Below are positions 1-64,000 of a stretch of DNA of 64,000 bases, one piece after another. Both the position numbers and the translations under genes were made by a program. Origin of the DNA: an uncultured Bacteroidota bacterium (lineage in GTDB: Bacteria > Bacteroidota > Rhodothermia > Rhodothermales > UBA10348). The number at the start of each line of letters is the position of its first letter. Position 1 is the stretch's first letter. Below the pieces are notes generated by a model. The model worked only from the letters and a program-made list of their open reading frames with translations. It did no database searches and was not told the origin of the DNA. The stretch covers positions 1 through 64,000 of the forward strand of contig CALFHN010000042.1 in the NCBI GenBank assembly GCA_937876355.1, read 5' to 3'.

Positions 1-562
1 CAATTTTTAGATCGGGTCTTCTAGCGATATGTTTTCTAGCTTCGCTTTTGAAACCCTCTTGAATGTTTTTTTCTATAGGAACTGCCAAAATTGAAGCAAA
101 CAGAAGCACGATGGGCGATCCCAAATCGATTAGCCAAAACGCGGCTAGAAACGCGAGTCCATGGCTACCGGCCAAAACCAGACTGAAGGCAACAACACCT
201 ATTATCAAAAAGAGTAACCCAGTGATACTAACAAGCCGAATCGCTCTTGCAGTCCAAACAAGGCCCTTTTTGGGCTTATCTCTCCGGTATCTTTTTGACG
301 AACCAAACGCAATAGCCCAGAGTCCAAAAAGGAGCCAAACTGGAAGCTCAAACGCCCAACCAAGTGTCAGTATTATTGCGCCAATGAGGTGAGACCACCG
401 AAAAACGGCATCTCGAAAATGGCTGGAAAGCCACGCAGAAAAAGGAGCTCCATTGTAGCCAAAAAGCTGAAAAGTATGGATGAAAAACCGCGTTCTCCTA
501 CCAATGCGCCAAAGTGCAAAGCAGGAACTCAGAAGGACTATGCTAAGGGTGAAGAAGCTCAT
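1..562 (-). CDS. MurF-like Mur ligase, N-terminal membrane part (partial, runs off window)
   Basis: Reading the minus strand from an ATG at 562 gives an open frame of about 187 codons to the window edge with no stop. The product starts with a hydrophobic helix (about residues 4-18) and has further membrane-like stretches near 60-85, 112-135 and 140-165. It also contains WTARAIRL and ends VPIEKNIQEGF...ARRPDLKI. This resembles the membrane-anchored N-terminal region of some UDP-MurNAc-tripeptide D-Ala-D-Ala ligases, where the ATP P-loop (GITGSYGKT type) follows directly; that part lies outside the window. The start overlaps the stop of the upstream hydrolase as ATGA (559-562), so the two are translationally coupled. 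The family call is from pattern memory and the catalytic domain is not seen. Confidence 0.6.
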   Translation of the reverse strand, partial: MSFFTLSIVLLSSCFALWRIGRRTRFFIHTFQLFGYNGAPFSAWLSSHFRDAVFRWSHLIGAIILTLGWAFELPVWLLFGLWAIAFGSSKRYRRDKPKKGLVWTARAIRLVSITGLLFLIIGVVAFSLVLAGSHGLAFLAAFWLIDLGSPIVLLFASILAVPIEKNIQEGFKSEARKHIARRPDLKI

Positions 563-1398
563 CTAACTCCTCCATCAATCATAGTTTGAATTGTAGAAAT
601 AATAGGGTCTGGCTGATCCAAATAGCCGAAGTGTCCTGCATTTTCTAGAACAAAAAGACCTGCATCTGGAAGCTCCCGAACCAAGATTTCCATTTGACGT
701 CTTGTAATTGCATCATCATTAGATCCCCAAAAAACCACAACTGGGCATTTGACAGAGGGTAATTGGTCAACGACATAATGGTTTACGGTCCGAACAAACG
801 TGTCTTTCATGACACCAGTTAACGCTCGGTAATCCGACGAACCTAGAAACTTCCAAATTAAAGAATTTTTCAGCCAGTCTAGACCAAATTCTTTTATCAC
901 GCCTGGGAAAAGGTAAAACGGCCATTTGAGTACTTTCGCCGTCCATAGCCTAACATAATAGGCAGCAGTTCGATTTCTAGGAATTCCAGAGGGTGATATT
1001 AAAACTAGAAAAGACGGCTGTGATTTTAAGCTCTGATCAGATGCTAATTCAATGGAAATTCTGCCCCCGTTGGAATGACCAACTAGAGCAAACGCTTCAA
1101 TTTTCAACATTCGAACCACTTCGGACACAATTTGAGCATGGTCACGTACACTCCAAGCCGAAGGAGGAGCCGGCGACGATCCATGCCCAGGCATATCAAT
1201 TGCGACCGTGCGCCATTTTGCCGACAAACGCCGGGTCAGAGGAGCCATCAAGTCCGACGAGCTTCCCCAGCCGTGAAGCACCACGAGTGTTTCGCCCGTT
1301 TGTGGTCCGTTTTCATACACACGTACGACACTAGACTCGTCCCCGACGACTATTGTGAGGTCTTGAATTGATTCTGAATCCGAATTTCTCAGTCCCAA
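559..1398 (-). CDS. alpha/beta hydrolase
   Basis: This 279-residue protein has the alpha/beta hydrolase landmarks: oxyanion-hole HGWG at 42-45, nucleophile elbow GHSNGG at 107-112 (Ser109), an acidic residue in WGSNDDA (Asp228 or 229) and catalytic His256 in AGHFGYLDQP. No signal peptide is visible, so it is probably a cytoplasmic esterase, lipase-like enzyme or C-C hydrolase; the substrate cannot be read from the sequence. The start used is TTG at 1398. No strong ribosome-binding site precedes it, and a GTG further in could be the true start. It is coupled by ATGA overlap to the Mur-ligase-like gene and divergent from rho. Confidence 0.85.
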   Translation of the reverse strand: MGLRNSDSESIQDLTIVVGDESSVVRVYENGPQTGETLVVLHGWGSSSDLMAPLTRRLSAKWRTVAIDMPGHGSSPAPPSAWSVRDHAQIVSEVVRMLKIEAFALVGHSNGGRISIELASDQSLKSQPSFLVLISPSGIPRNRTAAYYVRLWTAKVLKWPFYLFPGVIKEFGLDWLKNSLIWKFLGSSDYRALTGVMKDTFVRTVNHYVVDQLPSVKCPVVVFWGSNDDAITRRQMEILVRELPDAGLFVLENAGHFGYLDQPDPIISTIQTMIDGGVR

Positions 1399-1622
1399 AG
1401 CCAGTTTTCGTTGTTACAGGGCGTTTTGCCCTCTATATTGTGTAATGATGATGCCTTAAGTGGCAAGTGACGGCCTGGTAAGTCCAAAATCCTGTTTTGC
1501 AGGCACCCGGCCGAAAGATACAGATCAGATTGTCGTGGGTTCTGATGATCGCTACTCCGTTTTTCGGGAATTGATCTTTTTTCGGCCCTTCCCAGTAAGA
1601 TTTTCTTCGACTAGTACTATAT

Positions 1623-2741
1623 ATGTCTACAATTCCTTTCCGCGGGATCCTTGAGATGATCGGCGACAAAAAATTCGGTTTTATCCGCGAATTTCGCCAC
1701 GACGTTCCAAAAGGGGACAAAGATGCGTACGTATCTCCCGCTTTGCACAAAAAATACAATTTGCGCGATGGCGTGGTGCTAGAAGGTACTTTGCGGCCCG
1801 GTAGAAAGGGGGACATGCAAGTTTATCATATCGATACCATCATGGGGGTTTCTACGGCAGAATGGAATAAAACCGGAGATTTTGAGGACGGGAGATCTAT
1901 TTATCCGGATGAAAAATTAAACTTGGTCACTTCGCCCACGAACTATACGACCAGGATTGTGGATTTAACTGCTCCGATAGGAAAGGGGCAGCGTGCATTA
2001 ATTGTATCGCCTCCGCGAACCGGGAAAACCTATTTATTGAAGGAAATTGCCGCTGCGATTAGTCAAAATCACCCGGAAATTGAGTTGGTGGCTCTATTAG
2101 TGGATGAGCGCCCGGAAGAAGTGACTGATTTCCGAAGATCCACGTCAGCTACATTATTTGCTTCCTCTAACGATCGGGATGAAGACAATCATGTTAGGGT
2201 TTCTCAGTTGTCGATAGAATATGCAAAACGTTTAGTCGAGCTAGGAAAAGATGTTGTGATGTTGCTAGACTCGCTGACGAGGCTTGGAAGGAATTTCAAC
2301 ATTTACTCGGCGGGATCTGGGCGAACGATGTCAGGTGGACTGGACTCTCGTGCGATGCAAATTCCAAGGAAAATATTTGGAGCGGCTCGAAATATCGAGG
2401 ATGGTGGGTCATTAACGCTTATTGCAACCGCGTTGATTGATACGGGAAGCCGCATGGATGAAGTCATCTTTGAGGAATTCAAAGGAACCGGCAACTCCGA
2501 AATTGTGCTCGATCGGGAATTGGCAGATAAACGAATTTATCCGGCGATAAATCTTCGAAAGTCCGGCACTCGAAACGAACAATTATTGATTGGACCCGAT
2601 TATATCGACCAACACAATCGATTATTTCGAGCATTGAACAGTCGAAGCTCTGTGGATGCGATGTTAGCGTTACTTCGGCATATGCAACAAGCTCCTACGA
2701 ACGAGGACTTGCTGAACGGTTTAATTCCTTCTCGAAACTAG
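1623..2741 (+). CDS. rho: transcription termination factor Rho (short form)
   Basis: Hexameric RNA helicase that ends transcription. The 372-residue product has the cold-shock-type RNA-binding domain (KKFGFIREF near 17-25, then AYVSP and YNLRDG), Walker A PPRTGKT at about 130-136, Walker B VVMLLD ending at Asp216, the Q-loop region MSGGLDSRAMQ, and the R-loop region KSGTRNEQLL. It lacks the N-terminal helical Rho_N subdomain that precedes the RNA-binding fold in E. coli Rho (419 residues). An in-frame stop at 1596-1598 with no start between it and 1623 rules out an upstream extension. Rho from Bacteroidota usually has extra N-terminal sequence, so this minimal form is notable. It has its own upstream region, divergent from the hydrolase. 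Confidence 0.96.
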   Translation: MSTIPFRGILEMIGDKKFGFIREFRHDVPKGDKDAYVSPALHKKYNLRDGVVLEGTLRPGRKGDMQVYHIDTIMGVSTAEWNKTGDFEDGRSIYPDEKLNLVTSPTNYTTRIVDLTAPIGKGQRALIVSPPRTGKTYLLKEIAAAISQNHPEIELVALLVDERPEEVTDFRRSTSATLFASSNDRDEDNHVRVSQLSIEYAKRLVELGKDVVMLLDSLTRLGRNFNIYSAGSGRTMSGGLDSRAMQIPRKIFGAARNIEDGGSLTLIATALIDTGSRMDEVIFEEFKGTGNSEIVLDRELADKRIYPAINLRKSGTRNEQLLIGPDYIDQHNRLFRALNSRSSVDAMLALLRHMQQAPTNEDLLNGLIPSRN

Positions 2742-2811
2742 ATTTTTTTGGCCTGATTGGTTACCCGTTTCCAGCTTTTGTGTCGAATCGTTAATTAACA
2801 TTGACGAATAT

Positions 2812-3498
2812 TTGACTACCAACAAACAAAACGGAATGCCTCGCGAGAAGCTCTATCAGCACGGGTCGTCCGTATTGTCGGATGAAGAATTGCTGGCATT
2901 GATTATTTCAACAGGTACACGCACGGATCAGCAGTCGAAATCTGCGACTGTCTTGGCAAATGAGTTATTGACGACCTTTGGTTCACTTCGGGAATTGGCT
3001 TCTCGAGACATATTGGATTACACGGGTCAAGATGGGATCGGACCAGCAAAAAGCGCTCGATTAGCGGCTTCATTTGAGCTTGGTCGCCGCCTCGCGCGGA
3101 TGCCGCGCGAGGCGGCGACCTCATTTCGATGTCCTCAAGACGTTTTCAATGAATACGGACCGATCATGAGCGACTTGAAGCGTGAGGTGTTCAAAGTGGT
3201 TCTGCTAAATACCGCTCATTGTCGAATTACAGATTTTACGGCGAGTGAGGGAGGATTGGCTTCGAGCATTGTTGAACCGCGGCTCATATTCAGACGAGCC
3301 ATTCTAGAGCATGCTGCAGCGGTAATCTGCCTCCATAATCATCCTTCTGGCAATCCTGAGCCCAGTCGCGAGGATCTTTTGATTACGAAGCAGTTGGCAG
3401 GGGCCGGGCGGTTGCTTGGTATTCCCCTGCGCGATCATATAATTGTCGCAGCCGATACCTTCACTTCTTTAGCGGAGCGAGGCCTAACCATGACGTAG
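2812..3498 (+). CDS. radC: RadC family protein (JAB/MPN domain)
   Basis: The 228-residue product has the two RadC parts: a helix-hairpin-helix-like N-terminal region (LSDEELLALIISTGT near 22-36, DGIGPAKSARL near 74-84) and a C-terminal MPN domain with the metal motif HNHPSGN starting at His175 and an Asp at 188. The family is linked to DNA repair by name but its biochemical role is unsettled. The start given is TTG at 2812; ATG at 2836 (MPREKL) is the alternative, since the conserved PREKL begins there. Codons for residues 91-103 form a perfect 39-nt palindrome at 3082-3120, listed separately. Confidence 0.92.
   Translation: MTTNKQNGMPREKLYQHGSSVLSDEELLALIISTGTRTDQQSKSATVLANELLTTFGSLRELASRDILDYTGQDGIGPAKSARLAASFELGRRLARMPREAATSFRCPQDVFNEYGPIMSDLKREVFKVVLLNTAHCRITDFTASEGGLASSIVEPRLIFRRAILEHAAAVICLHNHPSGNPEPSREDLLITKQLAGAGRLLGIPLRDHIIVAADTFTSLAERGLTMT
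3082..3120. repeat. perfect palindrome, 18-bp arms and 3-nt loop, inside radC
   Basis: The left arm GGTCGCCGCCTCGCGCGG (3082-3099) and right arm CCGCGCGAGGCGGCGACC (3103-3120) are exact reverse complements around the loop ATG (3100-3102). Pairing stops at exactly 18 bp on both sides. The element spans 13 codons in register, so each codon is the reverse complement of its mirror codon and the central Met codon is the loop. It is far more GC-rich than its surroundings. A second element with identical geometry lies in the kynureninase gene. Confidence 0.97.
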
Positions 3499-3659
3499 AA
3501 ACAATCTGCTGAAGGAAAACCTTCGTAGTCCTGCACGAGCACCTATTATGCTCTCCAATTCATTGAGAACTTGATCGACAACTGTCAAATCCACTTGGAT
3601 GTGGCGTAACTTGCCAGATCATTAGCGCGTCAAAGCATCACCCAAAGCCCCATTCTTGA

Positions 3660-5093
3660 ATGTCTGACTTGTTTGAAAAAATCGTATCGCTCTCTAAGCG
3701 TCGTGGGTTCATTTTTCAGAGTTCCGAAGTATATGGTGGGCTGTCGGCCACCTACGATTATGGACCGTTAGGAGTTGAATTGAAACGGAATGTCTCCCAG
3801 CGTTGGTGGAATTCCATGGTGTACAAACATTCCAATATTTCTGGTTTGGATGCTTCCATCTTGATGCACCCATCAGTTTGGAAAGCTTCGGGACACGTTG
3901 ATGCGTTCAATGACCCATTGATTGACGATAAAACGTCAAAAATGAGATACCGTGCCGATCAACTAATCGAGGGGCATATTGAAAAATTGCGTCGCAAGGG
4001 CAAAGATGAAGAGGCAGATCGGGTCTACCAAGCGCTTGTAGATGCCTTAAATGCAGAAGACATGGCCAAAGGCCTCTACGAGGTCATCATGGCGGAAGAA
4101 ATTCGTTCGCCAGATTCAGGCATGTTTGATTGGACTGAAGTTCGTCAATTTAATTTGATGTTTGACACCCATGCCGGACCGGTTAAGAGTACGGACAACA
4201 AAATTTATCTTCGTCCCGAAACGGCACAAGGCATTTTTGTCAACTTTCATAATGTGCGCGAAACGGGACGACATCAGGTGCCTTTCGGAATCGCCCAGAT
4301 TGGCAAAGCATTTCGAAATGAAATTGTAGCCCGCCAGTTCATCTTTCGCATGAGAGAATTTGAACAAATGGAAATGCAATATTTTGTAAAACCAGGCTCT
4401 CAAATGGAAGCATTTGAAGCTTGGCGCGAAGAACGAATGCAATGGCACGTCGATAACGGCATCCGTGCGTCCAAATTGAGATGGCACGAACACGAAAAAT
4501 TGGCTCATTATGCCGACGCCGCATTCGACATTCAATACGAATTTCCGATTGGGTGGCAAGAAGTTGAAGGAATCCATAGCCGAACGGACTTCGATCTAAA
4601 AGCACATCAGGAACATTCCGGAAAAAAAATGGAATATTTCGACCCACAAACCAATGAAAAATATCTCCCATTCGTGGTAGAGACGTCGGCGGGACTGGAT
4701 CGAACCATATTGACCTTGTTGTGTGAGGCCTATCGGGAAGAAGAGGTGGATGGCGATACGAGATTGGTCATGAAATTTCATCCGAAGCTTGCGCCAATTA
4801 CCGTAGCGCTCTTTCCACTCGTTAAAAAAGACGGAATGCCTGAGATGGCGAAAAAGCTACAAAGTGATCTTCAGGAGCATTTTTTGGCTGTATATGACGA
4901 AAAAGGTGCCATCGGGCGTCGTTATCGGAGAATGGATGAGGTTGGAACACCGTATTGTGTGACCATAGACGGCGAATCGACTAGCGACGGAACCGTAACA
5001 GTGCGCGATAGGGACACCATGGAACAAGTGCGGATTCCGGCTGAAAAGGTGGCTTCATACATGATTGAATCAATCGCGAATTGGAAGCCATAA
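3660..5093 (+). CDS. glyS: glycyl-tRNA synthetase, single-chain dimeric type
   Basis: Charges tRNA-Gly with glycine using ATP. The 477-residue product is the alpha2 (eukaryote/archaea/Gram-positive-like) class II form, not the alpha2beta2 form of E. coli. It begins LVSLSKRRGF-like (actual IVSLSKRRGFIF), with YGGLSATYDYGPLG near 25-38. The class II motif 2 region follows (QIGKAFRNEI and MREFEQMEMQYF), then motif 3 near TSAGLDRTIL. The C-terminal anticodon-binding domain contains IGRRYRRMDEVGTPYC. Start ATG at 3660. It converges with arsC with only 11 bp between the two stops and no hairpin terminator. Confidence 0.96.
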   Translation: MSDLFEKIVSLSKRRGFIFQSSEVYGGLSATYDYGPLGVELKRNVSQRWWNSMVYKHSNISGLDASILMHPSVWKASGHVDAFNDPLIDDKTSKMRYRADQLIEGHIEKLRRKGKDEEADRVYQALVDALNAEDMAKGLYEVIMAEEIRSPDSGMFDWTEVRQFNLMFDTHAGPVKSTDNKIYLRPETAQGIFVNFHNVRETGRHQVPFGIAQIGKAFRNEIVARQFIFRMREFEQMEMQYFVKPGSQMEAFEAWREERMQWHVDNGIRASKLRWHEHEKLAHYADAAFDIQYEFPIGWQEVEGIHSRTDFDLKAHQEHSGKKMEYFDPQTNEKYLPFVVETSAGLDRTILTLLCEAYREEEVDGDTRLVMKFHPKLAPITVALFPLVKKDGMPEMAKKLQSDLQEHFLAVYDEKGAIGRRYRRMDEVGTPYCVTIDGESTSDGTVTVRDRDTMEQVRIPAEKVASYMIESIANWKP

Positions 5094-5104
5094 AGGTCTG
5101 AGAT

Positions 5105-5527
5105 CTATTGCGCCGAGAAGGATTCCAGTAGCCAAGCTTGTATGGAATCGCGGCTTTTGCGAAAACACTCTAGATTTTGTTCTTCGTCCATCAATGAATT
5201 GGACGGATCTGGAAAACTATGATGGATGGTTTGGACGGTGCCTGGATAATAGGGGCAGTTTTTTTGGGCATCATCGCAAACCGTGATAACGGTCTCAAAA
5301 CGTTGGTGGCCAAGGTCTTCAATCGTTTTAGAATATAGCCCTTCCGCCGACACTCCAGCCTCTGCCAGAACAAGTAGTACCTGGCTTTTAACGAACGTTG
5401 CTTCGGTACCGGCACTATACGCTTCATAAAAATCGCCGAAATAATGCCGCATGAGAGCCTCCGCCAATTGAGAGCGGGCACTGTTATGGGTACAGATGAA
5501 CACGATGGAATGTTTAGTCTCTTTCAT
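5105..5527 (-). CDS. arsC: arsenate reductase ArsC, low-molecular-weight phosphatase type
   Basis: Likely reduces arsenate to arsenite with thioredoxin as electron donor. The 140-residue product has the LMW tyrosine-phosphatase P-loop CTHNSARS starting at Cys12. Two further cysteines at about 84 and 91 (VCDDAQKNCPYYPG) match the redox relay of thioredoxin-linked ArsC. No arsenite exporter, ArsR or Acr gene is adjacent, so it stands alone here. An orphan LMW phosphatase role is possible, but the CDDA...CP pair favours arsenate reductase. Start ATG at 5527. Confidence 0.87.
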   Translation of the reverse strand: MKETKHSIVFICTHNSARSQLAEALMRHYFGDFYEAYSAGTEATFVKSQVLLVLAEAGVSAEGLYSKTIEDLGHQRFETVITVCDDAQKNCPYYPGTVQTIHHSFPDPSNSLMDEEQNLECFRKSRDSIQAWLLESFSAQ

Positions 5528-5680
5528 GAACCTAGTCTAAATAGCGAGATGAGGTCATACTTTTTGCCTCTGGATGCGTAAAACTACGGCAAGAATGGAA
5601 CGTTCAATCATACTACGAATTGGAACGCTACATCATGGTCGCAACGTGCTGATTTTGGCCCAGCGACCGCACTATTTGAT

Positions 5681-6724
5681 ATGGAATACATCCGTAGTGA
5701 TAAACGGATGTCAGGCACGAAGAGAGTTTTAATGGAAGCACTTCCTCTTTTGGATGTACGGGTAGGCTACATCAATAAGAACATTGATTCGTCTATAAAT
5801 CTGATTCAAGCAATTAACCGTCTTAAGAAGGAGAAAAATGCGGTTTTGTTGGCCCATTATTATCAGGAGCCTGAGATACAGGACATTGCGGACTACATAG
5901 GCGATTCCTTGGGCCTGGCCCGCCGCGCTGCGGAAACTGAAGCTGATATTATTGTTTTCGCGGGCGTCCATTTTATGGCTGAAACAGCTAAAATCATTAA
6001 TCCGAACAAAATAGTATTGCTTCCGGATTTGAATGCCGGCTGTTCTCTAGCGGATTCTTGCCCAGCCGACGAATTCGCCGATTTCAAAGCGAAATACCCA
6101 GATCATATCGTTATTTCTTATATCAATTGTTCGGCCGCGACCAAGGCGCAAAGTGATATTATTTGCACGTCGTCGAATGCTGAACACATTGTTAGCCAAA
6201 TCCCATTGGATCAGCCGATTATTTTTGCACCAGATCGTAATCTAGGTGGTTATCTAAACCGCAAGATGGGTCGGGATATGGTGCTTTGGGATGGCGTTTG
6301 TATCGTCCACCAGGTTTTTAGCGAACAAAAACTTGTGAGATTGAAGGCTCGCTACTCAGGAGTACCAGTTTTAGCACATCCTGAATGCGACGCTCCAATC
6401 CTGCGTCACGCCGACTTCATTGGATCAACTTCTCAGATTAGAAAATTCGCCGTTTCCGACAAGCACGATACGTTTATAGTCGCAACTGAAGAAGGGATCT
6501 TGCATCAAATGCAAAAAGATTCACCTACCAAAACGTTTATTCCAGCACCACCGGAAAGCGGTTGTAATTGCAGCCAGTGCCCTCACATGCGTCTCAATAC
6601 AATCGAAAAATTGTATTTGTGCATGGAATACGAACTTCCTGAAATCACGTTAGATGAAAACATTCGTCTATCTGCTTTGGCCCCCATTGAAAAAATGCTG
6701 GAGATGAGCAAAGAGATCGCGTAA
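5681..6724 (+). CDS. nadA: quinolinate synthase NadA
   Basis: Condenses iminoaspartate with dihydroxyacetone phosphate to quinolinate in de novo NAD synthesis, using a [4Fe-4S] cluster. The 347-residue product has [20 protein letters not shown] near 56-75 and cluster cysteines in NAGCSLAD (Cys121), HPEC (Cys236) and the [10 protein letters not shown] segment (Cys295/297/300). The start at 5681 may be long, since ATG 5708 also fits. nadB and nadC are not in the window. Its presence means the kynurenine genes at 33-41 kb are not needed to make quinolinate. Confidence 0.95.
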
Positions 6725-6746
6725 TGGCCCAGGACAGCCTGTTCTA

Positions 6747-8141
6747 TTAACGAACCGGAGCAGGGTATCGAAGCGTAAGTACAGGTGAAAAACGTCGCTG
6801 GACAATAAATTTCGGAATATCCGATTCGGAATCGCCCAAATTTTTGTACGTATAGTCAGCAAGTATTTTTGCCCATAAGGGCCCGAAAATGCGATATTCG
6901 AATTCGAAACGAAGCCTGTTTTCGTCTCCTAAGGAGTTGAAAAGAGACCTGAATCCTACCAGACCGGCTCGGTCTTGACCGATCGACACGTTAAACCGAT
7001 TGGTGTTGAATCGTAATCGTAAATGATACTCACTGAGCGGCTGAACGCCGTGGTACCTAAAAAAGGCATACCAAAATTCAATACGATTGAAAACAAGGAG
7101 TCGAATTTCAGACTCTATTGAATTGCCCCGTTCAATTTCTCTCAGCTCAAATCCGGCTGGGTCTGAATTCTTTTCAGTTAATACTTGAGCTCGATGACTA
7201 TTTACTGTGTAAAAAGACCCGAAATAGCCAGATCGAAAATCGGAGCTGTTATAGTGGAGGGCAAGTCGAAAGTGTAGGCGAGCGAAATCAATAAAGTTGT
7301 CGTTCTCGAGATCAGCTCCAAAGGCAATACCTTGGCCAAATTCGGGTATTCTGGCTACGTTGATAAATGGGAAAAAAGAAAAACCGCCGGCGGCATAGGC
7401 CTGGATTCGAATTCCAACCTCCTGCCCATCTACCGGATGATTACGAGCCAGCCTCATTTTTTGATCAGACACAACTGATGCGGACAACATTAGAGTGGAA
7501 AATGGCGAATTCATTCGTGCGAAAGGTGTAAGTGACAACCTCGCACCTATCAGTCCGACAGAAAAAGCATCCTCAGAAAACCCCTCAAACGTTACGGTGT
7601 TGGTCGAAACGCGTGCTTCAATGCCAACCGTTCGGTCGTCCCACGCTGCTTCGGTGTTTAAAAAGTTCACCAAAAGTCCTGAGCCAAGTCTGGTTCTACT
7701 GAGGGGCCCGAGTCTAAGATAACTTCCTGTTTTAAACGATTGATATCGGGCGACCTGAATCAGCCTAGCTAAATCATAAGTTTCGTCCGAATCTGGCCCA
7801 TAAGCACCGTACAAGCCCGTTCTTATGACCCCCACTAATCGCACATAAGACTGCTCCCCGCGCCGCATGAATTTTGCTGATGCGGCGGTATACCATTGAG
7901 GACCAATGAGCGAAAATCCGGCACCGCCTTCGAAGGCAGACTGAGGTGGCGATTTCACTCTACTTAGCGCCTCAGACGGATCATCTATCGAACCAAAAAG
8001 GGCGTCTTGTCCTTGAGAGGGAATCGTAAACGTAAATAGAATCAATACAACAAAACTGAGTTTCCAGCAAAACAGATGTGTTGTGCTGATAGAACGCCTT
8101 GTTAAACGCCCTCCGAAGAATATGAATGAATGAATTGACAT
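6747..8141 (-). CDS. putative outer-membrane beta-barrel protein
   Basis: No named family recognised. Starting from ATG 8141 (MSIHSFIFFGG) the product has a basic stretch, a hydrophobic signal segment (LSFVVLILFTFTIPSQGQ) and a cleavage-like site before DALFGS. The rest is rich in alternating polar/aromatic strands (for example NRIEFWYAFFRYHG and RLRFEFEYRIFG) and ends in a basic/aromatic strand, as in outer-membrane barrels. The frame extends back to 8195, but that adds residues before the signal peptide. It converges with nadA (22-bp gap). Function unknown. Confidence 0.6.
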   Translation of the reverse strand: MSIHSFIFFGGRLTRRSISTTHLFCWKLSFVVLILFTFTIPSQGQDALFGSIDDPSEALSRVKSPPQSAFEGGAGFSLIGPQWYTAASAKFMRRGEQSYVRLVGVIRTGLYGAYGPDSDETYDLARLIQVARYQSFKTGSYLRLGPLSRTRLGSGLLVNFLNTEAAWDDRTVGIEARVSTNTVTFEGFSEDAFSVGLIGARLSLTPFARMNSPFSTLMLSASVVSDQKMRLARNHPVDGQEVGIRIQAYAAGGFSFFPFINVARIPEFGQGIAFGADLENDNFIDFARLHFRLALHYNSSDFRSGYFGSFYTVNSHRAQVLTEKNSDPAGFELREIERGNSIESEIRLLVFNRIEFWYAFFRYHGVQPLSEYHLRLRFNTNRFNVSIGQDRAGLVGFRSLFNSLGDENRLRFEFEYRIFGPLWAKILADYTYKNLGDSESDIPKFIVQRRFSPVLTLRYPAPVR

Positions 8142-8301
8142 CGTCGATGTTAAAATACCATTCCTTTTGCTATTCCCGGCACGTGAATGAATCAAAACGA
8201 ACGTTGTCTCTCATTTTGATCGTTAAATACCACAAGAGAAGGATGGGATGGCACGAATATTGGTGATAAATAGATATCTCTCCAAATAACCCAATAGCAC
8301 C

Positions 8302-9891
8302 GTGATTCGATCTTCTGCCGTCCGCCTCGGCATCCCGGTCCGACAGCTGACTCTGCGCATACTTGTACCCTTTGGACTCATTCTGTTTTCTATTGCAGTT
8401 TTGGTCTCAATTTTCGCGACCTACAGGTTGAGAGAACGCGCTCTGTACGAGCAACAGGTTACGATTAAAACCTTGTTTGAGACTCAAGAATCGGTTCACT
8501 CATCGAGGAATGGACTAGCCGTATTAGGACAAAACAGGGGATATGAACGTATTTGGGTGCTGAGTGCCACTGGAGATATTCTGGATTCGAACAAAAGGTC
8601 TGACATTGGAACGCAGCTCGATTCGAGGTGGTGGGACCGTCTCAAAGACGAAGAATCAGGATTTATTCAAGAGCAAATAGATTTCGGAAACCAGAAGCTT
8701 TCGCTCACTGCCCTCCACCATGCCGAGATGGGTCGTTGGGTTGTAATTGTGTCTCGGCCACGATCGACCTGGACATTGACGATGTTATATTTTGGTCTCA
8801 TTTTGATCGTGGGTCTCATTTTATGGCTTTTAACGGCAGGACTTATCTGGGGTACGCTGTCTCAAAAAATTGCCACTCCAATTAAAAAGCTAGATGATCG
8901 CACCATCGAATTGATGGGGGGCACAATCTTAACAGAAGCAGCCTTGGAACGACTTTTGGCGGAAACATCACCTTCCCTTGGCGGACATGCAGGTTATGTC
9001 GTTGAACTGGCACGGAAGGTCCGATTTGCGGACAAAAAAAGTTCTGAATCTAATGCCCGCTTCAAGCAAATTTTTGATGGCCTTTCTTCCTTGGCATTTA
9101 TTCGGTCTCCTAATGGCAAAATTGCCCTTTCCAATAAGGCCCTTGCCAACCGCTTGTCAGTAGACACTGCCTGGATAGAAGGCCAATCTTTGAGCATGCT
9201 CAAGGGTATTGTGCCAGTCTCGCATTTGGAAACCTGGTTTTCAAAGGAAAGCGCTTCAAAGGTGGGTATAGACAAGGTTGAGTTGTTTCCCGCCCACAAC
9301 AGTGAACTCTCCGATCCTATCTTGTTGTCCATTCAGCCCATACAGTTTGAGGGTTCAACGTGCCACTTGGTTATTGTGGAAGAGATCGGGAAAGAAGAAT
9401 CTAACCGTCAGCAACCTAATGTTCGAACAGCAGAAGAAGTAGTTGCGAACCAGAACGGATCTGGCGATAGCTCTAGCTTGGATGTTGAAGTACCACCCAC
9501 ATTGTCTACCATCCGATTGTTAGATGGGCTAATGGAAGCCACGGGTCAATTCGTCGTGGTCTTCAATGACGATGCAAAAACGATATTCTGGTCTCCGGCA
9601 GCGAAGCTAATTACTGGAGTAGCGAAGGAAGATATGCCGGACATGAAATCATTCGCGGAAAAAATCTTCACAACAAAACAAGAACGCAAACTGTTTAAAG
9701 GCTGGATCGACGGCACTCCGGATGAGAGGAGTCAAGAGTTGAAGGTGCGCACGGTGGATGGCACTGTCACGAGTCGCTGGTATGCATCTGAAATTGAAAT
9801 CGACCAGAATCAGTCTGTGGGAGCATTGTGGGCCCAACTCGATACCAACCTAATTAGAAAGCCCAGTTTGAAAAGGGAACCCGTAGCGTAG
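8302..9891 (+). CDS. membrane-bound PAS-domain sensor protein without kinase domain
   Basis: The 529-residue product (GTG start) has a first transmembrane helix at about 20-43, a periplasmic sensor-like segment to about 155, a second helix at about 158-182, and a linker helix. Two PAS-like regions follow: about 240-360 (FKQIFDGLSSLAFIRSPNGK) and about 405-520 (LDGLMEATGQFVVVFNDDAK). There is no histidine-kinase core. The TAG stop (9889-9891) is followed directly and in the same frame by an ATG opening a short ORF with a kinase H-box, so the two may once have been, or may still be, one polypeptide. It lies directly upstream of porU, so a role in controlling the secretion system is possible but inferred from position only. 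Confidence 0.75.
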   Translation: MIRSSAVRLGIPVRQLTLRILVPFGLILFSIAVLVSIFATYRLRERALYEQQVTIKTLFETQESVHSSRNGLAVLGQNRGYERIWVLSATGDILDSNKRSDIGTQLDSRWWDRLKDEESGFIQEQIDFGNQKLSLTALHHAEMGRWVVIVSRPRSTWTLTMLYFGLILIVGLILWLLTAGLIWGTLSQKIATPIKKLDDRTIELMGGTILTEAALERLLAETSPSLGGHAGYVVELARKVRFADKKSSESNARFKQIFDGLSSLAFIRSPNGKIALSNKALANRLSVDTAWIEGQSLSMLKGIVPVSHLETWFSKESASKVGIDKVELFPAHNSELSDPILLSIQPIQFEGSTCHLVIVEEIGKEESNRQQPNVRTAEEVVANQNGSGDSSSLDVEVPPTLSTIRLLDGLMEATGQFVVVFNDDAKTIFWSPAAKLITGVAKEDMPDMKSFAEKIFTTKQERKLFKGWIDGTPDERSQELKVRTVDGTVTSRWYASEIEIDQNQSVGALWAQLDTNLIRKPSLKREPVA

Positions 9892-10203
9892 ATGCGGTTA
9901 GTAGGAAATAATATGAAATCAGTATCGACACATTCAGAAGTTCTTAGCGCCACTCAGATTAAGGAGGGACTGGACCAACTAAAGGCCCAGTTGTCTAAGA
10001 TTCATCATGATGTCAATAACCCCGTGACGGTTATTAGTGGAAATACGGAGTTGATTCGCGAACTGGCGAAAGCTCTAGGAGTTGAAGGAGAGTTGGACGG
10101 ACCGCTTACGGATATGCAGGCGGCACTCGACATTCTTTCCGAACGAGTAGATAAATTGATGGTTGTTCGAAAAATGGTAACAATTCTATCAGATAAGTTG
10201 TAA
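9892..10203 (+). CDS. orphan histidine-kinase dimerisation/phosphoacceptor (H-box) protein
   Basis: The product of 103 residues from ATG 9892, or 96 from ATG 9913 (which has TAGGA 5-9 bases upstream), contains IHHDVNNPVTVISGN with His39 in the position of a sensor-kinase phosphoacceptor, followed by a second helix. This matches a HisKA-type dimerisation hairpin. No ATP-binding HATPase domain follows: a TAA at 10201 ends the frame and the next gene is porU. It is in the same frame as the PAS protein, separated by one TAG. It may act as a phosphotransfer or scaffold module that needs a kinase in trans, or be a remnant. Confidence 0.65.
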   Translation: MRLVGNNMKSVSTHSEVLSATQIKEGLDQLKAQLSKIHHDVNNPVTVISGNTELIRELAKALGVEGELDGPLTDMQAALDILSERVDKLMVVRKMVTILSDKL

Positions 10204-10298
10204 CTAACGCACTTTCTACAATACTCATAGACAAAACTGTTACAATTTTTCCCCTGTCTCCGAATCCTTTGTTTCCATAAAGTGTGGTTTCGCTCGGC

Positions 10299-13200
10299 AT
10301 GCAATCGCTAAGATCGTTGTCCTATACTCATTTAACGCCTTGGACTATGAGAGCCGGTTTTACCCTGTTTGCTCTTTTGTGCGCTCTTTTGTTTGCTCTT
10401 TTGTGCGCTCTAGTATCTCCTTTGACATCTTGGGGGCAAAGCGTTCGAACTGAAGTGGCTCAAACCCAAGATGGACGGATTCGAGTGGATTTCTATTTCG
10501 ATTGGAAATCTTCGCTTGTCGAGTTTGTAGACTCATCTGGGGTTTCTGAGTGGTCCGAAGGGTTGATTGATCAAAAGACGGCGGGCTTATTGAGGTCTTC
10601 AAAAACCATTGAGCTGCCGTCGTATTCGCATCCGACTGTACGTGTAATTCAGCGTCAATTTGATGAGGTTGAAGTGCCGTTTGCGGCCGATGTGAGCACC
10701 GGTTTCGAGGAGGAAGTGTGGTATTCAGGCCTCGGTTTCTACAGAAAAAAGCCGGTTGTGGATATCGGAGTGCCTGTTTTTCAAATAGATCGAAGCCAAG
10801 GGGTCTTAAGACGTTTCAGGCATGTCCAGGTTGAAGTAACTCCAGGACTCGAGGGTGCTTTCTCAGCTGAATTAAGTGCTTCGGCCCAGAAGAACGCGGC
10901 CATTATATCGAGCGCATTATCCACAGGTCAAATTTTTAGAATTTCGATCACTGAAACCGGTGTATATCGAGTCAACAGGTCGTTTTTAACGTCCCTGGGA
11001 TTAAATCCGGATTCTATCGATCCTAATTCGATCGAAATATTGGGAAATGGAGGTCGCCCTCTTCCGGCGTTAAACGCCATAAATCGAATTGCTGATGTCG
11101 CTTCCCTGCCTGTTTTTCGAACAGGGGGCGGAGACGGAAACTTTGGCGCATCCGATGAACTCCTTTTTTACGCGAGTGGCCCTTCTGGATGGACGTATTT
11201 AGATGGAAAATTTGAACATTTTGTTCATCCTTATTCCAATGACAACGTCGTATTTCTGAAAATTGCTTCAGGAGGCGGACCAGAGTTAGTCTCTCGAAAT
11301 TATTCCGATGGCGTTTCCATGCCACTTTTCGGATCGTCTACCGGCCGATATTTTTTAGATATTGAAGAACGAGTTTGGAGCAGAGAGCATGGGAGTGGAA
11401 GCGATTGGATGAGCAACACCATTCGTTCCGGAGGCTCAAGAGATATTCTAACCGGCCTTGTGTTACCCGGACTACAAACAGGAACCATCAACTTTGAAAC
11501 CAGAGTTGCGATTGCTTCTAATCCAAGGGCAACGGTAGCCATGGTTTCTGGTTCTACGACGCTTGCTCAGCGGACGGCGTCATACGCAACCACTCAAAAA
11601 TCTGAAGATCCCTCCGCTTCTGAAGCAACATTTTCCTTTGATCAAACAGTAACGAGCGGACAACCAATCAACCTTACGATGAGGTTGTTAAATCAAACCA
11701 ATGAGCCTGAAGCCTCTTTGGACTGGGTCAGGATTACGTACAACCAGGAATTAAAACGGAGTACTGGACCATTAGAATTTACTACTCGTCCTGGAGTACA
11801 AGGGGATCAGTCGTATCAGTTGTCTGGCTTTACTTCTGCTCCGCAGGTTTGGGATGTTACCGATGGCCGATTGCAAAAGGCGTATGATGCAGGATTGGTT
11901 TCCGGTGCGTATGTAATTCAGTTGCCCGCCGCAGATATGTTCGAACGTCCGCGGGACCTGATTGCCTTTATTTCAGCAGACGTAAAAGCTGTGGCGGCGT
12001 CCCAGACGACGCCGGTGAGCTCGCAAAATTTGCATGGCGTAGTTGGCTTTCCGGATATGGTTATTGTAGCCCCGACGGCGCTCCTACCAGCCGCCGAACG
12101 TCTCGCCGCATATCGTCGAGAGGATAATTTAGATGTTGTAGTTGTTTCGCAAACCCAAGTATTTAACGAGTTCTCAGGCGGAGTGCCCGATATGCGGGCG
12201 GTTCGGGATTATATGCGATTTTTGTACCAAAGGGCTCCTCAAGATGAAATACCTAGGTATTTGCTTCTCATGGGGGATGGTCACTACGATTTTAGGGGAA
12301 TATCTTCAGCCACTAAACCCCTGTTGAATCTCGTATTTCCCTTTGAGACCGATGAGTCGATGTATACCGACGGCACCTACACTTCGGACGACTATTTTGG
12401 CCTGTTGGATACAAATGAGGGAGTGTGGGCCTATACCAACTTTTCAGACTTATCAATGGAACGTGTTGATATTGGTATAGGTCGATTTCCAGTCCAGACA
12501 TTGGCGGAAGCGGATATGATCGTTGATAAGATCATTTCATATGAAAGCCCTTCCACGTATGGACCTTGGAGAACGCAATACACTGCCGTTGCGGACGATG
12601 GACCTACGGGATTGGCCGGCATTCAAAATGACAATGACCTACACCTCGCGAATGTCGATCAGGTAGTAGAATTAGTGGCGCAGGAATTGTATCCCAAAAT
12701 CAATCTCCACAAAATTTATGCTGAAACGTATGAGCGCGTGTTTCTCAATGGTTTTAGGATCCCAGAGGCAAAACGGGAGATAAGCGCGGCGCTTAATCGC
12801 GGCACCTTAATTCTGAACTACAGTGGTCACGGCGGTCCTGAAGGACTGGCTCAAGAAGAAATATTTACCAAAGAAGACGCGCTCGCTCTGACTAATAAGG
12901 ACAAACTGGCAATTTTTGTAACCGCGACCTGTTCATTTGGCTGGTGGGATTTACAGGAATCGCAAAGTGGTGCAGAATTGTTGCTTTTAAACCCAAACGG
13001 TGGAGCAGTGGCCATGCTCACAACGGTTCGTCTTGTATACACATCAGGAGCTACAGAGTCGTTAAATGCAGGATTAAATCGGGAGTTAAACATTGCCTTA
13101 TTCGCCCCAGATCAGGATGGTTTGCCAATACGATTGGGTGATGCATTGGCTCAAACAAAAAATACATCAGTTGGGCTTCAGGGTAACAGTAGAAAATTTA

Positions 13201-14345
13201 ATCTGCTAGGCGATCCTTCCATGCGTATCGGCCTTCCGCCCGGCAATGCTGTCGTTCAGCAACTTAATCAAACACCGCTGGCCAATGTAACTGGGCAAAT
13301 GAAAGCGCTGGACCTCGTCAATATCGCCGGAGAGGTTCAAACCAGCGGTGGGAATACAAATACGTCCTTTAATGGTAAAGTCGATGTTACGGTGTTTGAT
13401 GCCGAGCGTAATGTGCCACTTTTAGTTAGGCTTTACAACCCAACAAATTACTTCAGGCAGCGGGAAGATTTATTGTGGCGCGGGGAAGTCCAGGCGGTGA
13501 ATGGAAAATTTAATGCAGCATTTGTCGTCCCGAAAGATATTAGTTATTCCAATCAACGTGGACGCATCTCCGTGTATGCTCAGGCCCCAGACTTTCAGGC
13601 GATCGGTTTCTCAGAGAATTTTTTAGTCGGAGGTACATCCTCAACACCTCCCGATGACGGGGAAGGACCTCAAATTCGATTGTTTTTGAATGACACGACA
13701 TTTGTTGCCGGGCAAAGTGTAAATCCCGATCCGGAATTAATTGTTCAATTATTTGATGCTTCTGGCATTAATACGGTCGGTACAGGCGTTGGTCACGAGA
13801 TGTTATTGTCAATTGATGGCGATGACGGTGGGGCGGATGATATTGGCAGCGGATTTGTTGCCGAGCCTAATTCATACCAAAGAGGTACGGTGCATTGGCC
13901 ATTATCTGATCTCGAACCTGGAATTCATTCGCTTAGTGTTCGAGCGTGGGATGTCCTCAATAACTCAAGTACGACCGAAATTTCATTTAATGTCGCAAAT
14001 GATGAGGTACTGAGCGTACTTAATGTGTATAACTATCCGAATCCTATGAATCGGGAAACTCGATTCGTATTCGAACATAATCAGCCCCCCGGTACCTCGG
14101 CAGAGGTACAAATTCGCATTTATTCGCTTAGCGGACGACCGATTCGAACTATTCAGTCGGATGAAGCGCTTCCTGCAGGTGTTTTAGGTAGTGGACCAAT
14201 TCAGGTTCACTGGGATGGAAAAGATGATGATCTTGACCGCCCTGCAACCGGAATCTATCTGTATCGTTTGAGAGTGGTAACCCACGGCTCGAATGGAGAC
14301 CGTCAGGTAAGCGAGCACATCGAAAAATTAGCTATCATTCGGTAG
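10299..14345 (+). CDS. porU: type IX secretion system sortase PorU
   Basis: PorU is the outer-membrane-associated gingipain-like (C25) peptidase that removes the C-terminal signal of T9SS cargo and attaches A-LPS. The product has a signal peptide (MRAGFTLFALLCAL... from ATG 10347), beta-rich N-terminal domains, and a C25 catalytic region. That region has His in NYSGHGGPEG (codon at 12828) and Cys in TATCSFGWWD (codon at 12930), 34 residues apart, close to gingipain spacing. The C terminus (YNYPNP ... TGIYLYRLRV ... EKLAIIR) is a FlgD-like sorting-type domain. Candidate starts are GTG 10284, ATG 10299 and ATG 10347; none has a good ribosome-binding site. The signal peptide carries a 24-bp tandem duplication. 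porV follows. Confidence 0.93.
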   Translation: MQSLRSLSYTHLTPWTMRAGFTLFALLCALLFALLCALVSPLTSWGQSVRTEVAQTQDGRIRVDFYFDWKSSLVEFVDSSGVSEWSEGLIDQKTAGLLRSSKTIELPSYSHPTVRVIQRQFDEVEVPFAADVSTGFEEEVWYSGLGFYRKKPVVDIGVPVFQIDRSQGVLRRFRHVQVEVTPGLEGAFSAELSASAQKNAAIISSALSTGQIFRISITETGVYRVNRSFLTSLGLNPDSIDPNSIEILGNGGRPLPALNAINRIADVASLPVFRTGGGDGNFGASDELLFYASGPSGWTYLDGKFEHFVHPYSNDNVVFLKIASGGGPELVSRNYSDGVSMPLFGSSTGRYFLDIEERVWSREHGSGSDWMSNTIRSGGSRDILTGLVLPGLQTGTINFETRVAIASNPRATVAMVSGSTTLAQRTASYATTQKSEDPSASEATFSFDQTVTSGQPINLTMRLLNQTNEPEASLDWVRITYNQELKRSTGPLEFTTRPGVQGDQSYQLSGFTSAPQVWDVTDGRLQKAYDAGLVSGAYVIQLPAADMFERPRDLIAFISADVKAVAASQTTPVSSQNLHGVVGFPDMVIVAPTALLPAAERLAAYRREDNLDVVVVSQTQVFNEFSGGVPDMRAVRDYMRFLYQRAPQDEIPRYLLLMGDGHYDFRGISSATKPLLNLVFPFETDESMYTDGTYTSDDYFGLLDTNEGVWAYTNFSDLSMERVDIGIGRFPVQTLAEADMIVDKIISYESPSTYGPWRTQYTAVADDGPTGLAGIQNDNDLHLANVDQVVELVAQELYPKINLHKIYAETYERVFLNGFRIPEAKREISAALNRGTLILNYSGHGGPEGLAQEEIFTKEDALALTNKDKLAIFVTATCSFGWWDLQESQSGAELLLLNPNGGAVAMLTTVRLVYTSGATESLNAGLNRELNIALFAPDQDGLPIRLGDALAQTKNTSVGLQGNSRKFNLLGDPSMRIGLPPGNAVVQQLNQTPLANVTGQMKALDLVNIAGEVQTSGGNTNTSFNGKVDVTVFDAERNVPLLVRLYNPTNYFRQREDLLWRGEVQAVNGKFNAAFVVPKDISYSNQRGRISVYAQAPDFQAIGFSENFLVGGTSSTPPDDGEGPQIRLFLNDTTFVAGQSVNPDPELIVQLFDASGINTVGTGVGHEMLLSIDGDDGGADDIGSGFVAEPNSYQRGTVHWPLSDLEPGIHSLSVRAWDVLNNSSTTEISFNVANDEVLSVLNVYNYPNPMNRETRFVFEHNQPPGTSAEVQIRIYSLSGRPIRTIQSDEALPAGVLGSGPIQVHWDGKDDDLDRPATGIYLYRLRVVTHGSNGDRQVSEHIEKLAIIR
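10367..10414 (+). repeat. 24-bp tandem duplication within the PorU signal peptide
   Basis: Two adjacent 24-nt units (10367-10390 and 10391-10414) are identical over their first 21 bases and encode FALLCALL and FALLCALV, so the hydrophobic core of the signal peptide is doubled. Within each unit there is also a looser 12-nt similarity (TTTGCTCTTTTG against TGCGCTCTTTTG). Loss or gain of a unit would change signal-peptide length by eight residues without shifting the frame. Confidence 0.9.
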
Positions 14346-14592
14346 TTTTTGACCGATGCAACTGTAACACTAACACGTAACAAAGATTTTATTGACAGAA
14401 CGGATACTAAAAACTCGTTTTCTCCAATCATTGTAACGGCAGGACAGCCGGACCTAACGATTTACCTGTTTAGGTTATTGGCTGTTCTCTAAATTGAGTG
14501 CTCACAGAATGTACCAAGTGAACAGACACGACAGATTGTCAAATTCAAAACAACAGTTGACGTCAAGTCGAATTCAGATCTCGAAACAAAAT

Positions 14593-15726
14593 ATGCATCC
14601 CTTCTCGCGAATCGCGTTCTTTTTGTTTGTAGCAGCGGCTCTGCTTCCTTCACTGGCCTCAGCTCAGGTCGGAGGCTCTGCGGTCGTTTTTCTAAAAATT
14701 GAACCGGATAGCCGGGCTTCGGGAATGGGGAATGCCGGAGTTGCGCTAGCAGACAATGCGAGCGCTATATTTTGGAATCCAGCCGGTCTTGCCTTTCAAA
14801 CGGGTACCGAAGCAGCGATCACTCATTCAACGTGGTTGCCTGAGTTTAAAGCAGATCTTTTTTATGAGTATTTGATTGCAAAACATCATGTTCCAGGATG
14901 GGGTACGTTTGGTGCTCATCTTACGTATCTCTTCTTAGGTCAACACGAAGGTCGAGACGCACAGAACAATCCAACCGGGACCTTTCGTTCGTATGATTTG
15001 GCTACGGGCCTTTCTTACGGAGTTAAGTTGAATGAACGTTTTGGAGTGGGTACAAGTTTGAGATTTATTTACTCGAACTTGGCACCAGGCCAAACGGTCG
15101 GAGCCCAAGAGACCAAGGCCGGCGTGTCGACAGCGTTTGACATAGCTGCTCTATACAGAACTCGTAAGTTTTCGATGGGAGAAACCATGAAAGGTGAATT
15201 CTCCACAGGGTTTAACCTTGCTAACATGGGCAATAAAATTCAGTATTCGGATAACGCCCAAGCCGATCCAATTCCAACAAATATCCGGTTTGGATATGCC
15301 TTCAAAATGGAATTTGATGAGTTCAATAGCCTAACGTTGGTGACAGATTTTAATAAAGATCTTATCCATTATTCTGATTCTTCTTCTTCAGCAGACCCAT
15401 TTTACAAAGCTGTTTTCACATCATGGTCTCCTGTTAAAGTGCGCACCAACGCGTTGGCCGATGATGAAGCTCAGTACAAGTCTCTCAGCGTATTAAGTCA
15501 AATGACCATTGGAACCGGTTTTGAATACTGGTACAATGATCTTTTTGCACTCCGCGGTGGTTATTTTTACGAAAATCCAAATAATGGTAATCGTAAATAC
15601 ATGACGTTGGGTGCTGGTGTTCGAATGAGTATTATCGGGATTGATTTTTCATATATCTATGCCGAGCAGAATTCGCCGCTAGCCAATACAATGCGCTTCT
15701 CGATGATTGTTGATTTCGAGAAGTAG
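14593..15726 (+). CDS. porV: T9SS outer-membrane protein PorV
   Basis: PorV (LptO) is a FadL-like 14-strand barrel that shuttles T9SS cargo from the translocon to PorU. The product has a signal peptide (MHPFSRIAFFLFVAAALLPS, cut after SAQ). The family hallmark follows: PDSRASGMGNAGVAL, then a segment ending AIFWNPAGL near residues 40-65. Strand-rich sequence continues to an aromatic C-terminal end (FSMIVDFEK). The frame is open from GTG 14494, but the signal peptide supports ATG 14593. It follows porU after about 250 bp that probably contains a promoter. Confidence 0.93.
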   Translation: MHPFSRIAFFLFVAAALLPSLASAQVGGSAVVFLKIEPDSRASGMGNAGVALADNASAIFWNPAGLAFQTGTEAAITHSTWLPEFKADLFYEYLIAKHHVPGWGTFGAHLTYLFLGQHEGRDAQNNPTGTFRSYDLATGLSYGVKLNERFGVGTSLRFIYSNLAPGQTVGAQETKAGVSTAFDIAALYRTRKFSMGETMKGEFSTGFNLANMGNKIQYSDNAQADPIPTNIRFGYAFKMEFDEFNSLTLVTDFNKDLIHYSDSSSSADPFYKAVFTSWSPVKVRTNALADDEAQYKSLSVLSQMTIGTGFEYWYNDLFALRGGYFYENPNNGNRKYMTLGAGVRMSIIGIDFSYIYAEQNSPLANTMRFSMIVDFEK

Positions 15727-15902
15727 TGCTGTATAGTGTTAGAAAGTGTGTTAATTTGCATTTTCTGGCGCTAAAATAGACGCAACGGATTACTCTGTAT
15801 CAAATGGTCCTTTTCTCCCTGCCTCGGAGTCGGTCAAAACTGTCCCTGTTTAGGTCAAATTTTTGCTCGCGTAGATCAGCGCAGCTTGTAAGTGGGTCAA
15901 CC

Positions 15903-18900
15903 ATGTTTTTGAAAGAATCAAAACAGGTTGGAACCAAACGGGCTATTGTTGCCTCTATTCTTGTTTTGTTGACCGTTTTTGGACCGGCGAATCTTTCAAG
16001 AGCCCAACAACGGGTAGCACCCGATATTGTTAATGTTGTGGCCCTTATGGTTGAGTTTCAACCAGATTCGAGCCGTTTTACAACTGGAAACGGGACCTTT
16101 GAAGGACCACTTTTTGGAGACGTCGATTCCCCCAGAATCGATCCTCTCCCGCATGATGTTGCCTATTTTGATGCGCATTTGCGTTTTTTGGAGCACTATA
16201 TCAACAAGGTCTCCGACGCTCGGACGAAGGTCAAGGGGACTGTTTTGCCTCAAATCATCCGTGTGTCTCATGAGATGGGTTTCTATAGTCCGACGGGGAA
16301 AAATTCAGGGGACGATGCTGAACTGGTAAAACTGGCTACTTTGGTTAAAGAGGCCTGGACGTTGGCGGCGGCCAATAACGTGAAATTGCCCGCTGGAATA
16401 ACGTCGGATAACACTGCTTTTGTTCTTTTTCATGCTGGAATTGGAAGGGACATAGAGTTATTAGGTACCACTCTTGATAAAACCCCGGAGGATCTACCAT
16501 CACTTTTTTTCGGCCAAGATGCTCTAGCTCGCCTAGGAGCTGGCATTTTAAAAGTGGATGGAATTACGGTTTCCAATACGCTTGTAATTCCGAGGACTGA
16601 ATCGCGATTGGGTTTCGATTTCATCCAAGAAAAGCCTTTTTTAGTCGAATTGTCGATTAATGGCCTGCTAGCTGCCAGTTTCCTCAACTATCTCGGGGTG
16701 CCCGATTTATTCAACACGGAGACGGGCGAAAGCGCGATTGGTCCTTTTGATGTCATGGACGCCTTAGGCATTTTTGCTTTTGGGGGCCTGTTTCCACCAG
16801 AACCTTCGGCGTGGACCAAAACATATATGGGATGGGCAGATGTTACTACATTTCAAGACGTCACGAATCAGGCGGCAACCCTTCGGTATGCGGGCGATCT
16901 AGATCGAAACGAGGTTGCTAGAGTTGAAATATCCGATTCGGAATATTTTTTGTTAGAAAATCGTCACCGAGATCCTGAAAACGATGGAATTCGGATGCAA
17001 GTATGGAAGGACGGGGTGACCACGGAGGTCGTGTTTCCAAATGCCGATCCAGAATTTAATGATGTGACAATTGCGGGCTTTGAAGGCGGTGTGGTGGTTG
17101 GCGTTGATCAATATGACTTTGCATTGCCCGGAGGCGAGGATGAATTCGGAAATCCTCTCGTCGGAGGGTTGCTTATTTGGCACGTTGATGAAAACAGGCT
17201 GAACACGCGTATTCAAACAAATCAGGTCAATGCAGAGCCAACGGCTAGAGGACTCGACCTTGAGGAAGCTGATAGCGCCCAAGATATCGGCTTTTCCTCA
17301 AATTCAGGTTTTTTTGGTCCTAGATTTGATCTTGGATCACCATTCGACTTCTGGTTTGCCTCAAACCCGGTCAAGGTAAGGACCACTGCGGGGCGCGAAA
17401 TTCAGCTTTATGAAAACCGATTTGCTCCAGACACGCACCCTTCAAGTCACGCCAATAATGGTTCTCCAAGTGCAGTCTCCATTTTTAATATATCCGATCC
17501 AGCCTTGGATATGACCTTCTCGGTCGACCAACGTGGCACTTCAACTTGGAACGGAAGTGGTCAATTCATTGCTCCGCTTCCTTCTGGATTTGCCGACGAG
17601 AACTCATTTATTGGCCTTCTTCCTTCTACTCTGCCTGGAAATGAGGGGAGCCTTCCAGTTGTTTTTGGTAAGGAAACAAGCGGCGAATATGGGGTTTGGG
17701 ATAGTCATTCCGCCTTATTGGACGGCCTACGAGGTGTCCGACCAGTTACCGGAAACTTTGGCCTAGTAGCGTTAAAAAAATCGGTTTTCGTTTGGTTAGA
17801 TCGAGATCATAACGTCAGAATGGCCGACATTGTAGCTGACGGAGAGCCATTTTTGACAACTTCGAATTTATCTTGGTTTGAGGAAGCCGGTCAAATTCAC
17901 GTGCGCCTAGGAGTTGTGCTACAAGCTGGCCCCGCTATCGCTCAGGTCATTATTGGCTCGAACAACACAATGACTCTCTCCTTGGAAGCTACTACTGCGC
18001 CTGTTCGTCGCATCGTGCAGCGCTCCAGAACGGCATCTTCCGCTTTTTTGCAATTTGATGGAGCATTTTTGGATGAACTAACGGGAAATCAGGTTGACAT
18101 TTCCTTTCCAATAGCGGCTGGAAATAGCGCAAATTACACCACTATGGCAGATGTGGGTATTTCAGAAGAAGGATGGTTTGTCGCATTTACTGATCCATCG
18201 AGTGCGTCGTTACGCATCATTCACGAATCAGGAGGCGAATTTGAAGCGTATTTTTCGGGCTGTGTCCCCGGTAGGGCCGTCATCGAAGATTTGACTTTAG
18301 ACGGTTTGGGAGATGTTGTGGTCGGATGCGGATCTCAGTTGTTTGGATTTTATTCAAATGCTGTGGTGATTGGTGGATTCCCGTTTCAATTGAAAGGGAA
18401 TGCGATATCAGAACCCATATTGGCAGTGTATCCCGAGCAGAATCTTGTTTTCGGCATGGTTCAAACGGATGTCGGAAACCTGGATGGTTTCATGATTGGC
18501 GACAGAGTTGGGAGAATCGATGGATTCCCTTTGTCCGTTGGCAAATCGTCGCGCGTTGCTCCTTTCGTTTGGGGAAATCAAATCATGACGCTCTCGGGAA
18601 GTGGTACGCTGAAGTCTTGGGAAACAAATAGCTCTGTAAACCTCAGCTCCAGAAACAGTGTTGGAATGGACATGGTCCAAGTTTCTTACCGAAGCCCTTC
18701 ACCTGGCGCATCCTCAGGCGTTCGGCTTTTAGCACGTTCAGAAACATACAATTGGCCCAATCCTATTTCCGGCGGCAAGACGCACCTTCGATTTATGACC
18801 ACTGAGCAAGCGCAAGTTACGGTCACCATTGTGGATGCCATGGGGCAATTTATTGAAAAATTTGACCCAATTACGACGGTTGGCAGTATCCCTTCTGAAA

Positions 18901-19013
18901 TTGTGTGGACTACATCGGCGCAAAGTGGAATTTATATTGCTCGCATCGAGGCGCGCTCCGTCCAGGGTAATCGAAGCGATACGAGACTTATCAAAATGGC
19001 CATTGTTCGATGA
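15903..19013 (+). CDS. M6-peptidase-like secreted protein lacking the zinc motif, T9SS sorting domain
   Basis: The protein has a signal peptide (from ATG 15903; the frame opens at 15804), then a region resembling M6 (immune-inhibitor-A-like) peptidases, including FDAHLRFLEHYINKVSD and later GGLLIWHVDEN. Where M6 enzymes carry HEFGHxLGLPDLYD this protein has ASFLNYLGVPDLFN (codons at about 16671-16712). Both zinc histidines and the catalytic Glu are gone while the following PDLF and IGPFDVMD are kept. A propeller-like middle follows, and a type A sorting-type tail (NWPNP ... SGIYIARIEA ... IKMAIVR). It is probably a non-catalytic secreted or surface protein exported by the T9SS. The stop overlaps the next start (ATGA, 19010-19013). 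Confidence 0.75.
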   Translation: MFLKESKQVGTKRAIVASILVLLTVFGPANLSRAQQRVAPDIVNVVALMVEFQPDSSRFTTGNGTFEGPLFGDVDSPRIDPLPHDVAYFDAHLRFLEHYINKVSDARTKVKGTVLPQIIRVSHEMGFYSPTGKNSGDDAELVKLATLVKEAWTLAAANNVKLPAGITSDNTAFVLFHAGIGRDIELLGTTLDKTPEDLPSLFFGQDALARLGAGILKVDGITVSNTLVIPRTESRLGFDFIQEKPFLVELSINGLLAASFLNYLGVPDLFNTETGESAIGPFDVMDALGIFAFGGLFPPEPSAWTKTYMGWADVTTFQDVTNQAATLRYAGDLDRNEVARVEISDSEYFLLENRHRDPENDGIRMQVWKDGVTTEVVFPNADPEFNDVTIAGFEGGVVVGVDQYDFALPGGEDEFGNPLVGGLLIWHVDENRLNTRIQTNQVNAEPTARGLDLEEADSAQDIGFSSNSGFFGPRFDLGSPFDFWFASNPVKVRTTAGREIQLYENRFAPDTHPSSHANNGSPSAVSIFNISDPALDMTFSVDQRGTSTWNGSGQFIAPLPSGFADENSFIGLLPSTLPGNEGSLPVVFGKETSGEYGVWDSHSALLDGLRGVRPVTGNFGLVALKKSVFVWLDRDHNVRMADIVADGEPFLTTSNLSWFEEAGQIHVRLGVVLQAGPAIAQVIIGSNNTMTLSLEATTAPVRRIVQRSRTASSAFLQFDGAFLDELTGNQVDISFPIAAGNSANYTTMADVGISEEGWFVAFTDPSSASLRIIHESGGEFEAYFSGCVPGRAVIEDLTLDGLGDVVVGCGSQLFGFYSNAVVIGGFPFQLKGNAISEPILAVYPEQNLVFGMVQTDVGNLDGFMIGDRVGRIDGFPLSVGKSSRVAPFVWGNQIMTLSGSGTLKSWETNSSVNLSSRNSVGMDMVQVSYRSPSPGASSGVRLLARSETYNWPNPISGGKTHLRFMTTEQAQVTVTIVDAMGQFIEKFDPITTVGSIPSEIVWTTSAQSGIYIARIEARSVQGNRSDTRLIKMAIVR

Positions 19014-22000
19014 AAAATCAGCTTCGATATTTTCTGGTTTTTCTATTCGTTGCAAGCTGCTTTGCACGAAGTGCTTCGGCTCAAGAATCGATCGCGTGGT
19101 ACGACTATGTTCGAAGTGATCTCGAATGGTATACCATTGAATCCGAGCACTTTCTGGTTCACTTTCACTCGGATGAATCTGGGGAAGGTAGCCGAACAGC
19201 CCGTGTAGTGTCCCAGGTGGCGGAGGACATGTTTGGGCCGATCACACAGTTGTATGATTATCAATTGGACACCAAAGTTTCCTTCGTCTTGAAAGACTAC
19301 GAAGATTACTCAAACGGTGCTGCGTATTTTTTTGATAACGTCATTGAAATATGGGCTCCAGCGCTAAATACGCCTTTTCGAGGGGATCACAACTGGCTTC
19401 GCAATGTGATTTCGCATGAGTTTACGCACATGATCCAAGTCCAGAAGACGATGAAGACCACCCGCAAGCTCCCCTTTATGTATTTGCAGTATTTGAGCTA
19501 CGAAAAGGTGACCCGTCCAGATGTTTTGTACGGATTTCCCAATGTTTTGGCCTCGTATCCAGTCCCCATTTTGAATAACCCGGCGTGGCTGGCGGAAGGA
19601 ACTGCGCAGTATCAGCGAGAATGGTCAGATTTCGATCGATGGGATTCTCATCGTGATATGCTGCTTAGAACCCAAATATTGGCTGGCGAAGAGTTAACTC
19701 TGGCAGAAATGGGGGGCTTCTATTCGCACACTAGCTTGATGCGCGAGTCGGTTTATAATCATGGTTTCGCGTTTACTCAATATTTAGCAAATAGGTTTGG
19801 AGAGGACGGCCTAAAAATCCTGAGCGATCAACTCAGTACATGGTCCAATTGGAATTTTGAACAAGCCGCATTTGATGCCTTCGGAATTCGAGGTGACCAA
19901 CTTTATTCTGATTGGATCTCATCCTTGAGAACATATTACTCAGAAAATGCTCCTCAGGTCGATTCTGAAGTGACCTACATCGAAAAGGAAGGATTTAACA
20001 ACTTTTACGCTCGGGTATCACCGGATGGTTCAAAAGTGGCCTACCTGTCCAACAAAGGGGAAGATTTTAGCAGTACAGGGATTTGGGTTCAATCTCTTGA
20101 AAATGGCGAAGTTGTTTCAAACGGCATGACTGCAAAAAGTGGCCTGGGACTTCATGCCAATACAGCCTTTTTGGTGCTTCCTCAGAGCGAGCTAGAGGCA
20201 GGCGCCGAATATACGTGCTCATTGGGTCACAAATTGCTGTCGTCGGCTTCTGGGCCCATTGATTGGCTCTCTGACGATAGGTTGGTGTATTCCAAGGCAA
20301 AAGATACCCCTGAAGGATACTTGCATCTAGATCTTTGGTCTATACATATCGAAACAGGAGAGAAGGAACAGCTAACGCATAACCAGCGGGCAACGGCACC
20401 TTCCGTTTCTCCAGATGGTAGTTTGATCGCATTCGTAAGCCAGGCAGACGGCACAACAAATTTGGGCGTCTATCACGTCGATTCAGGAATTACGGAGATG
20501 CTAACGACTTATTTGGATGGCACTCAGGTCACGGAACCGGTGTTCGGCCCAACCGGAGCCTGGATTTATTTCGGACGAAGCAGGGGACATGGGCGCGATA
20601 TTTACCGCCTCCGTGTAGAAGACCGTGTAGAAGACCGTGTAGAAGACCGGGTTGAAGACCGGATGGAAGAACCGGTTATGGCAGAAGCGTGGGACGATCG
20701 CTCTCCTGCATTCGACAACGATGGAAACATGATCTTTTCATCAGATCGAAGTGGAATATTTAATTTGTATCTCGTCGAGAGCACCGGCGAACTTACCCAG
20801 CTTAGCATGGAGACAGGTGGCGCTTTTATGCCTTCGGTAGGCCCGTCGGATTCTATTTATTATAGTCGATATGAGGCATCGGGCTACAAAATAGCTCGGA
20901 TGGATGCATCCGGTTTTCTACCGTATAAATCGGAATACAAGTCCCCACCGTTTCTGACAAAAGCCGCTCCAAGGTCGGATGTGACCATGGCGCAACAAAC
21001 GTTAAACCGGTCGGACGACTCAGGAGTACGTGCGTTTACTCCGATTGAAATGGAATCGGTGCCAAAGTATAAGCAGACGTTTACCTCAATTAGCTTTTTA
21101 CCCGTAGTTCGGTTAGACCGGTACGTATCGAAGAAAAGGAGTCGTACGGATGTACGACTTAAGGATAGAACGAGGGCGGAAACGCTTTGGCGTAATACTA
21201 AGCTTGGAGTCTATACGAGTACACGTGAGGTTTTAGGCGGCCTTAGTTTTTTTGGAGGGATCTTAATTGGTCCGGGTTCCGGAAGTTCTTCATCGCTTTG
21301 GGATGCCATATCGCCCTCAAATTTGTTGGATCTTGAACGTGATGCATTTGTGCAGATTGAGTATTCAAAGGGACTTCCCTTCATACACAAGAGATGGTCG
21401 CCTCAATTCGCTATTCAGCTATTTAACATCAGAAGAAACGTTGAAAACGGACTGGCGATCGAAGAATTCCCATGTACAGCTTGTTATCCGGATTCAACAT
21501 TGGCCGACTTGGCGTACGATCTTTGGGAAGTCGACTTTATTGCAAAAAGCAAAATCAACAAAGTTCTGTTAGCGCAAGTAGGATATCGTTATAGTCCTTA
21601 CCGCGTAACTACCAAGAGATTTTATTCAGAGGAATTGAAACAGGCAATTCCCGCTAGTGCTTCCAAGTATTATATCGGAAGTGCTTTTCATTCAAGTCTA
21701 ACTTTTGAATCCTACAAGCCTTACCGGGACATGAATGTGGTTCCTATCGGTCTTAGGGCCGAACTGAGTTATGAAAGGGAGTCGGGTCGCTTGCTTGAAG
21801 CATTCAGCATCAGAGATGGACTTTTGACTCCGCTCTACGCAAATGCCTCGATAAACCGAATTATGTTTGATTTGAAAGGAGGTTTGAGACTTCCGGGTTG
21901 GCCTGGCGATGGGGCGCATGGAATTGGTCTCAGGCTTCGAACCACGTCGATCCTCGGGAAAGAAGTGGATGACTTCTATAATGAATATGTTGGAGGGCTC

Positions 22001-22405
22001 ACCGGAGCACGTGGGTACGCTTTTTATGCTTTAGGAGGCAACGAAACGGCTTGGGCTCAAGTGAGTTATTCATTTCCGGTGTTTCCCCGCATTTCACGGC
22101 AGTTTTTATTTGCATACCTCGACAAAATCTACCTGAAATTGTATGCAGATGCCGCTCTTGCCTGGTCGGGCGACTTTCCTGGGCTGGATAAGGCTAAAAA
22201 AGATGTGGGAGTAGAGGCTCGATTTGGCCTAGGCTCTTTTTATTTGCTACCGTCCGCGTTTTTTATTAGCAGTACCTATGGATTAGATTCGTTTAATTTT
22301 CAGCTAGATGAGGGATTTGTTACGCCCGATGGAAGTTCAACGATTAAATACGGCGGTTCTTGGCAGTGGCACATTGGTCTGCTCTTTGGTTTTGATCAAC
22401 TTTAA
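19010..22405 (+). CDS. HEXXH peptidase-like / TolB-propeller / outer-membrane barrel protein
   Basis: A 1131-residue product with three parts. After a signal peptide (MKNQLRYFLVFLFVASCFA...SASA) comes a metallopeptidase-like domain with HEFTH at 136-140 and a downstream Glu196 in WLAEGTAQYQ, the gluzincin (peptidase-MA-like) arrangement. Then come TolB/WD40-like blades (RVSPDGSKVAYLSNKG, SVSPDGSLIAFVSQADG, FSSDRSGIFNLYLVE). The last 400 residues read as an outer-membrane barrel, including GGLTGARGYAFYALGGNETAW, which is reminiscent of Omp85/BamA repeats. Residues 535-554 are a 4-residue tandem repeat (RVED). It is translationally coupled to the M6-like gene. A surface protease or assembly role is plausible but unproven. 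Confidence 0.75.
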   Translation: MKNQLRYFLVFLFVASCFARSASAQESIAWYDYVRSDLEWYTIESEHFLVHFHSDESGEGSRTARVVSQVAEDMFGPITQLYDYQLDTKVSFVLKDYEDYSNGAAYFFDNVIEIWAPALNTPFRGDHNWLRNVISHEFTHMIQVQKTMKTTRKLPFMYLQYLSYEKVTRPDVLYGFPNVLASYPVPILNNPAWLAEGTAQYQREWSDFDRWDSHRDMLLRTQILAGEELTLAEMGGFYSHTSLMRESVYNHGFAFTQYLANRFGEDGLKILSDQLSTWSNWNFEQAAFDAFGIRGDQLYSDWISSLRTYYSENAPQVDSEVTYIEKEGFNNFYARVSPDGSKVAYLSNKGEDFSSTGIWVQSLENGEVVSNGMTAKSGLGLHANTAFLVLPQSELEAGAEYTCSLGHKLLSSASGPIDWLSDDRLVYSKAKDTPEGYLHLDLWSIHIETGEKEQLTHNQRATAPSVSPDGSLIAFVSQADGTTNLGVYHVDSGITEMLTTYLDGTQVTEPVFGPTGAWIYFGRSRGHGRDIYRLRVEDRVEDRVEDRVEDRMEEPVMAEAWDDRSPAFDNDGNMIFSSDRSGIFNLYLVESTGELTQLSMETGGAFMPSVGPSDSIYYSRYEASGYKIARMDASGFLPYKSEYKSPPFLTKAAPRSDVTMAQQTLNRSDDSGVRAFTPIEMESVPKYKQTFTSISFLPVVRLDRYVSKKRSRTDVRLKDRTRAETLWRNTKLGVYTSTREVLGGLSFFGGILIGPGSGSSSSLWDAISPSNLLDLERDAFVQIEYSKGLPFIHKRWSPQFAIQLFNIRRNVENGLAIEEFPCTACYPDSTLADLAYDLWEVDFIAKSKINKVLLAQVGYRYSPYRVTTKRFYSEELKQAIPASASKYYIGSAFHSSLTFESYKPYRDMNVVPIGLRAELSYERESGRLLEAFSIRDGLLTPLYANASINRIMFDLKGGLRLPGWPGDGAHGIGLRLRTTSILGKEVDDFYNEYVGGLTGARGYAFYALGGNETAWAQVSYSFPVFPRISRQFLFAYLDKIYLKLYADAALAWSGDFPGLDKAKKDVGVEARFGLGSFYLLPSAFFISSTYGLDSFNFQLDEGFVTPDGSSTIKYGGSWQWHIGLLFGFDQL
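20612..20671 (+). repeat. 12-bp in-frame tandem repeat (RVED units)
   Basis: Three perfect copies of CGTGTAGAAGAC (20612-20647) are followed by two diverged copies (CGGGTTGAAGAC and CGGATGGAAGAA). They encode (RVED)4-RMEE inside the propeller part of the HEXXH-propeller-barrel protein. Unit length is a multiple of three, so slippage would change length by four charged residues without a frameshift. Confidence 0.95.
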
Positions 22406-22416
22406 AAGCGAATAAA

Positions 22417-23088
22417 ATGGATTCTTCAATGATTTTTGGCTTGGGAGCAATTATGATTGCTGTTGGCCTAATATTTTTGTGGATGCTATTCAAAGATAAC
22501 GAGACAAAATGGCCAAGAGACGTTGTCGAGTGGGTAGGAACAGTACTTTCCTGCCTTTTAGTGGTCTCAGCGATTGCGCTTATGGTTCTGGCCCAAGCCT
22601 CTGAAAAGGTTGTTGTTTCCGGCGGGCAAGTTGCCACTGAAGCATATTTTCAAGATGCCATTATTGAAGTCCCAGCGTCTGATTTTTCGTTTAAAACGGT
22701 AGACCAAAATCTCGATCAGCAGCTGAGCGATTTTAAGGGAAAGGTGGTTATTCTAAATTTCTGGGCGACGTGGTGCGGGCCTTGTCTACAGGAAATCCCA
22801 GATTTGAACAGACTCCAGAACGACTTCCGCGATCAAGGCCTCGTAGTCCTTTCCGTCTCCGATGAAGAGAGAAGTCTTTTGTTGTCCTTCGAAAATCAAC
22901 TCTCGCTGGAAACCCAAAGTGTCTACGTTCCTTTTGGGATTGATCTCCCCTTACCGTTTAAAGGCGCTTTCATCATCCGTCCAGCCTCATATGTCATTGA
23001 CAAAACGGGTACGGTACGGCGCTATTTATTAGGAGCCCGGAATTACGATTTCTTTAAAAAGGCCGTGTTGCCCTTACTGGAAGGATAA
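22417..23088 (+). CDS. membrane-anchored TlpA/ResA-like thioredoxin
   Basis: The 223-residue product has two N-terminal hydrophobic helices (about 4-24 and 42-63). A thioredoxin-like domain on the periplasmic side follows, with active site ATWCGPC (about residues 118-124) and the family entry DFKGKVVILNFWA. Such proteins reduce or exchange disulfides in cytochrome c maturation or envelope proteins. It follows the barrel protein after 11 bp, and its stop overlaps the next start by one base (TAATG at 23086-23090). A link to folding of the exported proteins encoded next to it is an inference from position. Confidence 0.85.
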   Translation: MDSSMIFGLGAIMIAVGLIFLWMLFKDNETKWPRDVVEWVGTVLSCLLVVSAIALMVLAQASEKVVVSGGQVATEAYFQDAIIEVPASDFSFKTVDQNLDQQLSDFKGKVVILNFWATWCGPCLQEIPDLNRLQNDFRDQGLVVLSVSDEERSLLLSFENQLSLETQSVYVPFGIDLPLPFKGAFIIRPASYVIDKTGTVRRYLLGARNYDFFKKAVLPLLEG

Positions 23089-24152
23089 TGAACCGACTTT
23101 GGATTGCCCTCTGTTTTATCGTTATATCGACACCGGTTCAGGCCCAGTCGAATAAAAAGGATATGAATCAAGAGGAATCCTCGCTCGCAGGCAATGGGAA
23201 TGCATCCGATTCGAGGGCGTTGTCCATGCTTCGATTTGATGTCTTGCACCTGCCTGGTTTGAATGCTTCAAGTCTTGTTGCGAAGCCATCTGCTTCTTTT
23301 GAGCGTTCTGGACGCCGGGTTAATCCTAGTTTGAACCAATCTTTACGCAGCGTTCCCCTGGCATTTGGATTGTCTGCCCTAGTGCCAGGTGCAGGTCAAT
23401 TCTATAATAAACAATATGTTAAGTCCGGTGTAGCTTTGGCTATTGAAGCAGCAGTAATTACCGGCTATGCTATTCTGCGCACTAATGGAATTGACGCTGA
23501 ATCTGCGTTTCAAAGAACGGCGCATCAATCCTGGAGTCCAGTCAAATATGCGACGTGGTTAAATGACTATGCAGACTATTTAAATGAAGAGCGCGGAGGA
23601 AATGTCACGGCTTCGCCCGTTCAACTTCAGACTTCGATAGATTTTACACATCCAGAAAGTTGGTCGACATCTGAAAAAGCGCTCGTGAACACTATGTTTT
23701 CGCAAATTAGGGCCATCGAGCGACAGGTTTTCCATCCAGAAACAGGTGCGACATTTTCCCATCAAATTCCGGACTTCGCTGCGCAACAATACTATGAGTT
23801 GATCGGAAAATATTTTCAGTTCGCACCGGGTTGGGGGGACTATTCTGAATGGAAAAATGATCAGGGCGAGTTCACCGTCGCCATTGATCCCGAACACACT
23901 GGAGCCGCTGACTCAAAGCCCAATGTCTCTAGTTCCTTTTACCAATATGCGCGGGATCATGCCGATGCGCAGGATACCCTCAGAGAGGCAAGCCGAATTT
24001 CGTTGTTGTTTGTCTTCAATCACTTATTGGCGGCAATCGACGCCGCGGTAAGTGCAAAGCTGCATAATGACCGCCTGGATAGCAGCATTGGATTAACCTA
24101 TGATGGTCCTGGGCGCCCCGCACCCGTTGTTCGGTTGAGATTCTCGTTCTAA
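23088..24152 (+). CDS. DUF5683-like envelope protein
   Basis: The 354-residue product starts with a signal peptide (MNRLWIALCFIVISTPVQAQ). A hydrophobic helix segment, SALVPGAGQFYNKQYVKSG, runs on into AIEAAVITGYAIL. This glycine/proline-led motif followed by a membrane helix recalls the DUF5683 family common in Bacteroidota, whose function is not known. The C terminus (APVVRLRFSF) ends like an outer-membrane strand. It is coupled by one base to the thioredoxin gene, so the two are probably co-transcribed. Confidence 0.65.
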   Translation: MNRLWIALCFIVISTPVQAQSNKKDMNQEESSLAGNGNASDSRALSMLRFDVLHLPGLNASSLVAKPSASFERSGRRVNPSLNQSLRSVPLAFGLSALVPGAGQFYNKQYVKSGVALAIEAAVITGYAILRTNGIDAESAFQRTAHQSWSPVKYATWLNDYADYLNEERGGNVTASPVQLQTSIDFTHPESWSTSEKALVNTMFSQIRAIERQVFHPETGATFSHQIPDFAAQQYYELIGKYFQFAPGWGDYSEWKNDQGEFTVAIDPEHTGAADSKPNVSSSFYQYARDHADAQDTLREASRISLLFVFNHLLAAIDAAVSAKLHNDRLDSSIGLTYDGPGRPAPVVRLRFSF

Positions 24153-24261
24153 GCAGACCTTCAGCACCGGATTGTACTTGATTTGCACGTCTGCGATGGC
24201 GATCATGGCAAAGCTGTATCGCGTCTTAACTGCAACTCATCAATAAACGTAACGAAAATCC

Positions 24262-25572
24262 ATGTCCTGGTATAAAAAACTACACTGGCAAATTATAATA
24301 GGCCTGGTGCTGGGCCTCATTTTCGGTGTAATTGCAGCCGCACAAGGCTGGAGCAGTTTCACCTCTGATTGGATTGCACCGTGGGGGGAAATTTTCTTGC
24401 GGTTACTGCTGCTCATTGCCGTTCCCCTAGTGTTAGGCTCGCTCGTAACCGGAGTAGCTTCCCTTTCCGATTTAAAAAAACTGTCCCGGATCGGAGGGAA
24501 AACGATAGCGATTTATATGGGCACGACGGTCATCGCTCTCATCATAGGCCTTGTATTGGTAAACCTACTGCAACCGGGGGCAGGGGTGCCAGAAGACATG
24601 CGGCAAAAATTGCAGGAGACCTATGCGGATCAAGCTGCAGCCGGATTGGAAACGGCGGCCGAAGCTGCTGAACGGGGGCCACTGGACCCCATCGTAAGTA
24701 TGGTCCCTGGCAATTTCTTTGAAGCAGCCTCCAACAACCGGAATATGTTGCAGGTAGTTTTCTTTGCCATATTTGCAGGGATTGCCCTTCTCTTGATCCC
24801 ACGTGAAAAAGCGCGACCGTTGCTGGAGGTATTTGAAAGTTTAAATGACATGATCATTCGAATGGTCGGGATCATCATGTTGTTTGCACCAATTGGGGTT
24901 TTTGCTCTAATGGCAGGCACTATCACCAGTATTGCTGGTGATGATCTGGGGCAAATTATGGAGCTCCTCGGGGCGTTGGGATTTTATTGTATTGTTGTGT
25001 TGTTGGGCCTCGTTGTCCATATGACAGTGACGTACGGGAGTATGATGAAGTTTTTTACTCCTCGAAGTATTGGGGACTTCATGCGAGCATTGGCTCCTGC
25101 GCAGTTGGTTGCCTTTTCCACTTCCTCTAGTGGGGCGACGCTACCCGTCACGATGGAACGGTGTGAAAACGAGCTCGGTGTGTCAGAAGAAGTTTCATCG
25201 TTTGTGCTGCCTCTAGGAGCTACCATCAACATGGATGGGACGGGATTATACCAGGCTGTTGCAGCCGTGTTTATTGCTCAAACGATGGGGATGGATCTTG
25301 ATTTGGGGGCACAGATGACCATTGTTTTCACGGCAGTTCTTGCCTCCATTGGAACAGCAGCAGTGCCAGGAGCGGGCATTATCATGTTGGTCATCATCCT
25401 AGAATCAGTAGGCGTTCCATCGGCTGGTATCGCTTTGATTCTTGGTGTCGACAGAATCCTTGATATGTGCCGAACAGTAACTAACGTCACGGGAGATGCG
25501 ACTGTGGCTGTTGTTGTTGCAGCGAGCGAGGGGCAGTTGCTCGATAAGTCGCTGCTGCCTGTCTCGAATTGA
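24262..25572 (+). CDS. dicarboxylate/amino acid:cation symporter (DAACS, SLC1-like)
   Basis: An integral membrane secondary transporter of 436 residues for C4-dicarboxylates or glutamate/aspartate with H+ or Na+. Family landmarks are the serine-rich hairpin AFSTSSSGATLPVT (about 277-290), the NMDGT motif (PLGATINMDGTGLY) and the C-terminal substrate-binding segment DRILDMCRTVTNVTGD. The Arg in RTVTNVTGD is the position that in this family binds the substrate side-chain carboxylate (glutamate/aspartate or dicarboxylate transporters). A small hydrophilic insert rich in Ala/Glu lies near residues 110-140. Start ATG at 24262; it is monocistronic by spacing. Confidence 0.93.
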   Translation: MSWYKKLHWQIIIGLVLGLIFGVIAAAQGWSSFTSDWIAPWGEIFLRLLLLIAVPLVLGSLVTGVASLSDLKKLSRIGGKTIAIYMGTTVIALIIGLVLVNLLQPGAGVPEDMRQKLQETYADQAAAGLETAAEAAERGPLDPIVSMVPGNFFEAASNNRNMLQVVFFAIFAGIALLLIPREKARPLLEVFESLNDMIIRMVGIIMLFAPIGVFALMAGTITSIAGDDLGQIMELLGALGFYCIVVLLGLVVHMTVTYGSMMKFFTPRSIGDFMRALAPAQLVAFSTSSSGATLPVTMERCENELGVSEEVSSFVLPLGATINMDGTGLYQAVAAVFIAQTMGMDLDLGAQMTIVFTAVLASIGTAAVPGAGIIMLVIILESVGVPSAGIALILGVDRILDMCRTVTNVTGDATVAVVVAASEGQLLDKSLLPVSN

Positions 25573-25853
25573 TTATAACCTGGTCCTCGTCGTCTTACTT
25601 TGAGACGAAAGCTCGGTTAGAAAACTAAATATGACGATTTCGGGTCGTTTTCGACGACCCCACAGAGTTTGGCATCATCTTAGTAAGAGCCTAGGCAGTT
25701 CATTGATATATGACTGCCCTCACTCCTTCGAGATGTGTGAACCTCCTCTGAAACCAAAAGGAGGGTGCACTCAGCATCCTCCTTTTGCATTTCAGTCCTT
25801 TCTCGATTGACCCTCATCGTACTCCTTGCGATAAGTCTGTACCTCTCGTGCAC
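25573..25853. other. non-coding stretch with several hairpins
   Basis: There is no credible ORF here. Three inverted repeats are visible. The first is 25642-25660 (GGGTCGT / ACGACCC). The second is 25694-25718 (GGCAGTTCAT / ATGACTGCC with one bulge). The third is the long stem at 25755-25787, listed separately. CCTCCT at 25742-25747 could also pair with AGGAGG at 25759-25764, giving an alternative to the long stem. The stretch may be the 3' region of the symporter transcript or a small RNA; the sequence does not decide. Confidence 0.5.
25755..25787. terminator. terminator-like hairpin downstream of the symporter gene
   Basis: A 14-bp stem, CAAAAGGAGGGTGC (25755-25768) and GCATCCTCCTTTTG (25774-25787), has one G-T wobble and loop ACTCA. 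The outer part of the stem is A4/T4, so on either strand the 3' side ends in TTTTG, typical of a bidirectional terminator with a short U tract. It is placed to end plus-strand transcription from the symporter gene or minus-strand readthrough past the tRNA. Confidence 0.6.
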
Positions 25854-25884
25854 AAAAAAACCCGCCTGCCATTAGGCAGACGGG
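25854..25884 (-). terminator. intrinsic terminator of tRNA-Arg
   Basis: On the minus strand CCCGTCTGCC, loop TAAT, GGCAGGCGGG forms a 10-bp stem (one G-T pair) followed by seven T. It begins one base after the tRNA 3' end. Confidence 0.92.
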
Positions 25885-25885
25885 T

Positions 25886-25962
25886 TGGTGCGCTTGAGAG
25901 GATTCGAACCTCCGACCTTTGGAACCGGAATCCAACACTCTATCCAACTGAGCTACAAGCGC
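25886..25962 (-). tRNA. tRNA-Arg (anticodon CCG)
   Basis: The minus-strand sequence folds as a full cloverleaf. The acceptor stem is GCGCTTG/CAAGCGC and the D arm begins GCTCAGTTGG. The anticodon stem TTGGA/TCCAA encloses the loop TTCCGGT with CCG at positions 34-36. The T arm is GGAGG-TTCGAAT-CCTCT. The discriminator A and CCA end are encoded. It reads CGG arginine codons. The rho-independent terminator follows at once. Confidence 0.97.
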
Positions 25963-26117
25963 GCGAGGGCACAAATATAGCAATGAATGTCCGTCGTGTT
26001 CCTATGGAGTAGGACGAACCTCGCAAAGTTTGTGCTAATGTTGGCCGCAAGCGCGGCCCCAAAAATAGAATTTGGACTGGATTTGCTCCAGAACAAGTTC
26101 GACGCCCACAAAATGGT

Positions 26118-26912
26118 ATGACTGATACCGCGCTTATCAAACAGTTTCTAGTTGACCCCAGTTCGGGATATTCTTCACTGTTGGACAAATACACGCCGAT
26201 TATTCTCAGGATGATTCGTCGATTTTTATCTGACTCAGATGAGGTTATGGAAACATACACTTCAATTTGTGAGCGATTGCAACACAACGATTATCAAGCC
26301 CTTCGTCGCTTTAGAATCAATAGTGAATTAACTCCATGGTTATCCGTGGTAGTGGCAAACGCGTGTCGGGATCGATTCCGTAAAAACCGGATGACTTCCG
26401 TCCCCAACTCAGTAATTTCAAAATTGAATGCGTGCGAAAAGCTGGTATTCCGATATTACTACCAAGATCATATTCCTCAATCAGAGATTCCAGAGTTGAT
26501 TGCTGGAAAGAACAATCAAGATTGTACAAGCGAAGACGTTGCGGCGGCCATCGAGCACATTGACGAATTATTGTCGGTCAATAAAAGGTGGCACCTCCTT
26601 GCTGCGCTCCGAGCGAATCGTCCTATGCTTTCCTTAGACGATTTGACCGAAATGGGTATCTCTCCTGCGGGAAGTATGCCTTCTCCAGATCAAATTGGGA
26701 TAGCAGATGGGGATCGAGTTGGAATGCTCAACAAAGCAGTGAGCGATCTCGATCCAGAAGACCAATTATTAATTCTTCTTTGGTTTGAACACGGAATGCG
26801 GGCCCAACAAATTGCCAAAGTGATGCAATTTGAAAATCATAAATATGTGTACACTCGGCTCCGTACTATCATTAATCGCCTGAGAAGGGAAATGATTGAA
26901 GTTTCCGTTTAA
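26118..26912 (+). CDS. divergent sigma-70-like (ECF-related) factor
   Basis: The 264-residue cytoplasmic product is arranged like a small sigma factor. The N-terminal part (DKYTPIILRMIRRFLSDSDEVMETYTSICERL, then LTPWLSVVVANACRDRFRK) resembles sigma region 2. The C-terminal part (AVSDLDPEDQLLILLWFEHGMRAQQIAKVM ... YVYTRLRTIINRLRREM) resembles region 4 with its helix-turn-helix. Between them lie about 110 residues of unassigned sequence, more than the linker of ordinary ECF sigmas, with its own helix-turn-helix-like piece (ACEKLVFRYYYQDHIPQSEIPEL). No anti-sigma gene is adjacent; the next gene is a CPBP protease on the same strand. The target promoters are unknown. Confidence 0.7.
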   Translation: MTDTALIKQFLVDPSSGYSSLLDKYTPIILRMIRRFLSDSDEVMETYTSICERLQHNDYQALRRFRINSELTPWLSVVVANACRDRFRKNRMTSVPNSVISKLNACEKLVFRYYYQDHIPQSEIPELIAGKNNQDCTSEDVAAAIEHIDELLSVNKRWHLLAALRANRPMLSLDDLTEMGISPAGSMPSPDQIGIADGDRVGMLNKAVSDLDPEDQLLILLWFEHGMRAQQIAKVMQFENHKYVYTRLRTIINRLRREMIEVSV

Positions 26913-26980
26913 CTTTAGAGAGAAAAGGGACCCGATTGAGTTTAAGGCGTTTGACCCCTTTATTTTAGCGAAAAACGCCC

Positions 26981-27955
26981 GTGCCTCAGTTGATGAACAT
27001 GCCTGATTATAAACTTGATGGACGCTTAGAGCAATCCACGAGCTCCCCATTGATTATTGGATTTCTTGGGCTGGTGGTGGCATTTGTCCTGTTCCAAGGA
27101 ATAAGCTTGGTCGTTACCCTCGGAATTCTATTGAGCTCGGATATTAGTTTGTCCGACATGATGGGGGATTTGGATCAGGTCTTGTCAGACAATGCGGCTT
27201 CTATCCTGGTTGCCAACACGATTGGCCAATTTTTCGGGCTACTGATTCCTGCAATCCTTATAACTCGACTCCATTCATCGAACTGGAAGTCGTATTTGCG
27301 TTTGCGAGGTGTGGATGGGAGGGTGCTTGCCCTATCGATTGTGGCCCTATTTGCATTGATACCTCTCGTGCAATGGTTTGGAGTAATGAGCGATTCACTA
27401 CCATGGCCGGACTCAATCCGCAGTTTTGAAAAGTCTCAAATGGATTTGATTGAGGGGATTTTAACAAAGGATTTCCCCCTGCTGTTCACGATCGCCATGC
27501 TTGCCCTCACCCCGGCTATCTGTGAAGAGATCCTTTTTCGCGGTTATTTTCAGCGGCAAGCTGAGCGAAGTCAAGGTATTGTTTGGGGTATTATCCTTTC
27601 TGGAGTGGTGTTTGGGCTATATCATATGCGTCTCACTCAAGCCATTCCTCTTTCAATGCTCGGAGTGTTCATGGCCTATTTGACCTGGCGTACTAACAGT
27701 ATTTTGCCAGCCATGTTAGTTCATTTAGCAAATAACTCTTTTGCCGCTGTCCTCGGGAAATTCGCCTCCAAAGACGGAGCTACGATTGACCTCGAGACCT
27801 TCGAAATGCCCCTAATTGTAGTTATTCCAGCCACAATCGTGCTGATAGGAGTGTTGGTGGTATTACATCGTCTTTCCATCGAAGCTGAGCATTCCGATGT
27901 GCAAAATTTGGGATCGGCAGTAGTATTGAAACCAGAAGATAGCGGGATAGTCTAG
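26981..27955 (+). CDS. CPBP family intramembrane metalloprotease
   Basis: The 324-residue polytopic protein has the CPBP (Abi/CAAX-protease-like) motifs: EEILFRGYF (EExxxR), then FGLYHM, then HLANN. Flanking helices are at about 25-50, 65-90, 110-130, 165-185 and 275-300. Members cleave within the membrane (Rce1-like) or act in peptide maturation and immunity; the substrate here is unknown. The start could be GTG 26981 or ATG 26993. The following DUF2007-like gene and cdsA are close behind, suggesting co-transcription. As it sits next to a sigma-like gene, regulated proteolysis of an anti-sigma is a possibility only. Confidence 0.88.
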   Translation: MPQLMNMPDYKLDGRLEQSTSSPLIIGFLGLVVAFVLFQGISLVVTLGILLSSDISLSDMMGDLDQVLSDNAASILVANTIGQFFGLLIPAILITRLHSSNWKSYLRLRGVDGRVLALSIVALFALIPLVQWFGVMSDSLPWPDSIRSFEKSQMDLIEGILTKDFPLLFTIAMLALTPAICEEILFRGYFQRQAERSQGIVWGIILSGVVFGLYHMRLTQAIPLSMLGVFMAYLTWRTNSILPAMLVHLANNSFAAVLGKFASKDGATIDLETFEMPLIVVIPATIVLIGVLVVLHRLSIEAEHSDVQNLGSAVVLKPEDSGIV

Positions 27956-27996
27956 CAGAGCAAGTCCTAATTTTCAACAAACGCAAGGAGGGAGAT

Positions 27997-28320
27997 ATGA
28001 CACAGGCACGATTTGACGGCTGGGTGTCCGTATTTGATAGCGGGACAGATTATGAAGCAGAGATGGCTAGGGACCGGCTAACGGACTCGGGAATCCACGC
28101 TGTAATCATGGCAAAAAAAGACAGTTCCTTCAAGCTTACTCATGGCGCGCTGTCTCGAATTTACATCCTCGTGGCACCCCAATTTGAAGTGCAAGCAAAC
28201 ACCGTTTTGCAATCAGATGCATTCACGACCGAAGAACTGACAGAAATAGCCTTGTCCACAGATCCAGAGGCTGTTGAACCTCCTCTTTCTGGAGCAAGTG
28301 GGAATGGGGAAGCGGGATGA
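27997..28320 (+). CDS. DUF2007-like small protein
   Basis: The 107-residue product is preceded by a clear ribosome-binding site (AAGGAGGGAGAT before ATG), one of the few strong ones in the window. The pattern VSVFDSGTDYEAEMARDRLTDSGI and a later YILVAPQFEVQA resemble the short DUF2007 (putative signal-transducing) fold, where one strand-helix unit follows another. Function unknown. It overlaps cdsA by four bases (ATGA at 28317-28320). Confidence 0.7.
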   Translation: MTQARFDGWVSVFDSGTDYEAEMARDRLTDSGIHAVIMAKKDSSFKLTHGALSRIYILVAPQFEVQANTVLQSDAFTTEELTEIALSTDPEAVEPPLSGASGNGEAG

Positions 28321-29144
28321 AACAAGGCCAAACGAGAATTCTAACGGCGTTGGTGGGTATTCCATTTGTGTTGGGTTTAGTGTGGCTTGGAGGCTGGTAT
28401 TTTTTTGGTCTCATAACATTAATCGCTCTAGGTGCCCAATTTGAGCTCGTTCGAATGCTACAATCCTCCAAGTGGCAAGTAAGTTTATTATGGACCCTGA
28501 TATTGGGTGGGACGGTTGTTTTGCGACCAGTACTACCCATGTGGGAAGGATGGATGTTGTTCGTCACACTGCTATTTGCGGTATTTCAGCTTCGCAGTGG
28601 ACCCGACAGAATTCAAGAGAGAATGGCTTCGTCCATTTTGTGCGCCATTTATCCTGTCTTGATGATCAGTTTTTTGATTGATATTCAGGAGGCGGCCCAC
28701 TTCGCGCTTGGAGAAGGAGGTGCCTTTTGGCTCATGTTGTTGTTATTGGGTTTGATTTGGGCGACAGATACCGGCGCGTACTACACCGGCAAATCTATCG
28801 GCAAACGCAAATTAGCCCCTTCCATTTCCCCGAATAAAACATGGGAAGGAACTATAGGAGGGCTCGTATTGGCCTTTATTGTGGGAAGTGTTTTTAAGAC
28901 CACTTTGCTTCCAGAATTGAGTTGGATAGATGTGACCGTCTTGGCCTTTTTAGGAGGTGCATGGGGGCAAATGGGAGATTTGTTGGAAAGTGCGTTTAAA
29001 AGGAGCGTAGGAGTGAAGGATTCAGGTTCAGTATTACCGGGGCATGGCGGACTGTTGGATCGATTCGATTCCTTAATTTTCACAGCGCCAGCTTATTACC
29101 TATACCTCTTTTACGTGACGGACTTGATTGGTCGTTCTTTTTAG
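28317..29144 (+). CDS. cdsA: phosphatidate cytidylyltransferase CdsA
   Basis: Makes CDP-diacylglycerol from phosphatidic acid and CTP at the inner membrane, the branch point for phospholipids. The 275-residue polytopic product carries the family signature near its C terminus: SPNKTWEGTIGG, GDLLESAFKRSVGVKDS and LPGHGGLLDRFDSL, with the acidic metal-binding residues in place. It is coupled to the upstream DUF2007-like gene by ATGA. Confidence 0.95.
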   Translation: MKQGQTRILTALVGIPFVLGLVWLGGWYFFGLITLIALGAQFELVRMLQSSKWQVSLLWTLILGGTVVLRPVLPMWEGWMLFVTLLFAVFQLRSGPDRIQERMASSILCAIYPVLMISFLIDIQEAAHFALGEGGAFWLMLLLLGLIWATDTGAYYTGKSIGKRKLAPSISPNKTWEGTIGGLVLAFIVGSVFKTTLLPELSWIDVTVLAFLGGAWGQMGDLLESAFKRSVGVKDSGSVLPGHGGLLDRFDSLIFTAPAYYLYLFYVTDLIGRSF

Positions 29145-29234
29145 CAGGAACGTCCGTAAACCCGCGTAGGTACAAAAGTTAACTTTAGCACTAACACCCA
29201 AGAATCAGGGAGCTTAGCAAAGAAAGATTATATC

Positions 29235-29435
29235 ATGGGTTTATTTACACCAAATAGGAACATTAAGCGAAAAAAATTCGAATATGAGCCTAGATTTTAC
29301 AACCCCCAAAAGGATGAAAAATTAAAGCAGCGAATGCGGGTGCAACGGCACGTTGGAAAGCGCAGAAAGTCGTCCGGAATTATCTATTTTGTGATTCTTT
29401 TTATAATGGCGATCTACGTTTATTCCATTATGTAA
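29235..29435 (+). CDS. small conserved basic protein with C-terminal membrane helix
   Basis: The 66-residue product is very basic in its first 45 residues (IKRKKFEYEPRFYNPQKDEK, then RHVGKRRKSSG) and ends in one hydrophobic helix (IIYFVILFIMAIYVYSIM). The FxYxPRFYxPxK pattern recurs in small proteins of Bacteroidota near mutL; function unknown. ATG at 29235, separated from cdsA by 90 bp. Confidence 0.75.
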   Translation: MGLFTPNRNIKRKKFEYEPRFYNPQKDEKLKQRMRVQRHVGKRRKSSGIIYFVILFIMAIYVYSIM

Positions 29436-29529
29436 TGAAATTGGTTGGTTTTGATTCAAGCCACGTGTTGACAAAAGAGGTTACAAGCTGAGCGAGCAAG
29501 ACGAACACATTCTGTTGGACGAAGAAATA

Positions 29530-31344
29530 ATGGACGAAGAAGTTGGCAATATCATTCAAGTAATGTCGATCTCCTTAGCAAACAAAATTGCTGCGGGAGA
29601 AGTTGTGCAGCGCCCAGCTTCGGTAGTTAAAGAGTTGGTAGAGAACGCATTAGATGCTGGCGCTGACGAGATCGTCGTAAATTTATTGGAAGCCGGAAGT
29701 ATTCTGATTCAGGTGGTTGATAACGGGTGTGGGATGACGTCTGCAGATGCTAAAGTCTGTTTTACTCGGCATGCTACGAGTAAGATCAGGTCTGTCGAAG
29801 ATCTGGAAAATATCCATACCCTAGGTTTTAGGGGGGAAGCACTTGCTTCCATTGCCTCTGTTTCTCAGGTTGAGCTACAAACAGGCCAGAGTTCGACCCA
29901 ACCTGGTTTCCGGCTTCGTATTGATGGAGGCGAATTCGTAGAAGAGGGGCCAAGTGCTCCGATTCGGGGTTCTTCCATATCGATTCGTAATCTATTCTAT
30001 AACGTTCCCGCACGACGCAATTTTCTCAAGCGTCCTCAGACCGAGCTGAAGCATATTTTGGATATGATCCAAGTGCTGGCTTTATCGCATCCCGAGGTTG
30101 GTTTTCGAGTTGATCAAGACAAAAATACGCTAATCGAAGTTCGAGGAGGGTTTTCCACTGATCCTTGGGAGCAATTAAAAGAGCGGGTGGTCGAGTTGAC
30201 TTCCACTTCTAGAGATCATTCTCTGATTGAAGTGGATGAGGCAACGAGTTACCTCTCTGTTCGAGGGCTGCTCGAGGCTCCAAATCATGCTCGAAGAACC
30301 CGTGGGCTACAATTTTTATTCGTCAACGGACGTTTCGTCCGGCACAGATACATTGAGCACGCTGTGTTATCGGCGTTCGAATATGTACTGCCAGAGGGAT
30401 CTTACCCGTTTTTTGTTCTGTTTCTGGACATCGACCCGCGCCACGTTGACGTAAACGTGCATCCCGCAAAATCCGAAGTCAAATTTGATGATGAACGTGG
30501 GGTCTATGGGATGTTACGGGCTGTTGTTAGAAGGGCATTGGGAATGGCGTTGAAAACGCCTGATATTTCCGTTTCAAAGCCGCTTTTAGGAATGGACCTC
30601 GATTTGAATCATAGTTTTGAAAAAGACCCTCAAGACTTTCGAAACAGGCCATCGTATTCTTCGGAGCCCTCACCCTCATGGATTGCCGATGCGACTCATG
30701 CATTGCTTCGAGGCGCGGTTACCGTCGCTGCACCGCACTCAGAAATGAAAGTTGGTCGGCCAGGCGGCGTTGGCGAAGAAGGCCTTCTGTGGCAACTCCA
30801 CGACACGTACATTCTAACACAAATCCGGTCAGGCCTTGTGATCATCGATCAGCAGGCCGCGCACGAAAGGATTTTATTTGAACAAGCGTCTGCCTGTCTT
30901 GAAGAAGGTTTTGGATTGAGTCAGCAACTCCTCTTCCCACGAAAAATGGAGTTATCCGCTTCCGATTTCGCGCTTTTGCAAGATCTCATTCCCGATTTGA
31001 AAAGGCTAGGATTCGACGTGGAATTACAGTCTTCAAGCACCGTAATCATTAAAGGTGTTCCTGCAGATATCGCCACAGGCGATGAAAGGAGCGTTCTGGA
31101 TGAAATAATCGACCAGTATCGATTGTTCGAGCGTGTCGAAAAGTTATCAGGAAGAGAAAACCTAGCTCGATCAATGGCCCGAAGAGGGGCCGTCCGGGCG
31201 GGAAATAAGCTAAGCCCGAAGGAAATGCGCGGACTCATCGATCAATTGTTTGAATGTCAGTTGCCCTACGCTAGCCCGGACGGCCGCCCAACCATGATTA
31301 CCTTATCGGGTGAAGAACTTCGTGAACGATTTGACAAGCGATAG
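29530..31344 (+). CDS. mutL: DNA mismatch repair protein MutL
   Basis: Couples MutS mismatch recognition to downstream repair. The N-terminal GHKL ATPase carries LANKIAAGEVVQRPASVVKE, ENALDAGA, DNGCGM and RGEALASIASVS. The C-terminal dimerisation domain begins near LLWQLHDTYIL. The endonuclease motif DQHAxxE is replaced by DQQAAHERILFEQ, which keeps the DQ-A-HER core typical of MutL with nuclease potential. Another match is QLFECQLPYASPDGRPTMI, close to the C-terminal CPHGRP zinc motif with Cys/His partly altered (YASPDGRP). ATG 29530 is preferred; TTG 29515 is also in frame. Confidence 0.95.
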   Translation: MDEEVGNIIQVMSISLANKIAAGEVVQRPASVVKELVENALDAGADEIVVNLLEAGSILIQVVDNGCGMTSADAKVCFTRHATSKIRSVEDLENIHTLGFRGEALASIASVSQVELQTGQSSTQPGFRLRIDGGEFVEEGPSAPIRGSSISIRNLFYNVPARRNFLKRPQTELKHILDMIQVLALSHPEVGFRVDQDKNTLIEVRGGFSTDPWEQLKERVVELTSTSRDHSLIEVDEATSYLSVRGLLEAPNHARRTRGLQFLFVNGRFVRHRYIEHAVLSAFEYVLPEGSYPFFVLFLDIDPRHVDVNVHPAKSEVKFDDERGVYGMLRAVVRRALGMALKTPDISVSKPLLGMDLDLNHSFEKDPQDFRNRPSYSSEPSPSWIADATHALLRGAVTVAAPHSEMKVGRPGGVGEEGLLWQLHDTYILTQIRSGLVIIDQQAAHERILFEQASACLEEGFGLSQQLLFPRKMELSASDFALLQDLIPDLKRLGFDVELQSSSTVIIKGVPADIATGDERSVLDEIIDQYRLFERVEKLSGRENLARSMARRGAVRAGNKLSPKEMRGLIDQLFECQLPYASPDGRPTMITLSGEELRERFDKR

Positions 31345-32749
31345 CTTGGTTCTGCCTGTCTGGAAAGAAAACAAGCCAATCTTGGTCGCGATAAGTGGCG
31401 GAGTTGATTCGGTTGTCCTGGCCCATTTGTTATATCACAGCGGCATTCCCATTCAATTGGCTCACGTCAACTATGGCCTTCGAGGGGATGAATCCCAAAA
31501 GGACGAACGGTTTGTGGCTGATTTTGCCTCAAAACACGGAATTTCTTTGCATGTGCTTAACGCTGCGCCTCAGCGTACATCTTCCGGCTCTGTTCAAACA
31601 TGGGCTAGGGAGGTTCGGTATACGTGGTTTGGTGAATTATGTGAATCACTGGGAATTACCAGTGTGGCTGTAGGTCACCATATGGATGATCAGCTAGAGA
31701 CCATGCTCTTGAACTTGTTGAGGGGAACTGGGCTTGCGGGACTATCTGGAATGAAAGCTTCTAGGCCGCTCGGTTTTCATTGCCAGTTGATTCGGCCTCT
31801 TTTATCCATTTCCAGGGCTGAGATACTGAATTATGCCGCCGTTCACGGCCTGGTATGGAGGGAAGATTCATCTAATAAAGATGGGCGGTACGCCCGGAAT
31901 CAACTTCGAAAAGAGCTTTCAGAAATGGCCCCGCATGACTATTCGGCATTTTTAGAAGCTGGAATCATGCTCCAAAAGAGGGTGGTCCAAATTCGCCAAG
32001 CTATAGTGGTGCATTGTTTTGGCGCGCCTAAACAAGTAGAGGGGACCGATTTTTTGGTACCTGCGTCACGTCTTTCAGAACACGTTCTATCGTTAGATTT
32101 TTTAAGTTCTTATCCCGCGTGGGCGAGGGGATGGATGATTTTAGAAATTGTGCAGAGGATGGATCCTGAAGCACCCCGGAGGGCATCTGTCATAAAACGT
32201 GTGAACCGGCTGGCTACTGCGCCAGCTGGGAGGACGGCGACGTTTGGGACAGTAAAAGTGTGGAAGGAACGTGAGGCACTTAGGTTTTTGGGGACGAACG
32301 TGGATGTAGATGCTACACCCAAAGAAACTCCCATTCCCGTAATACTACTACCGGACGAGTCTTTCATGACGTTGGTTGAGGATGGAGAAGTTTACGGTTC
32401 GATTGCAGAGGTGTCTTTCGAAAACATTCCAAAAAATCGATCGAAAGAGGCATTCTTGGATGCAGATAAACTATTGTTTCCCTTGATGTTACGAAGATGG
32501 AAACCAGGCGATCGTTTCACCCCATTTGGAATGACTGGGTCTCAAAAGTTGAAATCGTTTCTGACCAACCAAAAAGTACCATCGAGTAACCGCAAAGATA
32601 TTCGAGTACTTCTTTCAGGCGGTCAAATTGTATGGATCGTGGGCCACAGAATAGATAATCGCTACAAAATTGACTCCCAAACATCACGTGTAGTGCACGT
32701 TAAATGGAGATCCAAAGTGAGCGAAGAAAAAGCCAAAGATATCAGGTAA
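31310..32749 (+). CDS. tilS: tRNA(Ile)-lysidine synthase TilS
   Basis: Converts C34 of tRNA-Ile(CAU) to lysidine with ATP and lysine, so that the tRNA reads AUA. The 479-residue product has the PP-loop SGGVDSVVLAHLL near residues 29-41, HVNYGLRGDES, then GHHMDDQLETMLLNLLRG. It also has the C-terminal TilS domain RRWKPGDRFTPFGM...KLKSFL. The start (GTG 31310) lies inside the end of mutL, giving a 35-bp overlap in a different frame. The end overlaps a possible longer form of hpt. Confidence 0.95.
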   Translation: MKNFVNDLTSDSLVLPVWKENKPILVAISGGVDSVVLAHLLYHSGIPIQLAHVNYGLRGDESQKDERFVADFASKHGISLHVLNAAPQRTSSGSVQTWAREVRYTWFGELCESLGITSVAVGHHMDDQLETMLLNLLRGTGLAGLSGMKASRPLGFHCQLIRPLLSISRAEILNYAAVHGLVWREDSSNKDGRYARNQLRKELSEMAPHDYSAFLEAGIMLQKRVVQIRQAIVVHCFGAPKQVEGTDFLVPASRLSEHVLSLDFLSSYPAWARGWMILEIVQRMDPEAPRRASVIKRVNRLATAPAGRTATFGTVKVWKEREALRFLGTNVDVDATPKETPIPVILLPDESFMTLVEDGEVYGSIAEVSFENIPKNRSKEAFLDADKLLFPLMLRRWKPGDRFTPFGMTGSQKLKSFLTNQKVPSSNRKDIRVLLSGGQIVWIVGHRIDNRYKIDSQTSRVVHVKWRSKVSEEKAKDIR

Positions 32750-32805
32750 GATCCCTTATTTTGACGTTGTCTAACCTGGACACTTTATCACCAGCCCAAA
32801 TTAGA

Positions 32806-33399
32806 ATGGAAGCTACTTTTCTCGTCCACGATGAACAAACGGTAATTATCCGAGGCGAACGATTCAGAAAGTATCTGACTTCAGAGACGCTTAATAGCCG
32901 GACTCTAGAGATTGGGCAACAAATTTCGGCCGATTACGAGGGAAAAAAACCCATTTTGATCGGCGTTTTGAATGGAGCGTTCATTTTTTTAGCAGATTTG
33001 ATGCGATCGATCCAAATTGACTGCGAAGTCGATTTTTTAAAGCTGTCTTCTTACGGGGCGCAGAAAATATCATCGGGCGAAGTCAAAGAACTAAAACATA
33101 TTGATGCTACTATTACGGGGCGGCACGTGATTGTGGTTGAGGATATTGTAGATACAGGATTGTCCATGGAGTTCATTTTAGCCAAACTCGCGGTCGACAA
33201 ACCTGCTTCGTTAAAGGTTGCTACACTACTCCATAAATTTGAAGCGACTAAAGTGGACGTCCAATTGGATTATGTTGGGTTTCGGATTAAAAACCATTTT
33301 GTTGTGGGCTACGGGCTCGATTATGGTCAAGTTGGCCGAAACCTGGCTGACATTTATATATTGGAAGAACAGCATGGTGAGGCCACAGGAGTCAAATGA
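32806..33399 (+). CDS. hpt: hypoxanthine phosphoribosyltransferase
   Basis: Salvages hypoxanthine/guanine to IMP/GMP with PRPP. From ATG 32806 the product is 197 residues, the normal family size, with IGVLNGAFIFLADL, the PRPP motif VVEDIVDTGLS, and the C-terminal FVVGYGLDYGQVGRNL. The frame is open upstream to 32704 and would overlap tilS, but that adds a poorly conserved basic stretch. The stop overlaps the start of the tryptophan dioxygenase gene (ATGA, 33396-33399). Confidence 0.93.
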   Translation: MEATFLVHDEQTVIIRGERFRKYLTSETLNSRTLEIGQQISADYEGKKPILIGVLNGAFIFLADLMRSIQIDCEVDFLKLSSYGAQKISSGEVKELKHIDATITGRHVIVVEDIVDTGLSMEFILAKLAVDKPASLKVATLLHKFEATKVDVQLDYVGFRIKNHFVVGYGLDYGQVGRNLADIYILEEQHGEATGVK

Positions 33400-34505
33400 A
33401 AAAACCTCACGAAGCGCTCTATTACGGAGATTACCTGCAACTCTCTAAGCTGCTGGATTCCCAGCTTTTAAAATCGGGAGAGGACGGTCCACCTGCACAT
33501 GATGAAATGCTTTTTATAATCGTACATCAGACGTACGAATTATGGTTTAAGCAGATACTGTGGGAAATGGACGGAGTTTTTAAAGTTCTAGACGGCGCCA
33601 TTGTTGAGGAAAAAGCACTTGGAAAAGCGATTGCGCATCTCGAGCGTATTGTTTCTATTCAACGCGTTTTGACGCAGCAAATTGACGTCCTCGAAACGAT
33701 GACGCCATTGGATTTTTTAGATTTTAGAGACTATTTAGTGCCGGCATCTGGATTTCAGAGCGCTCAGTGGCGCCTAATGGAAAACAGGCTTGGGATGCGG
33801 GTTCAAGATCGTCACGCTTATACGACGAGTTCTTACACCTCAAGATTTTCGGAGTCGGATCGGGACCGAGTGGAATCCACGGAAAAAGAAATAAACTTGT
33901 TCGATCTCGTACAGTCGTGGTTAGAACGGACACCATTTATCCAATTCGGGACATTCGATTTCTGGGATGCTTATCGAGAAGCGGTAGATAGAATGCTTCA
34001 GTCCGATGAGTCTTTGATCCGGGAAAATCCAACCCTTACCAAGGACGAAATCGCGGCACAAATTGGCAATTTGAAACGAACATCCTTTCATTTTGCTGCC
34101 CTGTTTGATAAAGATCAGTATGCGGAATTGATCAAAAAAGGTGAAATGAGGATCTCTCACCGGGCGCTTCAAGCTGCATTATTGATCCATTTATATCGTG
34201 ATGAACCAATTTTACACCTTCCGTTCCGCCTATTGCAGGTTTTAGGAGATATCGACGAAAACTTTACTACGTGGCGCAGCAGGCATGCTCAGATGGTGAA
34301 ACGAATGATTGGGACCAAAATTGGGACCGGTGGAAGCTCGGGTCACGAATACCTGAGAAAAGTGGCTGAGAATAATCGGGTCTTTGGAGACATGATCAAC
34401 ATGTCGACTTTTTTCATTCCGCGCTCTGAATTGCCTGAGTTGCCGGAAGAGGTCGCCAAACAGCTTGGATTTTACTGGAGGCCTGAATCCAACTCAGGAA
34501 GTTGA
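33396..34505 (+). CDS. kynA: tryptophan 2,3-dioxygenase
   Basis: Haem enzyme that opens the indole ring of tryptophan to N-formylkynurenine, the first step of the kynurenine route. The 369-residue product has the signature HDEMLFIIVHQTYELWFKQ (35-53), with the active-site His44, and the C-terminal part with WRSRHAQMV (haem-ligand His near 300) and GTGGSSGHEYL. Its length is nearer the animal enzymes than the roughly 280-residue proteobacterial ones. It sits at the end of the mutL-tilS-hpt string by ATGA overlap, while the other pathway genes are on the opposite strand. Its last 34 bases overlap the 3' end of the monooxygenase gene. Confidence 0.96.
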   Translation: MKKPHEALYYGDYLQLSKLLDSQLLKSGEDGPPAHDEMLFIIVHQTYELWFKQILWEMDGVFKVLDGAIVEEKALGKAIAHLERIVSIQRVLTQQIDVLETMTPLDFLDFRDYLVPASGFQSAQWRLMENRLGMRVQDRHAYTTSSYTSRFSESDRDRVESTEKEINLFDLVQSWLERTPFIQFGTFDFWDAYREAVDRMLQSDESLIRENPTLTKDEIAAQIGNLKRTSFHFAALFDKDQYAELIKKGEMRISHRALQAALLIHLYRDEPILHLPFRLLQVLGDIDENFTTWRSRHAQMVKRMIGTKIGTGGSSGHEYLRKVAENNRVFGDMINMSTFFIPRSELPELPEEVAKQLGFYWRPESNSGS

Positions 34506-35842
34506 AGGACCAAGCGCTCTGCCAGGGCCCAATCTATCGCCTCAAAGTCAGAAGTGTCCTCGCAGAGTGAAAGAAGCAATTCGGATTGCTGCCGCCCTAT
34601 ATCTTGAACCATTTTATAGGGTAACAGCTCGAAAGAGACGAGCGAATAGCGGGGCTTAAACCGATTTGGGTATCGATTTTCCAATTCCAGTGCAACGCGG
34701 CGGCGAAGTCTAAAGGAATCGTCTGCCACTAGGTCTCGCATCTCGATATAATTTTCCAGCGCCATGTCGGCAATGGCGTTCGTATTTGGGTTACGAATGG
34801 CTTCAAAATCAGCCAACAGCTGTGGCCAGTCCGCGGCCAAAGACGCATCTAACATGTCAAAAAGCACCGAAACGTCTTCGAATGCACAATTCATCCCTTG
34901 CCCAAAAAATGGAACAACGGCGTGGGCAGCATCCCCAAGAATCAAGCTGTGGCCACTGCTGGTCCAGGGATCACATCTAATTGTTCCAAGACTTCCTGTG
35001 GGATTGCCGAAAAAATCGAGTTCAAGGTTTGGTAATAGTGGAACGACGTCTCCAAATTGTTCTTTGAAAAAAGAGTTTAGAGCGGACGGGTCCATTAGTT
35101 GATTAAACCCAGGATTTCCGTCTTTCGGAAGAAAAAGGGTACAGGTAAACGAATGGTCCAAGTTTGGGAGGGCAATGAGCATGTACGTACCCCTGGGCCA
35201 GATATGAAGCGCCTCGTAAGGCAAGGCGTAGTCCCCATTAGGAAGAGGTGGGATCTCCAATTCTTTATACCCATGCTCCAACATGTCACTTGAAAATCCG
35301 CTAGAATCTTCCAGTTTCAGACTCTTTCGGATAATCGATCCGGCACCATCCGCTCCAAAAAGCACGTCGTAAGAATGCTGTGACAGCGTTTTATTCGAAT
35401 CCCGAACGAAGATTATTTTTTCATTTGGCGACACTTGTTCCACAGAACTCTCAAAATGAAGCTGGATGTTGGGGTGTGAGGATGCCTCCTCAAGTAATAA
35501 ACGATTTAGCCCTGGTCGGGAAATAGAGCGAATGAATTCGTGAGGATGCCGGCTGTAGGGTTGAAAATTGGTGTCACCTTGCAGGTCGTGAATCAACCGA
35601 CCTCGCATCGGAATTGTATGATCGAGGGCTTTCTTAGACAGGCCTACTTTTTCCAACGCGTGTATCCCGCGCCTCGAAAGGGCGAGATTGATCGAGCGCC
35701 CCCCAGGAGCTGCCTTTCCCCTAAGGTCAGATCTTTTTTCAAATACAGTTACGCGGTATCCACGCTGCGCCAAACCAAGGGCTAATAATGCCCCAGCAAG
35801 ACCGCCTCCAGCAATAACCGCATGTAAAGTTGACCGTGACAC
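34472..35842 (-). CDS. kmo: kynurenine 3-monooxygenase
   Basis: FAD and NADPH-dependent hydroxylation of kynurenine to 3-hydroxykynurenine. The 456-residue product has the dinucleotide fold AGGGLAGALLALGLAQRG near 10-27, the family motif GRSINLALSRRGI near 48-60, and the second FAD motif GDAAHAVVPFFGQGMNCAFED near 295. The C terminus lacks an obvious long membrane anchor. It is the last gene of the minus-strand cluster, 43 bp after the kynureninase gene. Its 3' end overlaps kynA, which comes the other way. Confidence 0.95.
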   Translation of the reverse strand: MSRSTLHAVIAGGGLAGALLALGLAQRGYRVTVFEKRSDLRGKAAPGGRSINLALSRRGIHALEKVGLSKKALDHTIPMRGRLIHDLQGDTNFQPYSRHPHEFIRSISRPGLNRLLLEEASSHPNIQLHFESSVEQVSPNEKIIFVRDSNKTLSQHSYDVLFGADGAGSIIRKSLKLEDSSGFSSDMLEHGYKELEIPPLPNGDYALPYEALHIWPRGTYMLIALPNLDHSFTCTLFLPKDGNPGFNQLMDPSALNSFFKEQFGDVVPLLPNLELDFFGNPTGSLGTIRCDPWTSSGHSLILGDAAHAVVPFFGQGMNCAFEDVSVLFDMLDASLAADWPQLLADFEAIRNPNTNAIADMALENYIEMRDLVADDSFRLRRRVALELENRYPNRFKPRYSLVSFELLPYKMVQDIGRQQSELLLSLCEDTSDFEAIDWALAERLVLQLPELDSGLQ

Positions 35843-35885
35843 TACGTTTTTAGGGGGAAATTTGAGGTTTTTGGAAGTGGTAAGC

Positions 35886-37226
35886 CTAGATGGAGTGACG
35901 CGCAGGCTGTTTGGGGTTACTGAGTGCTTGTTTTAGATGTTGCACAAACGTGTATACATCTTCAAATGAATTGTACAAGGGGACTGGCGCGAGCCGGATT
36001 ACATCCGGCTCGCGCCAGTCACATATGATTCCTGCTTCTTCAAGCTGTTCAGGCACCTGTTTACCGCTGGAAATTCCCATTGGTTTTACGCGGATAGAAA
36101 TTTGGGCCCCGCGCCTAGATGGGTCTTGGGGCGTGATAACTTGGATGTGTTCATGACACTCGGCCATCAATAGAGCTATCCCGTAAGCCGTCAAGGAGCT
36201 CGATTTTTTGACAATGGCTCGCATTCCAACTCTCGCGAGCACGTCCAGGGAGGCATTCAGGGCCGCCATGGATAGGATAGGCGGATTACTAAGCTGCCAG
36301 CCTTGTGCGCCAGGCGTAGGTACATACGAATCTGGCATGGTAAAGCGAGACGCTGCATCATGTCCCCACCATCCAGCAAATCGCGGCAGAGAAACATCAG
36401 AGCCGTGCTTTTCATGAACAAAAATAGCGCCAGGGCCGCCAGGACCGGCATTAAGATATTTGTAAGAGCACCATGCAGCAAAATCCACATCCCAATCGTG
36501 AAGGGCCAGTTTTACATTGCCTGCTGCGTGAGCCAAATCAAAACCAACGACTGCTCCAGCCTTTCGGGCAGCGCGAACAATTCTGGGCATGTCAAATAGC
36601 TGCCCTGAGTAATAATTGACACCTCCCATCAATACCAACGCGATTTCGTCTCCCCGGGATTCAAATATGGACTCAAGTTCTGACTCGTTTAAGAGGTCTT
36701 GGTCTTTCGTACGCCCGGCAATGATCAAATCATTTTCTGGGTCAAATCCATGCCATGCCAATTGAGACCGAACAGCGTATCGGTCGGAAGGAAAAGCATG
36801 GTGTTCAATGACAATTTTGCGCCGTTTGGAGGTTGGCCTATAAAAACTAGCCATCAACAGATGAAGGTTGACCGTTAAAGAGCTCATGACCACGACCTCA
36901 GACGTCAATGCTCCAACAACGGCGGCCATAGACGCTGTTAGTCGTTCGTGATAAGGCATCCACGCTTTTTTAGCCTTGAAGTGCCCTTCAACACCATACT
37001 TTTGCCAGTCGTCCAGCACCTCAAGTACTTCACTTCTAGTGTTCTTGGGCTGTAATCCGAGCGAGTTTCCGGTTAAATAGACAACATCCTTTCCAGATTC
37101 TGTTTTGGGAATATGAAACTGAGTTCGAACTTCGCGAAGCGGGTCAGCCTCATCGAAGCGCCGTGCTCCTTCGCTCGTTAGGTCAAGGTCAGAAAAAGTA
37201 TTTTGGAGGTTAGAAGTCAATTTCAA
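35886..37226 (-). CDS. kynU: kynureninase
   Basis: PLP enzyme that cleaves 3-hydroxykynurenine (or kynurenine) to 3-hydroxyanthranilate and alanine. The 446-residue product has YLTGNSLGLQPK near 50-61, the cofactor-binding HHAFPSD, the Asp of GFDLAHAAGN, the Schiff-base lysine in CSYKYLNAGPGG, and the C-terminal signature DWREPDVIRLAPVPLYN. Codons for residues 403-415 of that signature form a perfect 39-nt palindrome (listed separately). It starts one base after the stop of the cyclase gene. Confidence 0.97.
   Translation of the reverse strand: MKLTSNLQNTFSDLDLTSEGARRFDEADPLREVRTQFHIPKTESGKDVVYLTGNSLGLQPKNTRSEVLEVLDDWQKYGVEGHFKAKKAWMPYHERLTASMAAVVGALTSEVVVMSSLTVNLHLLMASFYRPTSKRRKIVIEHHAFPSDRYAVRSQLAWHGFDPENDLIIAGRTKDQDLLNESELESIFESRGDEIALVLMGGVNYYSGQLFDMPRIVRAARKAGAVVGFDLAHAAGNVKLALHDWDVDFAAWCSYKYLNAGPGGPGAIFVHEKHGSDVSLPRFAGWWGHDAASRFTMPDSYVPTPGAQGWQLSNPPILSMAALNASLDVLARVGMRAIVKKSSSLTAYGIALLMAECHEHIQVITPQDPSRRGAQISIRVKPMGISSGKQVPEQLEEAGIICDWREPDVIRLAPVPLYNSFEDVYTFVQHLKQALSNPKQPARHSI
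35982..36020. repeat. perfect palindrome, 18-bp arms and 3-nt loop, inside kynU
   Basis: On the plus strand GACTGGCGCGAGCCGGAT (35982-35999) and ATCCGGCTCGCGCCAGTC (36003-36020) are exact reverse complements around TAC. Pairing ends at exactly 18 bp. It covers 13 codons in register (residues 403-415, central codon Val), within a segment that is conserved in kynureninases, so it is not an insertion. The geometry is the same as the radC palindrome. Confidence 0.97.
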
Positions 37227-37227
37227 G

Positions 37228-38067
37228 TTAGGCAGCTAAATTTAGTGCAGGATAAAAAACAGGCCGCGAAGGAGCGGCGTCGCTTTCAAAAGAGGGAATC
37301 TGAATAGAGACCAAACCAGGTCCATCTAACAAGTCGTTTGGGACGAATATCAGTTCGGTTATGGTGCGCTTCAAGTCAACTTGTTTCGGAGTGGCGTGTG
37401 ACCTCGATTCCAAATTCCACCAAGTGCGATGCGCAGCCATTTCACCGTTATCATGTAAACGGTCTAGGGAAGGAAGGTCCACAAGTAAATGTCTCACACC
37501 ATGTTGAATCAAATATGATATGGCCTCTATCGAAAAGAAAGGAACGTTTTCGGTGTTGTATTTGCCTTCCCGTTTCTTGGGTAAATTGGGCAGCGTTCGA
37601 ATAATTAAAGCTTCAAGCCAAGCTGGTTCCACGGTTTCCAGGCTTCGATGCAGCAACCGTTTTGTGATGCCGAAATCCGTTTTTAATAGCGCCGGACGCG
37701 AAGTTTCCCCTGCGCCCAAGAGCGTTTCCGGCGTAAGAGTTACAAGCGTGCCCTTGAGCAGGCCTACTGGTACATGGGTGTGAGCCGATATTCGGTCATG
37801 CGTAACGTGTCCCGCACATTCGGTATGTGTACCGTGACAATGGGGCGTAATAGTAATGGTTTCAACATTACATGACCCTCCTTCGCGAGTATCCCCGATC
37901 ATTCCTCCTTCTCGAAACGTTGATTTGATTGCCGCTGGAATGGCATACAGATTGGGATCTGCAGCCGAAAAGGACATTGGAATGGAAAGATCGATCCCGC
38001 CCGCCAGATCAACCTGGTAGGAATGTTCAGCAACTTGAATCTGACTCAACAAACTGGGCTGCTTCAC
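37228..38067 (-). CDS. cyclase-family kynurenine formamidase (KynB-like)
   Basis: Likely hydrolyses N-formylkynurenine to kynurenine. The 279-residue product belongs to the cyclase family by the metal-binding segment HCHGTHTECAGHVTHD near 73-88. This corresponds to HxGTHxDxPxH of KynB with Asp replaced by Glu and Pro by Gly. The N terminus (IDLSIPMSF-like: GIDLSIPMSFSAADPN) and the C-terminal HLLVDLPSLDRLHDNG also match the family. Function is assigned from family plus its place between kynureninase and ACMS decarboxylase genes. The start overlaps the stop of the upstream gene by four bases. Confidence 0.8.
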   Translation of the reverse strand: MKQPSLLSQIQVAEHSYQVDLAGGIDLSIPMSFSAADPNLYAIPAAIKSTFREGGMIGDTREGGSCNVETITITPHCHGTHTECAGHVTHDRISAHTHVPVGLLKGTLVTLTPETLLGAGETSRPALLKTDFGITKRLLHRSLETVEPAWLEALIIRTLPNLPKKREGKYNTENVPFFSIEAISYLIQHGVRHLLVDLPSLDRLHDNGEMAAHRTWWNLESRSHATPKQVDLKRTITELIFVPNDLLDGPGLVSIQIPSFESDAAPSRPVFYPALNLAA

Positions 38068-39080
38068 GGCTTTTCACTGGAAAGTCCTAACCATTCGCGC
38101 GCCGTACCTCTTAAAAGCTGCTTTTGGTGGCCAGGATGATCAAAAAAGACTGACTTTATGAGCGAACCCGGTTCCAATTCGCCAAGAGGAAATGGGTAGT
38201 CTGTGCCTAATGCAATCCGACCTGCACCGAATAAATCTACTAAAAAGCGCAATGCGGCGGGGTCATGGACTAACGAGTCGAGGTAAAAGTGGCCGCAATA
38301 ATCTCTGGGTGAGACCGGGTTATCGACGGCACATAAATCAGGTCGTACGTTAAATCCGTGCTCAAATCGGCCGACTGTGAAGGGGAACGATCCACCTCCG
38401 TGTGCGAAAGCCACACGTAATTGAGGTAAACGAGCAAAAATTCCTCCGAAAATAAAAGAACCAATAGCTCGGCTGGTTTCGGCCGGCATTCCAACCAGCC
38501 AGGGTAGCCAATATTTTTGCATCTGATCCGCTCCCATCATGTCCCACGGATGCACAAAAAGACAGGCTCCCAATTCGCTCATACGTTCGAAAAAGGGATA
38601 AAACTGTGGCTCTGATAGGTTTAATCCGTTTACGTTCGACCCAATTTGAATACCCCGAAGTCCCAATTCCAGTACACACCGTTCTAGTTCTTTAATGGCT
38701 AGGTCCGGATTTTGCAGCGGAACAGTTCCAAGCCCCTCAAACCGGGCCGGATAATTCCGAACAAGCTGTGCTATATGATCATTGAGATACCTTGACAAGT
38801 CCCAGGCATCTTCTGGTTTGGCCCAATACGAGAACATAACGGGTACCGTAGACAACACTTGAACTGCCACGCCATGGTGATCACATTCTGAAATGCGCAC
38901 TTCCGGATCCCAACAATTTGAATCGATCTCCCGAAAAAACACACCATCCTTCATCATGCGGGCGCAACACGACTTGTGATGATCGAGCGAAATAAACCCT
39001 CCATAACCGTACCGTTTGGCCAAATCTGGCCAAGTCTTTGGAAGAATATGGGTATGGATATCGTACGAACCTAAGCTCAT
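38064..39080 (-). CDS. 2-amino-3-carboxymuconate-6-semialdehyde decarboxylase (ACMSD)
   Basis: Zinc amidohydrolase-type decarboxylase that turns ACMS into 2-aminomuconate-6-semialdehyde, diverting it from quinolinate. From ATG 39080 the product is 338 residues, with the metal pair HTH in YDIHTHILP (residues 6-12), a His in LFVHPWDMMG, a His in AFAHGGGSFP and the Asp of LGTDYPFP. The ATG overlaps the stop of the dioxygenase gene as ATGA; a longer frame to 39125 is unlikely to be used. Confidence 0.94.
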   Translation of the reverse strand: MSLGSYDIHTHILPKTWPDLAKRYGYGGFISLDHHKSCCARMMKDGVFFREIDSNCWDPEVRISECDHHGVAVQVLSTVPVMFSYWAKPEDAWDLSRYLNDHIAQLVRNYPARFEGLGTVPLQNPDLAIKELERCVLELGLRGIQIGSNVNGLNLSEPQFYPFFERMSELGACLFVHPWDMMGADQMQKYWLPWLVGMPAETSRAIGSFIFGGIFARLPQLRVAFAHGGGSFPFTVGRFEHGFNVRPDLCAVDNPVSPRDYCGHFYLDSLVHDPAALRFLVDLFGAGRIALGTDYPFPLGELEPGSLIKSVFFDHPGHQKQLLRGTAREWLGLSSEKP

Positions 39081-39598
39081 TTTGCTGCCATGGGTGGGGC
39101 CATCACCGCGCCGCACGATCCGCAAGTCCTGGCTTCCTGTGATTCGTTAAATCGTTTCATGACTGGCGGTAGCTGGGTTACGATATTTTCTAAATGGAAA
39201 TATTCGTCATACAGTTTTTCTCCGCAGTCATCACAAAACCACATCAATCCGTCTGTATCCTTATCGTCACGAACTTTTTCAATCACGACGCCGATGGTGC
39301 CCGGACCACGTTGAGGCGAATGCGGCGTTTTGGCTGGAAGCAAAAACATTTCTCCTTCCCGAACTGGAATATTACGCGGTTCACCATTTTCAATGATTCT
39401 AACGACAATATCACCTTCCACTTGATAGAATAGTTCTTCGCTTTCATTGTAATGATAGTCTTTGCGAGAGTTTGGGCCTCCCACAACCATCACGATAAAA
39501 TCGCCGGCCTCCGTATACACACATTTATTCCCAACCGGTGGCTTTAATAGGTGCCTGTTTTCATCGACCCATTTTTTAAAATTGATAGGAGGTAGCAT
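39077..39598 (-). CDS. 3-hydroxyanthranilate 3,4-dioxygenase
   Basis: Non-haem iron enzyme that opens 3-hydroxyanthranilate to ACMS. The 173-residue cupin product has iron ligands in DYHYNESEELFYQVEGD (His and Glu) and TPHSPQRG (His). It also has the C-terminal rubredoxin-like iron site seen in bacterial homologues: CDDCG near 133 and CGSCG near 163. It is coupled to ACMSD by ATGA overlap. Confidence 0.95.
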   Translation of the reverse strand: MLPPINFKKWVDENRHLLKPPVGNKCVYTEAGDFIVMVVGGPNSRKDYHYNESEELFYQVEGDIVVRIIENGEPRNIPVREGEMFLLPAKTPHSPQRGPGTIGVVIEKVRDDKDTDGLMWFCDDCGEKLYDEYFHLENIVTQLPPVMKRFNESQEARTCGSCGAVMAPPMAAK

Positions 39599-39666
39599 AG
39601 CGGATTCTGGATTAAGGGTTGAAAAGTGTATTTAAGATATGAAGCGATGTACGGGAATGTCCCAGG

Positions 39667-40104
39667 CTATTGGAGATTCTTGGCATCTGGGAATACGGCA
39701 ATACATTTTAATTCAATACCTATTGGGGTTGGAAGCGACAAGATTTCGACAGTCGTTCTACAAGGTTTGTATGTAGAAAGGTATTCCGCATAAATTGTGT
39801 TGTATGTACTGAAATCTGCCTTCATGTTGGTTAAAAAAACAGTGACGTCGGCAAGATGTTCAAGGCCCAGCCCAGCTGATTTAAGTACGGCCGTTACGTT
39901 TTCAAAAACGGAACGTGTTTGTACGGCTATGTCATATTGCGCTACACTTCCATCGGCACCAAGAGTTACGCCGGGGATTTCGGTCGATCCAACACGACGT
40001 GGCCCTATGCCCGACAGAAAGAGGAGGTCTCCGACTCTTCTAGCATGGGGATATGCTCCGACTGGTTCGGGAGCATCCGGTGAGTTTATAATTGTGTTAA
40101 TCAT
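39667..40104 (-). CDS. RidA-family protein, probable 2-aminomuconate deaminase
   Basis: From ATG 40104 (MINTIINSPDAPEPVGAYPH) the product is about 145 residues with the YjgF/RidA fold: GAYPHARRVGDLLFLSGIG near 15-33 and a C-terminal CRTTVEILSLP with the conserved arginine. In aminomuconate pathways such a protein deaminates 2-aminomuconate to oxalocrotonate, and its place between the dehydrogenase and dioxygenase genes supports that. A general enamine deaminase (RidA) role cannot be excluded. An in-frame start at 40128 is possible. Confidence 0.82.
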   Translation of the reverse strand: MINTIINSPDAPEPVGAYPHARRVGDLLFLSGIGPRRVGSTEIPGVTLGADGSVAQYDIAVQTRSVFENVTAVLKSAGLGLEHLADVTVFLTNMKADFSTYNTIYAEYLSTYKPCRTTVEILSLPTPIGIELKCIAVFPDAKNLQ

Positions 40105-40146
40105 AAAATGGTTTTCGCATATGGCCACTTATTGGGCGCAGCGGGT

Positions 40147-41598
40147 TTAGAGTGAAGTCGTTTTAATGCAGACGTTTTTGGCCTCAGTAAAAAACCGCAA
40201 GGCATAGGTGCCCCCTTCGCGGCCTACGCCCGATTCTTTGACTCCTCCGAATGGGGTTCTAAGATCTCGATGCATCCAACAATTGACCCAAACAATTCCG
40301 CTTGAAAGAGCCTCCGAGACCCGATTTGCGGTATTGAGATCTTTCGTCCATACGGATGCGGAGAGGCCGTATCTCGTCCCATTGGCTATCTGAATGGCCT
40401 CCCCTTCGGTTTTAAACGGGATTAAAGTGGCAACCGGTCCAAAAATTTCGTCTTGATTGGTCGTACACGTGGCAGCTAGGTTGTCGATGAGCGTAGGAGC
40501 CAAGAAGAATCCATTTTTACACCTACCTTTTTGTGCCACTCGTACTCCGCCGGTCAGTACGCGGCCACCGTCTTGTCGTGCTATCTCTATGTGGTGCAAT
40601 ATTTTATCCAAATGATCCCGGGATACAATCGCACCTATTTTGGTTTCTGGATCGAGAGGGTCACCTATGGTCAAGGCTTGTGCCCCGTTAACCAGCTTGG
40701 CTTTTACACGTTCGAAAACTGACTCTTGAATTAGAATCCGGGATCCGCATAAACAAATTTGACCCTGATTTGAAAAGGCAGCCTCAATCGCGGCATTTGA
40801 TGCTGCTTCGAGGTCCGCATCATCAAAAATAATAGTTGGGTTTTTCCCACCTAGCTCCAAAGAGACTTTTTTTAACGATTCGCTGGCCACTTTTGCAATG
40901 GTTTTGCCGGTCGCCGTGCCTCCTGTAAAGGATATTGCCTTTACATCGGGGTGCGCAACAAGCGCCGCACCTGCGCTTGGGCCCGCGCCATGAACAATAT
41001 TTAATACGCCATCTGGAAAGCCAATATCAGCACAGATTTTAGAGAGAAGAAAGGCCGTCAAGGGAGTCACTTCAGAGGGTTTCCCCACCACACAATTTCC
41101 TGAGGCTAAGGCAGGTGCGATTTTCCATGAAAAAAGATAAAGGGGAAGATTCCAGGGCGAAATACACCCAACTACACCGAGTGGTTGACGGAGCGTATAG
41201 TTAAGAACTGACGGTCTATCTACGTATGCCTCGGACGTATCATGAAGGATGGCACCGGCAAAAAACCTAAAATTTGAGACTGCCCGAGGTATATCAATGG
41301 TTCTAGCCACAGAAAGAGGTTTACCCGTGTCCATCGATTCTGCCAGTGCTAGTTCAGTCAGATTGGCCTCAATGGCGTCTGCGAGTTTATTCAACCATGA
41401 CGCCCGGTGAACGGGCCCTAAGGAACTCCATTCAGAAAACGCGGCGAGCGCACTTTGAACGGCTGCATCTACATCTTCCGTTTTAGATTCTGGCAGAGAA
41501 CCAAAGACTCTACCACACGACGGATCGACGAGATCCAAGGTGGCCCCTTGAAGCGCATCGACAAACTTGCCGCCTATAAAATTTTGAATTTGTGTCAT
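40147..41598 (-). CDS. aldehyde dehydrogenase, probable 2-aminomuconic semialdehyde dehydrogenase
   Basis: NAD-dependent oxidation of 2-aminomuconate-6-semialdehyde to 2-aminomuconate, by context. From ATG 41598 (MTQIQNFIGGKFVDA) the product is 483 residues, with the class hallmarks SFTGGTATGKTI, the general base in LELGGKNPTI, the catalytic Cys in NQGQICLCGSRI, and NEIFGPVA-like (actual QDEIFGPVATL). The C-terminal VWVNCWMHRDLRTPFGG resembles the hydroxymuconic/aminomuconic semialdehyde branch (ALDH8A1/AMSDH). It is the first kyn gene of the minus cluster. Confidence 0.92.
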   Translation of the reverse strand: MTQIQNFIGGKFVDALQGATLDLVDPSCGRVFGSLPESKTEDVDAAVQSALAAFSEWSSLGPVHRASWLNKLADAIEANLTELALAESMDTGKPLSVARTIDIPRAVSNFRFFAGAILHDTSEAYVDRPSVLNYTLRQPLGVVGCISPWNLPLYLFSWKIAPALASGNCVVGKPSEVTPLTAFLLSKICADIGFPDGVLNIVHGAGPSAGAALVAHPDVKAISFTGGTATGKTIAKVASESLKKVSLELGGKNPTIIFDDADLEAASNAAIEAAFSNQGQICLCGSRILIQESVFERVKAKLVNGAQALTIGDPLDPETKIGAIVSRDHLDKILHHIEIARQDGGRVLTGGVRVAQKGRCKNGFFLAPTLIDNLAATCTTNQDEIFGPVATLIPFKTEGEAIQIANGTRYGLSASVWTKDLNTANRVSEALSSGIVWVNCWMHRDLRTPFGGVKESGVGREGGTYALRFFTEAKNVCIKTTSL

Positions 41599-41657
41599 GT
41601 TCACACGAGTAGCATCAACCAAAAGGTAGCAAAACAGAGGGCGAATCGCTGAAGAGC

Positions 41658-42932
41658 TTACTCTATTTCTTTGGGAAAACAAATGAAGGGCCGAATTTGT
41701 CGCTTCGCTAACCCAGAGACAATGTGAGTCTCATCTGAGATCATCAATTCGTCGATTTGACCAGAACGATTCAACACTCCAATCGTGTCTTTTTTCGCGT
41801 CATATGCTTCATGTACGGAATGGGATCGATGCACATAAAACGGGATGTCTTCGTACAAGGTATCCTGCGTACTCAGGCCAGATTTTATAAGATACTTCCC
41901 AACCACTTTTTCGAGTTCGCCTTCAGCAAATCGCTCACTATCCACCGCAAAATCGACTCTGAAAAAATCGCGCACTAGCATTCGGCGGGACAAATCAGCC
42001 AAGACAGGGTCTGGCGAAGACCCCCACCGCTTTAAACTGTAGATAATATCTGTATCGTCTAGTGAAACGTAGGCATCCTGCACTTCCTTTTTGTGCACAT
42101 CGGTACTGGAAAATCCGCTTTTCAGGAAATACATGAAGGCTTCAGAAGCACCAACAACCAAATGGTCTCGGCCATGTGCAACGTGAGATCGAACTCTACG
42201 CACAACCGAACGAAGAACGTAATCCCCGGCCAACACCGTTTTGTGCAGATAGACCTGCCAATACATAAGGCGGCGGGCTATCAGAAAATTCTCTACGGCG
42301 TAGGCCCCCTTCGATTCCACAACTATTCGGTCTTCAGGCGAATGATTTCCGGGATGAACCAATAAGGTTTTAATGATCCTGCCTACCCCAATACTTCCTT
42401 CTACTACGCCAGTGTAATACGAGTCTCTCCTGAGGTAATCGAGACGATCCATATCCAACTGGCTGGAAACCAGTTGATGAAACCAATGTCTCTCGTACGT
42501 ATCGTCAAATATCGAAAGCGTCAAATCTAATCTTCCATTTAGCCTTTCGTTAAGTCGACCAATTAAGGCTCGGCTCATCTGCTCATGATGGAAGTCTGAA
42601 AGCAATTCATGCTCTAGGGTATGCGAAAACGGACCGTGGCCTACATCGTGCAACAGGGCCGCGGCCATGGCGGCTTCCATTTCATCGGCGGAAATATCCG
42701 TTCCCTTTTCTGAAATAGAGGTCAAAACATCGTGCATTAGGGCCATTGCACCAAGAGCGTGTCCAAATCGGGAATGTTCAGCCCCGGGAAACACCATGTG
42801 CCCCACCCCAAGCTGCCGTATTCGCCGCAGCCTTTGAACTTCCTCAGAAGCAACCAATTCCAGTATCAGGCCTTTCGGGACCGAAATGAACCCGTGAACT
42901 GGATCTGAAAATATTTTGAAGCGTCCGTTCAT
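41658..42932 (-). CDS. HD-domain phosphohydrolase
   Basis: The 424-residue product has the HD metal site: His in SRFGHALGAMALMHDV and the HD pair in ALLHDVGHGPFSHTLEHE (about residues 95-112). Then comes SQLDMDRLDYLRRDSYYTG, typical of the dGTPase-like (YwfO/HD superfamily) phosphohydrolases. It could be a dNTPase or nucleotide hydrolase. It lies 59 bp upstream of the dehydrogenase gene in the same direction, so it may share a promoter with the kynurenine genes, though no functional link is obvious. Start ATG 42932, divergent from the next gene across 83 bp. Confidence 0.9.
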   Translation of the reverse strand: MNGRFKIFSDPVHGFISVPKGLILELVASEEVQRLRRIRQLGVGHMVFPGAEHSRFGHALGAMALMHDVLTSISEKGTDISADEMEAAMAAALLHDVGHGPFSHTLEHELLSDFHHEQMSRALIGRLNERLNGRLDLTLSIFDDTYERHWFHQLVSSQLDMDRLDYLRRDSYYTGVVEGSIGVGRIIKTLLVHPGNHSPEDRIVVESKGAYAVENFLIARRLMYWQVYLHKTVLAGDYVLRSVVRRVRSHVAHGRDHLVVGASEAFMYFLKSGFSSTDVHKKEVQDAYVSLDDTDIIYSLKRWGSSPDPVLADLSRRMLVRDFFRVDFAVDSERFAEGELEKVVGKYLIKSGLSTQDTLYEDIPFYVHRSHSVHEAYDAKKDTIGVLNRSGQIDELMISDETHIVSGLAKRQIRPFICFPKEIE

Positions 42933-43015
42933 TGATTCATTTGGGTCGGATGTCTTCTCTTAGATTCGTACTATTGAAAAGTACCTAATACTAAGTAACC
43001 ACGCGCGATTCTTTC

Positions 43016-44413
43016 TTGCAGCAAATTTATTGTGCCATAGATGTCCCGGCCGAATTCAAAGATAAAGCTTTGTACGGGATTCGAATGTTATTGCTTCCTT
43101 TCAGAATAGAGCCAGTCTTTGTAGACAGGGTAGCTTTGAAAGGTTGTTCGATATACTATGGATCCGATACCTCGGATCTATCACCTGACACGCTTCACAT
43201 AGGATGGGTAACTCAAACCATTCAATTTTTTGCTCAATCCGAGCCCAAGCCCCTGGTTTCGAGATATCTGAGGGTCGCTGACCACCGCATTCCAGTTCTT
43301 TTTGAAGCAACCGGAGACCTTTCTTACGACCCCGTTGCCACGGTAGTTTACTATTTGTCGGGTTGGCAAGAGGTTCACACCACAGCAACCGACGAGCACG
43401 GCAGATTTGCGTACGAACATTCCATTCAACATGAACTCGGAACGGCCGATCAGCCCACGGTAGATTGGTATCGACACCTTTTAGCAGAGCTGCTTCGTAA
43501 AAAGGGGCTTCATCTTGAGCGAAAAGAGTGGGGCGGAAAATCGTGGGTATTTTGTCCAACTCATGACATTGATTACGATAAGAAGTGGCGGCCAGGTATC
43601 TACAAGCGGGAGTTATTAGATAGAGCGGTTTTGAATTCGGAACGTGAATCGGTATTCCAACGAGTAGACCGGGCTTTTGAAGCTGCTAAGTCCATGTTTC
43701 ATGACGAAGATCCCTTTCGCCATGCTTTCGTCAGAATGCGTGACGAGGTTGCTCGAAGAGGGTGGAGGGCTACTTATTTCATGAAGTCTGGAGGCAGCGG
43801 GTTGAGGGACGTGGCCTACTCTTTAACGGATTCGTTTGTATTCCAACAACTCACGGAGCTCAATCGAAACAAGTTTGAAATTGGCCATCATCCGTCATAC
43901 CATTCTTTTTTGAGTATAGACAAGCTGCATTCCGAAAAAGCGACCTTGGAGGCCGTTTGCGGATTTCCGATTCAGTCGCATAGAGCGCATTATCTGCGGT
44001 ATTCACACCCCTCGTCTGCCCATCAGATTCAGGCATCCGGTTTTTCGATCGATTCGACCCTCGGATTTGCAACAAGGTGTGGATTTAGGCACGCAACGTG
44101 TTTACCCTTTCTTCTGTATGATCCCCTTCAGGACATAGAATTAGGGGTGATGGAAATGCCGTTGGTATGTATGGAGTCGGCACTTTTTAATCGGATGAAT
44201 TTAAATTTAGAGCAAGCCCAGCTGGCCACGCACGATATGATGGAAACATGTGCTCAATTCGGAGGCGCGTTTATCGCGTTGTGGCACAACACGTTGTGGG
44301 ACGAATCTGACTATCCAGGATGGGGCGATCATTTCATATCGACCCTCTCCGAGGCAAAAAGGATGGAAGCGGAAGTTGAAACGCTACAAAATGCCATAAA
44401 GAGCTGGAAATGA
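43016..44413 (+). CDS. polysaccharide deacetylase-like protein (DUF7033-type N terminus)
   Basis: The 465-residue product (TTG start at 43016) has an N-terminal 130-residue domain (YAIDVPAEFKDKALYGIRMLL-type, actual CAIDVPAEFK) of the DUF7033 kind. A deacetylase-like half follows with THDIDYD near 183, GHHPSYHS near 285 and a long TFSDxxGFRxGTC-like segment (actual IDSTLGFATRCGFRHATCLPF). The Asp/His/His set fits a metal-dependent NodB-type fold. Bacteroidota carry such proteins in surface-polysaccharide loci; the substrate is unknown. Coupled to tsaC by ATGA overlap (44410-44413). Confidence 0.75.
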   Translation: MQQIYCAIDVPAEFKDKALYGIRMLLLPFRIEPVFVDRVALKGCSIYYGSDTSDLSPDTLHIGWVTQTIQFFAQSEPKPLVSRYLRVADHRIPVLFEATGDLSYDPVATVVYYLSGWQEVHTTATDEHGRFAYEHSIQHELGTADQPTVDWYRHLLAELLRKKGLHLERKEWGGKSWVFCPTHDIDYDKKWRPGIYKRELLDRAVLNSERESVFQRVDRAFEAAKSMFHDEDPFRHAFVRMRDEVARRGWRATYFMKSGGSGLRDVAYSLTDSFVFQQLTELNRNKFEIGHHPSYHSFLSIDKLHSEKATLEAVCGFPIQSHRAHYLRYSHPSSAHQIQASGFSIDSTLGFATRCGFRHATCLPFLLYDPLQDIELGVMEMPLVCMESALFNRMNLNLEQAQLATHDMMETCAQFGGAFIALWHNTLWDESDYPGWGDHFISTLSEAKRMEAEVETLQNAIKSWK

Positions 44414-45366
44414 TGGCCCATCAAACCTCTCAAAAGAAGACACTCATAACTGAGGACGTCTCGATTGCCGCTGAATGCATAAAAAATGGAGGGTTGGTCG
44501 CCTTTCCGACCGAAACGGTCTTTGGACTCGGGGCGAACGCGTTGGATGGAAATGCGGTAAAGCAAATTTTTCTGGCAAAGGGACGTCCAGCTGACAATCC
44601 TTTGATTGTCCATGTTGCCGATTACGATAGCGTTCGGGAATTGACATCCCATGTTCCAGATTACGCGGAAACGCTCATGAAGGCATTTTTCCCCGGTCCG
44701 TTGACGTTGGTATTCCCCCGGGCGTCCCATATTCCAGATGTTACGACTGCAGGATTGGAGACCGTGGCGGTTCGAATGCCTGATCATGTGGTAGCACAGG
44801 CCCTAATTGCGCAGAGCGGTACCGGTATTGCTGCACCTTCCGCTAATCGGTCGGGGCGGCCCAGCCCGACAACGTGGCAAGATGTATTCGAAGACTTAAA
44901 CGGACGCGTGGACGTTATTCTTAAGGGGGATCATACCCGGGTTGGACTGGAATCTACCGTTGTAGACTGCACCGGTGAATATCCGATCATTCTTAGGCCC
45001 GGTAGTATTTCATTGGAAGACCTGTTGCTCATCAATTCCAAAACGGAGTATTCAAGTTCGTCTCTGCTAAGTGGTAGAAGTCCGGGAACGAACCATCGTC
45101 ACTACCAACCCAATGCAAAAGTTATTCTCGTCGATGAAAATTCAGAAATGCCAGAGTTAGAAAAAGCTGCATTTTTAGGGATGACTGGAGGGGAAGGGGC
45201 AAAGACTCGATTTGTCGCGGTTGATATTATCGAGTATGCGCACCACGTATTTTCTTTTTTTCGGCACTGCGAAAAAGAAGGGATAGGGATCATTTATTGC
45301 CAAAAAGTTAGTCGGACCGGACTGGGCAGCGCCCTGATGGATAGGCTCGATCGTGCGTCCGCTTGA
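44410..45366 (+). CDS. tsaC: L-threonylcarbamoyladenylate synthase (Sua5/TsaC type)
   Basis: Makes threonylcarbamoyl-AMP for t6A37 of ANN-decoding tRNAs. The 318-residue product has the YrdC core (GLVAFPTETVFGLGANAL near 32-49, KGRPADNPLIVHV near 57-69, PSANRSGRPSPT) and a C-terminal Sua5 domain (about 210-318, GTNHRHYQPNAKV), so it is the long Sua5-type form. The partner TsaB is encoded at 55.3-56.1 kb. ATG 44410. Confidence 0.94.
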   Translation: MMAHQTSQKKTLITEDVSIAAECIKNGGLVAFPTETVFGLGANALDGNAVKQIFLAKGRPADNPLIVHVADYDSVRELTSHVPDYAETLMKAFFPGPLTLVFPRASHIPDVTTAGLETVAVRMPDHVVAQALIAQSGTGIAAPSANRSGRPSPTTWQDVFEDLNGRVDVILKGDHTRVGLESTVVDCTGEYPIILRPGSISLEDLLLINSKTEYSSSSLLSGRSPGTNHRHYQPNAKVILVDENSEMPELEKAAFLGMTGGEGAKTRFVAVDIIEYAHHVFSFFRHCEKEGIGIIYCQKVSRTGLGSALMDRLDRASA

Positions 45367-45395
45367 AACTTAGCCGCTCCTCGTTCCCCCGCGAC

Positions 45396-46223
45396 CTACC
45401 ATTTGAGCGTCATGGAGATTGTATTTGGAGCTACGCGAAGAGCAATTTTTGAGTCCGGAATTCCTGTTTCTCCATTGACTCGTCGGATATGCCTTCTATA
45501 TAGCCAGCTAGAGGTTGAAAAGCCTACCAGGGCCCCAGCGACCACATCACTCGGCCAATGAAACAGAAGAGGTACTCTTGAGAAAGCTGTTCCAGTGGCA
45601 ACAATGACAGCCAAAACAGTCACCGAATTTGGGTAATAAAGCAACCAGGGGGTTATGGCAGCAAAAGCGGTGGTTGCGTGGCCGCTCGGGAAGGAAGTGC
45701 GACCCGAGAAAGGTCGAAAAACAAAAGCATCGTCCCCTTGAAACGGTCGTGATCTTCCGAATCCAAATTTGAGGGCGTTCGTCAATACATTTGCATACAA
45801 GAGCGACTGGAAACTGGTAAACGCTGCGTCTTGAAATCGGTGATTGTCTGAAAAAAGGGAACCGGTGAAAATGACAAACGCCAAGGGCCTCACAGCATTG
45901 GCATCTCCCAGCTCCTCCAAGACCCGCATCAGCTCCCGCTTTCTCCAATTGACAGAGCGATTTGAAATGGATTCATCAAATCGGGAGACTGCAAAAAGGG
46001 AACTGACACCTATAGCAAGTTTTGTCGGAGAGGTCATCAATAGTGATTTCGGAATGGCTTGTGTGTCCTGGGACAGCCAAATCAAAAATCGCAAAGGATC
46101 ATCTTCCCCAGTTCCCGTCTGAGCTTTGGCAAGATTACCCCATCCAAATATCACACAAATCCCCATCAATATGTAGGAAAATGAGAGTATTTGAGAATGA
46201 TATGGACGGTTGGCAGATGGCAA
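45396..46223 (-). CDS. PAP2-family membrane phosphatase
   Basis: Membrane acid phosphatase of the PAP2 class, acting on lipid or isoprenoid phosphates such as phosphatidate or undecaprenyl pyrophosphate. The 275-residue product has all three motifs: KFGFGRSRP, FPSGHATTAF and SRVPLLFHWPSDVVAG. An N-terminal signal or anchor helix is at about 13-34, and a longer segment before the catalytic region has SNRSVNWRKREL. The substrate is not decided by sequence. Convergent with tsaC, 29-bp gap. Confidence 0.92.
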   Translation of the reverse strand: MPSANRPYHSQILSFSYILMGICVIFGWGNLAKAQTGTGEDDPLRFLIWLSQDTQAIPKSLLMTSPTKLAIGVSSLFAVSRFDESISNRSVNWRKRELMRVLEELGDANAVRPLAFVIFTGSLFSDNHRFQDAAFTSFQSLLYANVLTNALKFGFGRSRPFQGDDAFVFRPFSGRTSFPSGHATTAFAAITPWLLYYPNSVTVLAVIVATGTAFSRVPLLFHWPSDVVAGALVGFSTSSWLYRRHIRRVNGETGIPDSKIALRVAPNTISMTLKW

Positions 46224-46335
46224 TGCGGTAAAAACTTAATATCGTGTATCTTCAGCAGGAGATAACAAACTCAGAGTTTGCGCTTGTTTTTCAGCACAAA
46301 AAATTAGGCCAATTCTAATTAAAGGGAATATACGC

Positions 46336-46791
46336 ATGGGGATTACATTCGAAGTTCGTAGAGCAGATTTGAATGACCTCTCTCAATTGGCCATGCTATT
46401 CGATAAATATCGTCAGTTCTACAAACAAACTCCAAATTTGGAAGGTGCTCGTGCGTTTATTGAAGACCGGATCAAAGCAAACGAATCTGCTATTTTTATA
46501 GTAATGGACTCCAGCGGACGTAGCGTTGGGTTCACCCAACTTTTCCCCATGTTTTCATCCGTTCGAATGAGATCAATTTGGGTCTTGAACGATCTATTTG
46601 TGCTTGAAGAGGCACGAAAAATGGGAGTTGCTCAAAAATTGATTAAAGCAGCGGAAGTTTGGGGGCAAAGTCAAGGTGCGGTAGGCTTGGAATTGGCAAC
46701 CGCCCGTGATAATAAAACAGCGAAGTCAGTTTATGATGCAATGGGTTGGAAGATTGAACTCGAATTTGACCACTACAGTATTACTCTTTAG
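46336..46791 (+). CDS. GNAT-family N-acetyltransferase
   Basis: The 151-residue product has the GNAT layout with VRRADLNDLSQLAMLFDKYRQFY at the N terminus (actual EVRRADLN), and VLNDLFVLEEARKMGVAQKLIKAA holding the acetyl-CoA pyrophosphate-binding segment (RKMGVAQ for Q/RxxGxG/A). It ends with YDAMGWK. The substrate is unknown. The ribosome-binding site is good (AAAGGGAAT upstream of ATG 46336). A palindrome, AATTAG-GCCAATT-CTAATT, lies just upstream at about 46302-46320 and could be an operator. The next lipoprotein gene starts two bases after its stop. Confidence 0.85.
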   Translation: MGITFEVRRADLNDLSQLAMLFDKYRQFYKQTPNLEGARAFIEDRIKANESAIFIVMDSSGRSVGFTQLFPMFSSVRMRSIWVLNDLFVLEEARKMGVAQKLIKAAEVWGQSQGAVGLELATARDNKTAKSVYDAMGWKIELEFDHYSITL

Positions 46792-46793
46792 GA

Positions 46794-48380
46794 ATGATTA
46801 AATCTTTTTTTGGACTACTTCTGATTTTCACTTTTTCCGGCTGTGTGTCTTCGGAGATGATTAAGCCGGACCCGCCTCCAACGACATGGAAGGTTGCTGA
46901 TTTGAAGACGAGTGTTCAAATTCAGCGTGAGATGCCCCAAATTCAGAAGGAATTTCGAGCCGCTTGGGTGGCTACGGTCGACAATATAGATTGGCCCTCT
47001 AAACCGGGATTAAGTTCGGCCCAGCAACAAAACGAACTCCGAGACCTGCTCGACCGAGCTCGAATGCTCAATTTGAATGCGATCATTTTTCAAGTACGAC
47101 CAACCGCAGACGCTTTTTATGCGTCTGATCTAGAGCCCTGGTCTTATTATCTCACCGGGGAAAACGGGAGAGCACCAGAACCATTTTATGATCCATTGGC
47201 ATTCGCAGTCGAGGAAGCCCATAGGCGCGGTATTGAGCTGCATGCCTGGTTCAATCCATATCGGGCCTATCATCCCACGGCTTCAGATACGCTTTCGCCC
47301 GAACATTTAAGTCTAAAAATGCCCCAAAGCGTCCATCAGTATGGGGATCTGCTTTGGATGGACCCGGGATCTCCAGAGGCCACCAATCACTCACTTGATG
47401 TTATAATGGATGTGGTTGAGCGTTATGATATCGATGGCGTACATCTAGACGACTACTTTTACCCCTATTCCATCAATGACGAGAAGGGAAAGCGGGTCGA
47501 ATTCCCGGATTCCGTATTTTATGCCCTCTATAACGACGGACTGAGCTTAGCAGATTGGCGAAGACGCAACGTAGATGATTTGGTGCTACGAATTTATTCG
47601 GGCATAAAGGAAAAAAAGCCATGGGTGTTATTCGGTATTTCTCCATTTGGCATTTGGCGTCCCGGATTTCCGGAAATGGTCACTGGTTTTGATGCTTACG
47701 ACGGTCTATACGCCGACGCGAAAAAGTGGCTCAATGAAGGATGGGTAGACTATTTTACGCCGCAGCTCTACTGGGCATTGTCTAGCAAAGGCCAGCCGTA
47801 CGGTCCGTTATTGGACTGGTGGATTGAGGAGAATTTGAAAGGCAAACATATTTGGCCGGGCAATTTTACAAGTCGATATATCTTGAAGGATGGCTCGCAC
47901 TGGGAAGAAGATGAAATTGTAGCCCAAGTTCAGCACACTAGGGAGGTAGCTGGAGCAACTGGAAACGTTCATTTTTCAATGCGTGCGCTAACGCCATTCA
48001 ACAGCCCCTTAAGTGCGGCTCTGTCAAGTGAAGTGTATTCTGAAAAGGCTCTGATTCCAACCTCGACTTGGCTTCCAGGCGCACGTCCAGCTACACCAGT
48101 TGGCGAAATTCGGCATTTTGGGGATCACGATTATCTTGCGATGACGCCTGCTGACGACACGGAACTCCGAAGCTGGATTGTTCGATTCAAGGAAAATGGG
48201 GTATGGAAAACCGAATTGGTACCTGCGTGGTTGCACGCCATTTCCTTAGAGCATCATGCGCTTGCAGAAGTTGTTGTCCTCCAAGCAGTTACGAGGCTTG
48301 GTCGCGAAAGTGAGCCGCTTGTTTTATTATTAAGTAGATTAAATTCAGGATTGAAAATAGATGAAGTCCCGCGTTGGTAA
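46794..48380 (+). CDS. glycosyl hydrolase-like lipoprotein (GHL10/DUF187, YngK-like)
   Basis: The 528-residue product begins with a lipoprotein signal (FTFSGC lipobox near residue 17). The glycosyl-hydrolase-10-like region then follows: FRAAWVATVDNIDWPSKPGL, LNLNAIIFQVRPTADAFYAS, WFNPYRAYHP, and DIDGVHLDDYFYPY with acidic active-site candidates. This is the GHL10 family (formerly DUF187), often next to cell-wall enzymes. It probably attacks peptidoglycan or related glycans at the periplasm or surface. The next gene starts inside its last codons (20-bp overlap). Confidence 0.87.
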   Translation: MIKSFFGLLLIFTFSGCVSSEMIKPDPPPTTWKVADLKTSVQIQREMPQIQKEFRAAWVATVDNIDWPSKPGLSSAQQQNELRDLLDRARMLNLNAIIFQVRPTADAFYASDLEPWSYYLTGENGRAPEPFYDPLAFAVEEAHRRGIELHAWFNPYRAYHPTASDTLSPEHLSLKMPQSVHQYGDLLWMDPGSPEATNHSLDVIMDVVERYDIDGVHLDDYFYPYSINDEKGKRVEFPDSVFYALYNDGLSLADWRRRNVDDLVLRIYSGIKEKKPWVLFGISPFGIWRPGFPEMVTGFDAYDGLYADAKKWLNEGWVDYFTPQLYWALSSKGQPYGPLLDWWIEENLKGKHIWPGNFTSRYILKDGSHWEEDEIVAQVQHTREVAGATGNVHFSMRALTPFNSPLSAALSSEVYSEKALIPTSTWLPGARPATPVGEIRHFGDHDYLAMTPADDTELRSWIVRFKENGVWKTELVPAWLHAISLEHHALAEVVVLQAVTRLGRESEPLVLLLSRLNSGLKIDEVPRW

Positions 48381-51366
48381 TTGGCACTTAATTGTAGCGT
48401 TTTCCTTCCTCCTCGCAGGGTGTGCGAGCAGCGAGTACGCCGTCACTTCCCGGTCTATGACGGACGAACAGGTGGCTGCTTGGATCGGATCTCGGGTCTC
48501 GCAGGTTTTGACCGAGTGTACAAAAGACGCCGGCCCTTGCGGTCTATCTTTAGATCCTGGCTCCGCTTTGGACTCCATAAAAGTGGACAGGCGGGATCGT
48601 TCCTTCACGGCTTTCTTAAACAAGGCATTTGCGCAAAAAGCGTTTAGGGAAACCGATGTAAGGAAGTTGGAGTCTCGTTTGCAAGCAGTGATATCTACGG
48701 AGATGGAGCCTTTTTCTGGAAATTTAATTGCATTAGGTCGGCCCATAAAGGAATTGGTTCCAAATTTTTATCGACAGGGAGAAAAAGACCAAACTCGAAT
48801 GCCTCAGTCGGAGAGCTCTCTACGAAGGCTCACCACGAACCTATCTAAACCCTGGCAAAACAATGCTCAACTATCTGGTCGACACATTGCAATATGGCCC
48901 AGTCACGGATGGTATTATGAATACCGATTAGATCGGTGGGAATGGCAAAGGGCACGCCTGTTTCAGACGGTAGAAGACATTTTCCCGATGTCTTTTGTGG
49001 TTCCCTATTTAATGCCGATGCTCGAAGGCGCAGGCGCATACGTCCATATTCCTAGGGAACGAGATACTCAGGCTCAAGAAGTTATCGTAGACAATGACAC
49101 TGAACCGATACGGGGCAACCGATTTTTAGAAGTAGGAGAGGCCGCTTTTGCTTGGCGTACCAGTTCTGCCTCTGGATTTCATTTTTTGGAGCCATTATTA
49201 GATCAGAATCCGTTTAATGAAGGCACGTACCGAGTCTCAAGAACAGATTCTGAGCCTAGCGCTATGGCCAGTTGGATTCCGACGATCCCAGAGTCGGGCA
49301 CGTATTCGGTATACGTGTCGTACGGAACCGAACCCAATGCGACGTCCGATGCCAAATACACGATCTATCACACTGGCGGAGTGTCCGAATTTAGTGTAGA
49401 CCAAAAAATGATGGGTGGAACGTGGGTTTATCTCGGCACCTTCGATTTCGAATCGGGATCCTCACCAGAGGCCGGGCGGGTCGATCTTTCAAATGTTAGT
49501 GCTGAGCCTGGGAAAACGATTTCTGCTGATGCCGTTCGTTTTGGTGGAGGGATGGGTACGGTTGAACGAGGCGGAAAAACGAGTGGGCGGCCACGATTTA
49601 CTGAAGGGGCTAGGTATTATCTACAATATGCGGGAATGCCGGATAGCCTCGTGTACAATGTCACTGAAGGCCCTGACGATTACATAGACGATTATAGAGG
49701 GCGGGCAGAGTGGGTTAACTACCTGAAAGGTACTCCCTTTGGACCCAATAAAAACCGGTCAGAAATCGGCTTAAACGTCCCTGTTGATATATCCCTTGCC
49801 TTTCACACGGATGCAGGGATTACCAAGACGGATAGGACCATCGGTACGCTCATGATTTACTCATCGACTGGTGCTCAATCTGATTCCAACTTCCCTGATG
49901 GGATGTCTAGATTTGCCAACCGAGACTTGGGCGATATCATGCAGACGACGATCGTTACGGATCTTCGTCAAAAATACGACTCTACGTGGACCAGGAGGGC
50001 AATTTGGGATCGGGATTACAGTGAAGCTGTTCGTCCGAATGTGCCTGGAGTGTTATTAGAACTCTTATCGCATCAAAATTTTGCTGATATGCGGTTTGGA
50101 CTGGATCCTCGTTTCAAGTTTGACGTGGCTCGATCCATATATAAGAGCATGGCAAACTTCTTGGCAGCTCAAAATGGATATTCAGCTATAATTGAGCCCC
50201 TTCCCGTTACAAACATGAAGACCAGTTGGAATTCAGAAGGTCAAATTGAAGTTACTTGGAAAGCTCAAATTGATCCTTTGGAGGAGAGTGCAGTGCCTAC
50301 TGGGTATGTAATTCGGATTCGAACAAATGATTCGGGTTATGCCAACGGCATTTTTGTCACGGAACCGCGATACACGCTCAAAAGTCCTGCGGCTGGGACC
50401 GTTTATGCTTTTAGGGTTTCTGCCGTAAATGCGGGAGGAGAGGGCTTCGCCGGCGAAGAAGTAGCGGCAGGCAAACCGGCTGGAAACCAATCTAGTACCC
50501 AGGTGCTGGTCATTGCCGGTTTTGATCGGGTTTCGGCTCCAGAAAGCATAAAAAGCGGTGATTTTATAGGATTTGCCAATTTTCAAGATGAGGGAGTTCC
50601 GGATGGGCGGGACATTTCATTTGTTGGGAGTCAATATGATTTTGATGCCAACTCACCTTGGGCAGCCGACGACTCGCCAGGACACGGCGCCAGTTATTCA
50701 ACTTTTGAAACGCAGGTATTGGTTGGAAACACCTTCGATTACCCCGCTGTGCACGGGAGATCGATTCTCAACGCTGGTTATTCCTTTGCAACCGCTAGTG
50801 ACGAGTCGGTAACAGAGGACAACACGGATTTATCCCGGTATGGAATTGTTGACCTCATCTTGGGCGAAGAAAAAAGAACAGTTGGTCCGGGGAAATTGGT
50901 GGATTTTGAGGCGATTCCTCAAAACTTGCAGGATAGATTGAGCGGCTTCGTCCAAGGCGGAGGATCTGTGATCGCAACAGGGGCTCATATTGCAACAGAT
51001 TTGGGAGGTCCTGGAGCTACTGACTCTGCCATAGCCTTCGCTCGCGAAGTTCTCCATTTCAAATGGAGGACAGATCATGCAGCTGAATCTGGAGCGGTGT
51101 ATGGAATTGGTGACTTTGAACAATTGGGGTCGCTGAGTTTTAATGTTGATCCGCTAGGAAAGGTTTATCGCGTCGAAAGTCCCGATGCACTAGAGCCGCA
51201 AGAAGGCGCCGCAACCTTGTTTCGATATTCTGACAATAATATGAGCGCCGTCATAGGACGCTCCGGAAAGGGCGGTGTTGTTGTAGCTGGATTCCCGTTC
51301 GAGACGGTTTCAAATGCTCTGGTCAGAGATGCATTGATGAAACGTTTTTTAGATTATGTTCAGTAG
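48361..51366 (+). CDS. amidase_3-like / golvesin-domain / fibronectin-III lipoprotein
   Basis: The 1001-residue product begins with a lipobox (FLLAGCASSE). Then comes an N-acetylmuramoyl-L-alanine-amidase-like part: GRHIAIWPSHGWYYE near 175-190 and, after an insert, DISLAFHTDAG with PGVLLELLSHQNF. A golvesin C-terminal-like domain is inserted between (WIPTIPESGTYSVYVSYGTE, ISADAVRFGGG). A fibronectin type III domain follows at about 620-705, then a 290-residue C-terminal domain. Similar proteins in Bacteroidota are annotated xanthan lyase or amidase. The zinc residues look present (His in WPSHG, His in AFHTD, Glu in LLELL), suggesting activity on muropeptides. Confidence 0.72.
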   Translation: MKSRVGNWHLIVAFSFLLAGCASSEYAVTSRSMTDEQVAAWIGSRVSQVLTECTKDAGPCGLSLDPGSALDSIKVDRRDRSFTAFLNKAFAQKAFRETDVRKLESRLQAVISTEMEPFSGNLIALGRPIKELVPNFYRQGEKDQTRMPQSESSLRRLTTNLSKPWQNNAQLSGRHIAIWPSHGWYYEYRLDRWEWQRARLFQTVEDIFPMSFVVPYLMPMLEGAGAYVHIPRERDTQAQEVIVDNDTEPIRGNRFLEVGEAAFAWRTSSASGFHFLEPLLDQNPFNEGTYRVSRTDSEPSAMASWIPTIPESGTYSVYVSYGTEPNATSDAKYTIYHTGGVSEFSVDQKMMGGTWVYLGTFDFESGSSPEAGRVDLSNVSAEPGKTISADAVRFGGGMGTVERGGKTSGRPRFTEGARYYLQYAGMPDSLVYNVTEGPDDYIDDYRGRAEWVNYLKGTPFGPNKNRSEIGLNVPVDISLAFHTDAGITKTDRTIGTLMIYSSTGAQSDSNFPDGMSRFANRDLGDIMQTTIVTDLRQKYDSTWTRRAIWDRDYSEAVRPNVPGVLLELLSHQNFADMRFGLDPRFKFDVARSIYKSMANFLAAQNGYSAIIEPLPVTNMKTSWNSEGQIEVTWKAQIDPLEESAVPTGYVIRIRTNDSGYANGIFVTEPRYTLKSPAAGTVYAFRVSAVNAGGEGFAGEEVAAGKPAGNQSSTQVLVIAGFDRVSAPESIKSGDFIGFANFQDEGVPDGRDISFVGSQYDFDANSPWAADDSPGHGASYSTFETQVLVGNTFDYPAVHGRSILNAGYSFATASDESVTEDNTDLSRYGIVDLILGEEKRTVGPGKLVDFEAIPQNLQDRLSGFVQGGGSVIATGAHIATDLGGPGATDSAIAFAREVLHFKWRTDHAAESGAVYGIGDFEQLGSLSFNVDPLGKVYRVESPDALEPQEGAATLFRYSDNNMSAVIGRSGKGGVVVAGFPFETVSNALVRDALMKRFLDYVQ

Positions 51367-51396
51367 TCGGCCAAATATTACCTGTAGGAGCAAGCA

Positions 51397-52710
51397 TTGA
51401 ATTCTGAATCAACCGTTTCGAACCGTACTTCAATCGAACGAAAAAAGGCTTGGAAATGGATTCCAAGTCTCTATTTCATAGAAGGTATCCCGTACGTAAT
51501 GGTGATGACTGTTTCCGTCATCATGTACAAACGGTTGGGCATAACGAACGCCGACATCACACTTTATACGGGTTGGCTGTATTTGCCTTGGGTTATTAAA
51601 CCCTTTTGGAGTCCAATTGTAGATATTCTAAAGACGAAACGATTCTGGATTGTGGGCATGCAATTAATAATCGGCGCTGCATTGGCAGGCGTCGCGCTGA
51701 CCATACCGGGGCCTGGATTTTTTAAGTGGTCTTTGGCGTTTTTCTGGTTGATGGCATTCAGTTCAGCGACCCATGACATTGCGGCGGATGGGTTTTATAT
51801 GTTGGCCATCGATGATTCGAATCAAGCTTGGTTTGTTGGAATTCGAAGTACCTTTTACAGGCTGGCAATGATTTCTGGGCAAGGTTTTTTGGTGATGCTG
51901 GCCGGGTATCTTGAAGGATCTTTGGGTAACATTGCTCAGGCCTGGTCCCTGACAATTGGGATTAGCTCTGGTATATTTCTACTTTTTATGATCTACCATA
52001 AATGGGCGCTTCCGAGACCCATTTCGGACCAACCTGCCGCCCAGGCAAGCGCTAAAAGTGTATTCACAGAATTTGGGCTGACCTTTGTTTCGTTTTTTAA
52101 AAAGCCTGCTATTGGCACGGCCATAGCTTTTATCCTGTTGTACCGCTTTTCGGAGGCGCAACTGGTGAGGGTTGCCCAACTATTTATGCTGGATAGCCTG
52201 GAGGTTGGGGGATTGGGCCTATCCACTTCCGAAGTTGGATTTGTTTACGGAACGGTAGGGCTGGCTTCTTTGACTTTGGGAGGTTTGCTAGGGGGCTTTT
52301 TGGCTTCTAGAAATGGACTGAAGTATTGGTTGTGGCCCATGGTAATTGCCATTAATGTGCCCAACCTGGTATATGTGTTTCTGTCTGCGTTTCAGCCTGA
52401 ATCCGCGTTGGTTATCCAGGGCGCTGTGGCCATCGAACAATTTGGTTATGGCTTCGGTTTTACGGCATTCATGTTATATATGATTTCCATTGTAGATGGG
52501 CCGCATAAAACCGCACACTTTGCCATTTGTACGGGATTCATGGCATTGGGAATGATGCTTCCGGGCCAGGCCAGTGGTACGATCCAAGAACTGCTGGGGT
52601 ATCAAAACTTCTTTATTTGGATCTTGATAGCGACGATTCCCGGCTTTTTTGTTGCCTCTAGAGTCAAAATCGATCCACTATTTGGAAAGGCCGAAAAGTC
52701 GACGACTTAG
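51397..52710 (+). CDS. AmpG-like MFS permease
   Basis: The 437-residue 12-helix transporter has the AmpG-like signature WIPSLYFIEGIPYVMV at 21-36, then YLPWVIKPFWSPIVD and SSATHDIAADGFYM. AmpG carries anhydro-muropeptides or GlcNAc-anhMurNAc into the cell for wall recycling. Following the two cell-wall hydrolase lipoproteins, it fits import of released fragments. The start is TTG 51397 with GTAGGAGC upstream. It converges with the SpoIID-like gene with only 4 bp between the stops. Confidence 0.87.
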   Translation: MNSESTVSNRTSIERKKAWKWIPSLYFIEGIPYVMVMTVSVIMYKRLGITNADITLYTGWLYLPWVIKPFWSPIVDILKTKRFWIVGMQLIIGAALAGVALTIPGPGFFKWSLAFFWLMAFSSATHDIAADGFYMLAIDDSNQAWFVGIRSTFYRLAMISGQGFLVMLAGYLEGSLGNIAQAWSLTIGISSGIFLLFMIYHKWALPRPISDQPAAQASAKSVFTEFGLTFVSFFKKPAIGTAIAFILLYRFSEAQLVRVAQLFMLDSLEVGGLGLSTSEVGFVYGTVGLASLTLGGLLGGFLASRNGLKYWLWPMVIAINVPNLVYVFLSAFQPESALVIQGAVAIEQFGYGFGFTAFMLYMISIVDGPHKTAHFAICTGFMALGMMLPGQASGTIQELLGYQNFFIWILIATIPGFFVASRVKIDPLFGKAEKSTT

Positions 52711-52714
52711 GTAT

Positions 52715-54145
52715 TTACCAACCGATTCTTCTGGCCGTCTTCTTAGGTTTGGCTGAACGTGTGGAATTGGCCTTGTTTGGCTTATCCCAGATGTTTTCAG
52801 TGGCTCCATCGGTTGCAGCTTGGGTCTTGGAATCTTTCTTAGAAATAGTTGAAATAGTTTCTTTAGAAGTCTGATTTCCGCCCGATACATCTTTTAGAGC
52901 GGCCGAAGAAGCGGAAGCAGAAACGGAAGAACCACTCGACAGGACAGGTATCCCAATGAGGGACTGATCCGATCCTCCCGATGAGGGAAGATGCTTGATA
53001 CTGGTATTCGAATAATAGAAGTCCAGAATTTGAGCGTACGAACGGCCATCGCCGGACATATAATGGGCTCCCCATTGACTTAGTCCAACTCCATGACCAA
53101 AACCATGGCCGGAAAAGTCAAAAGACCCGCGACGTTCGTTCGAAGAAAAATAGGTGCTTCGTAATGATTTTGCGCCGAAATGATTAGCTATTGCAGCTCT
53201 AAATGCGCTTCCAGTTACTGTTTTGGAAGTATTAGAGCCTTTCAATACAACACTAGTTACGCGGCCATCGGATGCTGTCTTTCCTACTTTGATGTCTTTA
53301 ACAGAGATGTTAAAAGCTGAGGATAGCGCGCCAAACAATTGGTTCTTGTTAATCGACCAATCCCAAGTTGCGTGTGGTGATTTAGTATCCCATGGATCTT
53401 TTCTGGCCTTTAAATAAGGCAATTGAACAGTTCCCCATACACTTGAATTGGACGCAGCATAACCGCCGTTTGAGGCTGAATAAACTGCTTCAATCAATTC
53501 GTTTTTATATTCTAAGACTTGTCCAGCAGTTTCTTGGGCTGCTTGTCTCGCAACGGAAGAAGCGTGCGAAAGACCACGGTACACCTGGAAACGTTCGCTG
53601 TCATATAATTTGCGGCCATTTTGAATGGCATATAGAGCAAAAGTACGCGCAACGATGGCCATTGCCTTGGAGCCTTCAAGGTCATCAAATCCATATTCGG
53701 AACCCACAACCGACGCTACATAGTCTTCTAGCGGCACTCGGTTGATGATCTTCAAATTTCCAGAATGTTGTGTCACTTCAAGCGAACCTGCATATTCCCG
53801 CGACTCCGAGCCAAAATTTAGGCGCAAAGGCGTTCCTGTGTCAGATAAAAGATCAACCCGAAAGCCTTCTATTACGTTGTTGCCAGATCGTGCTTCAACT
53901 CTTCCGTTCCGGATTGAAATTTGAATGGACTGCCCTGCCTCGATCAAAATGGAATCTCTGTCGGAGCTAAGTCGAACCGTTCCGGAAGTTGCGGCAATAT
54001 TAAGCGACGAATTGGACAGATGATCCATCACGTTGATGGCAATATCTCTTGGCAAATCTGCAGCCTGGGTTGGACCAGCGAGCACCAGCAAAAGCAGGAT
54101 GGTTGCCAAACCATGCAGGATGTATTTCGAAAAGTGCAGATTCAT
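52715..54145 (-). CDS. SpoIID/LytB-domain protein
   Basis: The 476-residue product has a signal peptide (HGLATILLLLVLAGPTQAA) and a SpoIID domain. The domain is seen in EDYVASVVGSEYGFDD (near 141-156), EALKAMAIVARTFALY-like (actual GSKAMAIVARTF), YSASNGGYAA near 220, and the end motif GHGFGHGVGLSQWGA. SpoIID enzymes are lytic transglycosylases that act on glycan strands lacking stem peptides, which matches the amidase encoded nearby. The C terminus is a low-complexity Ser/Lys tail (about 400-476), probably a disordered or wall-binding region. Confidence 0.88.
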   Translation of the reverse strand: MNLHFSKYILHGLATILLLLVLAGPTQAADLPRDIAINVMDHLSNSSLNIAATSGTVRLSSDRDSILIEAGQSIQISIRNGRVEARSGNNVIEGFRVDLLSDTGTPLRLNFGSESREYAGSLEVTQHSGNLKIINRVPLEDYVASVVGSEYGFDDLEGSKAMAIVARTFALYAIQNGRKLYDSERFQVYRGLSHASSVARQAAQETAGQVLEYKNELIEAVYSASNGGYAASNSSVWGTVQLPYLKARKDPWDTKSPHATWDWSINKNQLFGALSSAFNISVKDIKVGKTASDGRVTSVVLKGSNTSKTVTGSAFRAAIANHFGAKSLRSTYFSSNERRGSFDFSGHGFGHGVGLSQWGAHYMSGDGRSYAQILDFYYSNTSIKHLPSSGGSDQSLIGIPVLSSGSSVSASASSAALKDVSGGNQTSKETISTISKKDSKTQAATDGATENIWDKPNKANSTRSAKPKKTARRIGW

Positions 54146-54391
54146 TATTGGATACCGGGGTTACAGGAGGTTCTGCAAAGGGTATCGACAATCCGCGTAG
54201 CCGATTTAAGTCTAAGCTCAAACTGCCGACAAGGGCTTATTCATTCCCGTTCACGGGTAAAAAAGCACCGTTCAGACAATATCCTGAGAAGAGGGCTATG
54301 GGTATTTGTACCATCATATCGGGTGAGCTACTCAAAGCCTCTCTGATAAGACATTCCTCCCGGAATGGTCGAGCTTCAGTAGCTAAATAGA
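54146..54391. other. non-coding region upstream of the SpoIID-like gene
   Basis: No ORF here has a recognisable product; plus-strand frames in the region lack a signal, a ribosome-binding site or composition like the neighbours. It probably holds the minus-strand promoter of the SpoIID gene. No clear -35/-10 pair is seen. Confidence 0.45.
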
Positions 54392-54432
54392 GAAACTCCC
54401 GGCGTAGTGGGTGCGCCGGGAGTTTCGTTTTT
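54392..54432. terminator. intrinsic terminator between accD and the SpoIID-like gene
   Basis: A 13-bp perfect stem, GAAACTCCCGGCG (54392-54404) and CGCCGGGAGTTTC (54414-54426), with a 9-nt loop is followed on the plus strand by GTTTTTA. On the minus strand, the direction of accD, the stem is followed by TCTATTT. It probably ends accD transcription; the better U tract is on the plus strand, so it may work both ways. Confidence 0.82.
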
Positions 54433-54468
54433 ATACCAATATGTTAGCCGAGTGGCCAAAACCAAGCG

Positions 54469-55314
54469 TTATTTGCTCAAGAATAGCGCTAGAAGGTGGG
54501 CCAATTCTCCTTTAAGTTTACGGCGGTCTACTATTCGATCGATGTATCCCTTTTCAAGCAGAAATTCTGAGGTTTGAAAACCTTCGGGCAGGTCTTGTCC
54601 CATGGTTTCCCTAATGACACGTGGGCCTGCAAATCCAATTAGCGCACCTGGCTCGGCTAAGTGGATGTCTCCCAGCATCGCAAATGAGGCCGTAACTCCT
54701 CCAGTGGTTGGATTAGTGAGGAGAACGAAAAAAGGCAAACCGGCCTCTGATAATTTCGTTAAGTGAGCACTGGTTTTTGCCATCTGCATGAGGCTCAGCG
54801 CTCCCTCCATCATTCTTGCACCGCCACTTTGTGTGATTACCAGCGCGGGAATCTTTTTTTCATATGCTCGCTTTATCGATCTGGCAACGATTTCGCCCAC
54901 GACAGAGCCCATGGAGCCGCCAATGAACGTAAAATCCATGGCGCTCACCGATATCGGATATCCTCCAACCTCACCTACGGCTGCTTTGGCGGCGTCCTGG
55001 AGCCCAGTTTTCTTGCGAGTTGCCTCAAGTCGGTCTTTATAGGACTTTTGGTCTGTGAACTGTAATGGATCGGAAGAAATGATATTTTCGTCAAACAATT
55101 CGTATTCACCATCAAACAGCAAGTTGAAATATCCCGTAGGACTCATCTTGAAGTGGTAATCACACCTTGAGCAGACCAAAAGCTGTCTCTCTAGCTCTCT
55201 TCGAGTGATGGTTTCAGAACAGCCCTGACATTTAACCCATTGTCCTTCAGGAATATCATTTTGTTGGCTTCGCTGTGTTTTTATCCCAGCAGAGGTACGT
55301 TTGAACCAAGACAT
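54469..55314 (-). CDS. accD: acetyl-CoA carboxylase carboxyltransferase subunit beta
   Basis: Transfers the carboxyl group from biotin to acetyl-CoA, making malonyl-CoA for fatty-acid synthesis. The 281-residue product has the zinc ribbon CQGCSE...CSRCDYHF (cysteines near 29, 32, 48, 51), and the carboxyltransferase core VSAMDFTFIGGSMGSVVGE, SGGARMMEG and TNPTTGGVTASFAMLGDI. Start ATG 55314. accA is not in the window. Confidence 0.97.
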   Translation of the reverse strand: MSWFKRTSAGIKTQRSQQNDIPEGQWVKCQGCSETITRRELERQLLVCSRCDYHFKMSPTGYFNLLFDGEYELFDENIISSDPLQFTDQKSYKDRLEATRKKTGLQDAAKAAVGEVGGYPISVSAMDFTFIGGSMGSVVGEIVARSIKRAYEKKIPALVITQSGGARMMEGALSLMQMAKTSAHLTKLSEAGLPFFVLLTNPTTGGVTASFAMLGDIHLAEPGALIGFAGPRVIRETMGQDLPEGFQTSEFLLEKGYIDRIVDRRKLKGELAHLLALFLSK

Positions 55315-55347
55315 GTTTATCGAGAATGGTGGGCGCCGAAATACCGA

Positions 55348-56052
55348 CTAAAACGGTAATCGATCAAAAATACTCTTCGCTGCTTTTCGTGCTACGAACT
55401 CTTTAAGATAAGCCGGTTCGAAGGAATTCAGATCATTTACGCGGAAATGGTTCAAGTGATTCGATAACAAGGTTTTGATTCCCTCGATTCGAGGCTCCAC
55501 TATTTCAGTGGCAATTTCAAGATTTTGAAATGGCTTTAGTGTCTCAGCGTGATTAGAAACAAGCGTTTTTGCCGGCTGCATCTCTGAAAGCAGAGTCGTG
55601 GCTTGGTCGACGCTCATTGCTACGTCTTCGCTTTCTCGCAGCAAACCGCTTGTTGTTTGACGGAATCGCGCCAAGAACACTTCATCTATCCTTGCCTTGA
55701 TGATAGTAACGACTACGCTTTCCTCTTCCGGCTGAGATGCAATATTAGCGAGGTATTGCAACGCCGATACGGCATAGAGTGGTATATCTAAAGACCAAGC
55801 CAACCCTTTTGCAGTAGAAACGCCTATCCGAAGCCCTGTGTAGGAACCGGGCCCAGCAATTACCACGACACCATTTGGTGATTTGCCGGCTTCTTTAATC
55901 AATTCGGCCGCAAACACGGCGAGTTTGCTGGCGTGCGATCTAGTCTCGGAAGTTGAGCGCACAAGAGCGGGTCTTGAATCGACGGTGGAAAAAAAGGCCA
56001 CACTACATACATCTGAAAAAGTATCAATAGCAAGGAGGTCCATAAAGTCCAA
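55348..56052 (-). CDS. tsaB: tRNA threonylcarbamoyladenosine biosynthesis protein TsaB
   Basis: Scaffold for TsaD in t6A formation. The 234-residue product has the start LLAIDTFSDVCSVAFF and the nucleotide-fold motif GPGSYTGLRIGVSTAKGLAWS near 68-88. The start is ATG 56052 or, better placed for LLAIDT, ATG 56043. It lies 33 bp upstream of accD on the same strand. Confidence 0.93.
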   Translation of the reverse strand: MDFMDLLAIDTFSDVCSVAFFSTVDSRPALVRSTSETRSHASKLAVFAAELIKEAGKSPNGVVVIAGPGSYTGLRIGVSTAKGLAWSLDIPLYAVSALQYLANIASQPEEESVVVTIIKARIDEVFLARFRQTTSGLLRESEDVAMSVDQATTLLSEMQPAKTLVSNHAETLKPFQNLEIATEIVEPRIEGIKTLLSNHLNHFRVNDLNSFEPAYLKEFVARKAAKSIFDRLPF

Positions 56053-56098
56053 TCGCTTTAAGTATATTTTCGTTCGTCAAGGATAGGGTTTTTCCGGG

Positions 56099-56126
56099 TT
56101 GACAAATTGAAATGCAAGATTATCTT
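56099..56126 (+). promoter_or_regulatory. candidate sigma70-like promoter of the EF-G paralogue gene
   Basis: TTGACA at 56099-56104 and TATCTT at 56121-56126 are 16 bp apart, about 60 bp before the gene start. Bacteroidota often use a different promoter consensus, so this is only a candidate. Confidence 0.35.
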
Positions 56127-56184
56127 ATCAGCCCAGTTTTTACGTAAGATGTATAAACGGTAGAAAAGTTCAATAAAGGGGCAC

Positions 56185-58311
56185 ATGATGAAGGTTTACG
56201 ATGCAGATCACATTCGCAACGTCGCACTGGTTGGACACCAGGGCAGTGGTAAGACCATGCTTGCAGAGGCGATGTTACTAGATACAGGGGCCATCAAACG
56301 AATGGGCTCGATCGAAGAGGGAAATACGGTAAGTGACTACCATCCAAGTGAAAAAGAACGCGGGATGTCAATTTTTGCTTCCCTATTGCACGTCGAATAT
56401 GGCGGCAACAAGATAAATGTGATAGATACCCCCGGATATCCCGACTTCATGGGAGAAGTTTCTGCAAGCTTACACGTAGTGGATTCAGCTCTTTTTGTGA
56501 TCAATGCTTCAGAGGGAGTTCAGGTCGGGACAGAATTGGGTTGGCGAGCAGCTGTTAAAGAATCGACGCCGTCCATGTTTGTGATTAATCAGCTGGATAA
56601 GGAAAATGCCGATTTCAGGGATTTGATAGCACAAATCCAAGGTCGTTTTGGCCGTGGTGCTACGGTTGTTCAGCTTCCAGTAGGAAAGGGAAGCAGATCC
56701 ATCATCGACGTTTTGGTGATGAAGCAAATACATTTCGATCCGAATGGCAAAATGACCATGAAAGCGATCGATCCAGAGTTTGCCGAAGAAGCAGATCAGT
56801 TGCATAATGAGTTGATAGAAAACATCGCTGAAAACGATGAGAAGCTCATGGAATTGTTTTTTGAAAAAGGAACGTTAACAGAAGATGAAATGCGTTCTGG
56901 GCTTCGAGAGGCCATGATTCGCCATCAATTATTTCCCATTTTCTTGACCAGTGCGATCGAAAATATTGGTATTGCTCGGTTGATGCAATTTGTTGGAAAT
57001 GTGTGCCCCACTCCAAATCAAATGCCTGAAGCAAAAACGGTAGGCGGCGGAACTATCAAGCCAGATTCACACGGAGAGCCGGTTGCATTTGTATATCATA
57101 CCATGTCGGAGCAGCACGTGGGCGACTACTCCTTTTTTCGAATCCATTCAGGCTCATTGACCGCCGGAATGGACCTCCAGAATGCCATTACTGGGGCATC
57201 TGAACGCCTTGGTCAACTGTATGCGATTAATGGTCACGACAGGGATCCGGTCGAAAGAATGTATTCGGGCGATTTAGGAGCGCTCGTTAAGCTTAAAAAC
57301 ACCCATACCAATGACACATTGCACCGAAAGGGAAGCAAAGTAGTCATGGAAAAAATAGAATTTCCGTCTCCTACGTATAAGACAGCTGTGGTCACGGTGA
57401 GAGAAGGCGAAGAAGACAAATTGGCGCAAGGGCTGCATCAGCTTCATGAAGAAGACCCATCGCTCACTATTTCGCACGATCAGAACCTCCATCAATTGGT
57501 ATTGGGTGCACAGGGCGAAATGCAGCTTGAAATAGCAAAATTCCGATTGAAAAACCGGTTTGGTGTAGATATCGAGTATCACAGGCCCAAAGTTGCTTAC
57601 CTAGAGACCGTTCAATCCCGTTCTCGGGCAAAATATCGTCACAAAAAACAAACTGGTGGGTCGGGTCAATTCGCAGACATTCATCTATTTGTGGAGCCGG
57701 CAGACCAAGATTTTGTGGCACCGGATGACGTAAAAGTGCGTAGCGAACACACTGAAATAACGCCTTGGGGATCAAGAATCCACTTTATTGATGGCATTGT
57801 CGGTGGTGTTATTGATATGCGCCGATTTTTTGGTGCTATTCAAAAGGGCGTTTTGGAAGCATGTGCTCAAGGTCCACTTTCAGGGTATCCAGTCGGCGAT
57901 ATTAGGGTCGTTGTTACAGATGGAGCAATGCATGCTGTGGACTCTAATGAAGCTGCCTTTAAGTCTGCTGCAAGGGCCTGTTTCCAAGACGCATTCCGAA
58001 ACGCAAATCCAGTTATTTTGGAACCTATCTACGCAGTAGAAATCCTCATTCCTGATGCCTACACAGGCGATGTCATGGGTGATATGAACACGCGTCGAGC
58101 TCGCATCCAAGGAATGGATGCAGAAGGGATATTCCAAAAAATAATGGCTCAAGCTCCCGAGGCCGAGATGTACCGTTATTCAACGTCTCTGAGATCAATT
58201 ACACAAGGCAGAGGCCTTCATCGGTCAACTTTTGATCATTATGAAGCTATGCCTCGGCACGTTCAAGATGCTGTGGTGGCAGAGCACGTAGCTGCGATGG
58301 CGGAAGGTTAA
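56185..58311 (+). CDS. elongation factor G-like GTPase (EF-G2/FusA2 type)
   Basis: The 708-residue translational GTPase has P-loop GHQGSGKT at 17-24 instead of the usual AHIDAGKT, switch I EKERGMSI, switch II DTPGYPDFMGEV, NQLDKE in place of NKxD, and domains II-V to the end (YLETVQSRSRAKYRHKKQTGGSGQFAD, GVIDMRRFFGAIQKG-like, actual VIDMRRFFGAIQK). This matches the EF-G paralogue found beside the canonical EF-G in many bacteria, whose role in translocation is reduced or unclear. It is divergent from tsaB and ends at a strong terminator. The canonical fusA is not in the window. Confidence 0.9.
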   Translation: MMKVYDADHIRNVALVGHQGSGKTMLAEAMLLDTGAIKRMGSIEEGNTVSDYHPSEKERGMSIFASLLHVEYGGNKINVIDTPGYPDFMGEVSASLHVVDSALFVINASEGVQVGTELGWRAAVKESTPSMFVINQLDKENADFRDLIAQIQGRFGRGATVVQLPVGKGSRSIIDVLVMKQIHFDPNGKMTMKAIDPEFAEEADQLHNELIENIAENDEKLMELFFEKGTLTEDEMRSGLREAMIRHQLFPIFLTSAIENIGIARLMQFVGNVCPTPNQMPEAKTVGGGTIKPDSHGEPVAFVYHTMSEQHVGDYSFFRIHSGSLTAGMDLQNAITGASERLGQLYAINGHDRDPVERMYSGDLGALVKLKNTHTNDTLHRKGSKVVMEKIEFPSPTYKTAVVTVREGEEDKLAQGLHQLHEEDPSLTISHDQNLHQLVLGAQGEMQLEIAKFRLKNRFGVDIEYHRPKVAYLETVQSRSRAKYRHKKQTGGSGQFADIHLFVEPADQDFVAPDDVKVRSEHTEITPWGSRIHFIDGIVGGVIDMRRFFGAIQKGVLEACAQGPLSGYPVGDIRVVVTDGAMHAVDSNEAAFKSAARACFQDAFRNANPVILEPIYAVEILIPDAYTGDVMGDMNTRRARIQGMDAEGIFQKIMAQAPEAEMYRYSTSLRSITQGRGLHRSTFDHYEAMPRHVQDAVVAEHVAAMAEG

Positions 58312-58353
58312 AAACACTTCAACTATAGCGCCCCAAGGTGATTTGGAGTTTGC

Positions 58354-58394
58354 AAAAGAGGGGCCTCCGCATTCGCGGAGGCCCCTCTTTTTTT
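58354..58394. terminator. intrinsic terminator between convergent genes
   Basis: A 17-bp perfect stem, AAAAGAGGGGCCTCCGC (58354-58370) and GCGGAGGCCCCTCTTTT (58375-58391) around ATTC, runs into further T on the plus strand and into TTTTGC on the minus strand. It serves the EF-G paralogue and probably also the BNR-propeller gene that converges on it. Confidence 0.95.
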
Positions 58395-58428
58395 CATTCA
58401 ATCATGACGTAAGGCCAATGTCGAGCTG

Positions 58429-61074
58429 CTAGTTTCGAGAAACGATTAGCGTGGTTTGGACCGCTCTGCCGCCGAGGATAGCTGAAACAGAATACGTACC
58501 CGCCGAAACGCGTTGGTTATCCGTTTCCGAAGTCAAATCCCAATCCACAGCGTTTAGTCCTACAACCCCAGGTTGCGAAAATGTGTGTATTTGGGTCCCC
58601 TTACTGTCTAATACAGTAAATGTGACGTTCCCAGCCATGGCCGTGTAAAAGTAAATTTTTGCTTTGGCAGATCCTCCTCTAAAGCCGGCGGGCAATTGAA
58701 CCGTTTCGGGCTCTAGTACCACAAAATCATCCATATTAGAATCGGCGGCCAACTCCTGAAGTGGTCTAACATCCATCACGTAGATCCCGCGACCATGGGT
58801 AGAAGCTACCAAGATGTCTTCGGTTGGGTGGACTGCGAGGTCGCTCACAAACGTTGTCGGAAGTCCATTTGCTAGTGCTGACCACGTGGCTCCGGCGTCG
58901 ACGGTGACATACGCTCCTAAATCAGTTCCAACATATAATATGTTTTTGTTTGTGGGGTCCTGAGTAACCACATTTATCGGACCAGACGGAATACCCGCGG
59001 CAAGGTCCTTCCAGGTGGCCCCAAAATCGTCAGAGCGATAGAGGTAAGGAGTAAAATCCTCATCTCGTTTGCCATTTTGAGCAACAAAAACAGTCCCTTC
59101 TTCAAAAAGTGAAGCCTCTATTTTTGCTATCCATCGCTTTTTAGGAAACTTGGAGGTCAGATCAGTCCATTTTTCACCCGAATTGCGGGTAACGTGCACG
59201 CGCCCGTCATCTGTTCCAACATAAATGAGTCCAAATTTGAACGGAGACTCTGAAACGCTAAAAATAGTTTGATACTGAATGTCGCCTAGTTCGGCCAAAT
59301 TATTGGTCGTTAAATCGGGGCTTATTGCCTCCCACGATTCTCCGCGATTCATGGAGCGAAATAAGTAATTCATTCCGTGATACAGAATTCGAGGATTATG
59401 GGGCGAAATAATGAACTTGGCCAGCCATTGTCCCCGCAAGGGTTGATCTGGATCTACTCGTTCGGGCATTATGGACGTGCTACTGCCAATAGATAGATCA
59501 CTGCGAGAAATAGTGCCATAAAAACCAGCTGAATAGACGATATCTGGATCAGTGGGGTCGATGGCGTGCCGACTACCTTCTCCACCTGGAGCACCTTGAA
59601 ATGCAACCGCTGGAATGTTGGAGCGACCTCTGCTCAAATCGATCGTTCCTTTGTAGCTCCCGTGATCCTGAACGGAACCATACACATTAAACGGCTCAGC
59701 CATGTCGTGGGAAACGTTAAAAAACTGAACCAATGGAAGGCCGTCCCACATTCTTTTCCAGTTTTCACCTCGGTCGTATGAAATCGCCAAGCCGCCGTCG
59801 TTCACGTTGACCAAATAGTCAGAATTATCTGGATCGATCCAAAGTCCATGATGGTCTCCGTGCATTCCTGGGAGCCGCCGAAAGGTTTTGCCAGCGTCAT
59901 CAGAAACATTAAGGGCTAAACCCATCAGATAAACTCGATTTTCATCGTTGGGATCGACACGCATTTGCCCGAAAACCCATCCATATGTGGAGGATAAGCC
60001 TTCCATGTAAGCATTTTGTTCACTGACACGCCGCCAAGAATCGCCGCGATTGTCACTCCGATAAAGAGTAGCGCCATAAATTATGGGCCCCCTTGGCCTT
60101 CCATACGAATCAGTTTCTTCTTCTTTCGCTTCACGAGCTGCTTCATAGTTATCGACGAAAGCATAAATCACATTTGGATTGGAAACCGAGACGTCAATCC
60201 CAATCCGGCCTCTAAATTGAGCAGAAGGCAGTCCGCTGTTTATTTCATTCCAAGTTGCACCGGCGTCATCGGAGCGCAAAATTCCACTTCCAGTGTAGTG
60301 TGGTTCGTTTCGGGGGTCGTTCCACTTATTTCGGACTCTCTGCCACATGGCGGCGTAAAGCACGTTTGGATTGTCTGGCGACATCACCAGATCAATAGCC
60401 GCGGTCTCGTCATCGCGGTATAAAATTTTCGTCCAGGTCGATCCACCGTTGGTGGTCTTGTAGATCCCGCGATCCTTGTTTTTGGTCCATTCATGACCGG
60501 AAGCCGAAACATAAACGATGTCCGGATTAGTCGGATGAATAACAATGCGAGCTATGGTATGCGTTTCTGCTAGACCCATGTAGGTCCATGACTCGCCAGC
60601 ATTCGTCGATTTGAATACACCTGCGCCCGCCATTGAACTTCTGAAAATGTTCGCCTCACCCGTTCCGATCCAAACCACGTTCGGATTAGAAGGGGACACG
60701 GTTACGTCTCCAATAGACGTTGATGGACCATGTTCAAAAACGGGCTCCCAAGTCGTTCCCTCGTTGTCCGTCTTCCAAACGCCTCCAGTGGCTCCAGCCA
60801 CATACATGGCATAATTGTCTCCTCTAGGAGCTACAACGGCCACGTCAGTCATGCGACCTGAAATGTTGGTTGGACCAGCAAACTGCCACTCAAGTCCCGA
60901 AAAAGAGGATGAGTTGGTCATGCTCACGTGCCGGTCATAGCGCTCTAAGCGCTCTTTGGCAGGGGTGTATTGTCCAAACGAAGCAGTTGTTAGGAGCGAG
61001 AACAAAAAGAAAAGTGCGACCACGCGCGGCAGCTTTAATCGTGAAACAGATGTGATTAAACGAACAAGTGGCAT
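58429..61074 (-). CDS. secreted BNR/sortilin-like propeller protein with sorting-type tail
   Basis: From ATG 61074 (MPLVRLITSV...; the frame opens at 61095) the product has a signal peptide (VVALFFLFSLLTTASFGQ). Many beta-propeller blades follow with Asp-box/BNR-like repeats: VWKTDNEGTTWEPVF, VFKSTNAGESWTYMG, IYKTTNGGSTWTKIL, ILRSDDAGATWNEI and more, as in VPS10/sialidase-type propellers of Bacteroidota. The last 70 residues (FTVLDSKGTQIHTF, GLNAVDWDL, VSAGTYSVSAILGG, LIVSRN) resemble a T9SS sorting-type domain, so export by that system is likely. The ligand is unknown. No catalytic motif is visible. Confidence 0.83.
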   Translation of the reverse strand: MPLVRLITSVSRLKLPRVVALFFLFSLLTTASFGQYTPAKERLERYDRHVSMTNSSSFSGLEWQFAGPTNISGRMTDVAVVAPRGDNYAMYVAGATGGVWKTDNEGTTWEPVFEHGPSTSIGDVTVSPSNPNVVWIGTGEANIFRSSMAGAGVFKSTNAGESWTYMGLAETHTIARIVIHPTNPDIVYVSASGHEWTKNKDRGIYKTTNGGSTWTKILYRDDETAAIDLVMSPDNPNVLYAAMWQRVRNKWNDPRNEPHYTGSGILRSDDAGATWNEINSGLPSAQFRGRIGIDVSVSNPNVIYAFVDNYEAAREAKEEETDSYGRPRGPIIYGATLYRSDNRGDSWRRVSEQNAYMEGLSSTYGWVFGQMRVDPNDENRVYLMGLALNVSDDAGKTFRRLPGMHGDHHGLWIDPDNSDYLVNVNDGGLAISYDRGENWKRMWDGLPLVQFFNVSHDMAEPFNVYGSVQDHGSYKGTIDLSRGRSNIPAVAFQGAPGGEGSRHAIDPTDPDIVYSAGFYGTISRSDLSIGSSTSIMPERVDPDQPLRGQWLAKFIISPHNPRILYHGMNYLFRSMNRGESWEAISPDLTTNNLAELGDIQYQTIFSVSESPFKFGLIYVGTDDGRVHVTRNSGEKWTDLTSKFPKKRWIAKIEASLFEEGTVFVAQNGKRDEDFTPYLYRSDDFGATWKDLAAGIPSGPINVVTQDPTNKNILYVGTDLGAYVTVDAGATWSALANGLPTTFVSDLAVHPTEDILVASTHGRGIYVMDVRPLQELAADSNMDDFVVLEPETVQLPAGFRGGSAKAKIYFYTAMAGNVTFTVLDSKGTQIHTFSQPGVVGLNAVDWDLTSETDNQRVSAGTYSVSAILGGRAVQTTLIVSRN

Positions 61075-61095
61075 GTTGGCGGCCTCCGAAGGCAT

Positions 61096-61419
61096 CGTGT
61101 GTGTACTGGAAAGCGATAATCAGCAAGAAGCTAGGTACTATTTCAATGAAACTAACTATGTGATTCAAGTTTTGCACATCACCCACTGCTTGTTTGGTGC
61201 GCCAGCGCTTCTTTTTGGACCATTCTGGACGGAGACCGCGCCTAAATTTTTCAGATAACACTATTCGGTGAGAAATAGGAGTACCTTGATTGGATAGTTG
61301 TGAATGGAATGCCCATCCACTCTATTTCTCCATAAGTTTGGCGTTGTATATACTTGGAACTCTTGCAGATCTTCCGTGGGGCAACTAAGTGACCTACCGT
61401 TTCAAAATTCAACGCTAAT
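61096..61419. other. intergenic region between divergent genes
   Basis: About 320 bp separate the BNR gene (minus) and the small lipoprotein gene (plus). No credible ORF, hairpin or repeat is seen; it presumably holds both promoters, but I cannot point to a clear box. Confidence 0.45.
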
Positions 61420-62043
61420 ATGCTGAAATTATCCTCTTACCTCGTCATCGCCGCTCTATTTGCTACACTGTCAGGTTGTGCGAGCGTGGTAAAGTTTCTG
61501 AACAGTCTCGAAGACACCGATCCAACAGGCGTTTTTTCTAGTACGGGAAAGGTCTCAACCTATGCCCCCATCTTTCCCCGCACCGTCTACGTTCCGTGGT
61601 CAGGCGGGTGCACCATTGATCCTGAAGTAGATCTCAAGGCATTTAGAGATGTGCCAAAGCCTGCGATGCGGCACGGTAAAAACGCTCATGAGTGGCAGAA
61701 TTATGCTAAAACGCAAGGTTTTTCAGCTGAGTGGATCACCTCTCTCGATGGCCTGGAATCCCCAGGTCCAGACGGACAAAACTTCACTCGATTCAGCACT
61801 ACCGTCAACGGGACCGGAGACTTTGATCTTATGCTGTTAGCCGACGACTGTGCTTGGGCCTATCTCGACGGCCAGCGAGTGGCTCTTCAGGGCATGCAGA
61901 AAACCTATTCTGATTCCTATCCAGTCCGATTAAGGGGCACTCACAAGTTGGACATCATCGTGTACGATGGTGGCGGGATCGGCGGATTGATGTACAGTTT
62001 AGACACCAGGCCCAAAGCCACCGGAAGTGCGGTCACCAAATAG
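61420..62043 (+). CDS. small lipoprotein with PA14-like carbohydrate-binding character
   Basis: The 207-residue product has a lipoprotein signal (ALFATLSGCAS). The body (about 60-205) includes FSAEWITSLDGLESP, GDFDLMLLADDCAWAYLDGQRVAL and RLRGTHKLDIIVYDGGG. The pattern of a D/W-containing displayed ligand site and LxxGxHxLxxxxxD is like a PA14 or related beta-sandwich carbohydrate-binding domain. The family is not certain. It has no operon partner on its strand and converges with the S10 peptidase gene. Confidence 0.6.
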   Translation: MLKLSSYLVIAALFATLSGCASVVKFLNSLEDTDPTGVFSSTGKVSTYAPIFPRTVYVPWSGGCTIDPEVDLKAFRDVPKPAMRHGKNAHEWQNYAKTQGFSAEWITSLDGLESPGPDGQNFTRFSTTVNGTGDFDLMLLADDCAWAYLDGQRVALQGMQKTYSDSYPVRLRGTHKLDIIVYDGGGIGGLMYSLDTRPKATGSAVTK

Positions 62044-62139
62044 GGTGTTGTTCGAACGCGAATAAGGTTATGAGCCTTAAAAAAACGCTACTGGCGGCCA
62101 TTTAAACGTGCTTTAGTCAACCCAATCCGTTCACCACAG

Positions 62140-63708
62140 CTACCGGGTGGCCGAAGAGATAAACTCAGCGATATTCTTTTTCAATTGAAGCAGTTCTTTA
62201 TCGAGCGCATACATCATGTGGCCCGCTTCGTAATAATTGTGCTTAATGTTGGAGCGAAGTTCATCTGGAAGAAGCATATGATCGGTTGTCCACTCTGACG
62301 CAAAAAACGGTGTTGCGAGGTCGTAATACCCGTTTTCGAATTGAACTTTCAGATTTGGATTTTGGATCATGGCCTGTTCGAGATCGGTGGTGACAATCGG
62401 AGCCCCGCCCCAACCGCCGCCGCCTCTATTCCAATTCCAATTTTGAGTGCCCCCGCTAACTTGGTAAACATCCGATGTTGTATACCCAAGATCGTCACGC
62501 AAATACTGATTAATTGCGGACGTGTATGCGCCGCTAATGGCAGGCTGCTGCGGATCAAATCCGGCGGTTTCATTGAGAAGCTGGTTGGTTAGGGCGTCGT
62601 AGCGAGAATCTAAACGAGACACAACTCTACCTTGTTTTCGAAGAAGTTCAGCTCGAAACTGACCTGCACTTACGCGTAATTTTGCGTTGTCGAGGTATGC
62701 TTCGGACAATCCAGTGTACTCAGAAAGACGAGATCGGACAGCTGCATATTCATCTGGCGCTGCAGACGATCCTTGGGCCAACACTGCTGCATATGTGTGC
62801 GTGGCGAAGGAGCGAATTTCGTCTAACCATTCTTCTAAATTGTTTGGCCATTCAACGGCGCCCTGATAAGCTGCCGTGATGGCATACGAAGGCAAAAAGG
62901 TGATGAAGGACTCGTCTCTTCCAGCTCCGAACCTCAGCGTTTCAAAATCTAGGACCGTAGAAATCATTACCACGCCGTTTAAATGCATCCCAGCTTGACT
63001 TTGGAGCCGATTGGCCAGCACCGCATTGCGGGTAGTTCCGTAGCTCTCGCCGATCAAAAACTTAGGCGAATTCCATCGATGCTCTCTGGTTACATATTTG
63101 GTGATGAACTGCGTGAGCGACTTCGCGTCCTCGTCTACTCCCCAGTACTCCTTGCCGTCTCCTTTTCCTACGACGCGGCTAAAACCCGTTCCAATTGGGT
63201 CAATAAAGACCATGTCTGTGACGTCTATTAGCGTGCCTGGATTGTTTTCAAGATTGTAAGGGGGCGGAGGTGTCGGTTCTGGGTCGTTGATCAACACCCG
63301 TTTTGGGCCAAACGCCCCCATATGTAACCACATTGATGCCGATCCGGGCCCACCATTATAAATGAATGAAATGGGTCTTGTGCCAGCTTGTCCTCCAGTT
63401 CGTGTATAGGCGGTGTAGTAGAGACTTCCTGTCACTTCACCGTCATCATTTAGAAGATGCATTGTGGCAGCTGTAGCCAAATAGGAAATTTCAACCCCAT
63501 CGACCACCATCTTGTGATGCGTTTCTGATTTTTGTTCAGCCGGGATGGGTGATTCGGATTTTTCTGTCGCTTTCTCATCCTGTGCGAAGACGGTAACGGT
63601 CGTTAAGCATGCGATCATTAGGCAGAGCCCGAGGGCTCGGCCCAAGTGAGTCAACTTTAGAATTCTGCATGATCGTAGAGTTAAATAGACCTGCTTGAGT
63701 TGATTCAT
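62140..63708 (-). CDS. S10-family serine carboxypeptidase-like protein
   Basis: From ATG 63708 (MNQLKQVYLTLRS) the product is about 522 residues with a signal peptide (ALGLCLMIACLTTVTVFAQ). It has the S10 pattern: PISFIYNGGPGSASMWLHMG, catalytic Ser in LIGESYGTTR, Asp in GYYDLATPF and His in YYEAGHMMY. It probably trims peptides in the periplasm or outside the cell. A short glycine/tryptophan-rich insert (NWNWNRGGGGWGG) is present before the Asp region. The frame is open from 63813, but the signal peptide supports the later start. Confidence 0.9.
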   Translation of the reverse strand: MNQLKQVYLTLRSCRILKLTHLGRALGLCLMIACLTTVTVFAQDEKATEKSESPIPAEQKSETHHKMVVDGVEISYLATAATMHLLNDDGEVTGSLYYTAYTRTGGQAGTRPISFIYNGGPGSASMWLHMGAFGPKRVLINDPEPTPPPPYNLENNPGTLIDVTDMVFIDPIGTGFSRVVGKGDGKEYWGVDEDAKSLTQFITKYVTREHRWNSPKFLIGESYGTTRNAVLANRLQSQAGMHLNGVVMISTVLDFETLRFGAGRDESFITFLPSYAITAAYQGAVEWPNNLEEWLDEIRSFATHTYAAVLAQGSSAAPDEYAAVRSRLSEYTGLSEAYLDNAKLRVSAGQFRAELLRKQGRVVSRLDSRYDALTNQLLNETAGFDPQQPAISGAYTSAINQYLRDDLGYTTSDVYQVSGGTQNWNWNRGGGGWGGAPIVTTDLEQAMIQNPNLKVQFENGYYDLATPFFASEWTTDHMLLPDELRSNIKHNYYEAGHMMYALDKELLQLKKNIAEFISSATR

Positions 63709-63923
63709 TTTCGTAATTAGATGTCTTATTCGAGATGGGGCTACTGCGCCTTGGCACAGGGAATTGGACAATGTTACAAAATGGGAAAGAACAATGCCTA
63801 GGATATGCCACAAGTTATGGTTGCAGTTTGCTGAAAAACTGATAGCTTTGCCTTAGGGGATTGCAGGTTTCAACGTGTTTTCTGCTTGAGTATCTTAAAC
63901 TATAATTTTCCAAGTCTCGTCGA

Positions 63924-64000
63924 ATGCAGCGTTATCTTCAAAGCGGTTTCCAACTCATTGTTTTTTTTGTCCTTTTGTGGGCTTCCACTTCAGAAATTTC
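63924..64000 (+). CDS. start of an exported or membrane protein (partial)
   Basis: An ATG at 63924 opens a frame to the end of the window with no stop: MQRYLQSGFQ, then a hydrophobic stretch (LIVFFVLLWAS) and TSEI. This reads as a signal peptide or anchor. Only 25 residues are visible, so the product cannot be named and the call is tentative. Confidence 0.4.
   Translation, partial: MQRYLQSGFQLIVFFVLLWASTSEI

Follow-up and report, generated by a model that had tools for sequence, protein, structure and literature searches.

A perfect palindrome within kynU is one of some tens in the coding sequence of a bacterial genome, probably made and maintained by template switching

The window (the whole stretch of 64,000 nucleotides that was analyzed) carries a kynU gene in which 39 coding nucleotides form a perfect palindrome in register with the codons. 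The question raised by this locus is how a protein-coding segment came to consist of two exactly complementary arms, and whether the palindrome is a fluke or the product of a process that acts across the genome. The earlier note had described it as an 18-3-18 palindrome, and both the perfect arms and the coordinates proved exact. The features concerned are:

35982-36020, minus strand: kynU coding palindrome with perfect 18-bp arms (35982-35999 and 36003-36020) and the loop at 36000-36002, encoding DWREPDVIRLAPV
35886-37226, minus strand: kynU, encoding kynureninase (446 aa), the host of this palindrome (Pfam KYNU_C, 4.8e-26)
3082-3120, plus strand: radC coding palindrome with perfect 18-bp arms and a 3-nt loop (codon ATG), encoding GRRLARMPREAAT
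2812-3498, plus strand: radC, the host of the second palindrome (Pfam RadC, 2.3e-38)

The kynU product contains the Pfam domains KYNU_C and Aminotran_5, and the palindrome covers residues 403-415 of the 446-aa kynureninase (DWREPD-V-IRLAPV). Its two arms of 18 nt each are 100% complementary and lie 3 nt apart. The minus strand reads GAC TGG CGC GAG CCG GAT, GTA, ATC CGG CTC GCG CCA GTC, with the middle codon GTA as the loop, and third codon positions pair with the first positions of the mirrored codons. As single-stranded DNA the segment is predicted to fold into the full 18-bp hairpin (-25.5 kcal/mol, z -12.1). No intrinsic terminator (a stem followed by a T run) was called at 35982-36020, and the Rfam covariance models gave no match at E ≤ 1 within positions 34000-38500. 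The neighboring gene (34472-35842) resembles an FAD-dependent monooxygenase and, judging from position and sequence, is perhaps a kynurenine 3-monooxygenase. The radC palindrome shares the 18-3-18 geometry and is likewise predicted to form the full 18-bp hairpin as single-stranded DNA (-28.9 kcal/mol, z -9.7). A further perfect hairpin in the window (17 bp, 58354-58391) is intergenic with A/T flanks and is probably an ordinary bidirectional terminator.

The sample examined for further palindromes consisted of 1.28 Mb of the 2.91-Mb genome, taken as stretches, of which 1.10 Mb was coding according to a simple calling of open reading frames. Perfect palindromes with loops of 0-8 nt were counted and compared with 40 shuffles of synonymous codons, a control that the earlier note had proposed together with its claim of a genome-wide process. 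The shuffled null lies far below the observation and the claim holds: 29 palindromes with arms of at least 11 bp were observed in the coding sequence against 2.0 expected (maximum of 6 in 40 shuffles), 24 against 0.3 for arms of at least 12 bp, and 18 against 0.08 for arms of at least 13 bp. Four of the 29 are located in doubtful N-terminal extensions, leaving 25 after their removal. Chance acting together with codon and GC bias is ruled out as the source by the codon shuffles. In 77 diverse kynU loci of other bacteria (1.15 Mb coding) there was no excess, with 0 palindromes with arms of at least 13 bp against 0.4 expected. The palindromes are mostly perfect or absent: among stems with at least 13 matched pairs, 15 were perfect (null 0), 5 contained one mismatch (null 0.75), 6 contained two (null 2.5), and 11 contained three (null 6).

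Not all loci follow the 18-3-18 geometry: the 29 palindromes of this genome have arms of 11-19 bp and loops of 1-8 nt; the longest arm overall (20 bp) was found in kynU of a related genome, G003. A loop of 3 nt is the most common (16 of 29). The register differs between loci, and the pairing of codon positions seen in kynU (2 with 2, 3 with 1) occurs in 16 of the 29. The codon phases follow the order 2 > 1 > 3 (16:8:5), with phase 3, where the protein constraint is tightest, as the rarest. The GC content of the arms is 0.70 compared with 0.45 in chance palindromes, and the palindromes are scattered along the genes. Intergenic palindromes other than terminators are only mildly raised (90 vs. 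49 per Mb intergenic).

The hosts include kynU, radC, dprA, tgt, priA, a dnaE2-like polymerase, ruvB, rmuC, a BatD protein, and glycosyltransferases, and further hosts were identified by sequence as probable glpK, polB-like polymerase, and pheT genes. Seven of about 25 hosts resemble repair, recombination, or polymerase genes (radC, dprA, dnaE2-like, priA, polB-like, ruvB, and rmuC; loci L069, L166, L194, L197, L256, L169, and radC of the window). An enrichment of repair and recombination hosts is possible, having been seen after the fact and without a comparison of gene content. Two hosts belong to queuosine tRNA modification, tgt and a gene of the tRNA-queuosine mannosyltransferase family (L200 and L197:15891-17033), which is perhaps a coincidence.

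The genus of this genome (G000) also includes G003 and G004, and the kynU palindrome was compared with those of G003 and of G009, a member of another genus. The 39 nt are identical in G003, where the proteins share 74% identity and the arms are extended to 20 bp, and 17 of 18 pairs are kept in G009 at 64% protein identity. Residues shared between the genes use the same codon in 33-40% of cases gene-wide compared with 12/12 and 9/10 within the palindrome. Outside the clade, the same 13 residues form just 7-14 of 18 pairs, and a wider search of 79 kynureninase loci gave 18/18 in the G003 record and 7-13/18 in the other 78. The extension to 20 bp in G003 coincides with the replacement of the conserved P of APVPLYN by A. 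The palindromes are old and common to several species and two genera rather than recent events.

Short palindromes within genes could also be inserted elements, comparable to the Rickettsia palindromic elements. The chance of this explanation is negligible here, given that the alignments to relatives run through the sites without gaps, that the protein keeps its family residues there, and that different loci have unrelated sequences. The kynU and radC palindromes are neither chance nor insertions, as the earlier note had concluded for kynU. In kynU, tgt, and dprA the alignments are ungapped and the residues of both arms conserved, while gt1 and gt2 vary in sequence. The further claim that synonymous choices were brought into complementarity holds too, in agreement with the 7-14 pairs found for kynU outside the clade, with the refinement that at many loci both arms also carry non-synonymous changes.

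Both arms change together at radC, dprA, batD, and a glycosyltransferase gene (gt1), even at the cost of an amino acid. The radC palindrome displays 18/18 pairs in G002 with one compensatory pair (A>P) and 16-17/18 pairs in G003, G004, and G009, of which G004 and G009 carry additional compensatory pairs; its covariation score of 0.222 vs. 0.066 was reached by 0 of 500 shuffles. The dprA palindrome is identical in G004 although the gene-wide codon identity is 0.29, has one pair altered on both sides in G005 (T>S), and is absent in G001-G003. Two adjacent palindromes in gt1 are kept in four species with differing sequences, and seven pairs of these hairpins changed on both sides (a number reached by 0 of 500 shuffles) while the encoded residues vary (LPLLGANQ, SPLQGASR, and SPMELANQ). 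In batD a change in both arms is accompanied by a D>G replacement. Overall, the 28 orthologues in which no more than one pair is broken contain 370 unchanged pairs, 15 pairs changed on both sides, and 11 broken pairs, within flanks of 74% nucleotide identity; this subset was chosen for near-intact pairing, which makes the low number of broken pairs partly a matter of construction but leaves the double changes and the flank divergence unaffected.

Co-variation across species is also what selection for mRNA structure would give, and hairpins that slow translation, block exonucleases, or serve as processing sites, with pairing kept by compensatory selection, are the main alternative. The strong stability, the GC-rich arms, and the preference for 3-nt loops agree with such selection. 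Structural selection would fit less well with the absence of a clear G-U preference (0 of 5 single-mismatch stems carry G-U and the types are mixed in the orthologues, in small numbers), with the dominance of perfect stems without a tail of imperfect ones, and with palindromes that sit anywhere in genes and come and go between close species. The kynU site moreover gave neither an Rfam match nor a terminator call. Selected mRNA hairpins are therefore considered unlikely, though still a serious contender.

Gains and losses were mapped on a tree of nine genes. The palindromes of kynU, radC, mpe, and priA are old, whereas the dnaE2-like palindrome is limited to a subclade of G000, G003, and G002, with the G002 contigs terminating within it. 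Decay in one species was observed for glpK in G003 and for batD and the polB-like gene in G002. The tgt palindrome is present in G000, G003, and G004 and absent in G001, G005, G009, and G017. A perfect 15-bp palindrome at the same codons of tgt is found in G013 (L301), which belongs to another genus of the family and whose congener G017 lacks it; it was either gained in parallel or survives as a patchy relic. G017 and G007 of the same family contain 0 and 1 credible coding palindromes with arms of at least 12 bp, respectively, each in a sample of about 170-180 kb. Two long "coding" palindromes were seen in G007; one was rejected because its open reading frame was judged spurious by eye, and the other lies in an ABC ATPase. 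The palindrome densities in G001-G009 are biased upward because the loci were picked by the palindromes of G000.

This turnover also bears on the idea that the palindromes are DNA-level signals recognized by an architectural, recombination, or defense protein, as the repair and recombination genes among the hosts might suggest. Many copies are missing in sister species, no common motif is obvious, and the arms are free to change provided that pairing holds, which would leave only the shape to be recognized. A DNA-level signal is accordingly judged improbable.

These genomes were assembled from metagenomes and are fragmented, and contigs of G001 and G002 frequently break off within the palindromes of kynU, radC, tgt, and the dnaE2-like gene (L006, L008, L049, and L234-L237), which could point to an artefact of assembly or amplification. 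However, species that were assembled independently share a palindrome at identical codon positions, with species-specific, co-varying arms, and the contig ends at these sites indicate that palindromes are lost in assembly, not created by it; an artefact is thus very improbable. In this clade, palindromes seem to be places where short-read assemblies break. With contigs ending inside them, the true number is probably higher, and longer palindromes may have escaped assembly at such ends.

Quasipalindrome correction is expected to rise where hairpin or single-strand exonucleases are lacking. A model search of the six genomes of the genus and of G009 found no homologue of SbcD or SbcC above the cut-off or of credible length, and the two were not found in the other searched family members except G014, while SbcC- and SbcD-like genes are present in nearly all other families of the order. 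None of the six genomes of the genus yielded XseA (exonuclease VII) above the cut-off, nor did G009; XseA is likewise missing from five further genera and present in g4, g8, g10, and most other families. The loss of sbcCD that the earlier note had suggested looking for is thus seen in the genus, although it extends nearly family-wide and includes members with few or no palindromes. G007 lacks both SbcCD and exonuclease VII, and so does G013, the congener of G017 that the nuclease searches covered in its place. Since relatives without the same nucleases have few or no palindromes, nuclease loss alone is insufficient and may be permissive at most. Loss of exonuclease I was dismissed as a candidate cause because its domain (PF08411) is missing in nearly all genomes of the order and was found in just 1 of 14 controls, making the result uninformative.

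The most likely explanation, to which a probability of about 0.6 is assigned, is that the kynU palindrome belongs to a set of some tens that are made and kept perfect by replicative intramolecular template switching (quasipalindrome correction). During replication, the nascent strand of a near-palindrome in a coding sequence would fold back into a hairpin and copy its own arm instead of the template, so that the second arm becomes exactly complementary to the first. Any mutation arising later in one arm would be erased or copied across, which would keep the arms perfect and co-varying. Protein-level selection would filter these events: conserved segments such as those in kynU, tgt, and dprA would keep only events that preserve residues, which would result in the register that pairs third with first codon positions, while in loose segments events that replace residues would survive too. 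The absence of SbcCD and exonuclease VII from the clade would allow the hairpins to persist. We infer template switching as the agent and nuclease loss as a contributor; the former would explain the perfection, the double-sided changes, the arm extension in G003 kynU, the scattered positions, the turnover, and the register preference. Weighing against it are the scarcity of coding palindromes in G017 and G007, the only mild rise of intergenic ones, and the GC-rich arms, which are also expected from selection for stable structure; no switch was observed directly, and the nearest relatives (70-90% protein identity) are too distant to catch a multi-base switch in one step.

A broader and more tentative proposal, held at somewhat less than even odds, is that homogenization of hairpin arms became a standing evolutionary force on coding genes after the loss of SbcCD and exonuclease VII plus some further change. 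Self-maintaining palindromes would then hold synonymous sites fixed in different genera and bring about paired amino acid replacements. Compensatory change usually counts as proof that an RNA structure is under selection, and synonymous sites that are perfectly conserved as proof that they have a function. Both signs occur here in ordinary enzyme genes, where mutational copying appears to be the better explanation, including for replacements that could otherwise be mistaken for adaptive ones. If this is true, the clade would be a natural laboratory for the role of hairpin nucleases and template switching in genome shaping and a warning for the inference of structure from co-variation. Some of the fragmentation seen in these metagenome assemblies may likewise be due to the palindromes.

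In the literature searched, with subscription papers mostly outside it, no bacterial chromosome was reported to carry coding palindromes that are conserved and co-vary, and the known systems resemble the present one in part. Rickettsia palindromic elements and REP sequences place a related insert at many sites, whereas the sequences here are unrelated and the alignments ungapped. In E. coli, template-switch mutation at quasipalindromes is established, with fold-back synthesis perfecting imperfect repeats, which is the mechanism proposed here, and the reporters use an 18-bp repeat (PMC7202029, PMC6357072); there it is a rare mutation at engineered sites, whereas here the footprint lies in many genes and is kept across genera. 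Template switching has also been invoked for making and maintaining RNA hairpins, where it was inferred in RNA genes (PMC8794818), and for altering proteins in yeast, where it was inferred in 39 protein genes (PMC8604942). These cases share compensatory changes on both sides and amino acid replacement via arm homogenization with the present one (PMC8794818, PMC8604942), which differs in that perfect palindromes form a conserved, standing set in the protein genes of a bacterium.

The closest known case is that of the Nematomorpha, whose mitochondrial genes contain perfect coding inverted repeats of up to 284 bp and for which the authors raise conversion between arms, for example by template switching (PMC6649704). 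As in the Nematomorpha, both arms encode conserved protein, the repeats are perfect or absent, gains and losses occur between species, and phase 3 is the rarest (PMC6649704), and perfect coding repeats exceed a codon-based null here as well. The great length of the mitochondrial repeats is not reached in this bacterial chromosome, where the arms measure 11-20 bp, and the present palindromes further differ in having phase 2 as the most common and loops of mostly 3 nt, in a genome that lacks SbcCD and exonuclease VII.
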